Assembly (NCBI GenBank): GCA_034370385.1
Contig: JAXMKZ010000004.1
Location: 65,238 to 129,237 of the forward strand
Source: Coriobacteriia bacterium
Lineage (GTDB): Bacteria > Actinomycetota > Coriobacteriia > Anaerosomatales > PHET01
Length of the DNA stretch: 64,000 nucleotides
Direction of reading: 5' to 3'
The translations under genes were made by a program, and so were the position numbers. Below the pieces are notes generated by a model. The model ran no database searches and was not told where the DNA came from. It was given only the letters and a program-made list of their open reading frames with translations. Of the stretch, positions 1 to 64,000 are shown one piece after another; position 1 is the stretch's first letter; each line of letters opens with the position of its first letter.

Positions 1-1353
1 CCCGGCCGAGAATCCGTCAGTTTCGCCTGCTTGTGAGTCTACGGATCTGGTCGCGGACACGGATGCACGGCGCGTCGGCACGCTCAGCTTCGCCTGCCCA
101 GCGGGCGCCGCAGCCGAGGGCACCCCGTCGGCGTCCAACGCCCGGGCGATACGGCGAGAGAACACAAGCCCCTCAAGCAGCGAGTTCGAGGCGAGCCGGT
201 TGGCACCGTGCAGTCCTGACGCCGCCGCTTCGCCGGATACGTACAGGCTCGGGACGCTCGAGCGCCCGTCGACATCGACGCGGATTCCGCCCACGAAGTA
301 GTGCGCGGCGGGCACGACGGGAAGCAGATCGACCGACAGGTCGTAGCCGGCCTCGGCACACGCGGCCCAGATGTTCGGGAAACGCGAGCGCAGACGCGCC
401 TCGCCGATATGCCGCGCGTCGAGCCAGGCGTGAGGGGTGCCGCAGCGCTTCATCACACGCTCAATCTCGCGGCTGACGACGTCGCGGGGCGCGAGTTCGG
501 CCTGCGGATGCACGCCGAGCATGAACCGGACGCCATCGCAGTCGAGTAGGTACGCCCCTTCGCCGCGCAGTGCCTCACTCACGAGGAAGCGCGGCGCTGC
601 TTCATGGTCGAGCGCGGTCGGGTGGAACTGCACGAACTCCAGGTCGGCGACCTCAGCGCCCGCCCGCCACGCCGCCGCCACACCGTCACCGGTGGCCTCG
701 GGAGGGTTGGTCGTCACCGGGAAGATGCCGCCTGCGCCGCCGGTGGCCAGAACCACGGCACCAGCCACGATGGCCTCAAGCTCACCGGTGGTCGCGTCGA
801 GCACGAGTGCGCCGGCGCACCCCCCCTCGTCGTCCAAGACGAGGTCGGCGAGGAACCGGTTCTGGAGCACCGGGATGCGCGAGCGCCCGACGAGCGTCTC
901 GGTGAGGGCGTGCTGTATCACCGCCCCGGTGCGGTCGCCCGAATGCAGAACGCGCGGCAGCGAGTGCCCGCCTTCAAGCGCGAGCGCCACGCCACCGTCC
1001 CGCGCCAGGTCGAACCGCACGCCAAAGCCCAGGAGCGACTCGAGCGCTTCGGGCGCTTCGCCCACAACGGCTCGAACGACGGCTTCGTCGCACAGGCCTT
1101 GGCCGACCTGGAGCGTGTCAGCCACGTGGGACTCGATCGAGTCCTTCTCGGAGACCGCGCCGGCTATCCCGCCCTGCGCGTACCAGGTGTTGGTCTGGGT
1201 CAGGCGACCCTTGGTCACGACGGTGACCGAGCGGTCACGCGAGCAGTGCAGGGCAGCGGTCAGCCCGGCGATGCCGGTGCCGACCACGAGCACGTCGGTC
1301 GAGGTGACGCGTGCTCCTTCGGACAGCACGCTGCTCAGGCGCGTGAGCTCCAC
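1..1353 (-). CDS. nadB: L-aspartate oxidase (partial, 3' end outside window)
   Basis: FAD enzyme that oxidises L-aspartate to iminoaspartate, the first step of de novo NAD synthesis; the product is handed to NadA. The frame is open for 451 codons from a GTG at 1353 and runs off the left edge, so roughly the last 70-90 residues of a usual ~520-residue protein are missing. Visible motifs: an N-terminal dinucleotide loop (VVGTGIAGLTAA), then HPTALD, SEALRGEGAY, RDVVSREI, and near the edge LYVSGEAAASGLHGANRLAS, characteristic of the fumarate reductase/NadB flavoprotein family. The gene starts 4 nt after the nadA stop, so the two are likely translationally coupled. GTG is chosen because nothing upstream fits without overlapping nadA. 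Confidence 0.95.
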   Translation of the reverse strand, partial: MELTRLSSVLSEGARVTSTDVLVVGTGIAGLTAALHCSRDRSVTVVTKGRLTQTNTWYAQGGIAGAVSEKDSIESHVADTLQVGQGLCDEAVVRAVVGEAPEALESLLGFGVRFDLARDGGVALALEGGHSLPRVLHSGDRTGAVIQHALTETLVGRSRIPVLQNRFLADLVLDDEGGCAGALVLDATTGELEAIVAGAVVLATGGAGGIFPVTTNPPEATGDGVAAAWRAGAEVADLEFVQFHPTALDHEAAPRFLVSEALRGEGAYLLDCDGVRFMLGVHPQAELAPRDVVSREIERVMKRCGTPHAWLDARHIGEARLRSRFPNIWAACAEAGYDLSVDLLPVVPAAHYFVGGIRVDVDGRSSVPSLYVSGEAAASGLHGANRLASNSLLEGLVFSRRIARALDADGVPSAAAPAGQAKLSVPTRRASVSATRSVDSQAGETDGFSAG

Positions 1354-1357
1354 GGCG

Positions 1358-2281
1358 TCAGCCAATGGCTACCATCCGCTCCACCGCTGCCCGCGCCGCC
1401 CGCGCGACCTCGGGAGCCACCTCAACCGCGTACTGGTCGAACGCGAGCGCGTCACGCACCTTCGCCAGCGTGGTGAGTTTCATGTTGGGGCACAACATGC
1501 GCGGCGCAAGCTCATGGAATCGCTTGCCGGGCGCGGCCTTCTGCAGCGCATGGATGAGCCCGCTCTCGGTCACGACCACGAATTCATCCGCCGGATCGTC
1601 TGCCGCGAAAGCAAGCATCTGCGAGGTCGAGAGCACCGCGTCGGCAAGGTCGACGACGTCAGGTCGGCACTCCGGGTGCGCCATCACAGGTGCGCCCGGG
1701 TGCGCCTCGCGTGCGGCGAGGACCTGCGCGACGGTGACGTCATCGTGTGTCGGGCACCAGCCCGCCCACAGCACGACCTCCACTTCGGGAAGCGAGCGGG
1801 CAACCCACGACCCCAGGTTGCGGTCGGGCGCGAACAGGATGCGCGAAGCGCCGAGCGCCGACACCACTGCCACGGCGTTTGCGCTGGTCACGCAGACATC
1901 GCTTTCGGCTTTCACCTCGGCTGACGAGTTCACGTACGTCACCACCGGCACGCCGGGGTGCTCGCTCTTCCACGCGCGCAGGCCCTCGGCGGTCACCATG
2001 TCTGCCATGGGACAGCCGGCGCGCGGCTCGGGCAACAAGACGCGCTTGTCCGGGGCCAGGATCGCCGCCGTCTCGGCCATGAAGTGGACTCCCGCAAAGA
2101 CGATGGTGCGCGCCTCGGTCCGGGCGGCCTGGCGCGACAGCCCCAGCGAGTCACCGGTGAAGTCCGCGACATCCTGGACCTCGGCGCGCTGGTAGTTGTG
2201 AGCGATCACAACCGCATCGCGCTCGGCCGCAAGGGAGCGGATCTCAGCCGAAAGCGCGGCGTTTACGGCGGCATCAGGCAT
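1358..2281 (-). CDS. nadA: Quinolinate synthase
   Basis: Condenses iminoaspartate with dihydroxyacetone phosphate to quinolinate using a [4Fe-4S] cluster. The protein is 307 residues from ATG at 2281. Three cysteines sit where NadA cluster ligands are expected: C90 (RAGCPMADM), C176 (GWCPTHDD) and C264 (MLCPNMKL). The N-terminal IAHNYQRAEVQDVADF and the SDVCVTSANA segments are also family signatures. Its start overlaps the end of panC by 8 bp, and nadB follows after 4 nt. A longer same-frame reading upstream to 2620 only shadows panC. No nadC is visible next to it in this window. Confidence 0.97.
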   Translation of the reverse strand: MPDAAVNAALSAEIRSLAAERDAVVIAHNYQRAEVQDVADFTGDSLGLSRQAARTEARTIVFAGVHFMAETAAILAPDKRVLLPEPRAGCPMADMVTAEGLRAWKSEHPGVPVVTYVNSSAEVKAESDVCVTSANAVAVVSALGASRILFAPDRNLGSWVARSLPEVEVVLWAGWCPTHDDVTVAQVLAAREAHPGAPVMAHPECRPDVVDLADAVLSTSQMLAFAADDPADEFVVVTESGLIHALQKAAPGKRFHELAPRMLCPNMKLTTLAKVRDALAFDQYAVEVAPEVARAARAAVERMVAIG

Positions 2282-3152
2282 GCGCGGCCTCGCACTCCGA
2301 TGCGTCCAGCGCGCAGTTGTCGATGAGGCGCGTGGGACCGATGCGACCCGCGATGATCGCTCGGACACATCCGCGGAGCTCGACCACGGGCTCAAGCGAT
2401 GATGCGTCGACGACGGCAGCATAGTCGAGCAGGAGCGCGTCGCCGGCCAGGCGCGCAACCGTGTCTCGCATGCCCGCCTCGATAGCCGCCGCCGAACGCT
2501 CTCCCCACGCCACCGCCAGTTCCGCCGCCTCGAGCGCGGCCGGCAGTGCCAGCGCCGCGACGCGTTGCTCGGAGGACAGATGAACGTTTCGGCTCGACAG
2601 CGCCAGGCCGTCCTCATCACGCACCGTGGCGCAGCCGACGATCTGGCAGCCCACGTCGAGGTCGGCCACGAGCCGCTTCACTATCTGGAGCTGCTGGTAG
2701 TCCTTCTCGCCGAAGAATGCGATATCGGGCCTGACAACGGACAGCAGCTTCGTGACCACCGTCGCCACGCCGCTGAAGTGCCCCGGTCGAACCGCGCCTT
2801 CCCAGCGCGCGGCTAAAGGACCCGGATCGACCGTCACGACCGGGAGCTCGCCGTACATCTCAGCGGCGCTCGGCGTGAAGACGATCTCGACACCGTCGCC
2901 TGAGAGCAGCGCGATGTCGCTTTCCAGGGAACGCGGGTACGCGGCGAAGTCCTCGCTGGGACCGAACTGCGTGGGGTTCACGAATATCGAGGTCACGACC
3001 ACGTCGGCACGCTTGCACGCCGCGCTCACGAGCGAGAGGTGCCCGGCATGCAGGGCGCCCATCGTCGGAACGAAACCCACGCGCTTTCCCTCACGCCGTG
3101 CGGCGGCGACGGCGGCACGAATCTCGTCCTTGCTCGAGAGTCGCTCGATCAC
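2274..3152 (-). CDS. panC: Pantothenate synthetase (pantoate-beta-alanine ligase)
   Basis: ATP-dependent ligation of pantoate and beta-alanine, the last step of pantothenate synthesis. The protein is 292 residues, normal for the family. Signatures in order: VPTMGALHAGHLSLV with the HxGH nucleotidyl-transfer motif (about 28-42), IFVNPTQFGPSEDFAAYPR, GEKDYQQLQIVKRL and RDEDGLALSSRN. It overlaps panB upstream by 4 nt (ATGA type) and nadA downstream by 8 nt, so panB-panC-nadA-nadB reads as one transcription unit joining the two vitamin pathways. No panD is seen in the window. Confidence 0.98.
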   Translation of the reverse strand: MIERLSSKDEIRAAVAAARREGKRVGFVPTMGALHAGHLSLVSAACKRADVVVTSIFVNPTQFGPSEDFAAYPRSLESDIALLSGDGVEIVFTPSAAEMYGELPVVTVDPGPLAARWEGAVRPGHFSGVATVVTKLLSVVRPDIAFFGEKDYQQLQIVKRLVADLDVGCQIVGCATVRDEDGLALSSRNVHLSSEQRVAALALPAALEAAELAVAWGERSAAAIEAGMRDTVARLAGDALLLDYAAVVDASSLEPVVELRGCVRAIIAGRIGPTRLIDNCALDASECEAAHA

Positions 3153-4039
3153 GATTGGCTCCGGTTCAAGACGTGCACGGCACTGAAGGCCTCATCGATC
3201 ATCTCGCCCGACACGTGGGTGGATTGCTCGTCGCCGGGGAAGGAGCGGCCGCGCACGTCGTCAGCGTAACGCGCGACCGCCTCGCGGATGATCGAGCCTG
3301 CGTCGACGTAGCGCTTCGCATGGCGCGGCACGAACTCGCCCAGACCGAGCAGGTCGTGGAAGACCTGCACCTGTCCGTCGCACGCGACCCCCGCGCCGAT
3401 ACCGATCGTCGGCACTCCCGCGCGCTCCGTCACGCGTTCGGCCAGTTCGGCAGGGATGCACTCGAGAACGATCGCGAACGCCCCCGCCTGCTCAAGCGCA
3501 TCACACTCGGCAATCAGCTTGGCAGCCGCTGTCGCGTCCTTTGCCTGCGTGCGGTAGCCGCCCAGAGCGTTCACCGATTGGGGCGTGAGGCCGACGTGCC
3601 CCATGACGGGGATGCCCGCCTCGGTCAGACCTCTGGTCAGCAGCAGCGTTGCGGCGCTCGCACCTTCCAGCTTGACGGCGTGGGCGCCGCCCTCGGCCAC
3701 GAGCCTACCCGCGTTGCGCATGCCCTCCTCGTACGACACCTGATAGCTCATGAACGGCATGTCGGCAACGATGAGCGTGTGCGTGGTGGCGCGAGCGACC
3801 GCCGCGGTCGCCCGGGCGATATCGTCGACGGTGACCGGCAAGGTGCTCGAGTGCCCGAGCACCGTCATTCCCATCGAATCGCCGACCAGAATGGCATCGA
3901 CGCCGGCTTCTTCGACCAGACGCGCAGACGGGTGGTCATAGGCGGTGATCATGACGAGAGGGCGCCCCGAACCCTTGAGTGCGGAAAATGCGGTCGCCGT
4001 CATCTTGGGTGCGGCAGGGGGCGTGGGCATGGCGCTCAC
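3149..4039 (-). CDS. panB: 3-methyl-2-oxobutanoate hydroxymethyltransferase
   Basis: Transfers a hydroxymethyl group from 5,10-methylene-THF to alpha-ketoisovalerate to give ketopantoate. The protein is 296 residues. Motifs: MITAYDHPSARLVEEAG, ILVGDSMGM (metal and substrate binding), VKLEGA, VMGHVGLTPQSV, LECIPAELA (catalytic Glu) and IGIGAG. The chosen start is GTG at 4039 with an AAAGGAG ribosome site about 7 nt upstream; ATG codons a few residues in are alternatives. It heads the panB-panC-nadA-nadB unit. The 115 bp between this gene and folK could hold the promoter. Confidence 0.97.
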   Translation of the reverse strand: MSAMPTPPAAPKMTATAFSALKGSGRPLVMITAYDHPSARLVEEAGVDAILVGDSMGMTVLGHSSTLPVTVDDIARATAAVARATTHTLIVADMPFMSYQVSYEEGMRNAGRLVAEGGAHAVKLEGASAATLLLTRGLTEAGIPVMGHVGLTPQSVNALGGYRTQAKDATAAAKLIAECDALEQAGAFAIVLECIPAELAERVTERAGVPTIGIGAGVACDGQVQVFHDLLGLGEFVPRHAKRYVDAGSIIREAVARYADDVRGRSFPGDEQSTHVSGEMIDEAFSAVHVLNRSQS

Positions 4040-4153
4040 GAGAACGCTCCTTTCGTGGTTCGCCGTCGCAGCCCGCTTCGGTGCGGGTCCACGCGGCCCT
4101 CCAACGAGGGGGTGCGAGTATACACCTGTCGGGTGCGCCGCAGCACTCCCCTG

Positions 4154-4963
4154 CTACACCACCGGCTCCGCCGGCTCCTCGCCCTCATCAAACGAGAGCT
4201 CGGACGGGGCGGCCTCGACCTGCGCGAGTAGCGTGCGAGCGCGTTCCTCGTCGGCCACCGGCACGAGCAACGAGAAGACGATCATCATCCCGAAGGGGTC
4301 GACATCCGTGCCCGGCTCGTAGGGCTCCCATCCCACGGGAATGCCCTCGCCCTCGAGCACCTGCCGCTTGAACTGCAGTGCCGCGTCGAACCCGGCGATG
4401 CGATCGGTCACATCCTCGCTCGACGCGATGGCCACCCACTCGGCAGGCTCGACAGGGACGTCGTGGCCAGCGCCGGCATCCGGAATCGGCCCGGCGTCAC
4501 GCGTCACGCACCCGACCATGGTGCCCAGTCGCCCCGGACGCGTGCCGTCAGGCAAGATGATGTCGGGGGCGATCTCCAGCAGCGGTGTCACGACGAAATC
4601 TCGCTCGGCCAGCCCCGGATGCGGCAGGGTGAGCGACTCGGAGACCATCTCCTCGGAACCATACAGCAGCAGATCGAGGTCGATGACGCGCGGCCCCTTG
4701 TCGTCGCCGCGCACGCGACCCATGTCCGTCTCGATATCCAGAAGGTGACCGAGAAGGGCCTCGGGGAGCAGGCCGGTGGTCACTTCCGCCACAGCATTGA
4801 GGAAGAGCGGCTGGCTTTCGACGTAGGCCGGCTGGGACTCATAGGCGTTCGACACGTTCTTGACGTGAGTCTCGGGGAGGTGCGCCACAGCCTCAAGCGC
4901 GCTCGCCAGATTCAGCATGCGGGGGTCCAGATTGCTTCCAAGCCCGATATACGCGGTGTCCAT
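4154..4963 (-). CDS. folK: HPPK (folate pyrophosphokinase) with an unusual C-terminal domain
   Basis: 2-amino-4-hydroxy-6-hydroxymethyl-dihydropteridine pyrophosphokinase, which makes the FolP substrate. Residues 1-150 carry the complete HPPK fold: YIGLGSNLDPR, NAYESQPAYVESQPLFLNAV, the GRVRGDDKGPRVIDLDLLLY core (about 82-101) and LPHPGLAERDFVV. The protein is 269 residues, about 110 longer than usual HPPK. Residues 172-255 (from PAEWVAIASSEDVTDRI to LLAQVEAA) look like a small alpha/beta domain resembling DUF2007-type putative signalling domains, followed by an acidic tail. That match is by eye only. It lies 82 bp downstream of folP; the usual folB is not between them. Confidence 0.93.
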   Translation of the reverse strand: MDTAYIGLGSNLDPRMLNLASALEAVAHLPETHVKNVSNAYESQPAYVESQPLFLNAVAEVTTGLLPEALLGHLLDIETDMGRVRGDDKGPRVIDLDLLLYGSEEMVSESLTLPHPGLAERDFVVTPLLEIAPDIILPDGTRPGRLGTMVGCVTRDAGPIPDAGAGHDVPVEPAEWVAIASSEDVTDRIAGFDAALQFKRQVLEGEGIPVGWEPYEPGTDVDPFGMMIVFSLLVPVADEERARTLLAQVEAAPSELSFDEGEEPAEPVV

Positions 4964-5044
4964 GGCCAGTCATCTCCTGTTCGCGGGTTACGGGCGTACC
5001 TCAACAGATATTCCCTAAGCGGGCACCACTTCACCCCGTGCGCC

Positions 5045-5890
5045 TCACGAGCGAAGTGCGCTGCCTAGTGCGAACGCCTGCACCGTCGCCGCGACATCGT
5101 GGACGCGCAGCGCCGCAGCGCCGCGTTCAGCGACCGCGAGCGCGGCCGCCACCGAGCCACCGACTCTGCCTCTGGGGTCCGCTTCCCCGGTGATCTCACC
5201 GATGAAGCGCTTGCGCGATGCACCCACGACAAGCGGGTACCCGAGGTCCGCCAGTTCCCGCGTGCCACGCAGCAGAGCGAGGTTGTGCTCGAGGGTCTTG
5301 CCGAACCCGATTCCCGGGTCGATGGCGATGCGCTCGCGTGCGACCCCGGCCGCCTCGAGCACCGCGGCCTGCGCGAGCAGGTAGCCGCCGACCTCGACCA
5401 CCACGTCGTCGTAGCGAGGATCGTCCTGCATCGACTCCGGGTTGCCGAGCATGTGCATGATGATCACTCCGCACTCTGAGGCTGCGACAACCTGAACCAT
5501 CGCCGGATCGCGGAAGCCGGAGACGTCGTTCACGATGCTCGCACCCGCCTCCAGACATGCAGCGGCAACGGTGGGCCTTCGGGTGTCGACGGCGACGGGT
5601 ACCGGCTCCACAGACAGGCGCTGGATCACCGGGCGGACCCGTGCCAGCTCCTCTGCGGGCGACACCGCCGCGGCGCCGGGCCTCGTGGACTCGCCACCGA
5701 CATCGAGCAGGTCGGCCCCCTCGGTAAGCAACCGCTCGCCGTGGGCGACGGCGGCCGCGGGGTCCTCGTGGTCGCCGCCATCAGAGAAGGAGTCCGGCGT
5801 CACGTTCACGATGCCCATGACGAGCGGGTGGTCGAGGACGAGTTCGAACGCCCCGCACCGCCACACTCGGCTGTGTGCCGCCGGCGTCAC
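5045..5890 (-). CDS. folP: Dihydropteroate synthase
   Basis: Condenses hydroxymethyl-dihydropterin pyrophosphate with p-aminobenzoate. All classical DHPS signatures are present: [59 protein letters not shown] and a terminal RVHDV. The start is taken as GTG at 5890, giving 281 residues and a GTGA overlap with the folE stop; the longer in-frame reading to 6010 only shadows folE. The coupling folE-folP-folK is a compact folate operon. Confidence 0.96.
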
Positions 5891-6450
5891 TTGCCGGTGA
5901 TGAGAGACATCGCCTCGGCGCGCGTGGCGGCGCTGCGCTGAAATATGCCGCGCACCGCACTGGTCACCGTCATCGAACCGGGCTTCTTGATCCCGCGCAT
6001 AGACATGCACAGGTGCTCCGCCTCGATGACGACGATGACGCCGGCGGGATCGAGGTTGTCGACGATCGTGTCGGCGATCTGCGAGGTCAGGCGCTCCTGG
6101 ACCTGCGGCCGCTTCGCGTACACATCCACAACGCGAGCGAGTTTGGACAGCCCGCAGATGCGCCCGTGCTTGCCCGGGATGTAGGCCACATGAGCTCGCC
6201 CGAGGAACGGCACGAGGTGATGCTCACACACGGAGTACAGCGCGATGTCGCGCACGAGGACCATCTCTTGGTGCCCCTCGTTGAAGGTCACGGAGAAGTG
6301 CTCGCTGGCATCGGCCCCCAGCCCGGAGAATATCTCGGAGTACATGTCGGCCACGCGCCTCGGGGTTTCGGCCAGTCCCTCTCGCGAGAGGTCCTCTCCG
6401 ATGCCCTCAAGAATCAGGCGCACACCGGTCTCGATCTTGTCGCGGTCCAT
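5887..6450 (-). CDS. folE: GTP cyclohydrolase I
   Basis: Converts GTP to dihydroneopterin triphosphate, the first step of folate synthesis. The start is ATG at 6450, giving 187 residues, the normal family size; the open frame continues upstream but without family similarity. Motifs: [17 protein letters not shown], the zinc/catalytic [31 protein letters not shown] and [11 protein letters not shown] with the second zinc cysteine. It lies 26 bp after the small His-rich gene ending at 6477 and overlaps folP by 4 nt. Confidence 0.97.
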
Positions 6451-6476
6451 GTGGAAGCGAGCTCCCCCGGTCGGCG

Positions 6477-6944
6477 TCAGGACATGCGGCAAGTATCCCC
6501 CATCGGTGTCCCGGCGTGCGACCCCAACGAGCTCGCATCGGATGCGACCGCGTCCGGGCAGGGGCGCTCTAAGCGAAACGCCTCGAGCATCGCGCGGCTG
6601 CGCGTCTCCAGCCGCCGCCGGACCCGAGGCCCTCGATGCTGCCATCGGTCGATGCCCTTCCAGTGGTAGAAATGCCCCCAGAACCCGTGACCGACCGCAT
6701 CCTGCATCGTGTGGAGCGCCTCGCCCAGAGCGACCAGATCGCCCCGCTCGACCGCCTCTCCAAACCGCCTGCGTGACAGGCGCTGTGCTCCCAACGCAGC
6801 CCAGTGGTAGCGCTTGCCGGCAAGTCCGGTGTGTATGCGGTCGCACGCCCAGTTCGCCGAAGCGATCGCCTCGGCATCGACCTCAGAGAAGCCCGCTTCG
6901 AGCGCCCACGTGCGCGTGAAGTCGTAGTGGACTTCACGATTCAC
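6477..6944 (-). CDS. Small alpha-helical His/Asp protein, possible zinc-dependent phospholipase-like fold
   Basis: A 155-residue predicted soluble protein that I cannot name. Its mid-region [19 protein letters not shown] (about 75-93) has the LHxxQDxxxH pattern seen in S1/P1 nuclease and zinc phospholipase C-like proteins, suggesting a metal site. A second His-rich stretch ([18 protein letters not shown]) precedes it. It sits between ftsH (24 bp upstream) and folE (26 bp downstream) on the same strand, so it is probably cotranscribed with the folate genes. There is no signal peptide or membrane segment. Function unknown; the metal-site idea is inference from the motif. Confidence 0.7.
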
Positions 6945-6967
6945 GGTGGTGCCTCCCTTAGCTTCGC

Positions 6968-8950
6968 CTAGGCGTTGAGAATCGGTGGTGCCTGCGGCGG
7001 AATATCGGATCCGGCGCCGACGACGGGCTCATCAGCCACGACGGCGGCTTCGCTTTCTGCCGCATCAGGTTCAGGGGCCTCGGGCTCGTTGGCTATACGC
7101 TCGGCCTCGCTGTCGAGGAACTCCTGCCAGCGATTCTCCAGCAGCGCCATGAGCGCCTCGCGGTCCACCGTCTCGCGCTCGATGAGCACCTCGGCCATGA
7201 GGTCAAGCTGTTCCCGGCGATCCGCCACGAGTCTGCGCGCCTTCTCGTACGCCTCGTCGATGAGCCGCGCGATCTCCTTGTCGATCTCGTAGGCGATCTC
7301 CGGGCTGTAGTCGGCGTTTGCCGAGAAGTCGCGGCCCAGGAACACCTCGTGGCTGGCCTCGCCGAAGGTCTGCGGTCCGAGCTTCTCGCTCATGCCGAAA
7401 CGCATGACCATCTGCTTGGCGATCTTCGTCGCGCGCTCGATGTCGTTGGAGGCGCCCGTAGTGATATCTCCGATGGCCAGCTCCTCGGCCACCCGGCCGC
7501 CGAGCATCATCGAGATCTGGTCGAGCATCTGGTTGCGGCTGGTGAGGAACCTGTCCTCTGCCGGCAGCGCCAGCGTGTAGCCCAGCGCCTGCCCGCGCGC
7601 GATGATCGAGATCTTGTGGATGGGATCGGTGTCTTTCAGCAGGTGGCCCACCAGTGCGTGTCCGGACTCGTGGTAGGCGATGATCCGCTTCTCTTCCTCG
7701 GAGATGAGTCGGCTCTTGCGCTCGGGACCCGAGATCACGCGCTCGATGGACTCGTCGAGCTCCTTCATGTCCACGCGCTTCTTGCCATGGCGTGCCGCCA
7801 GCAGCGCCGCCTCGTTCACGAGGTTGGCGAGGTCTGCCCCGGTGAAGCCCGGTGTCCGGCGCGCAAGGACCTCGAGGTCGATGTCGTCAGCGAGCGGCTT
7901 GCCGCGCGTGTGGATCTTCAGGATGCCGAGTCGGCCCTTGAGGTCAGGGCGATCGACGACGATCTGTCGGTCGAACCTGCCCGGCCGAAGCAGCGCCGGG
8001 TCGAGGATGTCAGGGCGGTTGGTGGCGGCGATCAGAATCACGTTGTCCTTGATGTCGAAGCCGTCCATCTCGACCAGCAGCTGGTTGAGCGTCTGCTCGC
8101 GCTCATCGTGACCGCCACCGAGCCCGGCGCCGCGCTGACGGCCGACCGCGTCGATCTCGTCCATGAAGATGATGCAGGGGTTGGCCGCCTTGGCCTGCTC
8201 GAACAGGTCGCGCACGCGCGAGGCGCCCACGCCGACGAACATCTCGACGAAGTCCGAGCCCGATATAGAGAAGAACGGGACGGCGGCTTCGCCGGCCACC
8301 GCGCGAGCGAGCAGCGTCTTGCCGGTACCCGGAGGTCCGACAAGCAGCACGCCCTTGGGAATCTTGGCGCCGAGTGCCTGGAACTTGCCGGGGTTGGCCA
8401 GAAACTCCCTGATCTCGTCGAGCTCCTCGATGGCCTCGTCCGCACCTGCGACATCCTTGAAGGTGATACGCGGCTGATCGCGCGTCATGCGCTTCGCCTT
8501 GGCTTTGCCGAAGCTCATGATCTTGGAGTTGCCGCCCTGCATCTGGTTCAGGAAGAAGATCATCACGAACACGAGAAGCAGAATCGGCAGCAACGAGGTG
8601 ATGATCGTGACCCAGATGCTGGGTCCTGAGTTGTCGACGGTGAACTTGATGTCGTTGGCCGTGGCGAACTCGGTGAAGGAGTCATCGCCGGCCCAAGACG
8701 ACGTGTAGGCAGCAGGCTTCTCCTTCTTCTGCTTGGCCTCGGCGCTCGCCCAGTACTCTCCCTTGATGTCGCCATTCCTGGCGATGTAGGTAGCCGAGGA
8801 GATGAGGCCGTCCTCGGCCGCCGTGATGAACGCGCTGGTATCGAGCTCTGCGGGCCCTTCTTGGGCCCCGGTGAAGGTGCCCGTCACGATCCAGACGAGC
8901 ACGCCCAGGAGGACGAGGTAGATGATGACGGTTCGGAAGTTCTTGTTCAC
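6968..8950 (-). CDS. ftsH: ATP-dependent zinc metalloprotease FtsH
   Basis: Membrane-anchored AAA+ protease that degrades misfolded and regulatory proteins. The protein is 660 residues. TM1 is about 8-25; an extracytoplasmic loop follows; TM2 is about 113-134. The AAA domain has Walker A GPPGTGKT (205-212), Walker [11 protein letters not shown] and the RPGRFDRQI second region of homology. The zinc motif HESGH lies near residue 430. The C-terminal tail is acidic and alanine-rich and ends in a Pro-rich stretch. It lies in the order tilS-hpt-ftsH-(orf)-folE, a grouping common in Gram-positive genomes. Confidence 0.98.
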
Positions 8951-8992
8951 GTTCTCTCTTCTCCTATGACCGATGTGCCGCGGCGGTGCGGG

Positions 8993-9544
8993 TCAGTCGG
9001 CATACACCTCGGGTTTGAGGACTCCGATGTAGGGCAGGTTGCGGTACCGCTCGTCGTAGTCGAGCCCGTACCCGACAACGAACTCGTCGGGCACGTCGAA
9101 ACCGATGTACTTGCAGGCGATAGGTACCCGCTGCTTGCCTTCCTTGCTCAGCAACGTGACGACTTCGAGCGAGCGGGGCTTGCGCGACGCAAGGTTCTTC
9201 AGGAGGTACTTGAGGGTGAGTCCCGTATCGAGGATGTCCTCGACGACGAGGACGTGCCGACCCTCGATGCCCTCATCCAGGTCCTTCAGGATGCGGACCA
9301 CACCGGAGGACTTGGTGGACGACCCGTAGCTCGAAACCGCCATGAAGTCGATCTCCACCGGCGATGACACCGCACGCGCCAGGTCAGCGACGAAGAGTGC
9401 CGCGCCGCGCAGAACAGCGATGAGCAGAACCGGCTCGTCGCCATAGTCCCGGCTGATATCTGCACCGAGCTCTGCGACCCGCTCGCGGATGCGTTCCTCT
9501 GAAAGAACCACCGAGGAGATGTCGTCGTGCATGGATGCACCCAC
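8993..9544 (-). CDS. hpt: Hypoxanthine phosphoribosyltransferase
   Basis: Purine salvage enzyme that converts hypoxanthine or guanine plus PRPP to IMP or GMP. The protein is 183 residues; an ATG four codons in (9532) is an equally plausible start. Motifs: [14 protein letters not shown], the flexible-loop region [11 protein letters not shown], the PRPP-binding [15 protein letters not shown], and [18 protein letters not shown] near the end. It follows tilS by 3 nt, the classic tilS-hpt-ftsH arrangement. It could also recycle the hypoxanthine released in the futalosine pathway encoded elsewhere in the window (inference). Confidence 0.97.
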
Positions 9545-9547
9545 TCG

Positions 9548-10972
9548 CTACGCTCCCGTCTCGTCCGTCGTCCGCCACGCCACGCCACGTTCCCAGGTCA
9601 GGCGCACGGCGTGCTGTGTCTGTGCGCCCACTCGGAACTCGTCGCTCATCCTCACTCCGGCGAGCCACACGACGCGCTCGCCGTCGCGAACCACCGGCAC
9701 GAGTCCACGGAGCCTTCGAGGCACCTTGGCATCGGTCAGCAGGTCGGATAGCTTCCTTCTCCCCGGCATACCCAGCGGACGCATGCGCTCGCCGTCCAGC
9801 CAGGGGCCCACGGTCAACTCCGTACCCACAGCCCCCGCGTCGATGACGATCGAATCGTCGCTTCCTGTGGTGTCACCCACGTCGACGCACTCGGAGAGCA
9901 TCGTGCCAGCCCTCCCGAGCGCGGCCTGTCCCGGTAGCGGGAGCAAGCCAGGTGCCAGACGTGAACCCTCGAGCCCCCCTGCCGAGACGACCAGTGTACC
10001 GTACTCACATTCGGCCCTCAGCCCCCCCGGCAAATCGCGCGCGAATGCGTCATCAGCAAGCCCGTCCACCAGCGCCTCGATGTGATCGGCCTCAAGCCGC
10101 GACGCGTCAGGGAAGGCACGCCCAAGCGCGTCGCGCACGGTCCGTCTGGCCATGGTTCGCTCGAGCGAGCGCATCCACTCCCGGTTGAAGCGCGCCTCCC
10201 CCGTCACGACCTGCGCGAAATCGCGAGCGAAGCCGCCCGCGAGGCGGCCGAGCAGGGCATCGTCATCGGCGAGAAGGTCCATCGTGCGACGCATCGACAC
10301 TCGAAACGCCGGGTTCAGCCGCTGCGCCGCCGGAAGGATCTCGGAGCGTACGAACGCGCGCGAGCGCTCAGTGTCGGAGTTCGAAGCGTCCTCGCGCCAC
10401 GAAGCTCCGAGTTGTTCGAGGTACTCCCGCAGCCCGGCGCGCTCGCAGTCGATGAGCGGGCGCACGACGCGCCCCCGTCGGGCAGCGATGCTGGCCAGCG
10501 CACCTGCGCCCGCGCCCGCTATCGCCCGCATGAAGAACGTCTCGATGCGGTCGTCGAGCGTGTGTGCGACCGCGATCCGGCCGGCAGATCGCGCCACTCC
10601 CCGCTCGTCGCACAGGGCGTCCAGCTCATCGTCGGCGAACCGATAGCGCACGCGGCGCCCGGCGTCTTCGAGGTTCAGGTGGTCGGCACGCGCCAGGGCC
10701 GCCACATCGAACCTGACCTCCCGATGCTCGACGTCGAGCTCTTCGCACAGTTCGCGCACGAAACGCTCGTCCGCATCCGCGTGGTCGCCGCGCAGGAGGT
10801 GATTGACGTGAAGCACGCGCAGCCGATGCACCCCCAACTCGCCCGACGACAGCAGGCGAAGCAGCGCGACGGAGTCCGCTCCGCCCGACACCATCACCAC
10901 CACGGGCGCATCCTCGGGAAGGAGGTCATGCCGGGCGACGGTCTGCCGAGCGGTATCGATGAACGAGGTCAT
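9548..10972 (-). CDS. tilS: tRNA(Ile)-lysidine synthase
   Basis: Modifies C34 of the CAU-anticodon tRNA-Ile to lysidine so that it reads AUA. The protein is 474 residues. The N-terminal PP-loop is VMVSGGADSVALLR (about 27-40); HVNHLLRGDHADADE and VAHTLDDRIETFFMR are the expected ATP pyrophosphatase-fold segments. The C-terminal third has the small TilS substrate domain (MRPLGMPGRRKLSDLLTDAK). It starts the tilS-hpt-ftsH series; 73 bp separate it from the C_GCAxxG gene upstream. Confidence 0.95.
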   Translation of the reverse strand: MTSFIDTARQTVARHDLLPEDAPVVVMVSGGADSVALLRLLSSGELGVHRLRVLHVNHLLRGDHADADERFVRELCEELDVEHREVRFDVAALARADHLNLEDAGRRVRYRFADDELDALCDERGVARSAGRIAVAHTLDDRIETFFMRAIAGAGAGALASIAARRGRVVRPLIDCERAGLREYLEQLGASWREDASNSDTERSRAFVRSEILPAAQRLNPAFRVSMRRTMDLLADDDALLGRLAGGFARDFAQVVTGEARFNREWMRSLERTMARRTVRDALGRAFPDASRLEADHIEALVDGLADDAFARDLPGGLRAECEYGTLVVSAGGLEGSRLAPGLLPLPGQAALGRAGTMLSECVDVGDTTGSDDSIVIDAGAVGTELTVGPWLDGERMRPLGMPGRRKLSDLLTDAKVPRRLRGLVPVVRDGERVVWLAGVRMSDEFRVGAQTQHAVRLTWERGVAWRTTDETGA

Positions 10973-11045
10973 GCTGGAGAAGGTACCCGATACGACGAAC
11001 CAGGTGTGGAGAGGGAATGGGGACGCTCAGCCACCAGCCGCGAGG

Positions 11046-11546
11046 TCAGCCTCGCGGAGGCTCCTCCGCGATCTCGACGACCCAGCGAGCGGTACGGCCG
11101 ACGAGCATCGTGCAGTGCGCCCAACGCTCGGGCAGGTGCATGCCGCCGATGCGCTTGACGACCTCATCGCACGATTCAGCATCTTGGTCCTCCACCCAGC
11201 GGCGCCTCAGTTCCGCGGCGCCCTCGTAGGACGGCTCCCACGCATCATCAGCATCCAAGCGCCCCCCGGTGAGTCCGATAGCCATCACGCCACCGGCGAG
11301 CGCCCCGCATATGCAGCGAGAGCCGCCGAGCCCTTCGCAGAAGCCCGAGGCCATCTTGAACACCTCGGGTGGCATCGGATGACCGAGCACCTCGTTGACC
11401 GCTTTGACGACCGACTCCGCGCAGTGAAAGCCCGCCTCGTAGTAGGACGCCGCCGCGAGCTCAGCGGCTTCGGCAGCAGACACGACATCGTCGTCGATGA
11501 TCAGGCTTCGCGCCCCGCTGATGGGGATGTCTATGGCTGAGGACAC
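11046..11546 (-). CDS. C_GCAxxG_C_C family redox-type protein
   Basis: A 166-residue protein of the C_GCAxxG_C_C family, a small Cys-rich family of suspected redox role in anaerobes. Visible: the FHCAESVVKAVNE helix, SGFCEGLGGSRCICGALAGGVMAIGL with conserved cysteines and glycines, then a C in ESCDEVVKRI and one in WAHCTML. No signal peptide, so cytoplasmic. It is divergent from the osmoprotectant transporter across a 165-bp spacer. No biochemical role is established that I can cite, so I give none. Confidence 0.85.
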   Translation of the reverse strand: MSSAIDIPISGARSLIIDDDVVSAAEAAELAAASYYEAGFHCAESVVKAVNEVLGHPMPPEVFKMASGFCEGLGGSRCICGALAGGVMAIGLTGGRLDADDAWEPSYEGAAELRRRWVEDQDAESCDEVVKRIGGMHLPERWAHCTMLVGRTARWVVEIAEEPPRG

Positions 11547-11711
11547 GCCTGAGCCTCCCGGGAGAGATATTCAGCAATCGTATACAGTTTATCACGGAAC
11601 GCAATGATTGAGGATGGCTGCGAGAACGGGTAAGGACACACAACGAGTCAGGTCCTGCTATCATGTGTCCTGATAGTTCTTCACGGTATTGCTGATACGA
11701 GAGGGGAACTC

Positions 11712-12680
11712 ATGTCTGCACGATGGTCGCGGCCCCTACTGGCCGCATTGCTGGCAGCATCGCTCATGCTGGGGGGCTGCGCGGCGCCCCCCACGGAGCC
11801 CGCGTCTGAACCAGCGGCACCGGTGGCCAAAGAGGGCCCGGAGGTCAAGGTCGCGTCACTGCTGGATTCCGAGGGCGTCGTCCTCGGCTCGATGATCATC
11901 AAGATGCTTGAGGCCGATGGCATCAAGACCGTCGACAAGACGAAGTTCGGCACGCCGGACGTCGTGCGCAAGGCGCTTCTCGCGGGGGACGTGGACGCGA
12001 CGATCGACTACACGGGTAGCGGTCAGTACTACGTAGGCCCTGAAGGCGACCCCCTGTGGAACGACCCGGTCGCGGGCTACGAGCAGATCAAGACAGAGGA
12101 CGCCAAGTCCGGCATCGCGTGGCTCTCGCCCGCGCCCGCCAACAACGGCGAGTACCTTGCGGTGACGAAGGCCTTCGCGGACGAGAACCAGCTCGTGACC
12201 ATGGAGGACTTCGCCACCTTCGTGAGGGGCGGAGGAACGGTCAAGCTCGTGGGAGACCAGTCCTGGATGGACAACCCCTCAGGCCTCAAGGCCTATGAGA
12301 AGGCGTACGGATTCACGCTCAAAGACAACCAGAAGATCGGCCTGTCCAACGGCGTGACCGCGCAGTTCATCGAGGCGGTCGTCAAGGGCACTGACGGCGC
12401 GAACGTAGCCGAGGTGTACGCCACCGACGGCGGCCTTGCCGAGCAGGGACTCGTCGTGCTGACAGACTCCAAGAACGTGCCGCCCTTCTACGCGCCGACT
12501 CCGCTCTTCCGCAGCGCCATACTCGAGGCGTACCCTGAGATCGCTTCGATCCTTGCGCCCGTGTTCGCTTCTCTGACGACCGAGAAGCTCCAAGAGCTGA
12601 ACCGCGAAGTGGCGTTCGGCGGCAAGTCAGGTCCCGCGGTCGCCGAGGAGTACCTGAGGGCGAACGGGTTCCTCGAGTAG
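11712..12680 (+). CDS. Osmoprotectant ABC transporter substrate-binding lipoprotein (OpuC/YehZ type)
   Basis: Extracytoplasmic binding protein for a glycine betaine/choline/osmoprotectant ABC importer. The protein is 322 residues. The signal peptide ends in lipobox LGGC (about residue 23), followed by a Pro/Ala-rich linker. The mature part begins EVKVASLLDSEGVVLGSMI, has DATIDYTGSG, and ends with the KLQELNREVAFGGK-type tail of the OpuAC superfamily. It is the first gene of a four-gene plus-strand operon; the permease starts 11 bp downstream. Ligand specificity cannot be read from sequence alone. Confidence 0.92.
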   Translation: MSARWSRPLLAALLAASLMLGGCAAPPTEPASEPAAPVAKEGPEVKVASLLDSEGVVLGSMIIKMLEADGIKTVDKTKFGTPDVVRKALLAGDVDATIDYTGSGQYYVGPEGDPLWNDPVAGYEQIKTEDAKSGIAWLSPAPANNGEYLAVTKAFADENQLVTMEDFATFVRGGGTVKLVGDQSWMDNPSGLKAYEKAYGFTLKDNQKIGLSNGVTAQFIEAVVKGTDGANVAEVYATDGGLAEQGLVVLTDSKNVPPFYAPTPLFRSAILEAYPEIASILAPVFASLTTEKLQELNREVAFGGKSGPAVAEEYLRANGFLE

Positions 12681-12691
12681 AGAGCCAGCAC

Positions 12692-13876
12692 GTGACGGAT
12701 TCCACCGGCACGGTACGTGAGTACGCGAAGGTCGTCGCGGTCACCGGGTCACTCCTCGGGGCTGCGGCGGCCTTCGTTCCTCACGGGATATCGTTCAATC
12801 CCAACCGGATCATGGAAGGCGAGCCCGTCTCGCTCGCAGCGGGGCTGGGCGCGTGGGGCTGGTTGCTCGTTGCCGCCTGGATCGCTGCCGCGATTCTGAC
12901 GCTCAGTCCCCTGTCGGATCGCGCGCGCGGCATCAGCGTGACACTCCTAGGCGGCGCGGCTCCCGTCGTGATGCTGGCAGGTGCCGGCGCTGAGGCCGCC
13001 GCATGGGTCGCCCAGGAAGGCGACATCGCCCGGACCTCGCTTCTATGGGCGGCGTGGCTGTCGCTGTTCTCCTCCTACGTCGTGATCTTCGCTGCCACTG
13101 CATGGGTGCCCGCAGGCAAGCTGCGCGTGGTGCTCACCTACCTACCGGTAATCGCAGTCATCGCGCTGATGGTCACCGGCCAGCTCTCGGAGCTGGCCGT
13201 AGCCCGTGAGTACGCCAACAACGCCGAGAGCTTCGCCCGCGAGCTGCGCCTGCATCTGGCCTACGTCGCCGGAGCCGTGTCCATCGGACTCGTGTTCGGG
13301 TTGCTGCTCGGCCTGCTCGCTGCTCGCCGGCGCTCGCTCGAACCTGCGGTGTTCGGGACGCTTAACGTGCTGCAGGTCTTCCCCACCCTGGCGTTCATCG
13401 GACTCATGTACCCGGTGCTCTCGGGGCTCTCGCAGCGCTTCGCGATCTTCGAGCAGCTCGGCGTCCGCGGGGTCGGTTGGGCGCCGGTGATCATCGTGCT
13501 GTCCGCTTACGCCGTCTACCCCATAGCGCGCAACACCTACACGGCGCTCGTCACGCTCGACACGAGCGTGCTCGATGCAGCGCGGGGCGTCGGGATGGGC
13601 CGCCTGAGGCTGCTCGCCGAGGTCGAGCTCCCGCTGGCGCTGCCGGTCATCGTCGCCGGTTTGCGCATCGCGCTCGTCCAAACGACCGCCGGTGCGATAA
13701 TCGCCGGGCTGATCGGCGGGGGCGGACTGGGTACGTTCGTGTTTCTGGGTGCCGGTGAGACCGCGACCGACCTCATCATGCTCGGGGTGATCCCGATCAT
13801 GGCTCTGGCGCTCTTCTTCGACCGGTCAGTGCTCGCCTTGCAGCGGGCACTGCAACCCTGGGACGAGACGCGATGA
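12692..13876 (+). CDS. Osmoprotectant ABC transporter permease (YehY-like, long)
   Basis: Inner-membrane permease of 394 residues from a GTG start. The first ~170 residues add several extra hydrophobic segments (e.g. LGAWGWLLVAAWIAAAILTL); the core BPD transport domain follows from about 190. The coupling (EAA) loop is ARGVGMGRLRLLAEVELPLALPVIVAGLR (about 295-323), which contacts the ATPase. The long two-part architecture resembles enterobacterial YehY. The stop overlaps the ATPase start by 4 nt. Confidence 0.9.
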   Translation: MTDSTGTVREYAKVVAVTGSLLGAAAAFVPHGISFNPNRIMEGEPVSLAAGLGAWGWLLVAAWIAAAILTLSPLSDRARGISVTLLGGAAPVVMLAGAGAEAAAWVAQEGDIARTSLLWAAWLSLFSSYVVIFAATAWVPAGKLRVVLTYLPVIAVIALMVTGQLSELAVAREYANNAESFARELRLHLAYVAGAVSIGLVFGLLLGLLAARRRSLEPAVFGTLNVLQVFPTLAFIGLMYPVLSGLSQRFAIFEQLGVRGVGWAPVIIVLSAYAVYPIARNTYTALVTLDTSVLDAARGVGMGRLRLLAEVELPLALPVIVAGLRIALVQTTAGAIIAGLIGGGGLGTFVFLGAGETATDLIMLGVIPIMALALFFDRSVLALQRALQPWDETR

Positions 13877-14877
13877 TACGGATCGAGGGACTCACCAAGA
13901 CCTACGGCGATTTCACCGCCGTCGACCACGTGGACCTTGAGGTGGCCGATGGACAGTTCTGCGTCCTGCTCGGCCCTTCCGGTTCGGGCAAGACAACGAT
14001 GCTTCGCATGGTCAACCGCATGATCGAGCCCACGAGTGGCACGGTGACGCTGGACGGCGCTGATACATCCGAGATGAAACCCGAGCAGCTCCGCCGCACG
14101 ATGGGCTACGTGATCCAGAACACCGGCCTGTTCCCCAACATGACGATCCATCGAAACGTCGCCACCGTTCCTCGCCTGCTGGGTTGGGACAAGAAGCGCA
14201 TCGACGCCCGCGTCAGCGAACTGCTCGATCTGGTGGGGCTGGACCCCGAGGTGTACGCCCGCAAGCGTCCGGCACAGCTGTCCGGGGGCGAGGCGCAGCG
14301 CGTCGGCGTCGCCCGCGCGCTGGCGGCCGATCCGCCGGTCCTGCTCATGGACGAGCCCTTCGGGGCCGTGGATCCACTCACGCGGGAGCGTCTGCAGCAG
14401 GAGATGAAGCGACTGCAAGCCAAGGTCCGCAAGACGATCCTGTTCGTCACGCACGACATCGACGAGGCGGTCTTGCTCGCCGACCGGATCGCGCTGCTCA
14501 AGAACGGTGTTCTCCAGCAGTTCGCGACACCCGAAGCGATGTGGCGCGAGCCGGCAAACGAGTTCGTGCGCAGCTTCTTCGGCGAGAACCTGGGGCTACG
14601 GATCATGGCGAGGCACTGTCTGGCCACAGTCACGCTTGAACCCCTGGAGTCCGGCGCCTCGCTCGACGGCCTGCCCCGGATCGCGGCGACCGCAACCCTC
14701 AAGGAGGCGCTGGCAGAACTCGTCGGCTCGCGTGCGGAGCGCGTCCTCGTCATGGACGGCGACCGTGGACGGGGCACATTCGGCTACGACGATCTCGTGC
14801 GCGCGCTGGGCGACGGGAGCACAGGAACTGCGGGCGAATGCCCTCCGGCTGCCACCGGGGGAAGTGAGCGGGCATGA
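13873..14877 (+). CDS. Osmoprotectant ABC transporter ATPase with partial CBS-like tail
   Basis: Energises the osmoprotectant importer. The protein is 334 residues. Walker A is GPSGSGKTT (about 36-44), the signature is LSGGEAQRVGVARAL, Walker B is VLLMDEPFGAVD, and the H-loop is FVTHDIDEA. After about residue 240 a C-terminal segment (RIAATATLKEALAELVGSRAERV...) looks like a single shortened CBS half, which in OpuA-type ATPases senses ionic strength; that role here is inference. It overlaps both permease genes by 4 nt, so the operon is tightly coupled. Confidence 0.94.
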   Translation: MIRIEGLTKTYGDFTAVDHVDLEVADGQFCVLLGPSGSGKTTMLRMVNRMIEPTSGTVTLDGADTSEMKPEQLRRTMGYVIQNTGLFPNMTIHRNVATVPRLLGWDKKRIDARVSELLDLVGLDPEVYARKRPAQLSGGEAQRVGVARALAADPPVLLMDEPFGAVDPLTRERLQQEMKRLQAKVRKTILFVTHDIDEAVLLADRIALLKNGVLQQFATPEAMWREPANEFVRSFFGENLGLRIMARHCLATVTLEPLESGASLDGLPRIAATATLKEALAELVGSRAERVLVMDGDRGRGTFGYDDLVRALGDGSTGTAGECPPAATGGSERA

Positions 14878-15626
14878 GGTCGAGCCGGGCGGTGGTAGCG
14901 CGACACTGGGCCACCGTGGCCGTCCTCGCCGCGGCCACCCTGTGGATGACCTTTGACACCGAGGGCTTCTCTCGCCTGCTCTCTGCACTCGTACCGGAGG
15001 CGGATGTCGTGATGTACCCGACCAAGCCCCTGTCCCAACTGATGGCCGAACAGGTATTCATCGTCGCTGTGGCCAGTGCGGTGGCGCTCGTGATCGGCGC
15101 CCTGCTCGGCGCCCTCGGGCTCTCACGGATCGGCAGACCCTTCCGCGACGTCATCGTCAGCGTCGCCAACCTCGCCCAGACGATTCCGAGTGTGGCGATC
15201 ATGGCGCTCGCTGTGCCGGTCATCGGCTACGGAGCCGAGCCGGTGGTTCTGGCGTTGGTCCTCTACAGCATCCTGCCCGTCACGCTGAACGTCATCGCCG
15301 GCATCGAGGGTGTGCCCGCCGACGCGCATGACGCGGCCATCGGCATGGGGATGTCCGCACGTCAGCGCTTCATCTCGGTCGAGATGCCGCTGGCCATGCC
15401 CGTCATGGTGGGCGGCGTGAAGAACATGCTCGTCATCAACGTGAGCGCGGCCACCATGGGGGCGATCGTGGCGGCCGGCGGACTCGGGATGCCGATCCTT
15501 GCCGGCTTCAAGGAGTACAACGATGCGTTCATCCTCGAGGGTGCTCTGCCCGCGATTGCGCTGGCGCTGCTCCTGGACCGCCTGCTGACCAGTCCCAGCG
15601 AACTCACGGCGGAGCCGACGGCGTAG
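14874..15626 (+). CDS. Osmoprotectant ABC transporter permease (YehW-like, short)
   Basis: Second permease of the importer, 250 residues with about six predicted membrane segments. The EAA-type loop is DAAIGMGMSARQRFISVEMPLAMPVMVGGVK (about 155-185). The ISVEMPLAMPV and AAGGLGMPILAGF stretches are typical of OpuCB/YehW permeases. It ends the four-gene operon; the convergent CcdA-like gene begins 38 bp away on the other strand. Confidence 0.92.
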   Translation: MRSSRAVVARHWATVAVLAAATLWMTFDTEGFSRLLSALVPEADVVMYPTKPLSQLMAEQVFIVAVASAVALVIGALLGALGLSRIGRPFRDVIVSVANLAQTIPSVAIMALAVPVIGYGAEPVVLALVLYSILPVTLNVIAGIEGVPADAHDAAIGMGMSARQRFISVEMPLAMPVMVGGVKNMLVINVSAATMGAIVAAGGLGMPILAGFKEYNDAFILEGALPAIALALLLDRLLTSPSELTAEPTA

Positions 15627-15664
15627 CGGCCGAAACACCGGCGAGCCCTCGACCCGCGCGCGCT

Positions 15665-16342
15665 TCAGCCGACTGCCCCGAACACGTCGAAGACGACGAC
15701 GAGGTAGTAGACGGCCACGCTCGTCATCACCGCACCGGCCACGAACGAGATCGCTCGCTCCCGCTCGACGAGCACGTTGACCATCCGCCGGCTCGCCGCG
15801 CGGGTGACCAGCGAGAACGCGATGAGCGGCGTGCCGATACCGAGGCCGAAGGCCACGAAGTTGGCCAGACTCGCAACGGGGTCGGTCACCAGCACGCTTC
15901 GGGCGAGGAACGCAGCGATGAAGGCAGGGTTACAGGGGATGACGATGGCGCCGAAGAAGAAGCCGTAGAGGTAGCTCGCCAGCAGCGGATTCTTCGGCTC
16001 GGGCAACCGCACTTTGCGACGGACCTCGACGCCGGCCATCATGAGCACGCCGATGACCGCCAGAATGGCGAACGCTATCGGCGAGATGACTCCGATGACC
16101 TGCTGAAGCGACTCCTGCAGCAGGGTCGTGAAGACGAGCCCGAGGATGAGCATGAAGCTCACCACGCCTGCGGTCACCACGAGACCCGTGAGGGCCAGCA
16201 CCCGACGATCATCTCGATCGGCGTTGGCAAGCCGCGCCATGCGAGCAAGGAACGCGGGATACAGCGGAATGACGCACAGCGCCGTCAGCGGCGTCAGAAG
16301 ACCGAGCAGGTAGCTCGCTCCCACAAAGCGAAACCAGTCCAC
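15665..16342 (-). CDS. ccdA: CcdA/DsbD-type transmembrane thiol-disulfide electron carrier
   Basis: A 225-residue integral membrane protein with about six hydrophobic segments. Two cysteines lie in membrane-helix contexts with nearby prolines: C23 (TALCVIPLYPAF) and C137 (VIPCNPAF). This is the cysteine pair CcdA proteins use to move reducing equivalents from cytoplasmic thioredoxin to an extracytoplasmic partner. The GTG start at 16342 lies 3 nt beyond the TGA stop of the selenothioredoxin gene, so the two are coupled. In CcdA operons the adjacent TlpA/ResA-like protein is normally the electron acceptor; here that partner has Sec in place of Cys. Confidence 0.88.
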   Translation of the reverse strand: MDWFRFVGASYLLGLLTPLTALCVIPLYPAFLARMARLANADRDDRRVLALTGLVVTAGVVSFMLILGLVFTTLLQESLQQVIGVISPIAFAILAVIGVLMMAGVEVRRKVRLPEPKNPLLASYLYGFFFGAIVIPCNPAFIAAFLARSVLVTDPVASLANFVAFGLGIGTPLIAFSLVTRAASRRMVNVLVERERAISFVAGAVMTSVAVYYLVVVFDVFGAVG

Positions 16343-16345
16343 CCG

Positions 16346-16960
16346 TCAGCGTCCTTTCGCGATCTCGGACTTCAGCTCTTCGATGTCTTTGAGCCCGCTC
16401 GGCAGCAACCGGGCCGAAGTCTGGTCTGCCGAGATGAGCACGATAGGCGCCTGCGGCGGCGTCACGATCTCGGGACCGAATTCCTGAATCAGCGCGGCAG
16501 TGAGGGGTCCTGGAGATATCGCGACCGGCTCAGTGAGCCCACGCTCCTTCCACACCTGACGCAGCAGTCCCGCGTCCTCGTTCTCGTCGATGCCCAGTGC
16601 CACCAGAACCGTCACGCGGTCCTCGTCCAGCAGCTCATCCAAGATGGCCTGCTGGCGCTTGCACGTGCTTCACCAGGTGGCGAAGGAGTGCAGCAACACG
16701 GGCTTGCCCTTGTAGTCGGCAAGCCGGAACTGCTTGCCCGTCACGGCGTCCTCGAGTTCCGTGTCGAGCCAAGCTATCTGGCTCGCGGGCGGCGATGTCG
16801 GTGCCGGATCGGGCTCGGCGGTGTCAGGAGCCGCCGTGTCCGTCGCGGGTTCCGAGGGCACCGTCGGCACCTGGGCGACCGGCTCCGGCGAGGGGGTGCA
16901 TCCTATTCCCACCACCGCGATCAGCAGCGTCGCGAAGGCGAGTATCATCCTGTACCTCAT
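16346..16960 (-). CDS. Thioredoxin-fold (TlpA/ResA-like) lipoprotein, probable selenoprotein with in-frame TGA
   Basis: Read through the TGA at 16672-16670 this is a 204-residue protein. Start ATG 16960 has an AGGAG ribosome site 5 nt upstream. Residues 1-21 form a lipoprotein-type signal ending VGIGC; 22-60 is a Pro/Thr/Ala linker; the thioredoxin fold begins at about 62. The strand before the active site (GKPVLLHSFATW, 85-96) is followed by TGA-Ser-Thr-Cys-Lys, so TGA lies exactly at the first cysteine of a WCxxC motif (U97, C100). The same frame continues with a normal TlpA-like C-terminal half, including an APIVLI segment with the expected cis-Pro, to a TGA stop at 16346. A 7-bp perfect hairpin follows the TGA. 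A nonsense mutation is the alternative. Confidence 0.87.
16627..16655 (-). promoter_or_regulatory. Candidate bacterial SECIS hairpin
   Basis: Starting 15 nt after the in-frame TGA, CCAGCAG (16655-16649) pairs perfectly with CTGCTGG (16633-16627). Inside the 15-nt loop, CATC and GATG can pair again around a TTG triloop, giving an extended imperfect hairpin with its apex about 28 nt after the TGA. Bacterial SECIS elements lie within the coding region just downstream of UGA with the loop about 16-37 nt away and a G in or near the loop, which fits. No folding energy was computed. Confidence 0.65.
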
Positions 16961-17071
16961 GTGACTCCTGTCGTCGTGGGTCGTGATGATGATACCCACG
17001 CACCGACGCTAGCGACGCCCCGCGACAGGGCATAGACTACGGCGGTGGCCCGACAACCTTGGGAGATTCAG

Positions 17072-18181
17072 TTGACGCACTTCAACCTCACTGACGCCGC
17101 GCTCGAACCTATCGCAGTCAAGGTCGCGGCAGGCGAACGACTGACGCGTGACGACGGCATCGCGCTCTACGCATCCAACGACCTCATCGGCATCGGCCAG
17201 ATGGCCGATCACGTGCGGCAGCGCATCAACGGCGACCGCGTGTACTTCATGGTCAACCGCCACATCAACCCGACGAACATCTGCCGCAACCGCTGCAAGT
17301 TCTGCGCGTTCGCACGCAACGCCGACGAGGCGGGCGCCTACGAGATGACGCTCGACGAGGTCGCCAAGGCCGCCGCTGAGGGCGCTGCCGACGGTGCCTA
17401 CGAGATCCATATCGTGAGCGGGCTGCACCCCGACTGGAGCTACGAGTTCTACATCGACATGGTCGCCCGCACGCGCGCCGCCGTGCCCGACCACGTCATC
17501 GTCCAGGCGTTCACCGCGGTCGAGATCGAGCACATGGCGATCATCAGCGGCAAGACCACGAGCGACGTGCTGACCGACCTCAAGGCCGCGGGCCTCGACG
17601 CACTACCCGGCGGCGGCGCGGAGATCTTCAGCGAGCGCACGCGCGTAGCCGCTTGGGACAAGAAGACGAAGGGCGATGTCTGGCTGCGGATCCACGGTGA
17701 GGCGCACGCACTCGGCATCAAGACCAACTGCACGATGCTCTACGGTCACATCGAGACGCGCGCGGAGCGCGTCGACCACCTCATCCGCCTGCGTGAACAG
17801 CAGGACGCATCCGGTGGCTTCCTCGCCTTCATCCCGCTTGCTTTCCATCCCGCCAACACCGAGCTTGCCGACCTGCCCGCGACGACGGGCTTCGATGATC
17901 TCAAGACGCTCGCGATCGCACGCCTGATGCTCGACAACATCCCGCACATCAAGGCGTTCTGGATCATGGTGGGGCTCAAGGTGGCGCAGCTGTCGACGGC
18001 TTTCGGCGTCGACGACATCGACGGCACGGTGGTCGAAGAGAAGATCACGCACATGGCCGGCGCCACGACCCCCGAAGCGCTGTCGAAAGACGATCTCGTC
18101 GGGATGATCGAGGAAACGGGACACACGGCTGTCGAACGCGACACGCTCTATCGGGTCGTCCGCGTGTACGGCGAAAAGTAG
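17072..18181 (+). CDS. mqnE: Aminodeoxyfutalosine synthase (radical SAM)
   Basis: Radical SAM enzyme that joins 3-[(1-carboxyvinyl)oxy]benzoate (the MqnA product) to SAM-derived 5'-deoxyadenosine, forming aminodeoxyfutalosine in futalosine-type menaquinone synthesis. The [4Fe-4S] motif is NICRNRCKFCAFAR; GLHPDWSYEFYIDM and GLDALPGGGAEIFSERTR are typical of the MqnE/MqnC family. TTG at 17072 is chosen because GGGAG lies 6 nt upstream; GTG at 17045 (378 residues) is in frame but lacks a good ribosome site. It is divergent from the selenothioredoxin gene and separated from mqnA by the antiporter. Confidence 0.93.
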   Translation: MTHFNLTDAALEPIAVKVAAGERLTRDDGIALYASNDLIGIGQMADHVRQRINGDRVYFMVNRHINPTNICRNRCKFCAFARNADEAGAYEMTLDEVAKAAAEGAADGAYEIHIVSGLHPDWSYEFYIDMVARTRAAVPDHVIVQAFTAVEIEHMAIISGKTTSDVLTDLKAAGLDALPGGGAEIFSERTRVAAWDKKTKGDVWLRIHGEAHALGIKTNCTMLYGHIETRAERVDHLIRLREQQDASGGFLAFIPLAFHPANTELADLPATTGFDDLKTLAIARLMLDNIPHIKAFWIMVGLKVAQLSTAFGVDDIDGTVVEEKITHMAGATTPEALSKDDLVGMIEETGHTAVERDTLYRVVRVYGEK

Positions 18182-18217
18182 CGTCCGGGGCGCCGGGAGA
18201 CCGCGACCGCCATCGGC

Positions 18218-20188
18218 TCACGTGACCGCCGACGCGTCCCAGCCGGCCGGCCCGATCACGAACAGCACATCGCCCTCGAAAAGCCGCATGTCCCCGCCCG
18301 GATTGCCGAACGTCTCGCCGTCGCGCGTCACGGCGAGGACGGTGACACCGTGGTCAGCGCGCAAACCACTTTCCGCGATGCTTTGACTCTCGATAGGCGA
18401 GTTGGCCGTGAGCCTCAGCGTGTGCGTCATCACGTCAGGAACATGCACGCGCAGGTCCGCCGCCGACGTCGACTCGTGCGACAGGCTCCTCGCCATACGG
18501 CGCCACTCGCCCCGGACGTCCCCTATCAGCTGCTTGATGTCCTCGCGGGGGACGAGCATGCGCGTGAGCACCCGGGAGAAGACCTCGATCGAGACCTCCA
18601 TCTCATCGGCGATCACCTCGTCTGCCCCGAGGGCGAGCAGGACCTCGACCTCGCGCAGATAGCGACTGCGCACGAGGATGTAGGCATCGGGCGCGATCCG
18701 GCGGCACGCTTCGACGATGCGGCGTGCACCGGCTGGATCGTCGATGACGATCACGACCGCCCGCGCCTTGTCGGCGTTGACGTGGCGCAACAACGACTCA
18801 TGGCTCGCGTCACCGTAGTGGATGGGCTCTCCCGCGGCCTTCGCCTCGCGCACGGTGGCGGCGTTGAGCTCAAGGACCGCGTAGGGCACATCGGAGGCGC
18901 GCGCAGTCATCGCGAGGTTACGGCCGGTGACGCCGAAGCCGACGATCACGACGTGGCCGGCGTAGGCCGCGCTGCCACTGTCCTCCGACGCCTCAGCACC
19001 GCGCCCCAGCCGCACGAGCGGCGTCGCGCAGACGAAGTCGGCGCAGCGCGGCCCGATTGCCACCAACACCGGCGTGAGCATCATGCTGAGCACCGCAACA
19101 TCGAGCACCGTCTGGAAGACATCGGTGCCGAACAGCCCCGCCGCCACGCCCGCCTGAGTGGCGACGAGCGAGAACTCTCCCACCTGTCCCAATGCGAGAC
19201 CCGCGAGCACGGCGCTGCGCAACGGCAGTCCGGTGGCAAGCGAGGCCACGGCGCCGACCAGCGGCTTCACGACGATCACGCCAAGCGTGAGCACCGCGAT
19301 CCGCACCGGATCGGCCAGAAGGTAGTCGATGTCGAGCAGCATGCCGATAGAAACGAAGAAGAGGCTCATGAACACATCCCGGAAGGGCAGCATGACGCCG
19401 ACCGCCTGATGCGAGTACTCCGATTCCGAGATGATGAGCCCGGCAAGAAACGCGCCCAACGCGAGCGAGAGGCCGGCCGACTGAGTGAGCACGGCGATGC
19501 CGACACACAGCGTGATCACGCCGAGCAGGAACGCCTCAGAGCTGCGGGTTCGCGTGATGCGCTCAAGAACCCACGGCACCGCCCACCGGTAGGCGACGTA
19601 GGCGAAGACACCCACGCCGACGATGCGCGCCACGAGCCCCAGCGCTGACGCCGACCCCCCGTCGAACCCGTCGCCCGCAAGCAACGGTGCGGTCAGCATG
19701 ACCGGCACGACAGCGATGTCCTGATAGATGAGGGTGGCGACCACGTTGCGTCCGTGCGGGGTGTTCGACTCGGCGCGATCCTGCAGCATCCGAAGGACCA
19801 CGGCCGTGCTGGACAGGGCAACAACGAACCCGATATAGATGCTCTGCTGCAGGGTCGAGCCCATCGCCATCGTCACCGCGCCGACGACCAGAGCCGTCCC
19901 GAAGAACTGCACCGAGCCGGCCACGAGGAACTGGCGCTTCAGCTTCAAGATGTCTGACAGCGAGAACTCGAGGCCGATGACGAACAGCAGCAAGACCACG
20001 CCGATCTCGGCAAGCAGCTCGATCTGGTGCACGTTGCGCACGAGCCCCAGCAGCTCGGGCCCGGCGAGGACGCCTGTCAGGAGCAATCCGATCGAAGTCG
20101 GGATCCGCAACTTGTGACAGATGATCGCAGCGGCCACCGATAGGGCGAAGATGATCACGATGTCGAAGAGCAGTGACTCCACGCGCAC
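18218..20188 (-). CDS. CPA2-type monovalent cation/proton antiporter with RCK domains (KefB/YbaL-like)
   Basis: Membrane antiporter of 656 residues. Residues 1-375 are the Na/H-exchanger-type membrane domain with about 12 hydrophobic segments (IGLLLTGVLAGPELLGLV, LALGAFLAGLIISES). A TrkA-N/RCK domain follows with nucleotide loop VIVGFGVTGRNLAM (about 405-420) and YAVLELNAATV. A TrkA-C domain lies near the end (ESQSIAESGLRADHGVTVLAVTRDGE). The architecture resembles potassium-efflux or proton-coupled antiporters regulated by nucleotide or ligand; the ion cannot be assigned. It lies on the minus strand between mqnE and mqnA, convergent with mqnE. Confidence 0.93.
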   Translation of the reverse strand: MRVESLLFDIVIIFALSVAAAIICHKLRIPTSIGLLLTGVLAGPELLGLVRNVHQIELLAEIGVVLLLFVIGLEFSLSDILKLKRQFLVAGSVQFFGTALVVGAVTMAMGSTLQQSIYIGFVVALSSTAVVLRMLQDRAESNTPHGRNVVATLIYQDIAVVPVMLTAPLLAGDGFDGGSASALGLVARIVGVGVFAYVAYRWAVPWVLERITRTRSSEAFLLGVITLCVGIAVLTQSAGLSLALGAFLAGLIISESEYSHQAVGVMLPFRDVFMSLFFVSIGMLLDIDYLLADPVRIAVLTLGVIVVKPLVGAVASLATGLPLRSAVLAGLALGQVGEFSLVATQAGVAAGLFGTDVFQTVLDVAVLSMMLTPVLVAIGPRCADFVCATPLVRLGRGAEASEDSGSAAYAGHVVIVGFGVTGRNLAMTARASDVPYAVLELNAATVREAKAAGEPIHYGDASHESLLRHVNADKARAVVIVIDDPAGARRIVEACRRIAPDAYILVRSRYLREVEVLLALGADEVIADEMEVSIEVFSRVLTRMLVPREDIKQLIGDVRGEWRRMARSLSHESTSAADLRVHVPDVMTHTLRLTANSPIESQSIAESGLRADHGVTVLAVTRDGETFGNPGGDMRLFEGDVLFVIGPAGWDASAVT

Positions 20189-20282
20189 CCCTCACTGTCG
20201 CGGATGCTCATTGTATCGCGCGACTCCCGTCTTGAACCTGCGAAAGCGGTACCATGAGTCGTCATCTCGAAAGGAGCCGCGC

Positions 20283-21116
20283 ATGCCGCGCCCCCGTCTC
20301 GGTCACATCCAGTTCATCAACTGTTTGCCGCTGTACTACGGCATGGTGAAGCAGGATGTGTTGCTCGACGTCGACCTGGTTCGCGCCAACCCCGCGGACC
20401 TCGCCGAGATGATCGTGGCAGGCTCGCTCGAGGTCGCCCCGATACCCGCCATCGAGTACGCCCGGCACGCTGACGAGCTGATCCTGCTCCCCGACATTGC
20501 CATCACCAGTGATGGCGAAGTGCAGTCGATTCTGCTGGTATCGAAGAAGCCCGTCACGGAACTCAGTGGCGGCACGGTGGCGCTGGCAGCGAACTCGCGT
20601 ACCTCGCAGGTGCTCGCCCGCGTTCTGCTCAAGCGGCGCTGGGACGTCGAGCCCGACTACGTCACGATGCCCCCCGACCTGCCTGCGATGCTGCGCGACG
20701 CGGATGCGGCGCTCCTGATCGGTGATGAGGCGCTCCGCGAGCACTGGGAACCGACCGACGGCCTGTTCGCCTACGACCTCGGCTCCGAGTGGACCGAGTG
20801 GACCGGGCTTCCGATGGTCTACGCGGTCTGGGCGGTGCGCCGCTCGTTCGCCGCCGAGCACCCGCGCGAAGTCCGCAACGTGAGCGAAGCGCTGTCGGGC
20901 TCACTCGCCTACTGCCGGGGGCACCTCGACGAGATCAGCGCGTATGCAGCGCGATGGGAAAGCTTCGGCGCCGAGCAGTTCAAGAGCTACTTCGACGCGC
21001 TGAGCTTCCGTTTCGAGCCGCGCTTCCGCCAGGGGCTCGAGCGCTTCTTCGCCGAGGCCGTGGGCATAGGCCAGCTTGATGAGGCGCCCGAGATCCGCGT
21101 CTTCGGGGAGCAGTGA
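20283..21116 (+). CDS. mqnA: Chorismate dehydratase
   Basis: First enzyme of the futalosine pathway; dehydrates chorismate to 3-[(1-carboxyvinyl)oxy]benzoate. The protein is 277 residues from ATG at 20283, which has AAAGGAG just upstream; the open frame continues further 5' without similarity. Motifs: LGHIQFINCLPLYYG (the characteristic N-terminus), APIPAIEYARHAD, LAANSRTSQVLARVLL, ALLIGDEALR, and DLGSEWTEWTGLPMVYAVW near the middle. The stop overlaps the mqnC start (TGATG), so the two are translationally coupled. Confidence 0.96.
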   Translation: MPRPRLGHIQFINCLPLYYGMVKQDVLLDVDLVRANPADLAEMIVAGSLEVAPIPAIEYARHADELILLPDIAITSDGEVQSILLVSKKPVTELSGGTVALAANSRTSQVLARVLLKRRWDVEPDYVTMPPDLPAMLRDADAALLIGDEALREHWEPTDGLFAYDLGSEWTEWTGLPMVYAVWAVRRSFAAEHPREVRNVSEALSGSLAYCRGHLDEISAYAARWESFGAEQFKSYFDALSFRFEPRFRQGLERFFAEAVGIGQLDEAPEIRVFGEQ

Positions 21117-22231
21117 TGTCGGTCGGAGACGTGCTCGCCGCGGTCGCGCGCGGCAAGAGCAGGCTGCACGAGGACGATGCCGCTCATCTCATGGCCCACG
21201 GAGATCTGCTCGAACTCGCCGCCGCCGCGAACGCTGTTCGCGCCCGCGTCGTGCCGAACCGCGAGGTCACCTTCATCGTCGACCGCAACGTGAACTACAC
21301 CAACGTCTGCGTCTCGGAGTGCCGCTTCTGCGCCTTCTTCGCCTCCGCCGACTCCGCGGACGCCTACGTGCTTTCCCGCGAGGAGCTGGCGGCCAAGGTC
21401 GCGGAGACGATCGATCTCGAGGGCACGGCGATCCTGCTGCAAGGCGGAATGCATCCCGACCTGAAGATCGAGTGGTACGAGGAGATGCTCGCCGGCATCA
21501 AGGCCGATCACCCGGCGATCCACGTCCATGGTTTCGGGCCGCCCGAGGTGTTCCACATCGCGAAGGTGAGCGGTATCTCGACGGTCGAGGTGCTCACGCG
21601 CCTGCGCGCCGCCGGTCTCGATTCGCTGCCGGGCGGTGGCGCCGAGATACTCGTCGACCGGGTACGCGGACACGTCAGCCCCAAGAAGGCCACGAGCGAC
21701 CAGTGGCTGGGCGTGATGCGCGAGGCGCACGCCCTCGACATCTCGACGACGGCGACGATGATGTTCGGCGGTCTCGAGACGTTTCCCGAGCGCGTGGAGC
21801 ACCTGCGTCGCGTACGCGAAGTGCAAGACGCCGCCGTCGCCGCCGGGCACGTCGGATTTCGCGCGTTCATCCCCTGGAGCTTCCAGCCCGGCAACACCGC
21901 GCTGGCCGAGGATGAGTACGCCGCCAGCGGGATCGCTCTTGAAGCCGCCAGTGGCTGGGACTACCTGCGCACGCTCGCGGTGAGCCGCCTGTACCTCGAC
22001 AACGTGCGCAACGTCCAGGCCAGCTGGGTGACCCAAGGCGCTAAGATCGGACAGGTTGCACTGGCGTTCGGCGCCAACGACATGGGCTCGACGATGATCG
22101 AGGAGAACGTCGTGGCAGCGGCAGGGACGCGCTTCATGCTCGCTCGCGAAGAACTCGTCCGGCTCATCAGCGACGCGGGCTTCACGCCTGTGCAGCGAGA
22201 CACCCTCTACCGCGAGGTGCGCCGGTTCTGA
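21116..22231 (+). CDS. mqnC: Cyclic dehypoxanthinyl futalosine synthase (radical SAM)
   Basis: Radical SAM enzyme that cyclises dehypoxanthine futalosine to the spiro intermediate before MqnD acts. The protein is 371 residues from ATG at 21116, overlapping the mqnA stop. The cluster motif is VCVSECRFCAFFAS; GGMHPDLKIEWYEEML, HVHGFGPPE, GLDSLPGGGAEIL and a C-terminal FTPVQRDTLYREV are typical of MqnC. It differs from the MqnE paralogue at 17072 by the HGFGPPE segment and the SFQPGNTAL stretch. Its neighbours mqnA and the MTAP-like gene supply its precursor. Confidence 0.95.
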   Translation: MSVGDVLAAVARGKSRLHEDDAAHLMAHGDLLELAAAANAVRARVVPNREVTFIVDRNVNYTNVCVSECRFCAFFASADSADAYVLSREELAAKVAETIDLEGTAILLQGGMHPDLKIEWYEEMLAGIKADHPAIHVHGFGPPEVFHIAKVSGISTVEVLTRLRAAGLDSLPGGGAEILVDRVRGHVSPKKATSDQWLGVMREAHALDISTTATMMFGGLETFPERVEHLRRVREVQDAAVAAGHVGFRAFIPWSFQPGNTALAEDEYAASGIALEAASGWDYLRTLAVSRLYLDNVRNVQASWVTQGAKIGQVALAFGANDMGSTMIEENVVAAAGTRFMLAREELVRLISDAGFTPVQRDTLYREVRRF

Positions 22232-22285
22232 CACGCTTCGGGTAACCTCTATCCGCACGCATGAACATCACGCATCGAGGATACC

Positions 22286-22507
22286 GTGGACGAGAAGAAC
22301 GTCGAAGCCAAGTCGCGCGCCGTCGTTCTTGTGATGGTCGGGGCCATCGAACTCGTGCTCATCGGGTTTGCCTCGTGGGCCACCCACATGGCGACCACCC
22401 AGCGGGTGGCAACCGACACACCAGCTCTAGGATGGGCGGTGCTTGGCGGTAGCCTCGGGCTGGTTGCCGGGGTGCTCCTCTTCACGACAATCATGAAGCG
22501 CGACTAG
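22286..22507 (+). CDS. Small two-TM membrane protein
   Basis: A 73-residue protein from GTG at 22286 with two hydrophobic helices, about 11-31 (RAVVLVMVGAIELVLIGFAS) and about 46-68 (GWAVLGGSLGLVAGVLLFTTI), a charged N-terminus and an MKRD tail. I do not recognise a family. It lies between mqnC and the MTAP-like gene on the same strand with short gaps, so it may be cotranscribed with the menaquinone genes. There is no other evidence for its role. Confidence 0.6.
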   Translation: MDEKNVEAKSRAVVLVMVGAIELVLIGFASWATHMATTQRVATDTPALGWAVLGGSLGLVAGVLLFTTIMKRD

Positions 22508-22549
22508 CGAGCCCTCACTCAGGTACCCTAGTCGTGAGGAGGTGGCCCC

Positions 22550-23401
22550 ATGGCGGACAACGGAATCCCGCGCGTGCAGTTCGGCATCTGCGGTGGCTCG
22601 GGCTCACTGAGCTTCGACTTTCCCGGCGCACTCGGCGATGAGCGCGTGACGGTTCTCTCCGACGGGCTCATCTTCGACACCCCGTTCGGACGCTCGCCCG
22701 CGTTCACGCACTTCCGCGTCGAAGCCGAAGACGGACCGCGCGATGCCCTAGCGGTGAAGATGCACGGTTGGCGGCGTGGCGTGAAGCGTGCGGACGCCTC
22801 ACTGCAGGTCTTCTGGGTGTTCTCCGAGGCCGGCGTCAGCAAGGTGCTCGCCGATGGCGGTGTGGGCTCCCTCAACCACCTGCTCGACCCGCGCGACATC
22901 GTCATCCCGAACGACTTCATCGACACCACCATCAAGCAGGACATCTACGTGCGCGGCGACCACCTGCTGATCATGCGCAAGCCCGTATGCCCCGAGCTGG
23001 CGAACCACCTTAACGCCGGTGCATCCGACCACTTCGACCGCGTCTTCAAGCGCGGCGTCTACCTTGTGACCGACGGTCCGCGCTTCGAGTCGGTCGCCGA
23101 AGTAGACTACCTGCGCCGCCTTGGCGGGGACGTCGTCGGGCAATCGCTCGCACCTGAGGTGTTCCTCGCCCGGGACATCGGTGCGTGCTTCGCCGGCATC
23201 TACATCGTGGTGAACTACGGCGAGGGCGTGGTACGCGACTGGGAGCATGACGAACTCAAGGCCGTGTTCTTCGAGGAATCGGCCACGATAGCGCGAATCG
23301 TAGTAGATACAGTGGCAACCGCCGACCTGGGCACCGGCTGCGGCTGCGGTGAGTTCCGCAAGCCGAGCCTTCTGGGCCTACCCGACGAGCGAAAGGACTA
23401 G
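22550..23401 (+). CDS. MTAP/PNP-family nucleoside phosphorylase, probable futalosine-cleaving enzyme
   Basis: A 283-residue purine nucleoside phosphorylase-fold protein of the MTAP branch. Landmarks: IVIPNDFIDTT (119-127), GVYLVTDGPRFESVAEVDYL (169-188) and VVGQSLAPEVFLARDIGACFAG (195-216). Where MTAP carries the adenine-selecting Asp (TDYD), this protein has Asn (VVNYG, N222), as in PNPs that bind 6-oxopurines. With mqnA, mqnC and a deaminase around it, the likely substrate is futalosine (hypoxanthine base), giving dehypoxanthine futalosine in place of MqnB. The role is inference; the family and the residue are visible. Confidence 0.82.
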   Translation: MADNGIPRVQFGICGGSGSLSFDFPGALGDERVTVLSDGLIFDTPFGRSPAFTHFRVEAEDGPRDALAVKMHGWRRGVKRADASLQVFWVFSEAGVSKVLADGGVGSLNHLLDPRDIVIPNDFIDTTIKQDIYVRGDHLLIMRKPVCPELANHLNAGASDHFDRVFKRGVYLVTDGPRFESVAEVDYLRRLGGDVVGQSLAPEVFLARDIGACFAGIYIVVNYGEGVVRDWEHDELKAVFFEESATIARIVVDTVATADLGTGCGCGEFRKPSLLGLPDERKD

Positions 23402-23408
23402 CCGGCAC

Positions 23409-24710
23409 ATGCTGATCACCGCCGACTGGGTATTGCCTGTCTCTCGTCCTCCGATCAGGCACGGCGCCGTTCTCGTCGAACACGGGATCATCGTCGAGGT
23501 GGGAAGCGCCCGCGAGCTGGAACGCCTCAAGTTCTCCGGCGAGCACAGGCACTTCCCCGGCTGCGCTGTGACGCCAGGCCTGGTGAACGCACACACACAC
23601 CTGTCGCTCACGGCACTTGGCGGGCTTCTGGAGTCGACCCCGTTCGAAGAGTGGCTACCCCGACTGGTGCGTGCCATGAGCGACTGGGGTCCCGAGGAGT
23701 TCGCCGCTTCCGCGGCGCTCGGTTCCCTCAAATGCCTCCAGGCGGGCGTCACCGTGGTAGGCGACGTCGCGTACGGACCCGAAGCCCCCGCTGCCGCAGC
23801 GGACGCCGGCCTTGCGGGCGTCTTCTTCTGGGAGGTCTTGGGGGTTTCGGCTCCGAGGCTGTATGCGGAGCTTGAGAAGCGCGAGTTCCCCGTGACGGAG
23901 CGCGGTTGGTGCGGCACGCGTCTGCGTTGCGGGCTATCCCCGCATGCTCCGTATACATGCGAGCCGCGCCTCATTGCCGCCGTGCACGAGGCATCCGTCG
24001 AATTCGGCATCCCGTTCGCCATGCATGTCGCAGAATCGTCCGCGGAGGTGGAACTCCTCGCGCACGGAACAGGACCGCTGGCAGAAGCCGCGGCTCGCCT
24101 GGTCCCGGGTTTCAGCGCGCCGGGCAGCAGTCCGATCGCGTACGTGGATCGGCTCGATGCACTCGACGGATGCACCGTGATACATGCGTGCCACGCGGAG
24201 CCTTCCGATATCGCGCGCTTGGCGGCCGCCGCGCGCGGCGTCGTGACCTGCCCCCGATCCAACCTCTTCCTCCACAACCCGATCGCGCCGGTCGCGAGGA
24301 TTCTTCGCGCAGGTGTTCCCGTCGGGGTGGGCACGGACTCGGCAGCGAGCAACTCCGACCTCAACCTGATGGAGGAGCTGCGCTGCCTCCATCACGAGAA
24401 CCATTCGATCAAGCCATCCCAGCTCATCGAGATGGTCACGGTGATGGGTGCCCTCGCGCTCGGGCTCGAGGACCGATTCGGCATACTCGAAACGGGCATG
24501 CAGGCCGACATGGCGGCTTTCGAGATCGGTGAGACCTCGGACCCGGAGAGCGACTTTGTGAAGCACGCAGACGCCACCACGCTTCGCGGGGTCATGTCAT
24601 CCGGAATCTGGCGCGTGCTTGACGGAGAGCTGATCGAGCCGATTGCAGAGGTCGCGCGCTCCGCACAAGCCGCGCGCATTCGCGCCGAGCACGCCCTGAC
24701 CCGGACGTAG
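23409..24710 (+). CDS. mqnX: Amidohydrolase, probable aminodeoxyfutalosine deaminase
   Basis: A 433-residue metal-dependent deaminase of the cytosine/adenosine-deaminase amidohydrolase superfamily. Metal motifs: VNAHTHLS (H62, H64), MHVAES, VIHACHAE and VGTDSAASNSDLNLMEEL. ATG at 23409 follows the upstream stop by 7 nt; the frame is open further 5' without similarity. In the futalosine pathway such an enzyme converts aminodeoxyfutalosine to futalosine, and the placement directly after the MTAP-like gene supports this. Other deaminase substrates (S-adenosylhomocysteine, methylthioadenosine) are possible. The gene is followed by a strong hairpin. Confidence 0.85.
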   Translation: MLITADWVLPVSRPPIRHGAVLVEHGIIVEVGSARELERLKFSGEHRHFPGCAVTPGLVNAHTHLSLTALGGLLESTPFEEWLPRLVRAMSDWGPEEFAASAALGSLKCLQAGVTVVGDVAYGPEAPAAAADAGLAGVFFWEVLGVSAPRLYAELEKREFPVTERGWCGTRLRCGLSPHAPYTCEPRLIAAVHEASVEFGIPFAMHVAESSAEVELLAHGTGPLAEAAARLVPGFSAPGSSPIAYVDRLDALDGCTVIHACHAEPSDIARLAAAARGVVTCPRSNLFLHNPIAPVARILRAGVPVGVGTDSAASNSDLNLMEELRCLHHENHSIKPSQLIEMVTVMGALALGLEDRFGILETGMQADMAAFEIGETSDPESDFVKHADATTLRGVMSSGIWRVLDGELIEPIAEVARSAQAARIRAEHALTRT

Positions 24711-24757
24711 CCGCGCGCGCGTGCCGATCACCTGTTCCTAGCCATACAAGACACGAA

Positions 24758-24780
24758 CGGGCGCCCCGAAAGGGCGCCCG
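24758..24780. terminator. Bidirectional terminator-like hairpin
   Basis: CGGGCGCC (24758-24765) pairs perfectly with GGCGCCCG (24773-24780) around a short loop. It lies between the convergent ends of the deaminase gene (plus) and livF (minus). Neither side has a strong T-tract, so efficiency is uncertain. Confidence 0.6.
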
Positions 24781-24806
24781 ATTCAGAGCCAGGAGGCGAG
24801 CGGCGG

Positions 24807-25514
24807 CTACCCCTCGCCGAGATACGCCTTGCGGACGTCGTCGTTAGCAAGCAGCTCCCTGCCGCTTCCCTGGAGCTTGATCTCGCCGGTCTCAAGCACG
24901 TAGCCCCGGTCTGCGATCGATAGTGCCAGGTTCGCATTCTGCTCGACGAGCAGAATGGTGATGCCGTCTTCGTTGAGCTTCTGGATGATCTCGAAGATCG
25001 TCTCGACGACCACCGGCGCCAACCCCATGGACGGCTCGTCGAGCATCAGCAGTTTCGGGTCCGCCATCAGGCCGCGTCCCATAGCCAGCATCTGCTGCTC
25101 GCCACCAGACAGGGTGCCGCCCTTCTGAGCGATGCGCTCCTTGAGCCGAGGAAAGAGCTCGAACACATGGTCCAGATCGCGGGCGATTCCCTCTTTGTCG
25201 TTGCGGAGAAACGAACCCATCTCGAGGTTCTCGAGAACGGTCATGCGCGAGAAGACGCGTCGCCCCTCGGGAACCTGGACGATGCGCTTCATGGCCACTT
25301 TGTGCGCGTCGGTCCCGGCGATGTTCTCACCCTCGAAGTCGATGCTTCCCGAGACGGGGTTCAGCTGACCGGAGATCGTCTTGAGTGTCGTTGACTTCCC
25401 CGCGCCATTCGCGCCGATCAACGTGACGATCTCGCCCTCGCTGACGCTGACCGAGATGCCTTTGAGCGCCTCGATCTTGCCGTAAGCGGTCTTCAGGTCG
25501 GTGACTGTGAGCAC
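24807..25514 (-). CDS. livF: Branched-chain amino acid ABC transporter ATPase LivF
   Basis: ATPase subunit of a HAAT-family amino acid importer. The protein is 235 residues, normal for LivF. Walker A is GANGAGKST, the signature is LSGGEQQMLAMGRGL, Walker B is LLMLDEPSMGLAP, and the start MLTVTDLKTAYGKIEAL is typical. It ends the operon livK-livH-livM-livG-livF, 3 nt downstream of livG. Confidence 0.96.
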   Translation of the reverse strand: MLTVTDLKTAYGKIEALKGISVSVSEGEIVTLIGANGAGKSTTLKTISGQLNPVSGSIDFEGENIAGTDAHKVAMKRIVQVPEGRRVFSRMTVLENLEMGSFLRNDKEGIARDLDHVFELFPRLKERIAQKGGTLSGGEQQMLAMGRGLMADPKLLMLDEPSMGLAPVVVETIFEIIQKLNEDGITILLVEQNANLALSIADRGYVLETGEIKLQGSGRELLANDDVRKAYLGEG

Positions 25515-25517
25515 GTG

Positions 25518-26345
25518 TTACTCCTCCCCGCCTGCGACGGGTACTTCCTCGCGGATCTCATCGTGCGCGGCCATCATGGCTTCCGCGCCCTTGCCGAGGT
25601 ACGCCTCGATGACCTTGGGATCACGCTGAATCTCTGCGGGCAGCCCCTGCGCGATGAGCTCGCCGAAGTCCAGGACGTAGATGCGGTCCGCGATGTCCAT
25701 GACGACCTTCATGTCGTGCTCGATAAGAAGCACCGTCACGCCATTTTCGCGCACCTTGCGAACCAGGCCGTTGAGCGACTGGGTCTCCTGCGGGTTCATG
25801 CCTGCGGCCGGCTCGTCGAGCAGGATGAGCCGGGGCTCCGTCGCCAGGGCTCGCGCGATCTCAAGTCGGCGCTGGTCACCGTAGGGCAGGTTCTTCGCGA
25901 GCTCGTTTGCGACGTTCTCAAGGCCTACGAACTGCAGCCACTCGCGCGCCTTGCTCTCGGTCTGACGCTCCTCACGCTTGAACTTCGGCGTACGAAAGAT
26001 CGCGCCGATGGGGCCTTCCTTGGTTCGCGTGTGACGTCCGACCATGACGTTCTCGAGCGCGGTCATGTTCTGGAAGAGCCTGATGTTTTGGAACGTGCGT
26101 GAGATGCCCATCTTGGCAATCTTGTGTGGTTTGACGCCACCGACGGACTGGCCCTCGAAGGTCAGCGTCCCTTCAGTCGGCGTGTAGATGCCGGTGAGCA
26201 GGTTGAAGAACGTCGTCTTGCCGGCGCCGTTGGGGCCGATGAGCGCGACGATCTCGCCCTCTTCGACATTCATGGTCACGTTGCTCACGGCCTTGAGGCC
26301 GCCGAACTGCATCGTGACGTTGTTTGCTTCTACCACGCGTGCCAT
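25518..26345 (-). CDS. livG: Branched-chain amino acid ABC transporter ATPase LivG
   Basis: Second ATPase of the importer, 275 residues. Walker A is GPNGAGKTT, and NLLTGIYTPTEGTLTFEGQSVG follows. The signature region is unusual but recognisable as PYGDQRRLEIARALAT; Walker B is LILLDEPAAGMNPQET. The C-terminal RDPKVIEAYLG is the classic LivG ending, with about 25 further residues added. It lies between livM and livF with small gaps. Confidence 0.96.
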   Translation of the reverse strand: MARVVEANNVTMQFGGLKAVSNVTMNVEEGEIVALIGPNGAGKTTFFNLLTGIYTPTEGTLTFEGQSVGGVKPHKIAKMGISRTFQNIRLFQNMTALENVMVGRHTRTKEGPIGAIFRTPKFKREERQTESKAREWLQFVGLENVANELAKNLPYGDQRRLEIARALATEPRLILLDEPAAGMNPQETQSLNGLVRKVRENGVTVLLIEHDMKVVMDIADRIYVLDFGELIAQGLPAEIQRDPKVIEAYLGKGAEAMMAAHDEIREEVPVAGGEE

Positions 26346-26372
26346 GTCACTCCGTACCTCTCTGCGACCGGC

Positions 26373-27611
26373 CTACAAGTCCTCGCCCGGGGTTGCGGTG
26401 TCGTGCTGAGCGTCATAGATGGTCTGGTTCATATCGTCGAGCGTCTTGTCGTCATCCGGATGCAGCTCGCGCGCCCTGCGCTTTGACGGCAGGATCCCCT
26501 GCGGTCTCCACGCCATCATGATGACCATGAGCAGTCCGAACACGAGGTACCGGTAGTTCGAGACGGCAGACTGGGCTTCTGCGGAGAGATCCAAGATGCC
26601 CGACGAAGCCATCCCGCGAATGAACTCAGGTACGCCCTGGATGATGAGCGCGCCGACGATGGCCCCAGGGATGGACCCCATGCCGCCGAGGACGACGACG
26701 CAGACCACGAAAACCGACTCCATGAACGTGAAGGACTCCGGACTCACAAAGCCCTGGAAGTTCGCAAACGTGATGCCGGCGATACCGCCCCATAGGGCGC
26801 CCAGCGAGAAGGCGTAGAGCTTCGCACCCGTGATGTTGACGCCCATCGAGGCCGCAGCCACTTCATCCTCGCGCATGGCGGTCCACGAGCGACCAAGACG
26901 CGAGTCATCAAGACGGCGCACCACGAAGATGGTCAGCAGACACAGCAACACGATGATGTAGTACCAGTACACGTTCGCCGTGAACAGGAACGTGAACCCG
27001 TTCGGTCCGATCTCCGGGAGCTTGAAGTACGTCACTCCCGCGAGCCATTCGAGTCCGAACGGCTTGGGAACCACCTCGCCCGCCTTGGGCAGACCGGCGG
27101 CACCGTTGGAAAGGTTGAGCACGTTGTTGTTCAGGGCGATGCGGACGATCTCGCCGAAGCCCAGTGTGACAATCGCGAGGTAGTCGCCGCGCAAGCGCAG
27201 AACAGGCGTGCCGAGTGCGACACCGGTGAGCATGGCCGCGACTGCGGCGATCGGAATCATGATGAAGTACGACAGCCCCGGCATCCACGGCTGATCAGGG
27301 AACGTGACGGCCAGCCAGTTCGAAAGTGGCATCCCGCCGATCATGCCCGCGTAGGCGCCGATGGCGTAGAACGCGATGTAGCCGAGATCGAGCAGCCCCG
27401 CGTAGCCGACCACGATGTTGAGGCCGAGCGCCAACATGACGTAGAGGCCGACGATTGCCAGGATGCGGACCATGAAGAGCTGCCCGAATCCCTGGAAGAT
27501 GATCGGGGCGAGTGCCACGACGAGGCCGATGCCCACGAACAGGGCGATCCGTGCTGGCGTCATCTTGTCTGAGGCGACTTTGGTCGCCACGTTCATTTTG
27601 CTCCCGCCCAT
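26373..27611 (-). CDS. livM: Branched-chain amino acid ABC transporter permease LivM
   Basis: Membrane subunit of the importer, 412 residues with about ten hydrophobic segments. Family signature segments: MLALGLNIVVGYAGLLDLGYIAFYAIGAY, LRLRGDYLAIVTLGFGEIVR, WTAMREDEVAAASMGVN (the coupling loop) and GGMGSIPGAIVGA. A charged C-terminal tail of about 40 residues (from KRRARELHPDDDKTLDDM) extends past the last helix. It starts 2 nt after livH. Confidence 0.95.
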   Translation of the reverse strand: MGGSKMNVATKVASDKMTPARIALFVGIGLVVALAPIIFQGFGQLFMVRILAIVGLYVMLALGLNIVVGYAGLLDLGYIAFYAIGAYAGMIGGMPLSNWLAVTFPDQPWMPGLSYFIMIPIAAVAAMLTGVALGTPVLRLRGDYLAIVTLGFGEIVRIALNNNVLNLSNGAAGLPKAGEVVPKPFGLEWLAGVTYFKLPEIGPNGFTFLFTANVYWYYIIVLLCLLTIFVVRRLDDSRLGRSWTAMREDEVAAASMGVNITGAKLYAFSLGALWGGIAGITFANFQGFVSPESFTFMESVFVVCVVVLGGMGSIPGAIVGALIIQGVPEFIRGMASSGILDLSAEAQSAVSNYRYLVFGLLMVIMMAWRPQGILPSKRRARELHPDDDKTLDDMNQTIYDAQHDTATPGEDL

Positions 27612-27613
27612 AG

Positions 27614-28558
27614 TTACACCTTCTCCACTACGGATTCGCCGAGCAGGCCGCCCGGCCGGAAGATCAGGACAAGAATGAGGATGCCAAACGCGATGACATC
27701 CTTATAGCCGGTAGAGAGGAACCCGGCTCCAAGCGATTCGACGATGCCAAGAGTGAAGCCCCCGAGCATGGCTCCACGTAGGTTTCCGATTCCACCGAGA
27801 ACCGCCGCTGTGAACGACTTGATTCCCGGGATGAAGCCCATCGAGAACACGACGGTTCCGTAGTACATACCATGAAACACACCAGCGACCGCGCCGAGCG
27901 CCGGACCGATGAAGAAGGCGAGCGCGATGATGTAGTTGATGTTGATGCCCATGAGGCCTGCAGCCTCGCGGTCCTGCGAGGTCGCGCGCATCGCCTTGCC
28001 TATCTTGGTGCGCGAAATGAACGTGTCCAAGATGAACAGCAGTGCGAGCGAGGTGCCGATGATGAGCAGTTGCAGCGTACTCAGGGTGGCTCCACCGATC
28101 GTGATCGCCGGCTTCACCGGGAAGAACATGGGATACGGGAGGGCCTTCGAGTCCACCCACAGCAGCACGGCGTTCTGAAGGAAGATCGACACGCCGATGG
28201 CTGAGATGAGCGGGGCCAAACGAGGCGCATGACGCAGCGGCCGATAGGCCAACCGTTCGATCACGACCCCCAGAACGCCGATGGCCAGCGCCGAAACGGC
28301 GAAGACGATCACGTAGAGCGCGATCAGCCCGAAGGTGCTGCCCGTGAAGAATTCACTAGCAGGAAAGCTCTCGTTGGTAAGCCACAGCAGCATGCCGAGA
28401 CCTACGTACGCGCCGCCCATGAACATCTCCGAGTGCGCGAAGTTGATCATGAGCAGGATGCCATAGACGAGCGTGTACCCGAGCGCGATGAGCGCGTACA
28501 TGCCACCCAAGGTCACGCCGTTCATGAGCTGTTGGATGATGACGTCTGCAGACGACAC
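27614..28558 (-). CDS. livH: Branched-chain amino acid ABC transporter permease LivH
   Basis: Membrane subunit, 314 residues with about eight hydrophobic segments. Signatures: QQLMNGVTLGGMYALIALGY (N-terminus), INFAHSEMFMGGAYVG, MRATSQDREAAGLMGIN (coupling loop) and AAVLGGIGNLRGAMLGG. It follows livK after a 133-bp spacer that holds a strong hairpin, a common way to make more binding protein than permease. Confidence 0.96.
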   Translation of the reverse strand: MSSADVIIQQLMNGVTLGGMYALIALGYTLVYGILLMINFAHSEMFMGGAYVGLGMLLWLTNESFPASEFFTGSTFGLIALYVIVFAVSALAIGVLGVVIERLAYRPLRHAPRLAPLISAIGVSIFLQNAVLLWVDSKALPYPMFFPVKPAITIGGATLSTLQLLIIGTSLALLFILDTFISRTKIGKAMRATSQDREAAGLMGININYIIALAFFIGPALGAVAGVFHGMYYGTVVFSMGFIPGIKSFTAAVLGGIGNLRGAMLGGFTLGIVESLGAGFLSTGYKDVIAFGILILVLIFRPGGLLGESVVEKV

Positions 28559-28625
28559 GTTGGGGTTCCTGTTTCTCTCTCACGCGCCGGCCCCTGTGAC
28601 CGCCGCGGCACCCTTCACGCAGGGA

Positions 28626-28657
28626 CCGGGCGGGCACCGTTTCCGATGCCCGCCCGG
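28626..28657 (-). terminator. Intercistronic hairpin between livK and livH
   Basis: An 11-bp perfect GC-rich stem (28626-28636 with 28647-28657) around a 10-nt loop, located 34 nt after the livK stop. No T-run follows on the minus strand, so it is more likely a partial attenuator or 3'-end stabiliser of livK mRNA than a full terminator. Confidence 0.6.
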
Positions 28658-28691
28658 CGCATTGCGTCAGAGCGGTTCAACACCTGAACAC

Positions 28692-29909
28692 TTACTCAGG
28701 CAGGATCTCCGCGGCCCACGCGCCACTCACGACTTTGTAGGTGGTGATGGCCTTGTTGGTGGTGTCGCCGTTCTCATCAAACGAGATGGGACCGGTGACG
28801 CCTTCGCCGCTGAAGCCGCGAACGGCCGCGATGATCGCGTCGCGACCCTCAGGAGAGGTGACCGCGTCGGCACCCATCTCCTTGGCAACCGCAAGTGTCG
28901 CCGCGATGATGACGTTGGCAGCGTCGTAGGAGTAAGCGTCGTAGGCCGCGATCTCGTCGTTCGGGAACAAGGCCTTGTACGCTGCAGAGAACTCCTGTCC
29001 CTTCGGCAGCTTGTCGACGGGGAGGCCGATAGAGGTGCAGAAGTCGCCCTCAGCCTGCTCGGCGCCAGCAAGGTTGATGTACTCGCCGTCGTAGAGACCG
29101 TCGCCGCCCATGAGGGGCGCCTTGACGCCGGCGTCAGAGGCCTGCTTGGCCAGGATCGCGCCAGCGTTGTAGATGCCACCGTAGTAGATGAGGTCGGGAT
29201 TCGCGGCCTTGATCTTGGTGACCAGGGCGTTGAAGTCCGAATCCTTATCGGAGGTCTTCTCGGTGAAGAGGACCTTGCCGCCCAGCTCCTCGAACTTCTT
29301 GGCGAACTCAGCCGCGAGGCCCTCGCCGTACGGCGTCGAGTCGTCGATGACAACGACGCTCTTGAAGCCCAGCTTGCCGAAAGCGCTCTCGGCGCCCACA
29401 GGACCCTGAACGTCGTCGGTCGCGCAGACGCGGTTGACGGCGGAGAAGCCCTGCAGCGTGAGAGCGGGGTTCGTCGAGGCCGGGGAGACCATGACGATCT
29501 TGTTGTCCTGGTAGACCTTCGACGCGGGGATGGAGACACCTGAGTTCAGGTGGCCCATGACGCCCACGAGGTTCGGGTCCGACGCGAAGGTGTTGGCCAC
29601 GGTCACGCCGGTCTTCGGGTCACCCTGGTCGTCACCGTCAACCGCCTGGAACGTGATGCCAAGCTCCTTGGCCTCAGCGCTCTCGTTGGCCTGGCTGATG
29701 GCGAGGCCAGCGCCGCGCTTCATGCCCTGGCCAAGAGCAACCGCGCCCTGGGTCAGCGGGGCACCGATACCGATCTTGATGGCCATTGCTTCGGCCGCAG
29801 GCTCCTCGCCTGTGTCCGTGGTCTCTCCGCCACCGCAGCCCGTCGCGATCATAGAAACCGCGACGAGGGCCGCCATGATGGCGAGGAGGCGCCTGTTGCG
29901 CACCTTCAT
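28692..29909 (-). CDS. livK: Branched-chain amino acid ABC transporter substrate-binding lipoprotein
   Basis: Extracytoplasmic type I periplasmic-binding-fold protein, 405 residues from ATG 29909, which has GGGAGGGA just upstream; the open frame to 30311 is non-coding extension. The signal peptide ends in lipobox IATGC (C at about residue 25), followed by an acidic linker. The mature domain begins MAIKIGIGAPLTQGAVALGQ and contains VVVIDDSTPYGEGLA, the typical LivJ/LivK hinge pattern. First gene of the liv operon. Confidence 0.94.
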   Translation of the reverse strand: MKVRNRRLLAIMAALVAVSMIATGCGGGETTDTGEEPAAEAMAIKIGIGAPLTQGAVALGQGMKRGAGLAISQANESAEAKELGITFQAVDGDDQGDPKTGVTVANTFASDPNLVGVMGHLNSGVSIPASKVYQDNKIVMVSPASTNPALTLQGFSAVNRVCATDDVQGPVGAESAFGKLGFKSVVVIDDSTPYGEGLAAEFAKKFEELGGKVLFTEKTSDKDSDFNALVTKIKAANPDLIYYGGIYNAGAILAKQASDAGVKAPLMGGDGLYDGEYINLAGAEQAEGDFCTSIGLPVDKLPKGQEFSAAYKALFPNDEIAAYDAYSYDAANVIIAATLAVAKEMGADAVTSPEGRDAIIAAVRGFSGEGVTGPISFDENGDTTNKAITTYKVVSGAWAAEILPE

Positions 29910-30072
29910 AGTCCCTCCCTTGCTTGTTGAAACTCTTGCCGACAGTGGCGGCGCGGCAATCCCTCTGATAGACCGCGCATTGCTGGCGGTCATCCCACCG
30001 CACCGCAACCCAAATAGCGTAGCACAGTGACTCGCGAGGCAACAACGGACTCGGGGAGGAGCGCGAACCTGC

Positions 30073-30489
30073 TCAGATGTAGTACAGAGGCTGTGAATCC
30101 GCGTCGAGTTCGGCCTGCCGCCTGCCCAGCTCCTGGAGAGTGACATTCGCCAGGAACGAGTGCAGGGTCCCCGCCGCCTCCGCCCACAGCTCGGCGCTGG
30201 CCGAACCCGGTTGGCGCGGCACGTCGAGCACCTCGCCCTGAACGGCCTCCACCACCTCGGCCACGGTGATCTCCGCGGCAGGTCGGGCAAGAGCGCATCC
30301 GCCCGCTGCACCCCGACGGCAGGTCACGATGCCGGCGTGCGCCATGAGGGTCACCTGCTGCTCGACGAAGCGCTTCGGCAACCTCAGGTTCTGGGCGAGG
30401 TCCCCCGCAGCGATGTGGGTACCCGCCGGCATCGTGGCGAGCATGACGAGCGCCTGCAGTGCGTAGTCCAGCCGCTGGGAGACTCGCAT
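30073..30489 (-). CDS. Rrf2-family regulator (no cluster cysteines), probable cysteine-metabolism regulator
   Basis: A 138-residue winged-helix Rrf2 protein: MRVSQRLDYALQALVMLA at the N-terminus, recognition region PKRFVEQQVTLMAHAGIV, and wing GAAGGCALARPAAEITVAEV. The C92/C98/C104-type cysteines that bind Fe-S in IscR and NsrR are absent, so it is closer to CymR-like members, which sense cysteine status through CysK. The gene begins immediately after the cysK stop, which supports that role (inference). Confidence 0.88.
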   Translation of the reverse strand: MRVSQRLDYALQALVMLATMPAGTHIAAGDLAQNLRLPKRFVEQQVTLMAHAGIVTCRRGAAGGCALARPAAEITVAEVVEAVQGEVLDVPRQPGSASAELWAEAAGTLHSFLANVTLQELGRRQAELDADSQPLYYI

Positions 30490-31455
30490 CTACCCGGCCT
30501 GTTCCCACAGCGCGGTGCTCAGGTAACGCTCGCCGGTCGACGGTGCCACCGTGACGATGACGCGTCCGGCCATCTCCTCGCGCGCGGCGATCCTGAGTGC
30601 GGCTGCCACGTTGGCTCCGCTTGAGATGCCCACGAGCATGCCCTCCTCCGAGGCGAGCCTGCGAGCCGTGGCGATCGCATCGGCGCCAGACACCGTGAGC
30701 ACTTCGTCGAGCAGCTCGATGGCCAGGTTGGCCGGAACGAAGTTCGCGCCGATGCCCTGAATGAGATGGGGGGCGGGAGCAAGCGGTTCGCCGGCCCGTG
30801 TCTGGGTGATCAGGGGCGACTCTGCGGGCTCGACCGCGATCAGGAGCGCGCCGGGGCGGTGCTCCTTCAGATAGCGGCCCACGCCGCTGATGGTCCCGCC
30901 GGTGCCCACGCCCGCCACGAAGGCCCCGAGGTCATCGTTCTCGGTCGCCACGTCGACCTCCGGCCCGGTGGTCAGGTAGTGCACGTGCGGGTTTGCCGGG
31001 TTGTCGAACTGGCTCGGCATGAACGCGCCTTCGGTCAGCTCGACCAGGCGCAAGGCCTCGTCGACCGCACCCTGCATCCCCCGCTCCTTGGGGGTCAACA
31101 CGAGCTCGGCGCCGTAGGCCGCAAGCAGTTTGCGCCGCTCGACAGACATCGACTCCGGCATGGTCAGAATGACGCGGTAGCCCCGTGTGGCCCCCACCAT
31201 CGCAAGCGCGATTCCCGTGTTGCCGCTCGTGGGCTCCACGAGGACCGACTCGCCCGGGCGGATGATCCCGCGCGATTCGGCGTCGTCGATCATGGCACGT
31301 CCGATGCGGTCCTTGACCGAACCACCCGGGTTGCGCGACTCGAGCTTGACGAGCACCGTCCCCGGTAATCCGCTGCTCAGAGTGCGCAGCGGGACGACCG
31401 GGGTGTGCCCGATGGTTGCAGCGATGTCGGTGAACCTGTGTGCAAATCCGCCCAT
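30490..31455 (-). CDS. cysK: Cysteine synthase (O-acetylserine sulfhydrylase)
   Basis: PLP enzyme that makes cysteine from O-acetylserine and sulfide. The protein is 321 residues. The PLP lysine lies in NPGGSVKDRIG (about 43-53), the substrate loop is PTSGNTGIALA, the phosphate loop is GVGTGGTISGVG, and EGMLVGISSGANVAAAL is near the end. The rrf2 gene follows directly. The 157-bp upstream spacer contains an inverted repeat (TCGCAC...GTGCGA near 31513-31541) that could be an Rrf2 operator. Confidence 0.96.
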   Translation of the reverse strand: MGGFAHRFTDIAATIGHTPVVPLRTLSSGLPGTVLVKLESRNPGGSVKDRIGRAMIDDAESRGIIRPGESVLVEPTSGNTGIALAMVGATRGYRVILTMPESMSVERRKLLAAYGAELVLTPKERGMQGAVDEALRLVELTEGAFMPSQFDNPANPHVHYLTTGPEVDVATENDDLGAFVAGVGTGGTISGVGRYLKEHRPGALLIAVEPAESPLITQTRAGEPLAPAPHLIQGIGANFVPANLAIELLDEVLTVSGADAIATARRLASEEGMLVGISSGANVAAALRIAAREEMAGRVIVTVAPSTGERYLSTALWEQAG

Positions 31456-31612
31456 GATGGAGCTCCTCTCGTGTGGCTCAGAGACAGTCTACCCGCACGC
31501 GCTTCGGATTACTCGCACCATTCTAGTGCTTTATGTGCGATTACCCTGCCCGGTGAGCGAACGTCGCTGTTGTGGAATACCACCAACAGGGAACCTGTCC
31601 AAGGGAGCGCCG

Positions 31613-32080
31613 ATGGAATTCGACTGGGTCTGGGTGTGGGTATCGCTGGCGGTCATTCTGAGCGTCGCTGAGATCTTCACCGGAGGATTCTTCCTGCTTC
31701 CCTTCGGCATCGGAGCCGCCGTCGCGGCACTGATTCAGTTCTTCTGGGGGCCCAGCTCCATCGGTTGGCAGTGGGCCGCTTTCGTCGGGGTATCGAGCGT
31801 TCTGCTGGTGACGATGCGCCGCTTCGCCGACCACATCACTGACAACGACGTCCCGCAGTCCATGGCCGCCAACCGCCTGCTGGGCAAGACCGGCGTCCTC
31901 CTCGGCGCAATTGAACCGCCTGAGTGCCAAGGACTTGTCCGCGTGGACCGTGAAGAGTGGCGGGCAGAGTCACCCGGCTGTTCGGTTCTCATGCCCGGTA
32001 CCCAGGTCGAAGTGATCGGGGTCGAAGGTGCCCATCTCGTCGTACGACCGTTGAGCGAAGCGTCGGCAACCGACGCCTGA
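31613..32080 (+). CDS. NfeD-like membrane protein
   Basis: A 155-residue protein from ATG 31613 with AAGGGAG upstream. Two or three N-terminal membrane segments (VWVSLAVILSVAEIFTGGFF; about 26-70) are followed by a soluble OB-fold NfeD domain (LLGKTGVLLGAIEPPECQGLVRVDREEWRA..., about 90-150). NfeD proteins pair with SPFH/stomatin-type proteins in membrane microdomain organisation; here the SPFH gene follows 15 bp downstream. Confidence 0.9.
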   Translation: MEFDWVWVWVSLAVILSVAEIFTGGFFLLPFGIGAAVAALIQFFWGPSSIGWQWAAFVGVSSVLLVTMRRFADHITDNDVPQSMAANRLLGKTGVLLGAIEPPECQGLVRVDREEWRAESPGCSVLMPGTQVEVIGVEGAHLVVRPLSEASATDA

Positions 32081-32095
32081 CCGAAGGGAATCGTC

Positions 32096-33046
32096 ATGAC
32101 CGGAGCTGTTGTCGGCATCGTTCTGCTCGGGATGTTCGGGGCGCTGTTCGCGCTCATCTACTTCGCTGCGGCGATCCGCATCGTCCGTCCGTACCAGAAA
32201 GGCGTGCTCGAGCGCCTCGGCAAGTACCAGAAGACCTTCGAGCCGGGGCTGCACGTCATCATCCCGTTCTTCGACAAGATCACTAAGGTCGACATGCGAG
32301 AAAACGTGGTCGACGTGCCCCCGCAGGAAGTCATCACCAAAGACAACGTCGTCGTCACCGTCGACGCCGTCGTCTACTACGAGGCCACCGATCCCGTGAA
32401 GCTCATCTACAACGTGGCGAACTTCTACATGGCAGCAACCAAGCTCGCCCAGACGAACCTGAGAAACGTCATCGGCGAGATGCAACTGGACGAGTCACTG
32501 ACCAGCCGCGAGAAGATCAACGCCACGCTGCGACAGATCCTCGATGACGCCACGGACAAGTGGGGCGTGCGCGTGGTGCGCGTGGAGCTGCAGCGCATCG
32601 AGCCGCCGCTGGACGTCACCGAGGCCATGCACCGCCAGATGAAGGCGGAGCGCACGCGGCGAGCACTCATCCTCGAAGCCGATGGCGACAAGCAGGCCGC
32701 CATCACGCGCGCTGAAGGTTCGAAGCAGGCGGCTATCCTCGATGCCGAAGGTCGCGCGACCGCCATCAAGGAAGTCGCAACTGCCGAGAAGTTCCAGAAG
32801 ATCGCGGTCGCCGAGGGCGAGGCCCAGGCCATCGAAACGGTGTATGCGGCTATCCACCGTGGCGATCCCACGAGCGATCTGCTCGCCGTGCGCTACCTGG
32901 ACGCACTGCCCAAGATCGCCAATGGCCAGGCGACCAAGATATTCATGCCCTACGAGATCAGCGACGTGCTGGGCGCGATAGGCGGACTCGCGGAGGCGTT
33001 CAAGAGCGGCTCAACCCCGATAGACGCACCCAACAACGCCGTCTGA
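32096..33046 (+). CDS. SPFH/stomatin-family membrane protein
   Basis: A 316-residue protein with one N-terminal membrane anchor (about 3-24), then an SPFH domain: [47 protein letters not shown], and [22 protein letters not shown] coiled Ala/Glu-rich region follows with repeated [20 protein letters not shown]-type segments (about 195-245). Such proteins oligomerise on the membrane and scaffold or regulate partners, often the FtsH protease. Its last 97 bp overlap antisense the end of the next minus-strand gene. Confidence 0.94.
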
Positions 33047-33492
33047 CGAACCGGGGCGGCTCCCTCCAGCGTCACGTACTGAGCTATTCCCAGACCGGAC
33101 AGGATGAGAAGCGCGACCACGGCCGCAACCGTGACCGACGCCATCGCCGGCTCCTCGCTCGCTGCGGTGAAGTGCGTCAGTCCGGCAAGCAGGAGAGCGA
33201 CGCTCCCCCACATAGCCACGAGAAGCCACGAGACGGCGCTGCCACTCACCAACGCGATGGCCGCCGCAAACGACGCGAACGCGCCCATGATCACGAGCGC
33301 ATAGGCCGCGAGACGCGGCGAGAAGGGATAGGCGAGCCCCGCCAGCCCAGCGAACCCTGCCGCGGCGAGCAGCGGGGTCGCGTTGGCCGGTCTGGCGGCC
33401 ACTGCCATTGCGCCCGCCCCGCACAGCGCGCACATGACCACGCTGACGCGGACGAGAACTGAAGGTGATGATGTCGCCGATGGAGCGCTCAT
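32950..33492 (-). CDS. Hypothetical multi-pass membrane protein
   Basis: A 180-residue hydrophobic protein with four or five predicted membrane segments ([90 protein letters not shown]). No family recognised. It begins 12 bp after the FTR-Rieske stop, so it could be the third gene of that unit. Its final 97 bp run antisense over the 3' end of the SPFH gene; the true end may therefore be uncertain, but the frame and hydrophobic pattern are coherent. Confidence 0.6.
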
Positions 33493-33504
33493 GCGCTCAG
33501 GGTA

Positions 33505-34167
33505 CTACCGCGCGCGGCCGAGCGGTACGGTGACCAGGACCTCGCCGTTGCGAATCATGGCCGGAAACGTCCTGACATCGGCGTTCGGGTGGTCCGTGGT
33601 GCCGTCGCGCACATCGTAGCGCCACCCGTGCCACGGACAGACGAGCGCATACCCGTCCACAAACCCCTCGTCGAGCGGCGCGAACGCATGGCGGCAGACG
33701 TTGGACAGAGCGAAGACCTCCTCGCCCACTCGGACGACGGCAAGGTCGACCTTGCCCACCTTCACGTGCCGCGCGGTTCCGGGCTGAAGGTCTTCGACCA
33801 GGCAGACCGGCACGTCGACCTGAGTGCCAGGTTCAGGCTGCTCGATGACGCCGATCAGGTCGGCGCCGTCTTCGACATCTTCGCGGATGAACAGTCCGCA
33901 CCAGCACTTGCGCAGTGCGGCGAACTCGTCGAGGTAGAAGGGAATGCAGGGGCAGACGATCTTGAGGTCCTCCTTGGGATCACCCACCCTCACCCGACAC
34001 GGACAGTAGACGTCGCCGTCACGCTCGAGGACGACGAGCTCGCTCTCCAACACCTCGTCGACGAACTCGATCTCGGTGTTGAACTTGTAACCGAGACGCT
34101 CCGCGAACGGCCCCATGTAGGCCTTGAGATCGTCGACGGTCGTACCCTCGAAGAAGACGCGGCGCAC
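33505..34167 (-). CDS. Ferredoxin-thioredoxin reductase catalytic domain fused to a Rieske [2Fe-2S] domain
   Basis: A 220-residue two-domain redox protein from GTG 34167 with GAGGGGAG upstream. Residues 1-95 match the FTR catalytic (beta) chain: paired cysteines C55/C57 (YCPCR), C72/C74 (VCPCI) and C88/C90 (KCWCGLF), arranged to hold a [4Fe-4S] cluster beside a redox-active disulfide. The third motif is CWC where plant FTR has CHC. Residues 118-218 form a Rieske domain with ligands C158-x-H160 and C177-x2-H180 (CPWHGWRYD). The glutaredoxin gene lies 34 bp upstream. The Rieske domain may be the electron donor to the disulfide site (inference). Confidence 0.93.
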   Translation of the reverse strand: MRRVFFEGTTVDDLKAYMGPFAERLGYKFNTEIEFVDEVLESELVVLERDGDVYCPCRVRVGDPKEDLKIVCPCIPFYLDEFAALRKCWCGLFIREDVEDGADLIGVIEQPEPGTQVDVPVCLVEDLQPGTARHVKVGKVDLAVVRVGEEVFALSNVCRHAFAPLDEGFVDGYALVCPWHGWRYDVRDGTTDHPNADVRTFPAMIRNGEVLVTVPLGRAR

Positions 34168-34201
34168 GCGCTCTCCCCTCTCGTCTGAAGAATGCGGAGC
34201 C

Positions 34202-34447
34202 CTAGATGCCGAGGATGTCAGCCATCTTGGTCTTGTTGAAGCCCACGATGACCTCGTCGTCAGCGACGAGCACCGGGAAGGAAGTGCCGTTGGACAGGCG
34301 CTTCACCTCATCGATCGCCGCCTGCTTCTCGTCGCCATCGAGCAGGTCGACCTCGGTCATGTCGTAGGTGATGCCGTGGTCGTCCAGATAGCGCTTGGTC
34401 ATGCGACAGTACGGGCAAGTCGACAGACCGTATAGGTGAATCTTCAT
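34202..34447 (-). CDS. Glutaredoxin-like protein (CPYC)
   Basis: An 81-residue single-domain glutaredoxin/NrdH-type protein from ATG 34447. The active site is STCPYCRMTKRYL (CPYC at 11-14); the cis-Pro segment is TSFPVLVADDEVIVGF. The frame is open far upstream to 35569, antisense to the flavoprotein, but similarity starts at this ATG, which has a GAAGG site upstream. It is the natural disulfide substrate for the FTR-like protein 34 bp downstream. Confidence 0.92.
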   Translation of the reverse strand: MKIHLYGLSTCPYCRMTKRYLDDHGITYDMTEVDLLDGDEKQAAIDEVKRLSNGTSFPVLVADDEVIVGFNKTKMADILGI

Positions 34448-34594
34448 CACTTCTCCTTCGCGGGCCGGCCCCGAGAGTTCCAGCGTGTTAGAGGGTTGTA
34501 TTCCCCATTCGCCGAAGGAACCGCTCAGCAAGGGGCATGAATAACGGGTAGCATCGTGCGCTTCGCCCGAGTACGACAACAAGAGGAGACCCCC

Positions 34595-35872
34595 GTGGCA
34601 CCGTCGCATGACGAAGAGGCTCCGCGCGCTGACACCGATTCCGACGCACGGCGCGTGCTGATCGCCGGAGGCGGCTACGCTGGTGTGACGCTCGCGGTGA
34701 AGCTGGGAAAGGCGCTTGCGAAGCGTTCCCGAACCGACGTCGAGATCGTGCTTGTCGAACCGAATCCCTGCCAGCAAGCGCTCTCCGAGCTCGATCTGGT
34801 CGCTGTGGGTCCGGAGCGTCCGGAGTTTTGCGAACTGTGGCTGCCCGCGGTGCTCAAAGGGCTGCCGGTGCGTACGTGCTTCGACAGAGTCCAAGGCATA
34901 GACCTCGCCAAGCGCGTGGTCTACACCGGCGACGGTCATGAAGTTCCGTATTGGCGAGTGGCCGTCTGCACGGGAGCGGTGCCCAGCCTGCCGCCGGTTC
35001 CCGGTCTGGCGGAGCGCGCGGTCACCATGTGGTCGGTGGCCGACGCACAGGAGCTCCAGCGCCGCGTGAACGACCAGATGAGGGCCGCCGCACGGATGCC
35101 CTCGGCGCAGGACCGACGTCGCGCACTTACCTTCGTGGTCTGCGGAGGGGGCGCCACCGGCGTGGAGATCATCGGCACCATGGGCCAGCTGCTGCCGAAA
35201 CGCGCCGAAGAGATCGGCCTGGGCCGTGAGGAGTTGAGTATCTCGCTTGTCGAAGGACGCCCGCAGATCCTGTACGACCTGCGCGAGGAGCAGCGCGCCA
35301 AGGCCACTGCGCGCCTCGAGAAGCTCGGCGTACGCGTGGTGACCGGCTCGATGGTGTCGCACGTGACCGAGGATGCGGTGGTCCTGCAGGACGGGCGCGA
35401 CGTGCCGGCCAGCGTTCTGGTGTGGGCCGGCGGGGCGAAGGCCGACCCTCATGCGGCCGACTGGGGCTTCGAGATGGACAACGCGAATCGTCTCATCGCC
35501 GAAGCCGACCTCAAGGCGAAGGGTCACGACGACGCCTACGTGCTGGGCGACGTGGCCGCGTTCAAGCACCCGGAGACGGGCCGCACCCTACCGATGCTCG
35601 CACAGTACGCCATACGCGAGGCGGAGCATACCGCTGACAACATCCTGCGCGAGCTCGACGGCCTGCCCACCGAGCCCTTCCAGCCGCACATGCACGGCGA
35701 GTTCGTCTCGGTGGGGCCGAGCTGGGGCATCGGCTGGGCGCTCAACATGCAACTATCCGGAATCCCCGCGATCTTCATGAAGCGGCTGACCTACGTCATG
35801 TACTGGTGGCAGGTCGGCGGTCTGCGCCTTGCGTGGAGCCGGACACGCGAGCTGTTGGCGATGCAGCGGTAG
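34595..35872 (+). CDS. NDH-2-like FAD-dependent NAD(P)H:quinone oxidoreductase
   Basis: Flavoprotein of 425 residues from GTG 34595, which has AGGAG 8 nt upstream (a GTG 39 nt earlier is in frame but without a ribosome site). FAD loop VLIAGGGYAGVTLAVKL at about 20-36, NADH-binding loop FVVCGGGATGVEIIGTM in the middle, and YVLGDVAAFKHP before the C-terminal membrane-binding region (FMKRLTYVMYWWQVGG). NDH-2 enzymes pass electrons from NADH to quinone without proton pumping; here the quinone would be menaquinone. Divergent from the glutaredoxin gene. Confidence 0.88.
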   Translation: MAPSHDEEAPRADTDSDARRVLIAGGGYAGVTLAVKLGKALAKRSRTDVEIVLVEPNPCQQALSELDLVAVGPERPEFCELWLPAVLKGLPVRTCFDRVQGIDLAKRVVYTGDGHEVPYWRVAVCTGAVPSLPPVPGLAERAVTMWSVADAQELQRRVNDQMRAAARMPSAQDRRRALTFVVCGGGATGVEIIGTMGQLLPKRAEEIGLGREELSISLVEGRPQILYDLREEQRAKATARLEKLGVRVVTGSMVSHVTEDAVVLQDGRDVPASVLVWAGGAKADPHAADWGFEMDNANRLIAEADLKAKGHDDAYVLGDVAAFKHPETGRTLPMLAQYAIREAEHTADNILRELDGLPTEPFQPHMHGEFVSVGPSWGIGWALNMQLSGIPAIFMKRLTYVMYWWQVGGLRLAWSRTRELLAMQR

Positions 35873-35937
35873 GACGCGGGCGAAGCCGATCGCCGTTCGC
35901 AGCGTCTGACGAAGCGATTCACACGCTGACAATCGGG

Positions 35938-36055
35938 TATAGTAGTTTGCGGTGAACCCGCCCGCGCGCGCCGCTCAAACGCATTGAGTGCGGCGTTGCG
36001 AGTGGGGAGGGGAAGACAGTGGAGGCGGTTCTCTTCGTGAGAGCCGCCTCCACTT
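35938..36055 (+). ncRNA. Candidate small RNA or structured leader
   Basis: In the 228-bp gap before the MBL hydrolase, a TATAGT -10-like box (35938-35943; no convincing -35) is followed by a hairpin GCCGC-TCAA...TTGA-GT-GCGGC (35970-35994) and then a 15-bp hairpin with a TTCGT loop (36019-36053; one G-T wobble) and a short T-containing tail. The second hairpin looks like an intrinsic terminator. It could be a free sRNA or a leader attenuator of the downstream gene. Confidence 0.4.
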
Positions 36056-36100
36056 GCGTTTCGGGGCAGGCGGGGCATCGCGGCGGTGTAGACTGCGAGC

Positions 36101-36925
36101 ATGACTCGCCCCCCCTCCGACACACACTGCCCGGCCCTGCGCATCGTCGTGCTCGGCTCGGGCTCATCGGGCAACGCCACCGCGATCGCATACGACGGCA
36201 CCCTCGTGCTCGTGGACTGCGGCTTCTCTGCGCGCGAGACCGCGAACCGGCTCTCAACGGCAGGCCTCGAGCCCGCAGAGGTCAGCGCGATCCTCGTCAC
36301 CCACGAACACGGCGACCACGTGAAGGGCATCGACGTCTTCGCTCGCCGCTATGCTCCCGGATGCACCGTGTACGCGACGCCCGGTACCCTACGCCGAATG
36401 GCGCTGAACCGATCCGTCGAGTGCAGGTGCGCCGACGTCGTGGACGGCTTCTCTGTCGGGGCTCTCTCGGTGCACTCCTTCGAGACCTCGCATGACGCCG
36501 CCCAGCCGGTGGGCTATCGCATCGAGGCCGGGGGTGACGTATTCGGAGTCGCCACGGATTCGGGCGTGCTCACTCCGGCGGCCCTCGATGGCCTTCGTGA
36601 CGCCACGGTACTCGGCCTGGAGTTCAATCACGACGTCGACATGCTTGAGCGCGGCCCCTATCCCTACCACCTCAAGCGGCGGATCCTCTCCGAGCAAGGG
36701 CATCTGTCCAACGCCGACGCCGCATCCGCCCTCGAGCGCCTCGCCCACGGGGGACTGAACCGCGTGATCGCCCTGCACCGGTCGCACACCAACAACACCG
36801 CCGATCTGGCCGCCGGGGCGCTGCGTGCCGCGCTCGAGCGGCTGGGGCATCCCGCCGCTGCCGAGGTGGCTCGGCAGCACGGAGTGAGCGTGCCGGCCGC
36901 ACCGTGCGTGCCGACCGAAGGGTGA
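36101..36925 (+). CDS. MBL-fold metallo-hydrolase (WalJ/YycJ-like)
   Basis: A 274-residue metallo-beta-lactamase-fold protein of the YycJ/WalJ type. VVLGSGSSGNATAIAYDG opens the fold, LVTHEHGDHVKGI is the HxHxDH metal motif, FETSHDAAQPVGY and VATDSGVL carry further metal ligands, and the family-specific SEQGHLSNADAA and ALHRSHTNNT lie in the C-terminal third. YycJ-like proteins are putative nucleases linked to genome maintenance; the exact substrate is not known from sequence. Confidence 0.92.
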   Translation: MTRPPSDTHCPALRIVVLGSGSSGNATAIAYDGTLVLVDCGFSARETANRLSTAGLEPAEVSAILVTHEHGDHVKGIDVFARRYAPGCTVYATPGTLRRMALNRSVECRCADVVDGFSVGALSVHSFETSHDAAQPVGYRIEAGGDVFGVATDSGVLTPAALDGLRDATVLGLEFNHDVDMLERGPYPYHLKRRILSEQGHLSNADAASALERLAHGGLNRVIALHRSHTNNTADLAAGALRAALERLGHPAAAEVARQHGVSVPAAPCVPTEG

Positions 36926-36941
36926 CGGCAGCGCGTTCCCT

Positions 36942-38213
36942 CTACGGCGCTGTGGGCCTGACGATCTCGAGCACCGCGCGCTCGGCGCCGTCGGCATCCG
37001 GCACGACCACCGCGCCGGATGCCAGCGCCTCGATCCAGTAGGAGTCCGCCGCTCCGCCCGTGAAATCGCGGTCGTCGATAGCGCCCATCAGCACGAGCGG
37101 TTTGCCGGCACGCACGGCTATAAGCAGGTTGTCGATGTTGCCGTGCCCGAACGGCACCGGCCCCACCACGACGACGTCGGCGGTCTCGGCCAGCTGCGCC
37201 CCATGAATCGCCGCAGCCGAGTCCATCGGCGCGAACGGCGGGATGAGCGCGAACCGAACTCCAAGCGCCTCAGCCACGAGGGCATCGGCATCGCCTGCGT
37301 TGAGCGCCCCCGCTGTCACCTCGAGCCCCGCCAGAACGAGACGCCGCAGAAGCGGCGCCGCGCTGCCCGCACCACCCACGACGTGGATGCGCGCTCGCCG
37401 CCCTGCGTCGCGAACGGCCCCCTCGCGCAAGACGGGGGTCACGGCGACGCTCCCGGTAATCGGGTCGGTACCGACGACCGCGCGCACGCCGAACACAGCA
37501 CGCAGCATCTCGGCGGTGAGCACGACCGTGGGAGCACCCGCATCTCCCAGCCCCCCGTCGGCCACCACCGCGATGCGATCCGCGTAGCGCGCCGCCAGAT
37601 CGAGGTCGTGAAAGACCGCCAGTACCGCCAGGCCCTCATCTGCCAGCGCGTGGACGAGGTCGAGCACCTGCATGCGGTGGTTCAGGTCGAGGTGCGCCGT
37701 GGCCTCGTCCAGGAGCAGCACCCGTGGTTCGGTGGCGAGCGCCTGGGCAAGCGCCAAGCGCTGAAGGTCGCCGCCCGACAGGGCATCGACGGGCTGGTCG
37801 GAGAGGTGCGCGGTATCGGTGAGATCGAGGGCCCGGTCGACCGCCCTGCGGTCGGCTTCGGTCGGATGCCCGAACCGCGGAAGATGCGGGTGGCGACCCA
37901 TCTCGACGAACTCGCGCGCGGCGATCGAGAAGCCCACGCTCACCTGCTGCGGCACGACTCCCACGAGTCTGGCGCGTTCCCGGGCCTGAATCCCGCTTGC
38001 ATCGAGACCGCAGATCTCAATCGCACCCGAGATCACCTGCGCATCGCGGGTCACCGCCCGAAGCAGTGTCGACTTGCCTGCGCCGTTCGGACCGATGAGT
38101 CCCACGATCTCTCCGGCTCGCACGGACAGACGCGCGCGACCGACCACGCAGCGCCCGCCGTAGCCGACCGATACGGTGCCAAACCGCAGCGCTGTGTCGC
38201 CGAGGCGGCTCAC
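36942..38213 (-). CDS. btuD: Cobalamin ABC transporter ATPase with extra C-terminal domain
   Basis: ATPase of a FecCDE/BtuCD-type importer, 423 residues. Residues 1-260 are the ABC domain: Walker A GPNGAGKST, signature LSGGDLQRLALAQAL, Walker B LLLDEATAHLD. Residues 270-420 (RIHVVGGAGSAAPLLRRLVL..., VGPVPFGHGNIDNL, GAVVVPDADGAERAV) form an additional alpha/beta domain that I cannot name; it is about as long as half the ATPase. It overlaps btuC by 4 nt and lies last in the riboswitch-controlled operon, so corrinoid transport or handling is likely. Confidence 0.92.
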   Translation of the reverse strand: MSRLGDTALRFGTVSVGYGGRCVVGRARLSVRAGEIVGLIGPNGAGKSTLLRAVTRDAQVISGAIEICGLDASGIQARERARLVGVVPQQVSVGFSIAAREFVEMGRHPHLPRFGHPTEADRRAVDRALDLTDTAHLSDQPVDALSGGDLQRLALAQALATEPRVLLLDEATAHLDLNHRMQVLDLVHALADEGLAVLAVFHDLDLAARYADRIAVVADGGLGDAGAPTVVLTAEMLRAVFGVRAVVGTDPITGSVAVTPVLREGAVRDAGRRARIHVVGGAGSAAPLLRRLVLAGLEVTAGALNAGDADALVAEALGVRFALIPPFAPMDSAAAIHGAQLAETADVVVVGPVPFGHGNIDNLLIAVRAGKPLVLMGAIDDRDFTGGAADSYWIEALASGAVVVPDADGAERAVLEIVRPTAP

Positions 38214-39232
38214 GCGCGCTCCCCCCGCACAAGCAGCCAGATGAAGAACGGGCCGCCGAGCAGCGCCGTGACGATACCGACCGGCACCTCGATCGGCGCG
38301 ATCACGGTGCGCGCCACCAGATCGGCCAGGACCAGTGCCGTGGCTCCGCCCAGCAGCGACGCCGGCAGCAAGACCCGGTGGTCGGGACCGGCAACCAGTC
38401 GTACCGCGTGCGGCACCATGAGCCCGACAAACCCGATGAGCCCTGCCACCGCCACGGCAGCCGCCGTGAGCAGCGAAGCCGTCCCCAGCGCGATCATCGT
38501 GAACCGGCGAGAGTCCAGACCCAGATGGCCGGCACGTTCATCTCCCAGCAGCATGAGATTGAGCTCACGCGTCGACAGCAGGGCGATGGCGGCGCCCACC
38601 ATAAACATGGGGGCGATCATCATCACGTAGGGCCATGAGGCGGCGCTCAGTCCGCCCATCATCCAGTAGACGACGGTCGCCATCTGCTCGCGCGCAAACA
38701 CCATGATGAACGAGGTGAGGGCGGCGAGTGTGTAGGACAGTGCCACACCGGCCAGAAGCAGCGAAGCGGTGTCGAGCTGACCGCGCCACGATGCCAGACG
38801 CACGACCAGCAGCATCGTCAGGGAGGCGCCCACGAACGCGGCAAGCGGAACCGTGCCGTAGCGCGCACCCGTGAAGCCCGTCGTGGCCACGAGCGCGATC
38901 ATAGCCCCCAGCCCGGCACCGCTCGAGACCCCGAGGATATAGGGATCGGCGAGCGGGTTGCGGAACAGCGCCTGGTAGATCGCCCCGGCGCCCGCGAGGG
39001 CGGCTCCCACCAGCGCCGCCAGCACGACGCGCGGAAGCCGCACCCCGATGATGAGCGCATCTTCGAGTCCGGATGACCGTCCGGTGAGGGCACGCCCGAT
39101 AGCCGAGATCACGTCGCCCGCCGCCACCGGCACTGCCCCGAACGCGACACCCGCGATGACCGCCGCAAAGAGCGACACCGCGAGCACGCAGAACAGGACG
39201 ACGTTCGATATGCGTCGGCGGGCGACAGGCAT
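38210..39232 (-). CDS. btuC: Cobalamin ABC transporter permease (FecCD family)
   Basis: A 340-residue FecCD/BtuC-type permease with about ten membrane helices. Signature segments: RLPRVVLAALVGAALAGAGAIYQALFRNPLADPYILG (38-75), SGAGLGAMIAL, the GDERAGHLGLDSRR coupling loop (about 222) and GLIGFVGLMVPHAVRL near the end. It starts 1 nt after btuF and overlaps btuD by 4 nt. Specificity for corrinoids rests on the upstream riboswitch; the family also imports siderophores and heme. Confidence 0.94.
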   Translation of the reverse strand: MPVARRRISNVVLFCVLAVSLFAAVIAGVAFGAVPVAAGDVISAIGRALTGRSSGLEDALIIGVRLPRVVLAALVGAALAGAGAIYQALFRNPLADPYILGVSSGAGLGAMIALVATTGFTGARYGTVPLAAFVGASLTMLLVVRLASWRGQLDTASLLLAGVALSYTLAALTSFIMVFAREQMATVVYWMMGGLSAASWPYVMMIAPMFMVGAAIALLSTRELNLMLLGDERAGHLGLDSRRFTMIALGTASLLTAAAVAVAGLIGFVGLMVPHAVRLVAGPDHRVLLPASLLGGATALVLADLVARTVIAPIEVPVGIVTALLGGPFFIWLLVRGERA

Positions 39233-39233
39233 G

Positions 39234-40196
39234 CTACTGGAACGCCTCGGGGTGGATCGCCTCGGCGATCTGCCTCAGACCCAGCATGATGCGAGGTCCG
39301 GGCCGCGAGACGAGGTTATCGTCCAAGACGTAGACACGTCCGGCTTTGACGGCCTGAAGTTCGGCGAATCCCGGCCGCTTCTCGAGTTCAGCCGGATCAG
39401 ACATCGAACCCTTGGTGGCCAGATACACCGACGGGTCGGACTTCACCACCTTCTCGGGCGAGTACGGCACCCATCCCGCTTCATCGACGACGTTGTCGCC
39501 ACCGGCAAGCGTCACGAGTTCATCGAGCAGCGTGCCGGATCCCGTGGTGAACAACGGATTCTGGGCGATCTCGACGAAGGTGCTCGCTGTTTCCTTGCCA
39601 GCCACCGCATCGGCGACCTTCTGAGCCTCAAGTCTCATCTGCGCGACGACGCCCTCTCCGGCCTCGACCTCGTTCACCGCGGCCGCAACCTCAGAGATGA
39701 CCTCGTAGACCCCGTCAAGAGACTGCGGATCGATGGCGATGACCGTGGCGCCCAGCTCCTCGAGCTGAGTGATCACGTCGGCTTGCACCCCTGTGGTAGC
39801 GAGGATGAGATCCGGATCGGCCCCTGCTATCGCCTCGAGGTTGGGTCCGGCGAAGTCGCCCACCTTCGCGATGTCAGCGACCTCGGCCGGGTAGTCGTCG
39901 TAGCTGGTCACGCCAACCACGCGATCGCCCGCACCGACCGCGAAGAGCATCTCGGTGTTGGCGGGTGCCAGCGAGACGATGCGCTGCGGCTCTACCTTGA
40001 TGGTGACCGTGCGGTTTGCGTCGTCGGTGATCGTGAGCGGGTAGGTGGTCGACACCGGCGTCTCGGCCACCGGCTGCAGCGCCTCTTCCGCGGGCGCGCC
40101 ACAGCCGGTGGCCAACGCCGCGACTGCGGCCAGTGCAAGTGCGGCCATGCCCAGTCGGGCACGCCTGGTGCGGGTCGAGCGGGCGATGCGGGTCAT
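39234..40196 (-). CDS. btuF: Cobalamin-binding lipoprotein
   Basis: Extracytoplasmic type III binding protein of 320 residues from ATG 40196 (AAGGAGAAGGAGAA upstream). The signal peptide ends in lipobox LATGC (about residue 32). The mature domain has QRIVSLAPANTEMLFAVGAGDRVVG, YPAEVADIAKVGDF, PDLILATTG and a C-terminal PGPRIMLGLRQIAEAIHPE, all typical of BtuF/FepB. First gene of btuF-btuC-btuD, controlled by the cobalamin riboswitch and a terminator 54 nt upstream. Confidence 0.94.
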   Translation of the reverse strand: MTRIARSTRTRRARLGMAALALAAVAALATGCGAPAEEALQPVAETPVSTTYPLTITDDANRTVTIKVEPQRIVSLAPANTEMLFAVGAGDRVVGVTSYDDYPAEVADIAKVGDFAGPNLEAIAGADPDLILATTGVQADVITQLEELGATVIAIDPQSLDGVYEVISEVAAAVNEVEAGEGVVAQMRLEAQKVADAVAGKETASTFVEIAQNPLFTTGSGTLLDELVTLAGGDNVVDEAGWVPYSPEKVVKSDPSVYLATKGSMSDPAELEKRPGFAELQAVKAGRVYVLDDNLVSRPGPRIMLGLRQIAEAIHPEAFQ

Positions 40197-40249
40197 GCGC
40201 TTCTCCTTCTCCTTCGTCGGATGACGCGCCCGCGGTTCGGAAAACGAAA

Positions 40250-40280
40250 AGACCCGCTGTCCACGTGGGACGGCGAGTCT
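40250..40280 (-). terminator. Riboswitch-controlled intrinsic terminator
   Basis: On the minus strand AGACTCGCCGTCC (40280-40268) pairs with GGACAGCGGGTCT (40262-40250), with one mismatch and one G-T pair, and is followed directly by TTTTCGTTTT (40249-40240). It lies 85 nt after the cobalamin aptamer and 54 nt before btuF, the expected place for a premature-termination expression platform. Confidence 0.85.
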
Positions 40281-40365
40281 TCGAATGCCGGTACGGAGCG
40301 GTTCGGGGCCCGGTGGTTCACTGAGCCGCGAGCCGGCCTTGGTCCTCGAAGGCCGCGTCGCGCAC

Positions 40366-40512
40366 CGCATGGCAGGTCTCCTGACTGACGAGGACGCGTT
40401 CTCCCTCGCATCACAGTGGCGGGTCCCGTCCCGGATTCTCACCGGGTTCCCTATTCTCCCCGCAGCCGAGTTTCGCGGCCATACGCGGGGCACCATGCGG
40501 CACCTATTCGAT
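40366..40512 (-). promoter_or_regulatory. Cobalamin (adenosylcobalamin-type) riboswitch
   Basis: The minus strand carries the conserved aptamer pieces in order: GGTGCC near the 5' end (about 40500), GGGAACCCGGTGAGAATCC and GGGACGGGACC in the core, the B12 box GCCACTGTGA (around 40414-40423), and the closing CAGTCAGGAGACCTGCC (about 40371-40387). Aptamer plus downstream terminator is a classic OFF switch: bound cobalamin would shut down btuFCD transcription. The boundaries are estimates by eye. Confidence 0.95.
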
Positions 40513-40540
40513 TGACAATGTGCGTGCAGTCTAGCGCACG

Positions 40541-40613
40541 CAACCGCCCCGGCGCCATGCGCTCTCAACCGCCCGCTGCCCTGCGCTCTCAACCGCCCGG
40601 TGCCCGGCGCGGT
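40541..40613. repeat. Three imperfect 24-bp tandem repeats
   Basis: Three neighbouring copies of a 24-25 bp unit beginning CAACCGCCC; the first two share TGCGCTCTCAACCGCCCG (40558-40575 and 40582-40599) and the third is more divergent. They fill the gap between the end of the hypothetical gene at 40624 and the region upstream of the riboswitch. No function is apparent. Confidence 0.7.
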
Positions 40614-40623
40614 CAAGGGCCGA

Positions 40624-41193
40624 TCAGAACAGGTCGTCGAACGCCTGCACCGCGGCCGCCGTGCCGTGCTCGTTGGGAAAATCGTCGATCGTCACGTAGA
40701 TGGGCGGCTCGAGCACATGCCCGAGTATCTGAAGCCCCTCCAAGATCGCGTCGAGAAGCACGTCATGGCTCACGAAAACGAGCAGCATCTGATGATCGAT
40801 CGTCGCGTGGGCATCTCCCGTCAGCGCATAGCGGCTCGTCGCGGTGTGCGCGACGATTCCCTCACACAACGTGCCCTCGCCGATGAACTCAAGTCCGAAC
40901 ACGCCATGATCCGACTCGAACAGCCGTCGGTACGACCGGCCGGTGGGCTCGTAAGCTCCCGCGCGCTCGAGGGCATCCAGTCCGGTGCCGCTGGTGAAGG
41001 GAGACTCAGGCAGAAGCGCGATGATCTCACGAAGGTTGGCGAGCATCAGAAGCGCCCTCGCCGGCAAAATCTCTCGCAGCACTCCGTACGCGAGCACCGC
41101 CTCGGCATCGGAACGCGACGTCAGCAGTGTCTCGACCAAGTCGAAGTCGAGGTCGTCGGGGATCTGGTGCAGCGCACGCCGCGTGTCAGCCAT
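40624..41193 (-). CDS. Hypothetical soluble protein
   Basis: A 189-residue protein I do not recognise. It has no signal peptide or membrane helix. It is acidic, with an N-terminal helical region (DFDLVETLLTSRSDAEAVLA) and a C-terminal half rich in beta-like segments (HATIDHQMLLVFVSHDVLL, PPIYVTIDDFPNEHG). The middle holds DHGVFGLEFIGEGTLCEGIVAHT. It overlaps the upstream membrane-protein gene by 8 nt, so the two are probably coexpressed. Confidence 0.75.
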   Translation of the reverse strand: MADTRRALHQIPDDLDFDLVETLLTSRSDAEAVLAYGVLREILPARALLMLANLREIIALLPESPFTSGTGLDALERAGAYEPTGRSYRRLFESDHGVFGLEFIGEGTLCEGIVAHTATSRYALTGDAHATIDHQMLLVFVSHDVLLDAILEGLQILGHVLEPPIYVTIDDFPNEHGTAAAVQAFDDLF

Positions 41194-41899
41194 CTGCGCC
41201 CCCCTGGAGCCTCCCTGCCCGAGCCCGTGCGATGACCCATGCGCCTGCCAGTGTCGCGATCGCGAGCGATATCACGATCCCGAAGAACATCGCCTTGATG
41301 ATGATCTCATCGGAGTTCATGACCGGGCTGTCCGGATGAAGCGCACGCCCCGGCCCCAGAACCGCTCTCAGAATCACGACCCACATGAAGGTGACGAAGC
41401 CCAAGTCGATTCCGGCGAGCACGCGCCGGTCCTCGAAGACCAGGGCGAGTGCGATCACGGCGAACGCCGCGACGAGGATCCAGAACTGGGCAAGCAGCCG
41501 TGGGTCGGCGGCCGCAACCGTCAGCGGCGACGCCTTCGAGCCCGTGAAGTCCCACGTGGAAAGCGCCGCATTCAGACCGAGGATCGAGCCGACGAGCCAC
41601 ATAGGAATGGCGATCCAACGCAGTGCCTCTTCCCACCGATAGGCTCCTTCGCGCCGCGTGAAGAGGTACACGAGGGCGAGCAGGGCCACGGATGAGAATG
41701 CCCCGAGATTGACCCACGTCATCGCTCCGTGAAAGACCGGTAGCCTCACTTTGGTGCCGAGGCCCTGGACTGCGGGGAAGTTGGCGGCGCACAGCAGAGC
41801 GCCGATCAGGCCCGCGGCGACCAGTGTCCAGGGCAGCCACGCCGGTACCCGCGAATCCCGCCTCATCAGACCCCATTCTTCATCAGACCCAACGGACAA
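41186..41899 (-). CDS. Hypothetical six-TM membrane protein
   Basis: A 237-residue membrane protein with about six hydrophobic segments (LPWTLVAAGLIGALLCAANF; MTWVNLGAFSSVALLALVYLF; WIAIPMWLVGSILGLNAAL; FWILVAAFAVIALALVF; LGFVTFMWVVILRAVLG; AMFFGIVISLAIATLAGAWV). HGAMTWVNLGAF places a His near the start of a helix, as in some cytochrome-related membrane proteins, but I cannot assign a family. An ATG at residue 12 is a possible alternative start. It pairs with the soluble hypothetical gene and lies below the small ORF and CRP-type site. Confidence 0.75.
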   Translation of the reverse strand: MSVGSDEEWGLMRRDSRVPAWLPWTLVAAGLIGALLCAANFPAVQGLGTKVRLPVFHGAMTWVNLGAFSSVALLALVYLFTRREGAYRWEEALRWIAIPMWLVGSILGLNAALSTWDFTGSKASPLTVAAADPRLLAQFWILVAAFAVIALALVFEDRRVLAGIDLGFVTFMWVVILRAVLGPGRALHPDSPVMNSDEIIIKAMFFGIVISLAIATLAGAWVIARARAGRLQGGADG

Positions 41900-41956
41900 T
41901 CACGAGGTCAGTCTAGCAAGCGGCGCGCCGTGTGGGTGCGCAGAGTTCACAAACGC

Positions 41957-41990
41957 CGAGGGACGCGGAGTGGGCACTCCGCGTCCCTCG
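41957..41990 (-). terminator. Terminator-like hairpin after the small ORF
   Basis: A 15-bp perfect stem, CGAGGGACGCGGAGT pairing with ACTCCGCGTCCCTCG, around a 4-nt loop. On the minus strand it is followed by GCGTTTGTG, a weak T-tract. It lies 41 nt after the stop of the 52-codon ORF and ahead of the six-TM gene, so it may end or attenuate that transcript. Confidence 0.65.
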
Positions 41991-42030
41991 TCGTGGCCGC
42001 GCGTGGTGGCGGCCTGTGTTGGTACCCCGC

Positions 42031-42189
42031 CTAGGAGGCGGGCAACTCCGAGTCATTGACCGGTGCGGTGGGGGCACCGTCGGCGTGGGGGGAGACGGTT
42101 CCGGTCGACTCAGCTGCGTACGTCGGCTCGTCGGAAAGACCTGAGTGAAGGGGAGCTGCGGCGGCTGCGATGTGGACTACGTGCCTCAT
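42031..42189 (-). CDS. Small 52-residue protein with strong ribosome site
   Basis: A short ORF from ATG 42189, preceded at 3-nt spacing by GAGGAGGAG, stopping at TAG 42031. The peptide has a short alanine-rich N-terminal stretch (HVVHIAAAAAPLHSG) and then a polar, Pro/Ser/Thr-rich tail ending DSELPAS. No family recognised. Support is the excellent ribosome site, the terminator-like hairpin 41 nt downstream and the perfect CRP-type palindrome about 80 nt upstream. It could be a small regulatory or secreted peptide, or a leader ORF. Confidence 0.5.
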   Translation of the reverse strand: MRHVVHIAAAAAPLHSGLSDEPTYAAESTGTVSPHADGAPTAPVNDSELPAS

Positions 42190-42269
42190 TACTCCTCCTC
42201 CCGTCTGCGAGCCTTACACAGGCATCATCGAGCGAGAGTCTCTCGCAGTGAAGAGCGGCGCGACTTGTG

Positions 42270-42289
42270 CATGTGACCGGCGTCACATG
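42270..42289. promoter_or_regulatory. CRP/FNR-family operator-like palindrome
   Basis: CATGTGAC-CGGC-GTCACATG, 8-bp perfect arms, containing TGTGA-N6-TCACA, which is the consensus of CRP-type activators. It is located between the Rrf2 gene stop and the small ORF, 81 nt upstream of that ORF's ATG on the minus strand, a reasonable place for an activator site. Confidence 0.6.
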
Positions 42290-42306
42290 CCAGTCCGAAG
42301 CAAGCG

Positions 42307-42747
42307 TCAGCGGCAGTCTTCCGCAGATTCCGGGAGCGCGCTGCCTATCTCGACCGCGTCGCGGAACGACACACGTCCCAGGTAGTCGGCCATCATCGCA
42401 TCAAGATCGTTGTAGATGGCCACGTGCATGGGGCAGGTGTCCTGACGTCCGCATACGCCGCCCGCATCGGTGCACAGAGCAAGCGAGACCGGCTCGCCAA
42501 GCGCACGAAACACGTCCAGGATCGTGATCTCTTGCGGTGAACGGGTGAGCTCGACTCCCCCGCCCACACCGCGAAAGGAGCGCATGATCCCCGATGTGAC
42601 AAGATCGCGAACGATCGTCCGCGCGTAGTCGTAGGGAACCTCTGCCGAACCCGAGAGGTCGCGCACGGTCGCGCGCGTTCCTTCCGGCTTCTTGGAGATC
42701 TCATAGACGAGGCGGACTCCGTAGTCAGTGCGCCAGTTGATAGGCAT
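42307..42747 (-). CDS. Rrf2-family regulator with Fe-S ligand cysteines (IscR/NsrR-like)
   Basis: A 146-residue winged-helix regulator from ATG 42747; the longer frame to 42840 lacks similarity. N-terminus MPINWRTDYGVRLVYEISKK, recognition region PYDYARTIVRDLVTSGIM, wing GVGGGVELTRSPQEITI. Cysteines C92, C99 and C105 (LCTDAGGVCGRQDTC) match the three-Cys cluster loop of IscR/NsrR, so it probably senses iron-sulfur status, oxygen or nitric oxide. It is divergent from the HDAC-family gene, and a palindrome at 42827-42854 overlaps its likely promoter. Confidence 0.9.
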   Translation of the reverse strand: MPINWRTDYGVRLVYEISKKPEGTRATVRDLSGSAEVPYDYARTIVRDLVTSGIMRSFRGVGGGVELTRSPQEITILDVFRALGEPVSLALCTDAGGVCGRQDTCPMHVAIYNDLDAMMADYLGRVSFRDAVEIGSALPESAEDCR

Positions 42748-42826
42748 GCCGTCTACCCTTCTTGTCAGCGTGGTTCTCGCAAGGGTGCACCTGCTACTCG
42801 GGATTCTATTCCAAATGCGAGCGAAA

Positions 42827-42854
42827 GTACCAAGAATCAAGGTTCCTTGGGTAC
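42827..42854. promoter_or_regulatory. Palindrome in the Rrf2/HDAC divergent region
   Basis: GTACCAAG-...-CTTGGGTAC forms a near-perfect inverted repeat. On the minus strand it overlaps a -35-like TTGGTA that is followed 18-19 nt later by an ATAGAAT -10-like box leading to the Rrf2 gene, as expected for an autoregulatory operator. Assignment is tentative. Confidence 0.35.
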
Positions 42855-42926
42855 CATGTGCGGCAGCGTGTCACCGTCTTTGCGCTCGCTCCTTGTCCGA
42901 TCACAGGCCACACCGGAGGTCACGGC

Positions 42927-44003
42927 ATGACCCGCCCGAAGCACGGCGTCGAACTCATCTACGCACCGGCGGTAGCCGGCTACCGGTTCCCGGCGGGTCA
43001 TCCGATGCAACCGGAGCGGTTCACGCTGTGCGTTGAACTCGCACGTATGTGGGGGCTTCTCGACGAAGGCGGAGCCCGGGCGGTGGAGCCCCCCACCGCC
43101 ACCGACGAGGACCTGCTCCTCGTTCACTCGCTCGACTACTTAGAGCATGTGAAGGCCGTCAGCGAGTCCCCTGAGTCGGCCGATTCGTCGCGCGGTCTTG
43201 GCCCCGGAGATACACCCGCGATACGCGACCTGCACGCAGCGGCAGCACTGGGCGTCGGAGGGACCATCGATGCCCTTGAAGCTATCGCGTCGGGACGAGC
43301 CTCGCGCACGTTCAGCCCAGCTGGGGGCATGCATCACGCGCACCGTGACCGTGCGAGCGGCTTCTGCGTCTACAACGACCTTGCCGTGGCCATCGAGCGC
43401 GCCATCGAACGGCATCCGAGCCTGCGCGTGGCCTACATCGACATCGATGCGCACCATGGCGACGGCGTACAAGAGGTGTTCGCCGAGCGCAGCAACGTGC
43501 TGACGGTCAGCGTGCACGAGAGCGGGCGCTACCTGTTCCCGGGCACGGGAGACGCCCGCGACCGAGGCACGGGGGCAGGCGAAGGCTTCGCACTGAACGT
43601 GCCGCTCGAGCCCCACACCGACGACGAGGGATTCAACGCCGCCATCGAGCGTTTCGTGGTCCCCGCGGTCACGGAGTTCGCCCCGCACGTCATTCTCGCT
43701 CAGCTCGGCGCCGACACGCACGTCGATGATCCGCTCGCCCACCTCGATGTCTCACTCGCCGGGTATGTCGCCGCGGTGCGAAGGCTCGTCACCCTTGCAG
43801 ACGACGTGTGCGGAGGTCGAATCGCCTGCACCGGCGGGGGCGGATACCAGCCGTACTCGATGGTGCCGGTGATGTGGGCGAGCGTGCTCGCCGTGCTCCT
43901 CGACGTAGACGTGCCCGAAACGCCTCCCGACGAATGGCAGGCTCTCGCTGCAGCGGCAGCAAGCGCGTCCAAGACGTCGGGCGAAGCGTGGTCGCGCAGC
44001 TAG
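42927..44003 (+). CDS. Histone deacetylase-family (AcuC-like) hydrolase
   Basis: A 358-residue zinc hydrolase of the arginase/deacetylase fold from ATG 42927 with GGAGGT upstream. Signatures: PERFTLCVELARMWGLL, GGMHHAHRDRASGFCVYND (catalytic His pair), VAYIDIDAHHGDGVQE (Asp/His zinc ligands), LGADTHVDDPLAHLDVS (third ligand) and GGGGYQP (Tyr transition-state residue). AcuC-type enzymes deacetylate acetyl-CoA synthetase or small amines; the substrate here is unknown. Confidence 0.92.
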   Translation: MTRPKHGVELIYAPAVAGYRFPAGHPMQPERFTLCVELARMWGLLDEGGARAVEPPTATDEDLLLVHSLDYLEHVKAVSESPESADSSRGLGPGDTPAIRDLHAAAALGVGGTIDALEAIASGRASRTFSPAGGMHHAHRDRASGFCVYNDLAVAIERAIERHPSLRVAYIDIDAHHGDGVQEVFAERSNVLTVSVHESGRYLFPGTGDARDRGTGAGEGFALNVPLEPHTDDEGFNAAIERFVVPAVTEFAPHVILAQLGADTHVDDPLAHLDVSLAGYVAAVRRLVTLADDVCGGRIACTGGGGYQPYSMVPVMWASVLAVLLDVDVPETPPDEWQALAAAAASASKTSGEAWSRS

Positions 44004-44049
44004 GGCCCCGACCAGAATGCGCCGTGCGCGCACGAACGAAAGGTACCCC

Positions 44050-45033
44050 GTGGCAAAGAAGACCTCAGCAAAGCGAGCGTTTGACTGGAGGACCTACAGC
44101 AAGCCCGCGCGCCACCTCACCGACGCGCAGGAAGAAGCCTTCGTCTCCGGACGGCTGGCCGGGATTCTGCAGTGGACGCACGAGGATCCGCGTACCCGGT
44201 TCGAGATTCGCGCGCGCCAGGCGGGGCTCTACCACCGCGGCGTGAGCCTCGCACGCATCGGAGGCGAGGGGCCCTTCAGCGTCGAGATCGATGGCACTGA
44301 CGGCACGGTGGCCGACCGCCACGAGGTGGCAGGCGACCAGGACGTGCTCCGCTTGATCGAACGGCTCAGCTCGGAGAGTGCGCGCGTGGATGCGGCTATC
44401 GGCGGCGGCTCCGAGACGCGTCACCGGCGCTCCTTCGCGGCCGCCATTGCCGCCGGCAACTGCGGCTCCGATCTTGCCTCTGATGGGCTCATTGCGCTGG
44501 ATACCGACTACGCGCTTGGACGGCGCAAGCTCGATCTGGCGGTCGTGCTTCGCAGCGAAGGCGTGGCCGGTCCGGGTGGCTTCGCTAACCCTGAGCTTGC
44601 TTTCATTGACGTGCGCGTGCCGGGCCAGACGCTCACGGGACAGGGCGGCCTCGCGCCATTGGCTGAGGACTTCGCCGACTACGCGAAGGCCCTGTCCGGC
44701 GAGCACGTGCGTCGGAGCTGTGAGGAGCTGGCAGCTCTCGCAGCCCAGAAGGTCAGGCTCGGATTGCTGCCGGGTGACCTCGATCTTCGGTCGATATCCG
44801 AGGGGCTGCCGCATCTGGTGATCGCGTTCGCCGAGCGTGACCCCTCGGCCCAAGAAAGCACCGCGCCGCTCGTGGAGATCCACGAGCGGCTCTCGGCGCG
44901 CCACTATCCGACCACTCGACTGCACTTCGTGCACTTCACGCTCGTCCCCGAGAGCGGTGACGGCCTCGCGGTCGGCGAAGACGACCTCATGGACTACCGA
45001 GCGTTCAAGGCGTACCGAGCCACGCTCGGTTAG
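44050..45033 (+). CDS. Hypothetical protein
   Basis: A 327-residue protein from GTG 44050 (GAAAGG about 6 nt upstream; an in-frame ATG at 44017 is an alternative). I do not recognise the family. It starts with a basic KKTSAKRAFDWRTY stretch, has a small beta-rich segment (GEGPFSVEIDGTDGTVADRHE), GLIALDTDYALGRRKLDLAVVLRS, and a C-terminal ARHYPTTRLHFVHFTLVPE strand region. No signal peptide or membrane helix. It ends 4 nt overlapping the convergent VWA gene. Confidence 0.78.
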   Translation: MAKKTSAKRAFDWRTYSKPARHLTDAQEEAFVSGRLAGILQWTHEDPRTRFEIRARQAGLYHRGVSLARIGGEGPFSVEIDGTDGTVADRHEVAGDQDVLRLIERLSSESARVDAAIGGGSETRHRRSFAAAIAAGNCGSDLASDGLIALDTDYALGRRKLDLAVVLRSEGVAGPGGFANPELAFIDVRVPGQTLTGQGGLAPLAEDFADYAKALSGEHVRRSCEELAALAAQKVRLGLLPGDLDLRSISEGLPHLVIAFAERDPSAQESTAPLVEIHERLSARHYPTTRLHFVHFTLVPESGDGLAVGEDDLMDYRAFKAYRATLG

Positions 45034-45767
45034 CGCTTGCCGCTGTCCTTCTGACGGCGGTGCTCCTCGTACGACAAGTCGCCGGATTCCTCGAACTGAG
45101 GACAGAAGAACGAGTTCTCGTCCATCTGACGCGAGCCGTCCCGACGGTATGCCTTGACGTTGCGCGAGGCGCGCTCCATCGCGATCTTGGCTTGGAGCGG
45201 GTCGGCTGCCCAGTCCATCGACTTTCCCCCGCGGATGCCGATCGACTCGGCGGCGCGCATGCTGTCTTGGTTCGCGCCCAAGTAGATGAACTCGTAGCCG
45301 GCGTCCCTCTTGCGCTTCTCGATCATGTCGAGAATCCGACTTCCGTTGAACTCGCGACTCGCGTTCTCGTGACCGTCAGTCATGATCACGAAGAGCACCT
45401 GATCCGGACCGTGCGCCGCGACGTAGTCGTCGGTGAGGCGCAACGTATGGCCAATCGCGTCGAACAGAGCGGTCATGCCGTCGGGCCGGTAGGTGTGATG
45501 ATCGAGATCGCGCATCTCGCGCACGGGCACGGCTGTCGCCACCGTGCGGCTCACCGAATCGAACAGCGTCAGCGTCATCCGGGCGTCGCCGCCTTCAGGG
45601 CGTTGGTCTCCCAAGAACTCGTTGAACCCGGAGATCGTCGCGTCGCGAATCACGTCCATCGAGCCCGACGTGTCCAACACGAAGTTGATGAGGATGCTGC
45701 GCTCCTCCTGCTCCTTGACCTGCTTGCCTCGCTTGTCCCGCTTGTCCTCGCCTGCGTTCTTCGCCAC
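45030..45767 (-). CDS. VWA-domain protein with intact MIDAS
   Basis: A 245-residue cytoplasmic von Willebrand factor A protein from GTG 45767 (AAGGGGAG upstream). After a highly charged N-terminus (GEDKRDKRGKQVKEQEERS), the metal-ion-dependent adhesion motif is DTSGSM (32-37), with the conserved Thr in PDGMTALFDAIG and Asp in IMTDGHENAS. The tail FCPQFEESGDLSYEEHRRQ is conserved-looking but unknown. It is divergent from the XRE regulator and has a clear promoter. Confidence 0.9.
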   Translation of the reverse strand: MAKNAGEDKRDKRGKQVKEQEERSILINFVLDTSGSMDVIRDATISGFNEFLGDQRPEGGDARMTLTLFDSVSRTVATAVPVREMRDLDHHTYRPDGMTALFDAIGHTLRLTDDYVAAHGPDQVLFVIMTDGHENASREFNGSRILDMIEKRKRDAGYEFIYLGANQDSMRAAESIGIRGGKSMDWAADPLQAKIAMERASRNVKAYRRDGSRQMDENSFFCPQFEESGDLSYEEHRRQKDSGKR

Positions 45768-45856
45768 GGTGCTCCCCTTTCTTCAGGCTGCCAGCAGTGT
45801 GCACTGAGGGTCTGACATTCGCCCTGTCTGGCATATTTGCCTGATTTGTCAAAGGG

Positions 45857-45886
45857 ACTATACCCGGGATTTGACTCCTCTGTCAA
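45857..45886 (-). promoter_or_regulatory. Promoter and operator-like repeat for the VWA gene
   Basis: On the minus strand TTGACA (45886-45881), an 18-nt spacer and TATAGT (45862-45857) form a near-consensus sigma-70-type promoter 90 nt upstream of the VWA start. An inverted repeat TTGAC-N6-GTCAA (45871-45886) covers the -35, as expected for repression, possibly by the divergent XRE regulator. Confidence 0.7.
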
Positions 45887-45927
45887 TTCGCTTTGCCAAC
45901 GTGGTAGAATCGACGTCGGAGGTGCGC

Positions 45928-46608
45928 ATGTACGACGTTGGAGCCAGACTGAGGATCCTGCGCAAGGAGCGAGGCGAGACGCTGGAACAGGTGGCCGACG
46001 CGACCGGGTTGTCCATCGCCATGCTCAGCCGCGTCGAACGCGGTGAGCGACTCCCCTCGCCCGATTCCGCTGAGGCCTTGGCCGCCTACTTCGGACTGCC
46101 GCCCGAGGAACTGCTCGGTGAGACGATCGCGAACCAGATGATCGGCCGCTATGGCGGGAGTCGTGCCAGTGCGGCCGCCGACCACGTGCGCCGCGCGCTG
46201 AGCGAGGATCCTCAAACGGGAGCGCCCAGGTCGTACGGCGACGTCTTCCGCGAGATGCCCATCGAGCGAATCCTCCAGGACGACGGCTTGACGCACGGGA
46301 CTCACCACGCTTCGAGTTCGCTCAATGACGCGCACTCCATGTCATCGGCATCCTCGCCGCAACCGGAGAACGACTTGCTCAGGAGGCAAAGTCCGTCCGC
46401 GCGCTCGTGGGAGATGGCTTCGCCGTCGGCTGCCCACGAAGCAGCCGAAACACTGGAGACCGCGGAGCGGGTCTTTGAGCGGACAGCTCGCGACCTCGAT
46501 CGGCTCCGCGCCGGACTGGGCAAGAAGGATCGCTACCTGCTCTCGATGCGCCTGCGTCAGACCGCCGTTCGCCTGCGTGATCTGGCCGACAGCGTGGAGC
46601 GCGACTGA
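45928..46608 (+). CDS. XRE-family transcriptional regulator with coiled-coil-like tail
   Basis: A 226-residue protein from ATG 45928 (GGAGG 7 nt upstream). Residues 4-65 are an HTH_3 domain: LRILRKERGETLEQVADATGLSIAMLSRVERGERLPSPD. Residues 65-150 are low complexity with a Ser/His-rich stretch; 155-226 is a helical, charged region (AAETLETAERVFERTARDLDRL...). It has no sensor domain that I recognise. It is divergent from the VWA gene and its operator candidate lies in the shared promoter region. Confidence 0.88.
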   Translation: MYDVGARLRILRKERGETLEQVADATGLSIAMLSRVERGERLPSPDSAEALAAYFGLPPEELLGETIANQMIGRYGGSRASAAADHVRRALSEDPQTGAPRSYGDVFREMPIERILQDDGLTHGTHHASSSLNDAHSMSSASSPQPENDLLRRQSPSARSWEMASPSAAHEAAETLETAERVFERTARDLDRLRAGLGKKDRYLLSMRLRQTAVRLRDLADSVERD

Positions 46609-46704
46609 CGAGAGTCCACTGGGGAGCCGCACTGCGTCGGCGCCCCGTGCGGCTGCTCGTGTCAGAGGGTCGCGTTACGCTGTGTGTCGATGGAGGTGAA
46701 CCTG

Positions 46705-48177
46705 ATGACACACCGACTTTCGAAGTCACGGTTCCAGACTGGTCTGCAATGCCCCAAAGCGCTCTGGCTGTCCTGCAACGCGCGTGAGCTCGCCGATCCG
46801 GTCGGCGAAAGCCAGCAACACATCTTCGATACGGGCACCTCTGTGGGGGAGCTTGCCCGAACGGACTTCCCGGACGGGATACTGGTTGAAGAGGACTACA
46901 CCCAGCCCTCACAAGCGCTCGAAACCACGTCGCGCCTACTGGCGGACCCGCCTCCCGCGATCTTCGAAGCGGCACTGCAGCACGGCAATGTCTTCGTGCG
47001 TCCCGACGTGCTCGTACGCACCGAAACGGGCGAGTGGGATCTCTACGAGGTCAAGTCGTCGACACGTCTCAAGCCCGAACACGTCACTGACGTAGCGATA
47101 CAGACGTGGGTGCTCGAAGGCGCCGGGCTTCCCATCCGACGCGCGTACCTGATGCATCTCAACAACACCTACGTCTACGACGGGATCGAGCACGATGTGT
47201 CCCGCCTCTTCACCGCCGAAGACGTCACCGACGAGATGCGCGACTGGATCCATGAGGTCCCGCGTCGGGTTGCCGACCAGCTCGCCCTGCTCGAGGAACC
47301 GGTCCCCGACGTCCGCATCGGCAAGCACTGCGACTCACCCTACACCTGTGCGTTCTGGGGCCACTGTCACGCCGACATGCCAGACCGTCCCGTCACCAAG
47401 CTCCCCCGACTCAGTGCATCGCTGCTGGACGCCCTGCTCGCCGACGGACATCGCGCCATCGCCGACGTCCCACTGGACTACCCGGGCCTGAGCACGGCCC
47501 AGCGCTCGGTGTGCGAACTCGTCCGAACCGGCCAGGCGCAGATGGTTGGCGATCCTGCCTCAACGCTCGCGCCGCTTCGCTACCCTCTGCACTTCGTCGA
47601 TTTCGAGACGATCATGAGCGCGTTGCCGTTGTTTGCCGGAACACGCCCCTGGCAGCAGGTGCCCTTCCAGTGGTCCGACCACGTCCTGCACGAAGACGGC
47701 TCACTCGTTCATCACGAATTCCTGCACACGGGGCCAGGAGATCCGCGCCCCAACTTCATCGACAGTCTTCTTGACGCGCTCGGTGATGATGATGGCAGCG
47801 TCGTCGTCTATTCGCCCTTCGAGAACACGCGCCTCAAGGAGCTCGCCGCCGCCTTTCCCGAGAGCTCCCAACGCATAGCGGCGGTCCAGGCCCGCATCTT
47901 CGATCTGATGCGCGCAGTGGAGGCGCACGTGCGGCATCCGGACTGTCTGGGAAGTTCGAGCATCAAGGTCGTGCTGCCGGCACTCGTGCCCGAGCTGTCC
48001 TATGCCGACCTGGAGATCCGAGAGGGTGGCACCGCATCGCTTCGCTACCTGCAGACTGTGACGGGTGTCCTCGAAGGAGCCGATGCCGACGGGGTCTACG
48101 CCGCACTGCGGGAGTACTGCGGACTCGACACGCTCGCGATGGTGAAGATCTACGAGGTGCTGCGAGACGCGGGATAG
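46705..48177 (+). CDS. DUF2779-type protein with Cas4-like nuclease domain
   Basis: A 490-residue putative nuclease from ATG 46705 (GGAGG 8 nt upstream). The N-terminal half resembles a Cas4/RecB-type PD-(D/E)XK fold: SRFQTGLQCPKALWLSC, VRPDVLVRTETGEWDLYEVKSS (PD...ExK-like core) and a C-terminal Cys cluster KHCDSPYTCAFWGHCHADMP that may bind Fe-S with the N-terminal Cys. The second half begins HFVDFETIMSALPLF, an RNase H-like DED-type acidic motif of DUF2779, with VVYSPFENTRLKELA. No CRISPR or repair genes adjoin it. Substrate unknown. Confidence 0.88.
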   Translation: MTHRLSKSRFQTGLQCPKALWLSCNARELADPVGESQQHIFDTGTSVGELARTDFPDGILVEEDYTQPSQALETTSRLLADPPPAIFEAALQHGNVFVRPDVLVRTETGEWDLYEVKSSTRLKPEHVTDVAIQTWVLEGAGLPIRRAYLMHLNNTYVYDGIEHDVSRLFTAEDVTDEMRDWIHEVPRRVADQLALLEEPVPDVRIGKHCDSPYTCAFWGHCHADMPDRPVTKLPRLSASLLDALLADGHRAIADVPLDYPGLSTAQRSVCELVRTGQAQMVGDPASTLAPLRYPLHFVDFETIMSALPLFAGTRPWQQVPFQWSDHVLHEDGSLVHHEFLHTGPGDPRPNFIDSLLDALGDDDGSVVVYSPFENTRLKELAAAFPESSQRIAAVQARIFDLMRAVEAHVRHPDCLGSSSIKVVLPALVPELSYADLEIREGGTASLRYLQTVTGVLEGADADGVYAALREYCGLDTLAMVKIYEVLRDAG

Positions 48178-48215
48178 ACGGCGAGCCGGTCCCGCCCGCT
48201 CGTGGCGAGCAGGAT

Positions 48216-48542
48216 TCAGGTCGAGGTCGCGCGCTCGAACGCGGAGTGTAGCGCCGTCAACGCTTGCTCCATCTCGTCCTCCGTGCGGAGCGGTAGCACA
48301 GGCCACGCACGCATCTCCATTCCGGAGTGAGCGAACGCATGGACCCCGTCAAGGCCATAGAGCTCATCGGCGTCTTGGCCCGCCCGCACTTTGACCGCCA
48401 CTCCACCGTCAGCCATGAACCCGAACATCTTGCCGTTGTGCACGTAGCCACGGTGACCGAATACCGGTTTCGCACGCACTTCGGGCCACTCGGTCACGGT
48501 GGCATCGACGGTCTGCTGCCGCGCAGTCAGCTCCTCAGCCAC
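48216..48542 (-). CDS. TfoX N-terminal-domain-like protein
   Basis: A 108-residue single-domain protein. The region PVFGHRGYVHNGKMFGFMADGGVAVKVRA matches the mid-domain pattern of TfoX-N proteins, small proteins related to competence regulators and often found alone. The remainder is acidic. It lies downstream of the Fn3-like membrane-protein gene, 9 bp apart on the same strand. Function unknown. Confidence 0.75.
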   Translation of the reverse strand: MAEELTARQQTVDATVTEWPEVRAKPVFGHRGYVHNGKMFGFMADGGVAVKVRAGQDADELYGLDGVHAFAHSGMEMRAWPVLPLRTEDEMEQALTALHSAFERATST

Positions 48543-48551
48543 GGTCGGACC

Positions 48552-49265
48552 TCACGTCGTCTCGTCGCTTGGCTCCGGCTCGGGCTGCGGCTTGGGTGCT
48601 GGCTTGGGCTGTGGCTTGGGCTGTGGCTTGGGCGCGGGTGCGGGCTTCTTCGTATACGTGCGCCAACCGCTCTTCGCGCTCTCGTTGCCGGCCTCATCGA
48701 CCGCCCACACGCGCCACCGCCGCTCGTTGAGCAGGACCCTCGCAGAGAACGACGTCTCCTTGAGGTCCCGGATCACCTGAGTGCGCCCGTACGAGCCGCC
48801 CGAAAGCTTGTCTTGGATCTCGAACGCGTACGTCACTGAGCCCTCTTCGCCGTCGACTCCGACGTCGCTCACTTCAGACCACCGCAGGTAGACACGGCTC
48901 GCATCGATGACGGCACCGTTGGCAGGGGCGAGCTGACCAGGCGTATCGGGCGGTTCCTCGTCGGCGGAAACCGTCGCCTCGATCGACTCGGTCTCATAGA
49001 ACGACTCCTCGGGCAGCACCGTCTCAGTAGGAACCGGCTCGACGACTCCTGAGGTCATCGTGGATTCGGCTGTGACGACGACCGGCTCAGGCTCAGGCGC
49101 AGTGGCGCGGCCGAGCGCGAAGCCCAGCCCGGTGCCGATGATCAGCACGATCGCAGCGCCGACCCCCATCGTGATCAGCAAGCGCCGCTCACGGTCCACG
49201 CCGGGCTTCTGGTACGGCCGGCGGTTGATGCGGCCAAGATCCTGGCCGCGCCCATACTGATCCAC
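48552..49265 (-). CDS. Membrane-anchored protein with Fn3-like domain and Pro-Lys repeat tail
   Basis: A 237-residue protein from GTG 49265 (GGGAGGGG upstream; ATG at 49331 would add 22 residues without a ribosome site). A basic cytoplasmic N-terminus is followed by one TM helix (LLITMGVGAAIVLIIGTGLGF, about 29-49), an acidic Glu/Pro/Thr linker, a beta-sandwich region resembling fibronectin type III (TPGQLAPANGAVIDASRVYLRWSEV...WAVDEAGNESAKSGW), and a tail of repeated PKPQPKPAPKP. An extracytoplasmic, possibly cell-wall-associated role is inferred. Confidence 0.78.
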   Translation of the reverse strand: MDQYGRGQDLGRINRRPYQKPGVDRERRLLITMGVGAAIVLIIGTGLGFALGRATAPEPEPVVVTAESTMTSGVVEPVPTETVLPEESFYETESIEATVSADEEPPDTPGQLAPANGAVIDASRVYLRWSEVSDVGVDGEEGSVTYAFEIQDKLSGGSYGRTQVIRDLKETSFSARVLLNERRWRVWAVDEAGNESAKSGWRTYTKKPAPAPKPQPKPQPKPAPKPQPEPEPSDETT

Positions 49266-49441
49266 TCGCAGGCCCCTCCCGGTCGGCGTGTGAGTCCTGT
49301 TGTTGCGAAGGTAGACGGTGAGAGCGTGCACCGCAAGTGCAACTCCCCTCTATCAGGCATCGCACGCAGGACCGTTTGAGTCCGGCACCGGTGAGGGCAC
49401 ATACCGAGCGAACACAATCGGCCGAAGTGAAGGAGCCAACA

Positions 49442-49843
49442 ATGTCTCGAGTTGAGTTGCGCAACGAGATCCTCTTCAAGGCACCGACGAGGGTGGGGCT
49501 GCTCTCCGACGTAGCCGAAGCGCTGCACGGCGCCGGCGTCAACGTCCTTGCCATCGGCGCCTATGACAAGGGCGATGTCGGTGAGTTCCTGCTTGTGACC
49601 GACAACAACAAGGCCGCATTCGCCGCGCTCGATGGGATGGGCGGAACGCTCGACCTGCTGCCGGTCGTCGTGGCCTGGGTCGACAATGCGCCGGGCGAAC
49701 TTGCCCGCGTGGCCCGGCGTCTGGCTGACAACGGCATCACCGTGGCCCAGATACACGCAAGCACGACGGACGCGCCGACTGCGATGCTTGTGATTCGCGC
49801 CGACTGCGAGCTCGATGTCATCAAGCTGCTCGAAGGCGTGTAG
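49442..49843 (+). CDS. Tandem ACT-domain protein
   Basis: A 133-residue protein from ATG 49442 (GAAGGAG upstream) made of two ACT-like modules, about 6-65 (FKAPTRVGLLSDVAEALHGAGVNVLAIGAY...) and 72-132 (VVVAWVDNAPGELARVARRLADNGITVAQI...). ACT domains bind small ligands such as amino acids; with no catalytic domain, it is a possible regulatory or ligand-sensing protein. It is divergent from the Fn3-like gene. Confidence 0.88.
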   Translation: MSRVELRNEILFKAPTRVGLLSDVAEALHGAGVNVLAIGAYDKGDVGEFLLVTDNNKAAFAALDGMGGTLDLLPVVVAWVDNAPGELARVARRLADNGITVAQIHASTTDAPTAMLVIRADCELDVIKLLEGV

Positions 49844-50012
49844 CGTCGCACTCCCAACCATGGGAACGCGGTAATCCTGCTCTGATCAGGATCTCTTGGC
49901 GTACCCGCGATCAAGCACCGGGTTTCAGGCAGCGACGTGGCACGCAATCTGCATGTGCATTGTGATAGTTCACGATATATCGCTCACTGAGCGACCGACG
50001 AAGGGAATGCTC

Positions 50013-50588
50013 ATGCACGGTCACGGAGACTCACCCTGTGGGCACGGCCACGGCCAGGGACACCACGGACACGGCGGCCACCACGGCAAGCACGGTTTCA
50101 AGCACCCGTTCGGCATGGGAGGCCACTTCGGCTTCGGCCCCAGCGGCATGCGTGCGCGGCGCGGTGACATTCGAGCAGCGGTACTTCGACTGCTCTCGGA
50201 GCAGCCCATGCACGGCTATCAGATCATCCAGGAGCTTTCGGCCCGCAGCGGCGGAGCCTGGAGCCCGTCCCCGGGTTCGGTCTACCCCACCCTGCAGCTT
50301 CTCGCCGACGAAGGACTCGTCGTCTCCGAGGAAGCCGGTGGCAAGAAGGTCTTCAGCCTGACCGAGGCCGGAACCGCTGCCGTCGCCGAGAGTGGGGATC
50401 AGCCCGCCCCTTGGGAAGAGGCCGCCCAAAGCGACACCGGCACCGCGGGCTTCCGAGACGCCGCTGGCAAGCTCATGCCCGCGCTGTTCCAGATCGGCAA
50501 GAGCGGCTCCCCGGAACAGATCGCTGCGGCGACGCAGATCGTGGATGACGCCCGCAAGAAGCTCTACGCGATGCTCGCCGAGGACTAG
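50013..50588 (+). CDS. PadR-family regulator with His-rich N-terminus
   Basis: A 191-residue regulator from ATG 50013 (GGGA 7 nt upstream; ATG 50007 is an alternative). Residues 1-45 are strongly His/Gly-rich (MHGHGDSPCGHGHGQGHHGH...), a likely metal-binding segment. The PadR winged helix follows at about 50-125: RGDIRAAVLRLLSEQPMHGYQIIQEL, SPGSVYPTLQLLADEGLV, KKVFSLTEAG. The tail is helical. It precedes the UbiB-like gene by 49 bp, and an imperfectly placed CGATATATCG palindrome lies upstream at 49973. Confidence 0.9.
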   Translation: MHGHGDSPCGHGHGQGHHGHGGHHGKHGFKHPFGMGGHFGFGPSGMRARRGDIRAAVLRLLSEQPMHGYQIIQELSARSGGAWSPSPGSVYPTLQLLADEGLVVSEEAGGKKVFSLTEAGTAAVAESGDQPAPWEEAAQSDTGTAGFRDAAGKLMPALFQIGKSGSPEQIAAATQIVDDARKKLYAMLAED

Positions 50589-50637
50589 ACCCTCCGCCTG
50601 TCCGAGACCATCTGGCACGTAAGCATCGGAGGATGCA

Positions 50638-52347
<1,710 letters not shown>

Positions 52348-52376
52348 GAGGTCCGCTCGGCAGGCGACCCGTCGCT

Positions 52377-54191
52377 CTACCCCGCTTCGAGCACCTCGAG
52401 GAACGCATCGCCGTAGCGCGCGAGCTTGGCCTTCCCCACGCCGTGACACTCGAGGAGCTCTTCGGGTGATGTCGGCAGACGCACGGCCATGTCGGCGAGC
52501 GAGCGGTCAGAAAACACCACGTAAGCCGGGACACTCTGCTCCGCGGCGATAGTGCGGCGCAGCTCGCGCAGCCGCTCGAAGAGTCCTTCGCCGATGTCGA
52601 GGCCCTCAAGCGCGATCGAGGACTTCTTGGCCTTGGGCGCCTTCGGCGGCTTGGCTTTGAGGCGGGCCAGCTGAACGGCGACCTCCCCTCGCAACACCAC
52701 GCCAGCGGTATCGGTGAGCTTCAGCGCCGAGTAGGCCGCGATGTCCTGCCGCAGGTAGCCGAGGTGGATGACCTGGCGGATGACGGCCATCCACTCGTCG
52801 CGCGAGCGGTCCTCGCCGATGCCGAACACCGACAGCGCGTCGTGCTCCCACTGCACGACCTTGTCGGTGGTGTGGCCGCGCAACACGTCCACCACGTGAC
52901 CGGCGCCGAACCGCTGCCCCGTGCGGTACACGGCCGAGAGTGCCTTCTGGGCTAGCTCCGTGCCGTCGTAGAGCTCGGGCGGATCCAGACACACATCGCA
53001 GTTGCCGCAGTCATCCTCGAGCGACTCGCCAAAGTAGCCGAGCAGCACGCGGCGGCGACACGAGGTGGCTTCTGCGAAGTCGATCATGGCGTTGAGCTTG
53101 TGGAGCTCGATGCGGATCTGCTCGGCGTTGTCGCCCCGCTCGATGAGCATGCGCGCGGTCACGACGTCCTGCAGCGAGAAGAGGCACAGCGCCTCAGCGG
53201 GCAGGTCGTCGCGGCCGGCTCGACCCGTTTCCTGGTAGTAGCCTTCGATGTTCTTGGGCATGTCGTAGTGGACGACGAAGCGCACGTCGGGCTTGTCGAT
53301 ACCCATACCGAACGCCACCGTGGCCACGACGACTCGGACCTCGTCGCGCAGGAACGCGTCTTGCACGCGCGTGCGCTCCGCCGCGGGATGTCCGGCGTGG
53401 TACGCAGCCGCTGCAACACCCGCCTTGCGCAGGCGCAACGCCACTTCGTCGACACGTTTGCGGCTGAGGCAGTAGACGATGCCAGAGTCATCAGGGTGCT
53501 CGGCCAAGAAGCGCTCGAGCTGCTTGGGGGCGTCGCGCTTCTCAGCGACGGTGTAGCGGATGTTGGGACGATCGAAGCCGGCGACGAAGACCGGCTCGCG
53601 AGCCAGGCCTAGGCGCTCTCGCACGTCCTCGCGCGTCTGGTCGTCCGCGGTGGCGGTCAGCGCCAGGATCGGGACGCCGGGAAACAGGTCCGGCAGCCGT
53701 CCTAGCTGCACGTACTCGGGCCGGAAGTCATGGCCCCACTGGCTGACGCAGTGCGCCTCATCGATGGCGAACAGCGAGATGTGCGCAGCACGCAGCTCCT
53801 CAAGGAAGCTCGGCATCATGAGGCGCTCGGGGGCCACGTACAGGAGCCGGAGCGCGCCGGCACGCAGGTCGGTGATGACCGCCGTCGCATCCTCGGGCGC
53901 AAGTGACGAGTTGAGGTAGGCAGCAGCCACGCCGTTGCCTCGCAATGCGTCGACCTGGTCTTTCATGAGCGAGATGAGCGGCGAGACGACGACCGCGGTG
54001 CCCTCGCGATGAAGCGCCGGCACCTGATAGCACAGCGACTTGCCCCCGCCGGTGGGCATGAGCACGAACGCGCTACCCCCAGCGACGACGTGCTCGATGA
54101 TCGCGAACTGATGCGAACGGAACTCGTCGTAGCCGAAGACTTCGGCGAGAGTGACGTAGAGCGCGGCGTTCGTTGAGGCGGCGTTCGACAC
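52377..54191 (-). CDS. recQ: ATP-dependent DNA helicase RecQ
   Basis: 3'-5' DNA helicase of 604 residues. Superfamily 2 motifs: [18 protein letters not shown] (I), [14 protein letters not shown] (Ia), [19 protein letters not shown] (II/aromatic loop), LALTATADD (III), [14 protein letters not shown] (IV), [22 protein letters not shown] (V) and [12 protein letters not shown] (VI). The RecQ zinc-binding domain is [24 protein letters not shown]. An RQC-like region and an HRDC domain (about 525-600) complete it. Stands alone between the UbiB-like gene and the secreted protein. Confidence 0.97.
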
Positions 54192-54254
54192 GATGACCTT
54201 TCGACGGAGATGACCCGAGGACCAAGTATCACCGTCGGTGTGACATCACGCCAC

Positions 54255-55178
54255 CTAGCGCTTGAGCGCCTTGAGCTCGGCCCAGTGCGCCTTCGTCATC
54301 TCGGGCCAGCTGTAGAGACTCGCGCCTTCGACGCCGGTCTCATTGGCAGCCCGAACGAACGCGCGCACCTCGTAGGCAGACGACTTCGAAGCGACACCCC
54401 CGATGAGGTGAATAGGCTCGGTGGCGCACCCCGGCTGAGCGCGCAGGATGCGGACGTTGGCGAGCGTATCGGCGTACGCCGCGGCGTAGCCGTCGCCGTG
54501 GTAGGTGTAGTAGCTCATCGGCACGAACACGTCGTAGGTGGCGGCGAGCGAGGAGTACGGGAAACCCGGCCAGTAGGTCTTGCTCGACTGCATCCCCTTC
54601 GGCGAAGGGATGATGGCGCCCAGCGGGTAGCGCGGCCCGACGAAGGCACGCGTGCGATCCGAGACCCACTTCAGGCGGCGGTTGCGCTCCGCCGCGGGCT
54701 TCACCACGCTCGACTCGATGTCGAGCGCGAACGAGTCGAACCGCTGTCCGTCGCTCGTGCGAAACCGGATGGCCGCCTTGACTCGGTCAAGGTCGCGACC
54801 CTTCCAGCGCAGATCCGGCAGATACCACGCGACGACCTTCATGCCCCGCGCGTGCGCAGCGCGAATGAGGCGGGCCGTGCGATCGGGCCGGTGGATGGCG
54901 TAGGTGCGACTGGAGTTGCTCGTCTCGATATAGACGGTGCGCACGCCGTGGTTTGCCATGTCACGAATCGCAGCTTCCGGGCGGTCGAACGCCGGTTTGT
55001 CCCAGATGTCGATCCAGCCGCCCAAGCCACGGTAGGCATCGATTGAGGGTGTCGCGGTGGCGCTCGCGTGTACATCGGGAATCGCGAAGGCCGAGGGCGC
55101 GATGGCGAGTGTTGCGACGATCGCGAGCGCGCACAGCGCGGCTCGGGCGACGGGGCGTGGCGAGTATGCAAGGGTCAC
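54255..55178 (-). CDS. Secreted glycoside-hydrolase-like protein
   Basis: A 307-residue protein from GTG 55178 with CAGGAG 6 nt upstream. A Sec signal peptide with core ALCALAIVATLAIAPSAFA is followed by a TIM-barrel-like domain related to putative glycosyl-hydrolase families of the DUF4015 type: YRGLGGWIDIWDKP, RTVYIETSNSSRTYAIHRPD, MKVVAWYLPDL, FDSFALDIESSVV, VFVPMSYYTYHG and GGVASKSSAYEVRAF. No lipobox. The substrate cannot be told from sequence. Confidence 0.82.
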   Translation of the reverse strand: MTLAYSPRPVARAALCALAIVATLAIAPSAFAIPDVHASATATPSIDAYRGLGGWIDIWDKPAFDRPEAAIRDMANHGVRTVYIETSNSSRTYAIHRPDRTARLIRAAHARGMKVVAWYLPDLRWKGRDLDRVKAAIRFRTSDGQRFDSFALDIESSVVKPAAERNRRLKWVSDRTRAFVGPRYPLGAIIPSPKGMQSSKTYWPGFPYSSLAATYDVFVPMSYYTYHGDGYAAAYADTLANVRILRAQPGCATEPIHLIGGVASKSSAYEVRAFVRAANETGVEGASLYSWPEMTKAHWAELKALKR

Positions 55179-55239
55179 GGTGTGCTCCTGATGCGAGAGG
55201 TTACGATGAGACTCTAGCAGGGTCCGTGCCGCCGAGGGC

Positions 55240-56244
55240 TCACTCGGGGCGCGCCCCCGCGAGTTCTTCGACCGCTCGCCTCGCCCACCCCGGGTCTTTG
55301 AGCATCGCCCGACCGACGCCGATGAGGTCGGCCACACCCTGGGCCAGCAACGTCTCGGCCTGCTGATACTCGATCACCCCGCCCGTCAGAATCACGGGGA
55401 TCGAGACCGCTCGCCGGATGGGTTCAGTGAGTTCGGCGAAGTAGCCAGGCTCGTCATGCCCGGGGCGCACGTAGCCCGAAAGCCCCCCGGTGATGTCGAG
55501 CACGTCGACACCGGCCCGCTGAAGCGCCACTGCAGCCACAATACTGTCCTCGACGGTCGTGCCGCCCTCGAGGTAGTCGCGCGCGCCCAGTCGCAGCAGC
55601 ACCGGATAGTCCTCTCCCACGGCAGCCCTGACGGCTGCGACCACCTGGAGCGGCAGCCGGAGCCGACCGGCGATGTCCCCGCCGTACTCGTCGTCACGTC
55701 GGTTGGTGAGCGGCGAGAAGAACTGGTTGAGCAGGTAGCCGTGAGCAGCATGAAGCTCCACGCCGTCGAAGCCCGCGCGCTTCACACGCAACGCCGCAGC
55801 GGCGAACCGCTCGACGACTCCGGCGATCTGCTCGCGCGTCATCGGACGAGGGATCGCACCCGGACCGATCGGACTGGGCACGTCGGATGGCCCGACGACA
55901 TCGAGCCCCGGGACCGCCGACGCCGCCCCCGCATGGCTGATCTGCACGACGGCTTTGACGCCGTTGGCGTGCAACACGTCGGCCAGCTGGCTCAGCCCCT
56001 CGACCATGCGGTCCTCGGCGACCGACGGCTGACCGATGCGGTTGCAGCCCTGCTCACTGATGTAGCAGTGCTCGGTGATCACGAGCCCGAACGCACCCCC
56101 GCGCGACATCTCGTCGTAGTAGGCGAGAAGGTCCGGGGTGATGCTCCCGTCAGAGTCCGCCTTCGTGGTGGCCATCGGCGGCAGGACGAGACGGTTGTGA
56201 AGGTGCAGCGAGCCTGCGGTCAGCGGCCTAAGCAGATGGGACAT
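55240..56244 (-). CDS. Old yellow enzyme-family NADH:flavin oxidoreductase
   Basis: FMN-dependent TIM-barrel oxidoreductase of 334 residues. Signatures: HNRLVLPPMATTKADSDGSITPDLLAYYDE, VVQISHAG, FDGVELHAAHGYLLNQFFSPLTNRRDDEYGG (active-site His pair HAAH with NQFFSP), and GGVIEYQQAETLL. It is shorter than the OYE-reductase fusions with a C-terminal FeS/FAD half, so it is an OYE-domain-only enzyme; the electrophilic substrate is unknown. Divergent from the Fic gene. Confidence 0.92.
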   Translation of the reverse strand: MSHLLRPLTAGSLHLHNRLVLPPMATTKADSDGSITPDLLAYYDEMSRGGAFGLVITEHCYISEQGCNRIGQPSVAEDRMVEGLSQLADVLHANGVKAVVQISHAGAASAVPGLDVVGPSDVPSPIGPGAIPRPMTREQIAGVVERFAAAALRVKRAGFDGVELHAAHGYLLNQFFSPLTNRRDDEYGGDIAGRLRLPLQVVAAVRAAVGEDYPVLLRLGARDYLEGGTTVEDSIVAAVALQRAGVDVLDITGGLSGYVRPGHDEPGYFAELTEPIRRAVSIPVILTGGVIEYQQAETLLAQGVADLIGVGRAMLKDPGWARRAVEELAGARPE

Positions 56245-56314
56245 GGGGACTCCTCCCGAGGGGGCGTGCCCCTAGTTCATGCCCGAGAAGCCCTGATGCG
56301 CGCGGCCCCATGTT

Positions 56315-56344
56315 ATCATTCAATCATACGAACGATTGAATGAT
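56315..56344. promoter_or_regulatory. Perfect 11-bp inverted repeat upstream of fic
   Basis: ATCATTCAATC (56315-56325) and GATTGAATGAT (56334-56344) are exact inverted copies separated by 8 nt, in an AT-rich island within GC-rich DNA, 30 bp upstream of the Fic start. It is a strong operator candidate in the 129-bp divergent region; the Fic protein's own winged-helix-like C-terminus may bind it (inference). Confidence 0.6.
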
Positions 56345-56373
56345 TTCTGTCTGTCACCGCCCTGGAGCTCGCC

Positions 56374-57534
56374 ATGTTCACCGTTGATGTCACCCCAGAG
56401 ATCACCGCGCTCGTCGCTCGCCTTGAGGCTCTGCGCCTCAGGCTCGACGCTGGAGCCACGCTGTCCCGACGCTGGGCGGGACGGCTTCGCCGCGAGATGG
56501 AGGTGAACGCGATCGCGGCGTCCACCTCGCTCGAGGGTGTCAGGGTGACGCCCGATGACGTGCGCCGCATCCTGGCCGCAGACCGCCCGGCGCGTGTCAC
56601 CGAGGCTGATGCGGCCCTGGTCGCCGGTTACCGCGACGCGATGACGTACGCGCTTCGTCGGGCCGATGATCCCGATTTTGTCTGGCACCCCGAAGTCGTT
56701 CGGGCCATCCACGATCGCGTCTTGGCGGGCTCGCACGCTCTGGGCGCCGGGCGCTACCGGGAGAGGCCCGTGTTCGTCGTCGACAGCGCGAGCGGCGCTG
56801 TGCGGTTCACTCCCCCGGACCCGGAGCTTGTCGGCGCACTGCTGGCCGAAGCCACCACGGACCTCGAGGACACTCCGTTGCCGACGCCTGTGCTCGCGGC
56901 GCTGGCGCATGTCACCGTCGCGGCGATCCATCCCTTCGCCGATGGAAACGGTCGTACCGCGCGCATCGTCGCGAGCCTCGTGATGCTCCGCGGCGGCTAC
57001 CGTCGGCCCGAGTTCACGTCGCTCGAGGAGTGGTGGGGCACGCATGCACACGACTACTACGCAGCTTTCACCGCTCTGGGAACGCAGTGGGACGCCGCAG
57101 CCAACGTCACCGGCTTCGTACAGGCGCATCTGTCGGCCCACGTCGCGCAGGTGGAAACCTACGAGCTCGAACACGCCGTACAGAGCGACATCTGGGTCGG
57201 GCTCGAGAACCTCGCTCAAGGGCTCGGCGACCTCAGAGGTGTGGAGGCCCTCTACGACGCGTTCCTGGGCAGGGCCGTCACCAACCGCTACTACCGTGAG
57301 ATCGCGGCTGTGTCGTCCGTGACCGCCGCAAGCGACCTCGCGCGCCTTGCCGCCTCTGGGCTTCTCGATGTGCGAGGAGCCGGCAGCTCGACGCAGTTCG
57401 TGGCCTCGGGTGGACTGTTCGAGCGCCTCGCTGAAGAGCTGGGACTTGCCGAGCAGATCGACTCGTCGCTGCCTTTGGACGAGAGGCGCCGCGCCCTGAT
57501 CGCCGCCCTCCGGTGGCGCGTGCAGGAGCGGTGA
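56374..57534 (+). CDS. Fic-domain protein with N-terminal inhibitory motif
   Basis: A 386-residue Fido-fold protein. The catalytic motif is complete: HPFADGNGRTAR (186-197). An N-terminal inhibitory helix carries S50-TSL-E54-G55 (ASTSLEGV), matching the [S/T]xxxE[G/N] consensus whose Glu blocks productive ATP binding. The flap GRYRERPVFVV precedes the core, and the C-terminus (about 300-386) looks like a winged-helix region. Fic enzymes usually AMPylate a protein target; the target is not evident. No partner antitoxin gene is seen, consistent with self-inhibition. Confidence 0.93.
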   Translation: MFTVDVTPEITALVARLEALRLRLDAGATLSRRWAGRLRREMEVNAIAASTSLEGVRVTPDDVRRILAADRPARVTEADAALVAGYRDAMTYALRRADDPDFVWHPEVVRAIHDRVLAGSHALGAGRYRERPVFVVDSASGAVRFTPPDPELVGALLAEATTDLEDTPLPTPVLAALAHVTVAAIHPFADGNGRTARIVASLVMLRGGYRRPEFTSLEEWWGTHAHDYYAAFTALGTQWDAAANVTGFVQAHLSAHVAQVETYELEHAVQSDIWVGLENLAQGLGDLRGVEALYDAFLGRAVTNRYYREIAAVSSVTAASDLARLAASGLLDVRGAGSSTQFVASGGLFERLAEELGLAEQIDSSLPLDERRRALIAALRWRVQER

Positions 57535-57599
57535 GCGCCGGCCTGCGGCCACCCTGCACTTCCGATAGAATCGCGCAGACACTTCGTGGTGGAGGGGCG

Positions 57600-58778
57600 A
57601 TGAAGCACCGCACGCTGTGGGCCGCGATAGACACCGACCGGAGCAAGTGGTGGTACTACGGTGCCGCAATCGCCCTCGGCCTGGTCTTGGTGGGCCTGTC
57701 AGCCCTGCTCTGGGCTTCGACCGGATTCGCGCCACGTGGCCTGCGGCTACCCCTTGACCTCCTGCTGCTTCTGTTGCCGGCCATCACGCTGCCCTTCCTG
57801 AGGAAGCGCGCCTCACGGGAGGCCGTGACCACGTTGGGCGCCGTTGCGCTCCCCGCCGAGATGCTGCCAGTCACGACCCAGGCGCTGCATGACGTCTTGA
57901 CCGCGACGGGTCGCATGGGTCTCCAGAACGACTTGGCGGTGTTCAACTCAGACTCACTCAACGCCATCTCGTTTGAGGAGGGACCGCGCACGGTTCTTGC
58001 GGTGAGCTCCGCGTTCACGGCCCTGCCAATCGACGAACAACGGGCGGGGCTCGCCCTGCTCGTCTGCCGTGAGAGGGTGCACATCGATTCGATCGTGATC
58101 GGGTCGAAGCACGGAGTCCCCACCGACAACGAAGGCAACTTCCTTACCGTGTCCGACCTCGACGATCCAGGAATCCGCAGGAAGGTCGAGAGCTCGTGGC
58201 TCGAGGCGATTGCCGCCAGCGACCGCGAAGCACTACTGGCGATGCACGAGCCGAGCGCCATGCTGACCCTCATGAAACGACTCGCGATGCACGATACCCG
58301 GCTGGGTCTCGCCTCAGTCGAGGCGGCATACGGCTGCCTTGCCTGGCCGTTCGACTCCGCGCTGGGATTGACAGGCGAAGACGATCTGCCGCCCGCCGCC
58401 CGTGCCGCGCTCGCGGAGGTCCTCGCGTCCTCGGGGGCACCCGGCGCTCATCCGCAGTATGCCCGCATCGCGCACATGCGCTCGGTGCTGCCTGCGGCCG
58501 AGCGGGAGGTGCCGGAGCCGCCGCCCCTCCGACCCGTCCCCGCGCTGTCGCTCGATGCCGGCGTGGCCGTCGCCGGCGGGGATGTCATCCACGTTCCGGC
58601 AGTCGCCCCAGTTCCGATTGCTGCCGTAGTTGCGGGGACCCCTGCGCGTCCGACGGCGACTCCCTATGCGCTGCGCATCCGCACCACGTGCCCCGCATGT
58701 GGAGCTGGTAACGTCCCCACGAATCGGAATTGCATTGCGTGCGGAAAGCCGCTCCCCGCCAAGCCGGCGACCACCTGA
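57600..58778 (+). CDS. Membrane protein with C-terminal zinc ribbon, function unknown
   Basis: A 392-residue protein from ATG 57600 (GGAGGGG upstream). Two N-terminal TM helices (WYYGAAIALGLVLVGLSALLW; LPLDLLLLLLPAITLPFL) are followed by a cytoplasmic region with RERVHIDSIVIGSKHGVPTDNEG and a Pro/Val-rich linker near residue 305. The C-terminus is a zinc ribbon, TTCPACGAGNVPTNRNCIACGK (about 363-384). The layout recalls M48-type membrane peptidases, but no HExxH is present, so peptidase activity is not supported. Confidence 0.72.
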   Translation: MKHRTLWAAIDTDRSKWWYYGAAIALGLVLVGLSALLWASTGFAPRGLRLPLDLLLLLLPAITLPFLRKRASREAVTTLGAVALPAEMLPVTTQALHDVLTATGRMGLQNDLAVFNSDSLNAISFEEGPRTVLAVSSAFTALPIDEQRAGLALLVCRERVHIDSIVIGSKHGVPTDNEGNFLTVSDLDDPGIRRKVESSWLEAIAASDREALLAMHEPSAMLTLMKRLAMHDTRLGLASVEAAYGCLAWPFDSALGLTGEDDLPPAARAALAEVLASSGAPGAHPQYARIAHMRSVLPAAEREVPEPPPLRPVPALSLDAGVAVAGGDVIHVPAVAPVPIAAVVAGTPARPTATPYALRIRTTCPACGAGNVPTNRNCIACGKPLPAKPATT

Positions 58779-58807
58779 GGAGCTGGCTCAGCGCCCTGCG
58801 GAGCAGT

Positions 58808-59266
58808 TCAGAGCGTCGTGGTCAGGAATGTCACAGCCGCATCGACGTACTCGCCAAAGCGAGCCTGCAGCACCGGCGAGAGACCCGGCTCGTCCGCAAG
58901 CTCGGCGGGCTCGACGCCCAGGATCGTGATGGGAGGCAGCGGGTTGCCGAGCAAGGCGGCGAACTCGAGCACCTTCATGAGGTCGGCCTCGTGGGTGCTC
59001 AGACCGGCATGCCCGCGCCTGCTGGCCACCTGGTCGGGCGTGAAGAGCGCGAACTCGCCCGGGGTCAGCCCCATCTTCGCTGCGTCGACGATGAGGACCG
59101 ACTCGGTCTCGGCGTCGAGGTAGTGCACCAGATCGAGCAGGTTGCCGCCCAGATCGATTGCGCGAAAACCCTCGTCGAGTCCGGCCTCGCCGACGTGCTC
59201 GGCGATGCGCAGACCGATGGAGTCGTCGCGCCCGTAGTAGTTGCCGATGCCGATGAGGTAGCGCAC
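58808..59266 (-). CDS. Hydrogenase maturation protease
   Basis: A 152-residue HyaD/HycI-family endopeptidase that cleaves the C-terminal peptide of the [NiFe] large subunit after nickel insertion. Motifs: YLIGIGNYYGRDDSIGLRI (family N-terminus with the metal-binding Asp), LIVDAAKMGLTPGEF and AGLSTHEADL. It begins 3 nt after the hydA stop, so it processes the adjacent large subunit. The tail ILGVEPAEL matches the family. Confidence 0.92.
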   Translation of the reverse strand: MRYLIGIGNYYGRDDSIGLRIAEHVGEAGLDEGFRAIDLGGNLLDLVHYLDAETESVLIVDAAKMGLTPGEFALFTPDQVASRRGHAGLSTHEADLMKVLEFAALLGNPLPPITILGVEPAELADEPGLSPVLQARFGEYVDAAVTFLTTTL

Positions 59267-59269
59267 GCG

Positions 59270-60586
59270 CTAGCGGACGAACTCCACGTCCAGGTAGTGC
59301 GTCGAGCACGAGATGCAGGGGTCGTAGGCGCGCACGAGCATCTCGAATGCGAGGCGCATCTCGTCCTCGGACTTCCCGGAGGCCATGAGCCACGGCAGCA
59401 AAGCATCGAAGTCCGCCTGGATGTTGGCGTGATTCTGGCCGGTGGGGATGATGCAGTCCGCTTCCGTGCAGAAGCCCTCGTCGTCGAAGGTGTACTCGTG
59501 GAACAGGATGCCGCGCGGCACCTCGACTGCTGCCGCCCCGGTGCCCGAGCGCGTGGGCATGACGAGCGGCTCCTCCGTCACGCCCTCGGCGATGAGCTCG
59601 TCGAACAGGCGCAGCGCCTCGTGGGCCGAGTGGACGATCTCGACGACCTGGGCCACGGAGTTCATGTACGGGTTGGTGCAGATCGGTCCCATGCCGAGCG
59701 ACTCGGCGACCTTCTTGGCCTCCGGGTGCAGCATGTCGTAGTTCACGTTGAAGCGCGCAAGCGCCCCGGCCGCGTAGCTGTCGAGGCGGTTCTTGGTGTA
59801 CTTGGCCGTCGAGAGCGGCGAGACGTACTCGTTGGTGCAGCTGCGATAGTCGGCCACGTCGTAGCGGGCGCGGTCGCCATCGGGCAGGATCGTCTGGACG
59901 AAGCCGTCGTACAGGCCGTACTCGCTGTCTGATGAGACCGCCATGTACTCGGTGGGTCGGTCGAACGCGGGGATGCCGGGTGCGAGGGCGGCGATCGTCT
60001 CGAGCGTGGCCTGCAGGTCGGGCACGGCTGCGGCGAGCTTGTCACGCATGGCGGACAGCTCGGGCACAGTCGGCACCTTCGAGAAGCCGCCGGGCAGCAC
60101 CGTCGTGGGGTGCGTCGTGCGGCCGCCGATGAGCGAACCCCACTCGTGCGCGAGGCGCTTGAGGCGCAGGGCGCGCGCCACCACCTCGGCGTGCGTTTCG
60201 ACGAGCGCGAACGCGGACGGAGCCCCTAGCAGGTCCGGCGCGACGAGCACGTAGACATGCAACACGTGGCTGTCGAAGTTCTCGGCATGCTTGAGCAGCG
60301 TGCGCAGCTTCGTCGTCTGCGGCGTGACCTCGATGCCGAGGGCGGCTTCGGTCGCCTTCACCGACGCGAGCGTGTGTCCGATCGAGCAGATGCCGCAGAT
60401 GCGGCTCGTGATGCGTCCGACCTCAGAGTAGTGACGTCCGCGGCACATCGCCTCGAAGAAGCGCGGGGCCTCGGGCACCTGCCACTCGCACGTCTCCACG
60501 ACGCCGTCGGTCACGTTCACCTTGATGTTGCCATGGCCCTCGACGCGGGTCAGATGATGAACGTCGATGTTGATGTTCTGCAGCAT
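59270..60586 (-). CDS. hydA: [NiFe]-hydrogenase large subunit (group 3, HydA/alpha)
   Basis: Catalytic subunit of a cytoplasmic bidirectional hydrogenase, 438 residues. The nickel ligands are present as cysteines: RICGICSIGH (about 62-71) and DPCISCSTH near the C-terminus, followed by only 8 residues (YLDVEFVR) for removal by the protease encoded next. VEGHGNIKVNV starts the protein. The length and neighbours match NAD(P)H-dependent sulfhydrogenase-type (group 3b) enzymes. No selenocysteine is used here. Confidence 0.95.
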   Translation of the reverse strand: MLQNINIDVHHLTRVEGHGNIKVNVTDGVVETCEWQVPEAPRFFEAMCRGRHYSEVGRITSRICGICSIGHTLASVKATEAALGIEVTPQTTKLRTLLKHAENFDSHVLHVYVLVAPDLLGAPSAFALVETHAEVVARALRLKRLAHEWGSLIGGRTTHPTTVLPGGFSKVPTVPELSAMRDKLAAAVPDLQATLETIAALAPGIPAFDRPTEYMAVSSDSEYGLYDGFVQTILPDGDRARYDVADYRSCTNEYVSPLSTAKYTKNRLDSYAAGALARFNVNYDMLHPEAKKVAESLGMGPICTNPYMNSVAQVVEIVHSAHEALRLFDELIAEGVTEEPLVMPTRSGTGAAAVEVPRGILFHEYTFDDEGFCTEADCIIPTGQNHANIQADFDALLPWLMASGKSEDEMRLAFEMLVRAYDPCISCSTHYLDVEFVR

Positions 60587-60593
60587 GGGGCGT

Positions 60594-61346
60594 CTAGCTC
60601 CTCAGGTTCGCCGTGAACATGCGTGACTTGCCGACCGCGCGCTTGTGACTGAAGCCGGCGCGATCCATGAGCACCTTCTCCAGCGCCGGGATGTTCGCGT
60701 CTTCGACGAAGCCCCGGCAGGCCTCGCAGGGGATGCCATCGGCGGGGCACGGCGCGCCGCAACCGGCGATCGCCACCTGTCCCATGCAGTAGTCGCCCTC
60801 GTCGAAGCGGCAGATGGTTTCGCGGCGCTTGCACTGCACGCAGACCGGGTAGGTCGGTGCGAAGTAGATCGTGCCGTGCAGCAGGTTCGAGATGACCAGC
60901 AGCAGCTCTTCCTTGCTCATCGGGCACCCGAGCACCTCGTAGTCGACCTTGATGGCCGCCGAGATGGGCCGGGCGGTGCCGCTGCGCAGGTGAGGCATGC
61001 TTGCGTCGTCGCCGTAGACGTACTCGGCGAAGTCGTCCTGATGGTTCTTCAGCGCATTGATGCCGCCGGTGCACGCGCACGCGCCGTACGCGATGACGAC
61101 CCTTGAGCGACGGCGGATCTCCTGCAGACGAGTACGGTCCTCCTCGCGCGTGAAACTGCCCTCCACCAGGGCGAAGTCGATGCGTCCGGTGGTCGTCTCG
61201 GTCATCGCCTCGCGGAACTCGACGATCTCGACGTGCTTGAGCAGCTCGAGCGTGGCTTCGTCGCCGTAGTTGGTGAACTCGATCTGGCAGCCTTCACAGC
61301 TGGCGAAGTCGAAGAAGGCGAGTGTGGGCTTCCGGGTCTCCGGCAT
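60594..61346 (-). CDS. hydD: [NiFe]-hydrogenase small subunit (HydD/delta)
   Basis: Electron-transfer subunit with [4Fe-4S] clusters, 250 residues. Motifs: FASCEGCQIEFTN (proximal cluster CxxC), YGACACTGGI, EVLGCPMSKEEL, then a Cys-rich C-terminus (VCVQCKRRETICRF; PCPADGIPCEACRG). No Tat signal, consistent with a cytoplasmic enzyme. It starts 1 nt after hydG and is followed by hydA after 7 nt. Confidence 0.95.
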   Translation of the reverse strand: MPETRKPTLAFFDFASCEGCQIEFTNYGDEATLELLKHVEIVEFREAMTETTTGRIDFALVEGSFTREEDRTRLQEIRRRSRVVIAYGACACTGGINALKNHQDDFAEYVYGDDASMPHLRSGTARPISAAIKVDYEVLGCPMSKEELLLVISNLLHGTIYFAPTYPVCVQCKRRETICRFDEGDYCMGQVAIAGCGAPCPADGIPCEACRGFVEDANIPALEKVLMDRAGFSHKRAVGKSRMFTANLRS

Positions 61347-61347
61347 G

Positions 61348-62199
61348 CTAGATCGCCTCCTCGAGCTCGTGGATCTCCGCGTAGGTGAAGACCGGTCCGT
61401 CGATGCAGCAGTACTTGTTGTTGATCTGGCAGTGACCGCACTTGCCCACGCCGCACTTCATGCGGCGCTCCAGGTCAACGTAGATGTTCTCCCGCTTGAT
61501 CCCGGCCTGGTCGAGTTCTCGGATGACGAACTCGAACATCACCGGCGGGCCGCAGATGATAACGCGGGTGTCCTCGGAGAGGTGCGTGTTGCGGAAGAGC
61601 GTCGTGATCACGCCCACGTTGCCCGTCCACGAGATGTCGGCACGGTCCACCGTCTCGTGATACTCGATGCCGTGTGTGGCGCGCCAGACGCCCCTATCCT
61701 CAGGAAACAGCAACTGCAGCGGGTCGCGCGCGCCATAGAAGAGCACGAAGCGACCGAAGTCATCGCGCTGGTCGGCGATGTACTGGATGAGGCTCCTCGT
61801 CGGGCAGATTCCGATGCCTCCCGCGACCACCAGCACGTCGTGGCCGCGTAGCGCGTCGACATCGAACCCGTGGCCCAGGGGGCCGCGAACCCACAGAGAG
61901 TCACCGATGTTCTTGTTGTTGATCGCCGTGGACACGCGGCCCACCGTACGCACGACGATCTCGAATGTATGGGTCCGTGTGGGAGAGCTGGCTATGCCTA
62001 TCGGTATCTCGCCGTAGCCCATGACGCCGACTTCGAGGATCTGTCCCGGCTCGAATATGAGCGGGGACCCATCCGCGAACTGCAGCGTGAAGTGCTTCTC
62101 GGTCGACGTGGGTGCGTGCGCGTGCAGGATCTTGGCCTCACGCGGGACGAAGAGGCTCTCGCGCTCAGCGCACGCGCAGTCGTGTGATTCGCTTGGCAT
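61348..62199 (-). CDS. hydG: Sulfhydrogenase gamma subunit, FAD/NAD(P)-binding (HydG)
   Basis: Diaphorase subunit that exchanges electrons with NAD(P), 283 residues from ATG 62199, whose A overlaps the hydB stop (TAATG). A ferredoxin-reductase-like FAD domain is followed by the NAD domain (LVVAGGIGICPTRSLI) and a C-terminal 2Fe-2S motif RRMKCGVGKCGHCQINNKYCC. The N-terminal SESHDCACAERES stretch adds extra cysteines before the FAD fold, worth noting. Assigned from its position in the four-gene HydBGDA set. Confidence 0.93.
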   Translation of the reverse strand: MPSESHDCACAERESLFVPREAKILHAHAPTSTEKHFTLQFADGSPLIFEPGQILEVGVMGYGEIPIGIASSPTRTHTFEIVVRTVGRVSTAINNKNIGDSLWVRGPLGHGFDVDALRGHDVLVVAGGIGICPTRSLIQYIADQRDDFGRFVLFYGARDPLQLLFPEDRGVWRATHGIEYHETVDRADISWTGNVGVITTLFRNTHLSEDTRVIICGPPVMFEFVIRELDQAGIKRENIYVDLERRMKCGVGKCGHCQINNKYCCIDGPVFTYAEIHELEEAI

Positions 62200-63230
62200 T
62201 ACGACCACTCCATGATGGTAGTGATGACACGGACCGGGTCGGCGATGTCCACCGTGCACGCCATCGAACAGCGCCCGCAACCGGTGCAGGCCGGGCTGCC
62301 GAGCTTCTCGTTGAGGTAGGCGCCCTTGCGCATGAACCGGTGGCGGAAGCGGGTCTGGTGGTGCTCGCGGAAGTTCTCGTGCCCGCCCCCGGGCATCGAG
62401 ATCGCGGCGAACTCCTTGGTCAGGCACGCATCCCAGTAGCGCGTGCGCGTGCCGGATTTCTGGTCGAGGTTCCACACGTCGCGCATGTCGAAGCAGTAGC
62501 ACGTGGGGCATACGGTGTTGCACGAACCGCAGCTGAAGCAGTCCTTGGAGAGTTCGTCCCACAGCTCCTCGTTGGAGAACGACTCACGGATGGTCTTGGC
62601 GATCTCGGCGCTGGTGTAGGGCAGTTGCTCCTGGCACTGGCCGAGCGCATCCGCGTTGACGCTTTGAGCGGCGGCGACCTCCGGGCCGGTCGCATCGCGA
62701 AACGCGCCGCGGGCCAGCAGCGCCTCACCCTTGGGTGTGCGCGTCTCGAACACGTAGCCGCCGTCGAGCTTGGTGAGGTACGCGTCATGACCCTTGGGCT
62801 CGTTGGTGTCGATCATCGAGGCCCAGAAGGCACGCGGGGCCACCTTCTGGACGTTGGATGCCACGATGGTGGTGGCCTCGCGCTGGGCGAGGTAGTCCCA
62901 GTCCTCGTTGCGCTCCCGGAACAGGAAGTCCGTCATGTCGATCCCACGCACGTCGTACGGGTGCACGCCCAGCAGGACCGTGTCCACTGGCGCGATGGTT
63001 CCTTCCACCGAGTCCGCGTCGAAGCGCGCGATCACTTGCTTGGGCGGGAAGAACACCTTCTTCGGCGGCAGGATGGTGATGTCGTAGTCGAGGCGAAGCT
63101 CCTCGACCGAACCGATCTCACCGAATACGAACTTCTGGCGCTTGGCGACCGGTCCCACGACGCGCGTATTTTGCGCGAGCGTATTCACGAAGGTACCGAA
63201 ATCGCGCTCCTCTATGTAGAAGGAGCTCAT
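62199..63230 (-). CDS. hydB: Sulfhydrogenase beta subunit, 4Fe-4S protein (HydB)
   Basis: Electron-carrying subunit of 343 residues. The C-terminal region carries ferredoxin-like clusters: CFSCGSCNTVCPTCYCFD (about 231-248) and ACTGCGRCSMACTVDIADP near the end. The N-terminal half (HPYDVRGIDMTDFLF, VLLGVHPYD) matches the HydB/AsrA type family, which in Pyrococcus hydrogenase I takes part in sulfur reduction. First gene of hydB-hydG-hydD-hydA-protease. Sulfur activity here is not demonstrated. Confidence 0.92.
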   Translation of the reverse strand: MSSFYIEERDFGTFVNTLAQNTRVVGPVAKRQKFVFGEIGSVEELRLDYDITILPPKKVFFPPKQVIARFDADSVEGTIAPVDTVLLGVHPYDVRGIDMTDFLFRERNEDWDYLAQREATTIVASNVQKVAPRAFWASMIDTNEPKGHDAYLTKLDGGYVFETRTPKGEALLARGAFRDATGPEVAAAQSVNADALGQCQEQLPYTSAEIAKTIRESFSNEELWDELSKDCFSCGSCNTVCPTCYCFDMRDVWNLDQKSGTRTRYWDACLTKEFAAISMPGGGHENFREHHQTRFRHRFMRKGAYLNEKLGSPACTGCGRCSMACTVDIADPVRVITTIMEWS

Positions 63231-63338
63231 AGTCCACCCCCGGCATCAAGGTTGGGCAACTCGGCATACCCTATCGGGAGCGCGCCCTCGTCGCAAGAGC
63301 AGGGCCGTAGGACGCGGGGGGCCGGACGCGGTCGGGCG

Positions 63339-63998
63339 CTACTCAGCTTCGCCGGAAGCGGTCGTCAGTAGTGACGGATCGGGCACTGCTTCGGCAGCTT
63401 GCTTGAACAGGTCCGGGTTGATGTGGCAGTACCCGCCCGGGTTCTTGTCGAGGTAATCCTGGTGGTACTCCTCGGCGGGTGTGTAGTTCTTGAGCGGTTC
63501 GGCTTCGATGACCACGGGCCGGTTGTAGCGCTTCTGAAGCCTATCGAGCGAAGCCTCGACTACCTCGCGATCCGCAGGGTCTGAATAGTAGATGCCCGTG
63601 CGGTACTGCGTGCCCCGATCGTTGCCCTGCCGGTTGAGCGACGTGGGATCGACGACCTCGTAGTACAGGTCGAGCAGGAACGGCAGCGGCGCGACGGTGG
63701 GGTCGTAGTCGACGCGCACGGTCTCGGTGTAGCCGGATCGGCCAGATGACACGTCGCGGTATGTCGGCGAATCGGTGATTCCGTTGGCGTAGCCGCTTTC
63801 TGCGTTCATGACTCCGCGCACCGATGCCAGGTACTTCTCGACGCCCCAGAAACAACCGCCTGCCAGGTAGATGGTAGCCACGCCTTCGCCTCCTGATGTG
63901 TCCGTCGACGAAGCCACATCGGCTTCGTTTCGCTGATTCGAGACGGTGCCTGTCGACACACATCCCGAGACCGCGATCGCGAGAACGAGCAGAACCAC
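63339..63998 (-). CDS. msrA: Peptide-methionine (S)-S-oxide reductase, probable lipoprotein
   Basis: Repairs oxidised methionine. The readable part is 219 residues. An N-terminal hydrophobic stretch ends in lipobox AVSGC (about residue 12), then a Ser/Thr/Glu linker, then the MsrA fold: YLAGGCFWGVEKYLASVRGV (catalytic Cys in GCFWG), VDYDPTVAPLPFLLDLYYEV, RGTQYRTGIYY, YHQDYLDKNPGGYCHINPDLF. The first Met reads from a GTG two bases from the window edge, so the real start, and a normal-length signal peptide, may lie outside. An exported MsrA needs an extracytoplasmic thiol reductant. Confidence 0.92.
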   Translation of the reverse strand: MVLLVLAIAVSGCVSTGTVSNQRNEADVASSTDTSGGEGVATIYLAGGCFWGVEKYLASVRGVMNAESGYANGITDSPTYRDVSSGRSGYTETVRVDYDPTVAPLPFLLDLYYEVVDPTSLNRQGNDRGTQYRTGIYYSDPADREVVEASLDRLQKRYNRPVVIEAEPLKNYTPAEEYHQDYLDKNPGGYCHINPDLFKQAAEAVPDPSLLTTASGEAE

Positions 63999-64000
63999 GA

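What the first reader, a model, noticed from the sequence alone, without database searches (positions are those of the whole stretch)
15665..16960. Two-gene CcdA-selenothioredoxin electron-export module
The CcdA-like gene starts 3 nt after the selenothioredoxin stop, so the two are translated together. CcdA carries electrons across the membrane to TlpA-like proteins. A Sec-based acceptor would give a lower-pKa, faster thiol-exchange outlet, a dedicated system that I do not know as described.
Basis: inference. Interest (0 to 1): 0.72.

Follow-up and report, generated by a model that had tools for sequence, protein, structure and literature searches.

The report
Selenium thioredoxin paired with electron exporter
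A known two-gene bacterial device that carries reducing power out through the cell membrane (CcdA plus a surface thioredoxin) exists, in one group of anaerobic actinobacteria, in a conserved form whose surface thioredoxin is predicted to use selenocysteine in place of the catalytic cysteine.

Summary
On the minus strand a TlpA/ResA/Etrx-like lipoprotein gene (16346-16960) has an in-frame TGA (16670-16672) at the first catalytic position (FATW-U-STC). A CcdA gene (15665-16342) starts 3 nt after its stop. Thirteen divergent genomes (12 of the order plus one MAG labelled Bacillota) all keep the TGA at this codon, with ccdA beside it. The genome has selA, selB and tRNA-Sec. A SECIS-like hairpin follows the TGA in most members and is stronger than synonymous codon choice predicts.

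The pair itself is not new. Its Cys form (FAVWCPTC) occurs in archaea, Chloroflexi and Spirochaetes, the arrangement matches pneumococcal CcdA2-Etrx2, and UxxC thioredoxin-fold selenoproteins are known. What I did not find described is a conserved Sec lineage tied to CcdA. The same genome holds a second, unrelated CcdA-thioredoxin pair that also has Sec, where 26 relatives have Cys.

Most likely it is an accessory outlet for electrons: cytoplasmic thioredoxin to CcdA to Sec-lipoprotein to extracytoplasmic disulfides. The client is unknown. Cytochrome c maturation is unlikely: all 61 relatives have cytochrome c assembly genes, only 12 the pair. The faster, lower-pKa outlet is untested.

The parts
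16346..16960 (-). TlpA/ResA/Etrx-like thioredoxin-fold lipoprotein with Sec: MRYRMILAF...VGIGC...FATW-U-STC...; 204 aa plus TGA stop
   Evidence: (Redoxin 8e-10)
16670..16672 (-). in-frame TGA (Sec codon) at the first, nucleophilic position of the CxxC motif
   Evidence: TGA at this codon in all 13 genomes; Cys at this place in archaeal, Chloroflexi and Spirochaete homologues
16627..16655 (-). SECIS-like hairpin (CCAGCAG...CUGCUGG, G first in the loop), starting 14 nt after the UGA
   Evidence: p 0.005 against synonymous recoding for this gene; 13 genes combined p 4e-7; compensatory changes in the relatives' hairpin
16898..16900 (-). lipobox cysteine codon (C21), invariant in 12 aligned homologues: predicted membrane anchor
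15665..16342 (-). CcdA (DsbD_TM family), GTG start 3 nt after the tlpA stop
   Evidence: 25.8 bits, just under the Pfam cut-off of 27.1; relatives 27.1-38.1 bits
16274..16276 (-). CcdA Cys23 codon (first redox Cys: TALCVIPLYP)
   Evidence: invariant where the region is covered
15932..15934 (-). CcdA Cys137 codon (second redox Cys: IPCNPA)
16352..16357 (-). AAAGGA ribosome-binding site of ccdA, inside the 3' end of tlpA

Best explanation
A bicistronic transmembrane thiol-reduction outlet. Cytoplasmic thioredoxin reduces the Cys23-Cys137 pair of CcdA. CcdA passes the electrons to a lipoprotein on the outer face of the membrane, whose active site is Sec-x-x-Cys. The selenolate then reduces disulfides or other oxidised sulfur groups in still unknown extracytoplasmic proteins. 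Shown here: the genes, the conserved UGA, SECIS-like hairpins, Sec machinery, the CcdA linkage and the conserved redox residues. Inferred: actual Sec insertion, cotranscription, the direction of electron flow and the client. It is a Sec-using branch of a widespread Cys-using TlpA-CcdA pair.
For: UGA conserved at one codon in 13 genomes, with conserved protein sequence after it. Cys occupies the same place in archaeal, Chloroflexi, Spirochaete and other homologues, themselves next to ccdA. selA-selB-selC cluster in the genome. Of the 12 genomes of the order with the gene, 9 have selB, a tenth has tRNA-Sec, and the other two are 65% and 85% complete. SECIS hairpin stronger than synonymous recoding; compensatory pairs; the Leu codon at the hairpin loop is TTG in 9 of 9 genes, against 10 of 139 Leu codons elsewhere in these genes. 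Both CcdA redox Cys conserved. Trx fold, closest to ResA and Etrx1. Cytoplasmic thioredoxin and an adjacent thioredoxin-reductase-like gene present. Sec monophyly not rejected (AU p 0.48). A second CcdA pair in this genome also has Sec.
Against: No proteomics or expression data. The window CcdA scores slightly below the Pfam cut-off. The SECIS hairpin is not exceptional in every member (L021, L025, L027 among others not significant on their own). Nothing conserved beside the pair points to a client. Two genomes with the gene showed neither selB nor a convincing tRNA-Sec (G010, G049; both incomplete). No promoter was found.
Confidence: 0.8

Rival explanations
1. It is the ResA/CcdA branch of cytochrome c maturation (System II): the Sec-lipoprotein reduces apocytochrome CxxCH for haem attachment.
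For: Fold matches ResA and TlpA. CcdA-ResA is the classical System II partnership (own knowledge). All relatives have Cytochrom_C_asm proteins.
Against: All 61 relatives have cytochrome c assembly and at least one DsbD_TM protein, but only 12 have this pair; the genome has three other DsbD_TM proteins. Woesearchaeota and Pacearchaeota carry the Cys form, and I know of no cytochromes c in them (own knowledge).
Confidence: 0.15
2. The outlet feeds extracytoplasmic methionine sulfoxide reductase or peroxide defence, as CcdA-Etrx does in pneumococci (a more specific form of the best explanation).
For: Etrx1/Etrx2 are among the closest solved relatives. ccdA2-etrx2 is the same bicistronic layout, and its electrons go to MsrAB2 (PMC3914529).
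Against: No conserved neighbour beyond the pair in the Sec loci. Presence of a secreted Msr was not searched. These organisms are probably anaerobes.
Confidence: 0.3
3. The TGA is a real stop, a sequencing error or a decaying gene: a truncated 96-residue protein and no selenoprotein.
For: Plain translation gives two ORFs split at the TGA.
Against: Same codon in 13 genomes; invariant residues after the TGA; Sec machinery; hairpin conservation.
Confidence: 0.02
4. The pair runs in the oxidising direction or as an isomerase: the Sec protein makes or shuffles disulfides and CcdA resets it.
For: Trx-fold proteins can act either way; HP0377 of Helicobacter is reported as both a reductase and an isomerase (abstract).
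Against: CcdA/DsbD partners known to me keep their Trx partners reduced; the two-Cys CcdA core is intact.
Confidence: 0.1

Closest known systems
Pneumococcal CcdA2-Etrx2 and CcdA1-Etrx1 extracellular electron pathways (PMC3914529)
   Same: Thioredoxin-fold surface lipoprotein encoded with its own CcdA (etrx2-ccdA2 is bicistronic); homologous fold (4hqs profile E 2.7e-14; Foldseek 5e-9)
   Different: Cys, not Sec; reduces MsrAB2, encoded in the etrx1 operon; no such gene is conserved near the Sec pair
Cys-form TlpA-CcdA pairs of Methanosarcinaceae, haloarchaea, DPANN archaea, Chloroflexi, Spirochaetes and Bipolaricaulota
   Same: Same two genes, same order, TlpA mostly 35-48% identical to the window protein; same CcdA signatures (TPLTAxCVxPLYP, IPCNP)
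   Different: Active site FAVWCPTC or similar (Cys); no UGA
ResA/CcdA and TlpA thiol-disulfide oxidoreductases (cytochrome assembly)
   Same: Fold, CxxC place, CcdA partnership
   Different: Sec; accessory distribution (12 of 61 genomes) although cytochrome c assembly is universal in the order
Known UxxC selenoproteins: thiol-disulfide isomerase-like (cd02966), Redoxin family (PF08534), Prx-like oxidoreductase (PMC13188914, Table 1)
   Same: Thioredoxin-fold, UxxC, same broad Pfam families
   Different: CcdA does not occur in that review; the window protein passes the cut-off of no NCBIfam selenoprotein model
TsoB, rhodanese/DsbD fusion-like selenoprotein (NF045694)
   Same: Sec combined with a DsbD-type membrane domain
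   Different: Fusion with two Sec; the window CcdA matches it only weakly (13.8 bits against a cut-off of 805)

Membership tests
Bacterial selenoprotein | In-frame UGA aligned with a catalytic Cys of homologues and conserved across species | tested here: met
   13 genomes with UGA; Cys in the sister forms
Bacterial selenoprotein | SECIS stem-loop directly after the UGA with G early in a small loop | tested here: met
   not significant in every single member
Bacterial selenoprotein | selA, selB and selC in the genome | tested here: met
   selA-selB-tRNA-Sec cluster on contig C11
Bacterial selenoprotein | selD in the genome | not tested
Bacterial selenoprotein | Sec actually inserted | not testable with these tools
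   needs mass spectrometry or 75Se labelling
TlpA/ResA/Etrx-like thioredoxin lipoprotein | Thioredoxin fold with C/UxxC, lipobox Cys | tested here: met
   (pLDDT about 90 in much of the core)
CcdA (DsbD_TM) | Pfam DsbD_TM at gathering score | tested here: inconclusive
   window protein 25.8 bits against 27.1; Sec-locus orthologues 33-38 bits
CcdA (DsbD_TM) | Two membrane redox Cys | tested here: met
   both conserved wherever the region is covered; exactly two Cys in the window protein
CcdA-Etrx electron pathway | Adjacent ccdA and thioredoxin-lipoprotein genes | tested here: met
   all Sec loci, same strand, close together
CcdA-Etrx electron pathway | msrAB client encoded in the operon (etrx1 type) | tested here: not met
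   no conserved third gene; the etrx2-type operon lacks it too (PMC3914529)
CcdA-Etrx electron pathway | Electron transfer Trx to CcdA to lipoprotein to client | not testable with these tools
   cytoplasmic Trx and a TrxR-like gene are present
System II cytochrome c maturation | Occurrence linked to cytochrome c assembly genes | tested here: not met
   assembly genes in 61 of 61, pair in 12 of 61

The most novel reading that the evidence does not exclude
In this order, coupling to CcdA itself favours Sec: separate CcdA-linked thioredoxins (the window's TlpA; a membrane Trx with U-QSC in the same genome and U-RSC in a relative; a rhodanese-Trx with U-PVC in another genome) have each taken Sec. 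That would make transmembrane export of reducing power a general, selenium-dependent trait of these anaerobes.
Probability: 0.35. Interest if true: 0.62.

Novelty: new variant of a known kind. Interest (0 to 1): 0.5.

Why it matters
It ties selenium to a definite membrane electron path. The functions of most known selenoproteins are unclear (PMC13188914); here a partner (CcdA) is fixed by conserved gene order, and Cys versions of the same pair exist for direct Sec/Cys comparison. That makes the question of what Sec buys in thiol exchange outside the cytoplasm testable.

Tried and rejected
Genome-wide TGA reassignment: rejected, tlpA ends in TGA and a Sec machinery is present. Strain-specific mutation: rejected. 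Sec spread outside the class: one MAG labelled Bacillota (L052) nests inside the Sec clade, so transfer or mislabelling cannot be told apart; 398 genomes of its phylum gave no other hit, and other Actinomycetota found have Cys. Conserved client from neighbours: none. Independent Cys rows inside the Sec clade: three long-branch rows; Sec as one clade not rejected. Promoter and terminator scan: nothing. Two papers by Haft and co-workers on selenoprotein gene clusters were not held, so a description there cannot be excluded. Rfam search of the window gave only a cobalamin riboswitch.

Full report
What is there. On the minus strand, 16960-16346 encodes a thioredoxin-fold lipoprotein with one in-frame TGA at 16672-16670, in the context FATW-TGA-STC; 16342-15665 encodes a CcdA that starts (GTG) 3 nt after the tlpA stop. 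An AAAGGA ribosome-binding site lies in the tlpA 3' end. Pfam gives Redoxin 8e-10 for the first gene, and DsbD_TM 8e-6, just below cut-off, for the second. Orthologous CcdAs reach the cut-off. Named close relatives are Anaerosomatales and other Coriobacteriia MAGs.

It is a selenoprotein by comparative evidence. Twelve of 61 relatives have a homologue, and each has exactly one in-frame TGA at the same codon. A thirteenth lies in a MAG labelled Bacillota. Invariant residues follow the TGA. The genome carries a selA-selB-tRNA-Sec cluster. Nine of the 12 genomes of the order with the gene have selB and a tenth has tRNA-Sec; the other two are only 65% and 85% complete. tlpA itself ends in TGA, so TGA is not simply reassigned.

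SECIS. Most relatives have a hairpin of the type CCGCC-AGUU-GGCGG whose inner stem begins 11 nt after the UGA, with compensatory changes (CG, GU and UA at one pair; covariation score reached by 9 of 500 shuffles). The window gene has CCAGCAG...CUGCUGG instead. Against synonymous recoding with these genes' own codon use, folding is stronger than expected (window gene p 0.005; 13 genes combined p 4e-7, treating them as independent). In the nine genes with Leu at the hairpin loop the codon is always TTG, while TTG is 10 of 139 Leu codons elsewhere in these genes. Shared ancestry makes any nominal probability too small, but the bias is clear.

The Cys form. A scan of genome contigs with the family profile gave 80 loci. 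The loci from other groups carry FAVWCPTC-like Cys sites, and nearly all have ccdA directly downstream: methanogens, haloarchaea, DPANN archaea, Chloroflexi, Spirochaetes, Bipolaricaulota and a few other Actinomycetota. The scan patterns spelled Cys, so distant Sec members could be missed. In the tree the Sec rows sit together, with three long-branch Cys rows among them; one Sec clade is not rejected (AU p 0.48). So the lineage has a Sec version of a wider pair; whether Sec or Cys came first is not settled.

How it probably works. The two CcdA cysteines (TALCVIP, IPCNP) are conserved. The lipoprotein core is predicted with good confidence and matches ResA and the pneumococcal Etrx1/Etrx2. In the pneumococcal model electrons flow from thioredoxin through CcdA to Etrx and on to MsrAB2, and etrx2-ccdA2 is a two-gene operon (PMC3914529). 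Cytoplasmic thioredoxin and a thioredoxin-reductase-like gene are adjacent in this genome. By analogy the pair exports reducing equivalents to outer-face disulfides, with Sec as the attacking residue. Direction and client are inferred. Cytochrome c maturation is unlikely to be its main task: assembly genes and other DsbD_TM proteins occur in all 61 relatives, the pair in 12.

A second case. Another CcdA of the same genome (contig C11) follows a membrane-anchored thioredoxin with FHSMS-U-QSC; a relative has FHSLS-U-RSC; 26 relatives have Cys there. Both Sec genes have a GGUC-loop hairpin after the UGA (for example UCGGC-GGUC-GCCGA), and in both the ccdA start (GTG) overlaps the stop of the thioredoxin gene. 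A third genome has a rhodanese-thioredoxin with GST-U-PVC before a CcdA. Sec has thus probably entered CcdA-linked thioredoxins more than once here. These further cases rest on few genomes and were not followed as far as the window pair.

Known or new. A 2026 inventory of prokaryotic selenoproteins lists several UxxC thioredoxin-fold families and a rhodanese/DsbD fusion, but does not contain the word CcdA (PMC13188914). No NCBIfam selenoprotein model passes its cut-off on the window protein. I rate it a new variant of a known kind. Two relevant papers on selenoprotein gene clusters were not available.

Noticed in passing
L146 (G000:C11:64401-66800), Trx gene 806-1405 minus, TGA at 1051; also L142, L145: Second CcdA-coupled selenothioredoxin in the same genome, with a GGUC-loop SECIS-like hairpin; Sec in G000 and G005, Cys in 26 relatives. 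The neighbouring permease resembles SaoE/SO_0444-type efflux transporters.
   Followed up: partly
L172 (G007:C141:13400-15500), 889-1653 minus: Rhodanese-thioredoxin fusion with in-frame TGA (GST-U-PVC) directly before a CcdA gene.
   Followed up: partly
L052 (VGTO01000003.1, labelled Bacillota), 149-1416: Sec-TlpA-CcdA pair nested inside the Coriobacteriia Sec clade, in a genome with selB: gene transfer or a mislabelled MAG.
   Followed up: partly
L021 / L032, ccdA start: The ccdA 5' end is out of frame with the rest, probably an assembly frameshift.
   Followed up: no
window 40354-40512 (minus): Cobalamin riboswitch (Rfam 86 bits).
   Followed up: no

Follow-up and report, generated by a model that had tools for sequence, protein, structure and literature searches.

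Is the short minus-strand region that conventional ORF calling divides into two pieces (16346–16642, 98 amino acids from a TTG start, and 16670–16999, 109 amino acids) the remnant of a gene broken by a stop codon, or one intact gene in which UGA is read as selenocysteine (Sec)? The question arises in a 64,000-nucleotide stretch of the genome of a Coriobacteriia bacterium, called the window here, and a sequence-only reading of it had favoured the second answer, proposing one continuous frame that automatic annotation would split. The split is indeed what standard ORF calling produces, and translation of 16346–16960 on the minus strand (the reading had given no strand) bears out the continuous frame, in which a TGA at codon 97 is the sole interruption of 204 codons. 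From 16960 down to 16346, the frame runs through an ATG, a hydrophobic segment, Cys21, a low-complexity linker, W96, the TGA and S98, T99, C100 and K101, to a terminal stop that is itself TGA (16348–16346). Its active-site context, FATW-TGA-STCK, puts the internal TGA at the first Cys of a WCxxC motif, after W96 and before Ser-Thr-Cys-Lys, just as had been read from the letters. What looks like a stop-broken gene is almost certainly intact, its product being a membrane-anchored redox protein that contains selenium and acts together with the membrane electron supplier encoded next to it (Table 1).

Table 1. Coordinates of the putative selenoprotein gene, its elements, its operon partner and one possible client in the window
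Feature	Position	Strand	Basis
Complete Redoxin/thioredoxin-fold lipoprotein gene, 204 residues, Sec97-Ser-Thr-Cys100	16346..16960 (terminal stop included)	minus	Translation with TGA as U; alignment of 12 homologues; Pfam; AlphaFold
In-frame TGA, codon 97, predicted to be read as selenocysteine, first position of UxxC	16670..16672	minus	TGA in all 13 Sec-clade members
Cys100 codon, putative resolving cysteine of the UxxC motif	16661..16663	minus	Invariant in all aligned homologues
Cys21 lipobox codon, end of N-terminal hydrophobic helix, predicted lipid anchor	16898..16900	minus	Cys21 conservation; N-terminal helix in the model
Probable bacterial SECIS hairpin	16632..16669	minus	Folds, covariation in the clade and excess structure; geometry ambiguous in this gene
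CcdA/DsbD-transmembrane-type electron carrier, 225 aa, Cys23 and Cys137	15665..16342	minus	Starts 3 nt after the selenoprotein stop
Lipoprotein MsrA (peptide methionine sulfoxide reductase, GGCFWG), possible client	63339..63998	minus	PF01625, 202 bits; ATG just beyond the window edge

A six-frame search with stops read through, covering 61 genomes (the source genome and 60 relatives of the same order), returned 12 full-length homologues from several families, this gene included. Each of the 12 has a single in-frame TGA, which the DNA places at the same codon every time, in the context FA[VT]W-TGA-xxC; the split frame is thus far beyond chance. A public-genome scan contributed 80 named loci; it has a partial bias, as a Cys codon is built into one of its two search patterns, and the order, class and phylum searches are free of this bias. 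The sequence-only reading had suggested asking whether the column holds Cys or TGA in homologues: it holds TGA in the 13 members of the Sec clade and TGT or TGC in 71 other relatives, which belong to Chloroflexota, Spirochaetota, DPANN and other archaea, Halobacteria and a few more groups. The TGA loci of the public scan come from Anaerosomatales/Coriobacteriia, with one MAG labelled Actinomycetota (L056) and one labelled Bacillota (L069). Neither TAA nor TAG was found at the Sec site in relatives from the order, class, phylum and public-genome searches. A TAA flagged in the phylum search (G668, L158) is where a Cys-form gene, with TGC as its active-site codon, normally ends. Furthermore, the second half of the gene is undisrupted and the sequence after the TGA is under purifying selection, dN being far below dS downstream of it (0.07 versus 0.59 in the closest pair; four other pairs agree in direction).

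All Sec proteins group together in a single clade (bootstrap 100), its support being 100/97 among 82 sequences and 100/99 in a focused set that includes actinobacterial Cys forms. A quick tree put three of these Cys forms, on long branches, within the clade; the careful tree built from trimmed sequences puts them outside it. The most economical reading is that Sec arose once in this lineage. Among named organisms, the closest to the gene are MAGs of Anaerosomatales/Coriobacteriia, the former having once been called OPB41 (PMC9686372). The homologue in the MAG labelled Bacillota (K_DeepCast_150m) nests in the Coriobacteriia clade and its genome has a tRNA-Sec, the locus being either a misassigned MAG or a horizontal transfer. 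At another locus (L019 and L049, G045 contig C36), the 3′ end of the Sec homologue runs into the ccdA region without a stop of its own and the ccdA start looks truncated, reflecting a deletion, a fusion or an assembly error.

A search for selA, selB, selD and a tRNA-Sec had also been proposed, and all four are present in the genome. On contig C11, a tRNA-Sec (69 bits, anticodon UCA) lies beside SelB, SelA and SelD (357, 609 and 349 bits, all above curated cut-offs). The SelD frame extends upstream through an in-frame UGA at TQLSSKAG-U-AAKWG (L047:13821-14990), which we take to be the usual Sec/Cys position of SelD, so that this SelD is probably itself a selenoprotein. Since SelD needs that in-frame UGA, the Sec pathway itself probably relies on UGA being read as Sec. 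The selenoprotein interpretation as a whole is supported: missing Sec machinery, other stop codons at the site in relatives and a disrupted second half, which the sequence-only reading had named as signs against it, were looked for and none was found.

The published model of the bacterial SECIS places a hairpin 16–37 nt after the UGA, with G in the first two loop positions (PMC13188914). It is matched by most Sec homologues, in which a stem with the loop AGUU lies 16 nt after the UGA (for example, CCGCC-AGUU-GGCGG). Three pairs of this stem show changes on both sides, and the covariation score is above those of shuffles and slid controls. When the 45 nt from the UGA were compared with random synonymous recoding, the mean z was −1.65 for Sec genes versus −0.30 for Cys homologues and −0.19 for other windows of the same Sec genes, and the combined z for Sec genes, treating related genes as independent, was −6.0. 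The present gene has a z of −2.2 and two competing folds, one with the loop AGCA 16 nt after the UGA and the other a longer CCAGCAG/CUGCUGG hairpin; three of the 13 Sec genes (L019, L025 and L027) have little or no excess structure. Rfam gave no match in the gene region. A SECIS is therefore supported for the Sec clade, its exact form in this gene being ambiguous.

The protein matches Pfam Redoxin (PF08534) with 39 bits against a gathering cut-off of 26.6, as do all 12 Sec homologues at their own scores, and it also meets AhpC-TSA. The sequence-only reading had called it a TlpA/ResA-like thioredoxin lipoprotein, a description that stands for the fold, the lipobox and the likely style of action and fails for membership of the curated families: ResA (NF002854, 34.8 bits) and TlpA (NF047696, 33.3 bits) are the best NCBIfam matches yet fall far under their cut-offs of 170 and 230, and DsbE is likewise far under. 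It thus resembles ResA, TlpA and DsbE in fold and active-site position and differs from them in these scores, in having Sec in place of Cys and in belonging to a wider family that is also archaeal. The ResA-like WAxxUGC family (NCBIfam NF041054), in which Sec also lies near the active site, has it in a different motif, UGC, and scores 23 bits here against a cut-off of 300. The thioredoxin-like selenoprotein SaoT (NF040730) gave no match at E up to 0.1, and we rejected a Sao transporter operon, as the adjoining ABC transporter is of the OsmF/ProV osmoprotectant type. The AlphaFold model has a mean pLDDT of 90, and its nearest solved structures are ResA, which is nearest in fold, other thiol-disulfide reductases and the pneumococcal lipoproteins Etrx1 and Etrx2.

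Cys21 is present in 13 of 13 Sec forms and 52 of 71 Cys forms, and lipid anchoring is predicted from the lipobox motif. A second pair of cysteines, at reference positions 177 and about 204 (the C-terminus), is complete in 63 Cys forms and replaced at both positions in 22 proteins (13 Sec and 9 Cys), with never one cysteine alone among the 85 proteins; the two probably form a disulfide. The Sec clade is accordingly without a second cysteine pair that most Cys forms carry, although a strict link between Sec and this loss was rejected, as nine Cys forms lack the pair too.

Proteins of the CcdA/DsbD type pass electrons from cytoplasmic thioredoxin to extracytoplasmic partners with a thioredoxin fold. 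The product of the adjoining gene matches Pfam DsbD_TM with an E value of 8e-6, just under the cut-off, and has exactly two cysteines, both at conserved positions and both kept in 81 of 91 aligned relatives. Genes of the selenoprotein family stand next to ccdA at 77 of 80 related loci, archaeal and bacterial, and therefore the lipoprotein and the CcdA-type protein very probably act together. A precedent exists in Streptococcus pneumoniae, where CcdA–Etrx pathways feed extracellular MsrAB and the etrx2–ccdA2 operon is bicistronic (PMC3914529). There, too, a thioredoxin-fold protein with a lipobox is encoded with ccdA, and Etrx chains rank among the top matches to the selenoprotein in both sequence and fold; Etrx proteins, however, have two cysteines rather than Sec and Cys, and the present operon is without an msrAB gene. 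The sequence-only reading had mentioned neither the coupling to ccdA, nor a hairpin downstream of the UGA, nor the lineage's other extracytoplasmic selenoproteins.

We consider it highly probable that this is a true selenoprotein gene in a two-gene operon, its Sec97 lipoprotein being fed by CcdA and reducing extracytoplasmic substrates. For the gene, the case is sequence-based and draws on the frame, TGA conservation, the Sec machinery, the operon, the lipobox, the predicted fold and the excess RNA structure. We infer that Sec is incorporated at residue 97, where SelB and tRNA-Sec would decode the UGA, aided by the RNA hairpin just downstream, and that the product would be exported and lipid-anchored outside the cytoplasmic membrane, its thioredoxin-like domain bearing the Sec-x-x-Cys redox site. 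By analogy, electrons would flow outward from CcdA to the UxxC lipoprotein, the adjoining CcdA-type protein handing cytoplasmic electrons to this site, with Sec97 as the attacking and Cys100 as the resolving residue. The reduced selenol/thiol pair would then reduce oxidised extracytoplasmic substrates, as Etrx–CcdA does in pneumococcus.

Lipoprotein MsrA enzymes would be the likeliest clients and are, by inference, the best candidates, DUF3179-type proteins being another possibility in relatives. The source genome has two lipoprotein MsrA genes, a Cys form at the window edge and a UGA form on contig C11 (G000 contig C11:165289-165696; L172:1279-2058, minus strand), which has a lipobox and one TGA at the catalytic residue (GLG-U-FWG) and is probably an extracytoplasmic selenoprotein MsrA. 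Matches to PF01625 with one in-frame TGA occur in 37 of the 61 order genomes, and such Sec-MsrA genes are found in 10 of 12 genomes with the gene versus 27 of 49 without it, a weak co-occurrence (P = 0.07, phylogeny ignored); a near-complete genome that carries the gene (G006) gave no MsrA match. At six archaeal Cys-form loci, msrA follows ccdA. Cys loci also have, downstream of ccdA, 32 ORFs that cluster together and whose typical product is DUF3179-like and bears a CPLC motif; it was identified by eye and is backed by PF11376 matches with the same motif in relatives. Four order genomes (G028, G033, G020 and G049; loci L167, L168, L169 and L170) have DUF3179 lipoprotein-like genes whose CPLC motif includes a TGA (TF-U-PLCGS); these genes probably encode Sec-DUF3179, and two further DUF3179 genes (L165 and L166) have Cys at that site. 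A lineage-wide extracytoplasmic selenium circuit, running from CcdA through the UxxC lipoprotein to other lipid-anchored selenoproteins (Sec-MsrA, for example, and Sec-DUF3179 in some relatives), is a tentative idea that we think somewhat unlikely. If true, it would make selenium electron transfer outside the membrane a general strategy there, not an isolated Cys-to-Sec swap.

Could the protein instead be a ResA/CcsX-type apocytochrome c reductase of System II maturation, and not a general or Msr reductase? Its fold is nearest to ResA, and two ResB genes of the genome adjoin multihaem cytochrome genes with no ResA-like WCxxC gene beside them. Because no ResA neighbours the ResB and multihaem cytochrome genes of this genome, we leave this role a modest share of the probability and judge it unlikely. 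The distribution of ResB disfavours a dedicated role in cytochrome c maturation: convincing ResB is found in 8 of the 12 order genomes with the gene versus 41 of the 49 without it, and a 98% complete genome that has the gene (G033) gave no ResB match. The ResA family score of 35 against a cut-off of 170 also speaks against such a role, as does the Cys-form cassette being common in DPANN archaea, which are not known for System II cytochromes. The two ResB loci (L204 and L205, G000 contig C19) lie by multihaem cytochrome genes that include a 1903-codon open frame with 26 CXXCH motifs.

A peroxiredoxin-like peroxidase, its selenol acting directly on peroxides, would fit the Pfam Redoxin and AhpC-TSA matches; we think it quite improbable, however, given that the motif at the thioredoxin position is WUxxC, that a conserved proline follows further along the chain, that the closest structures are thiol-disulfide reductases and that the protein is paired with CcdA. 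A dead thioredoxin gene with a nonsense mutation, or a sequencing or assembly error, would account for the split frame, but is ruled out for practical purposes by conservation and selection, that is, by a TGA at the identical codon in 13 divergent homologues of several families, with Cys in all other relatives, and by purifying selection after it, besides the complete Sec machinery. The chance that UGA is read as another amino acid, through general reassignment or a suppressor tRNA, is equally negligible: the frame would be open under any sense reading of UGA, but the gene terminates at a TGA of its own, and the Cys column, SelABD and tRNA-Sec together leave nothing at the site to explain.

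UxxC selenoproteins in a 2026 review of the prokaryotic selenoproteome include a Prx-like thiol:disulfide oxidoreductase (PF00578), a Redoxin family protein (PF08534) and a thiol-disulfide isomerase-like protein (cd02966) (PMC13188914). The present protein is like them in its broad domain families and UxxC motif, compared by description and not by sequence, and the general kind, as UxxC Redoxin/AhpC-TSA proteins, is therefore already known. The same review makes no mention of CcdA or of Actinomycetota, and no NCBIfam model fits the CcdA-coupled Sec clade. A literature search, with subscription papers mostly outside it, found nothing relevant that joins selenoproteins with CcdA/DsbD and lipoproteins, which is weak evidence. 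The CcdA-coupled selenium version thus appears to be undescribed.

With this finding, the extracytoplasmic selenoproteins gain a clade whose genes are split under conventional calling, and the known use of selenium is extended in an environmental actinobacterial order with few cultured members. Cys orthologues that share the ccdA partner occur widely among archaea and bacteria, so that the two forms make a natural Cys/Sec pair for asking what selenium brings to an extracellular reductase.
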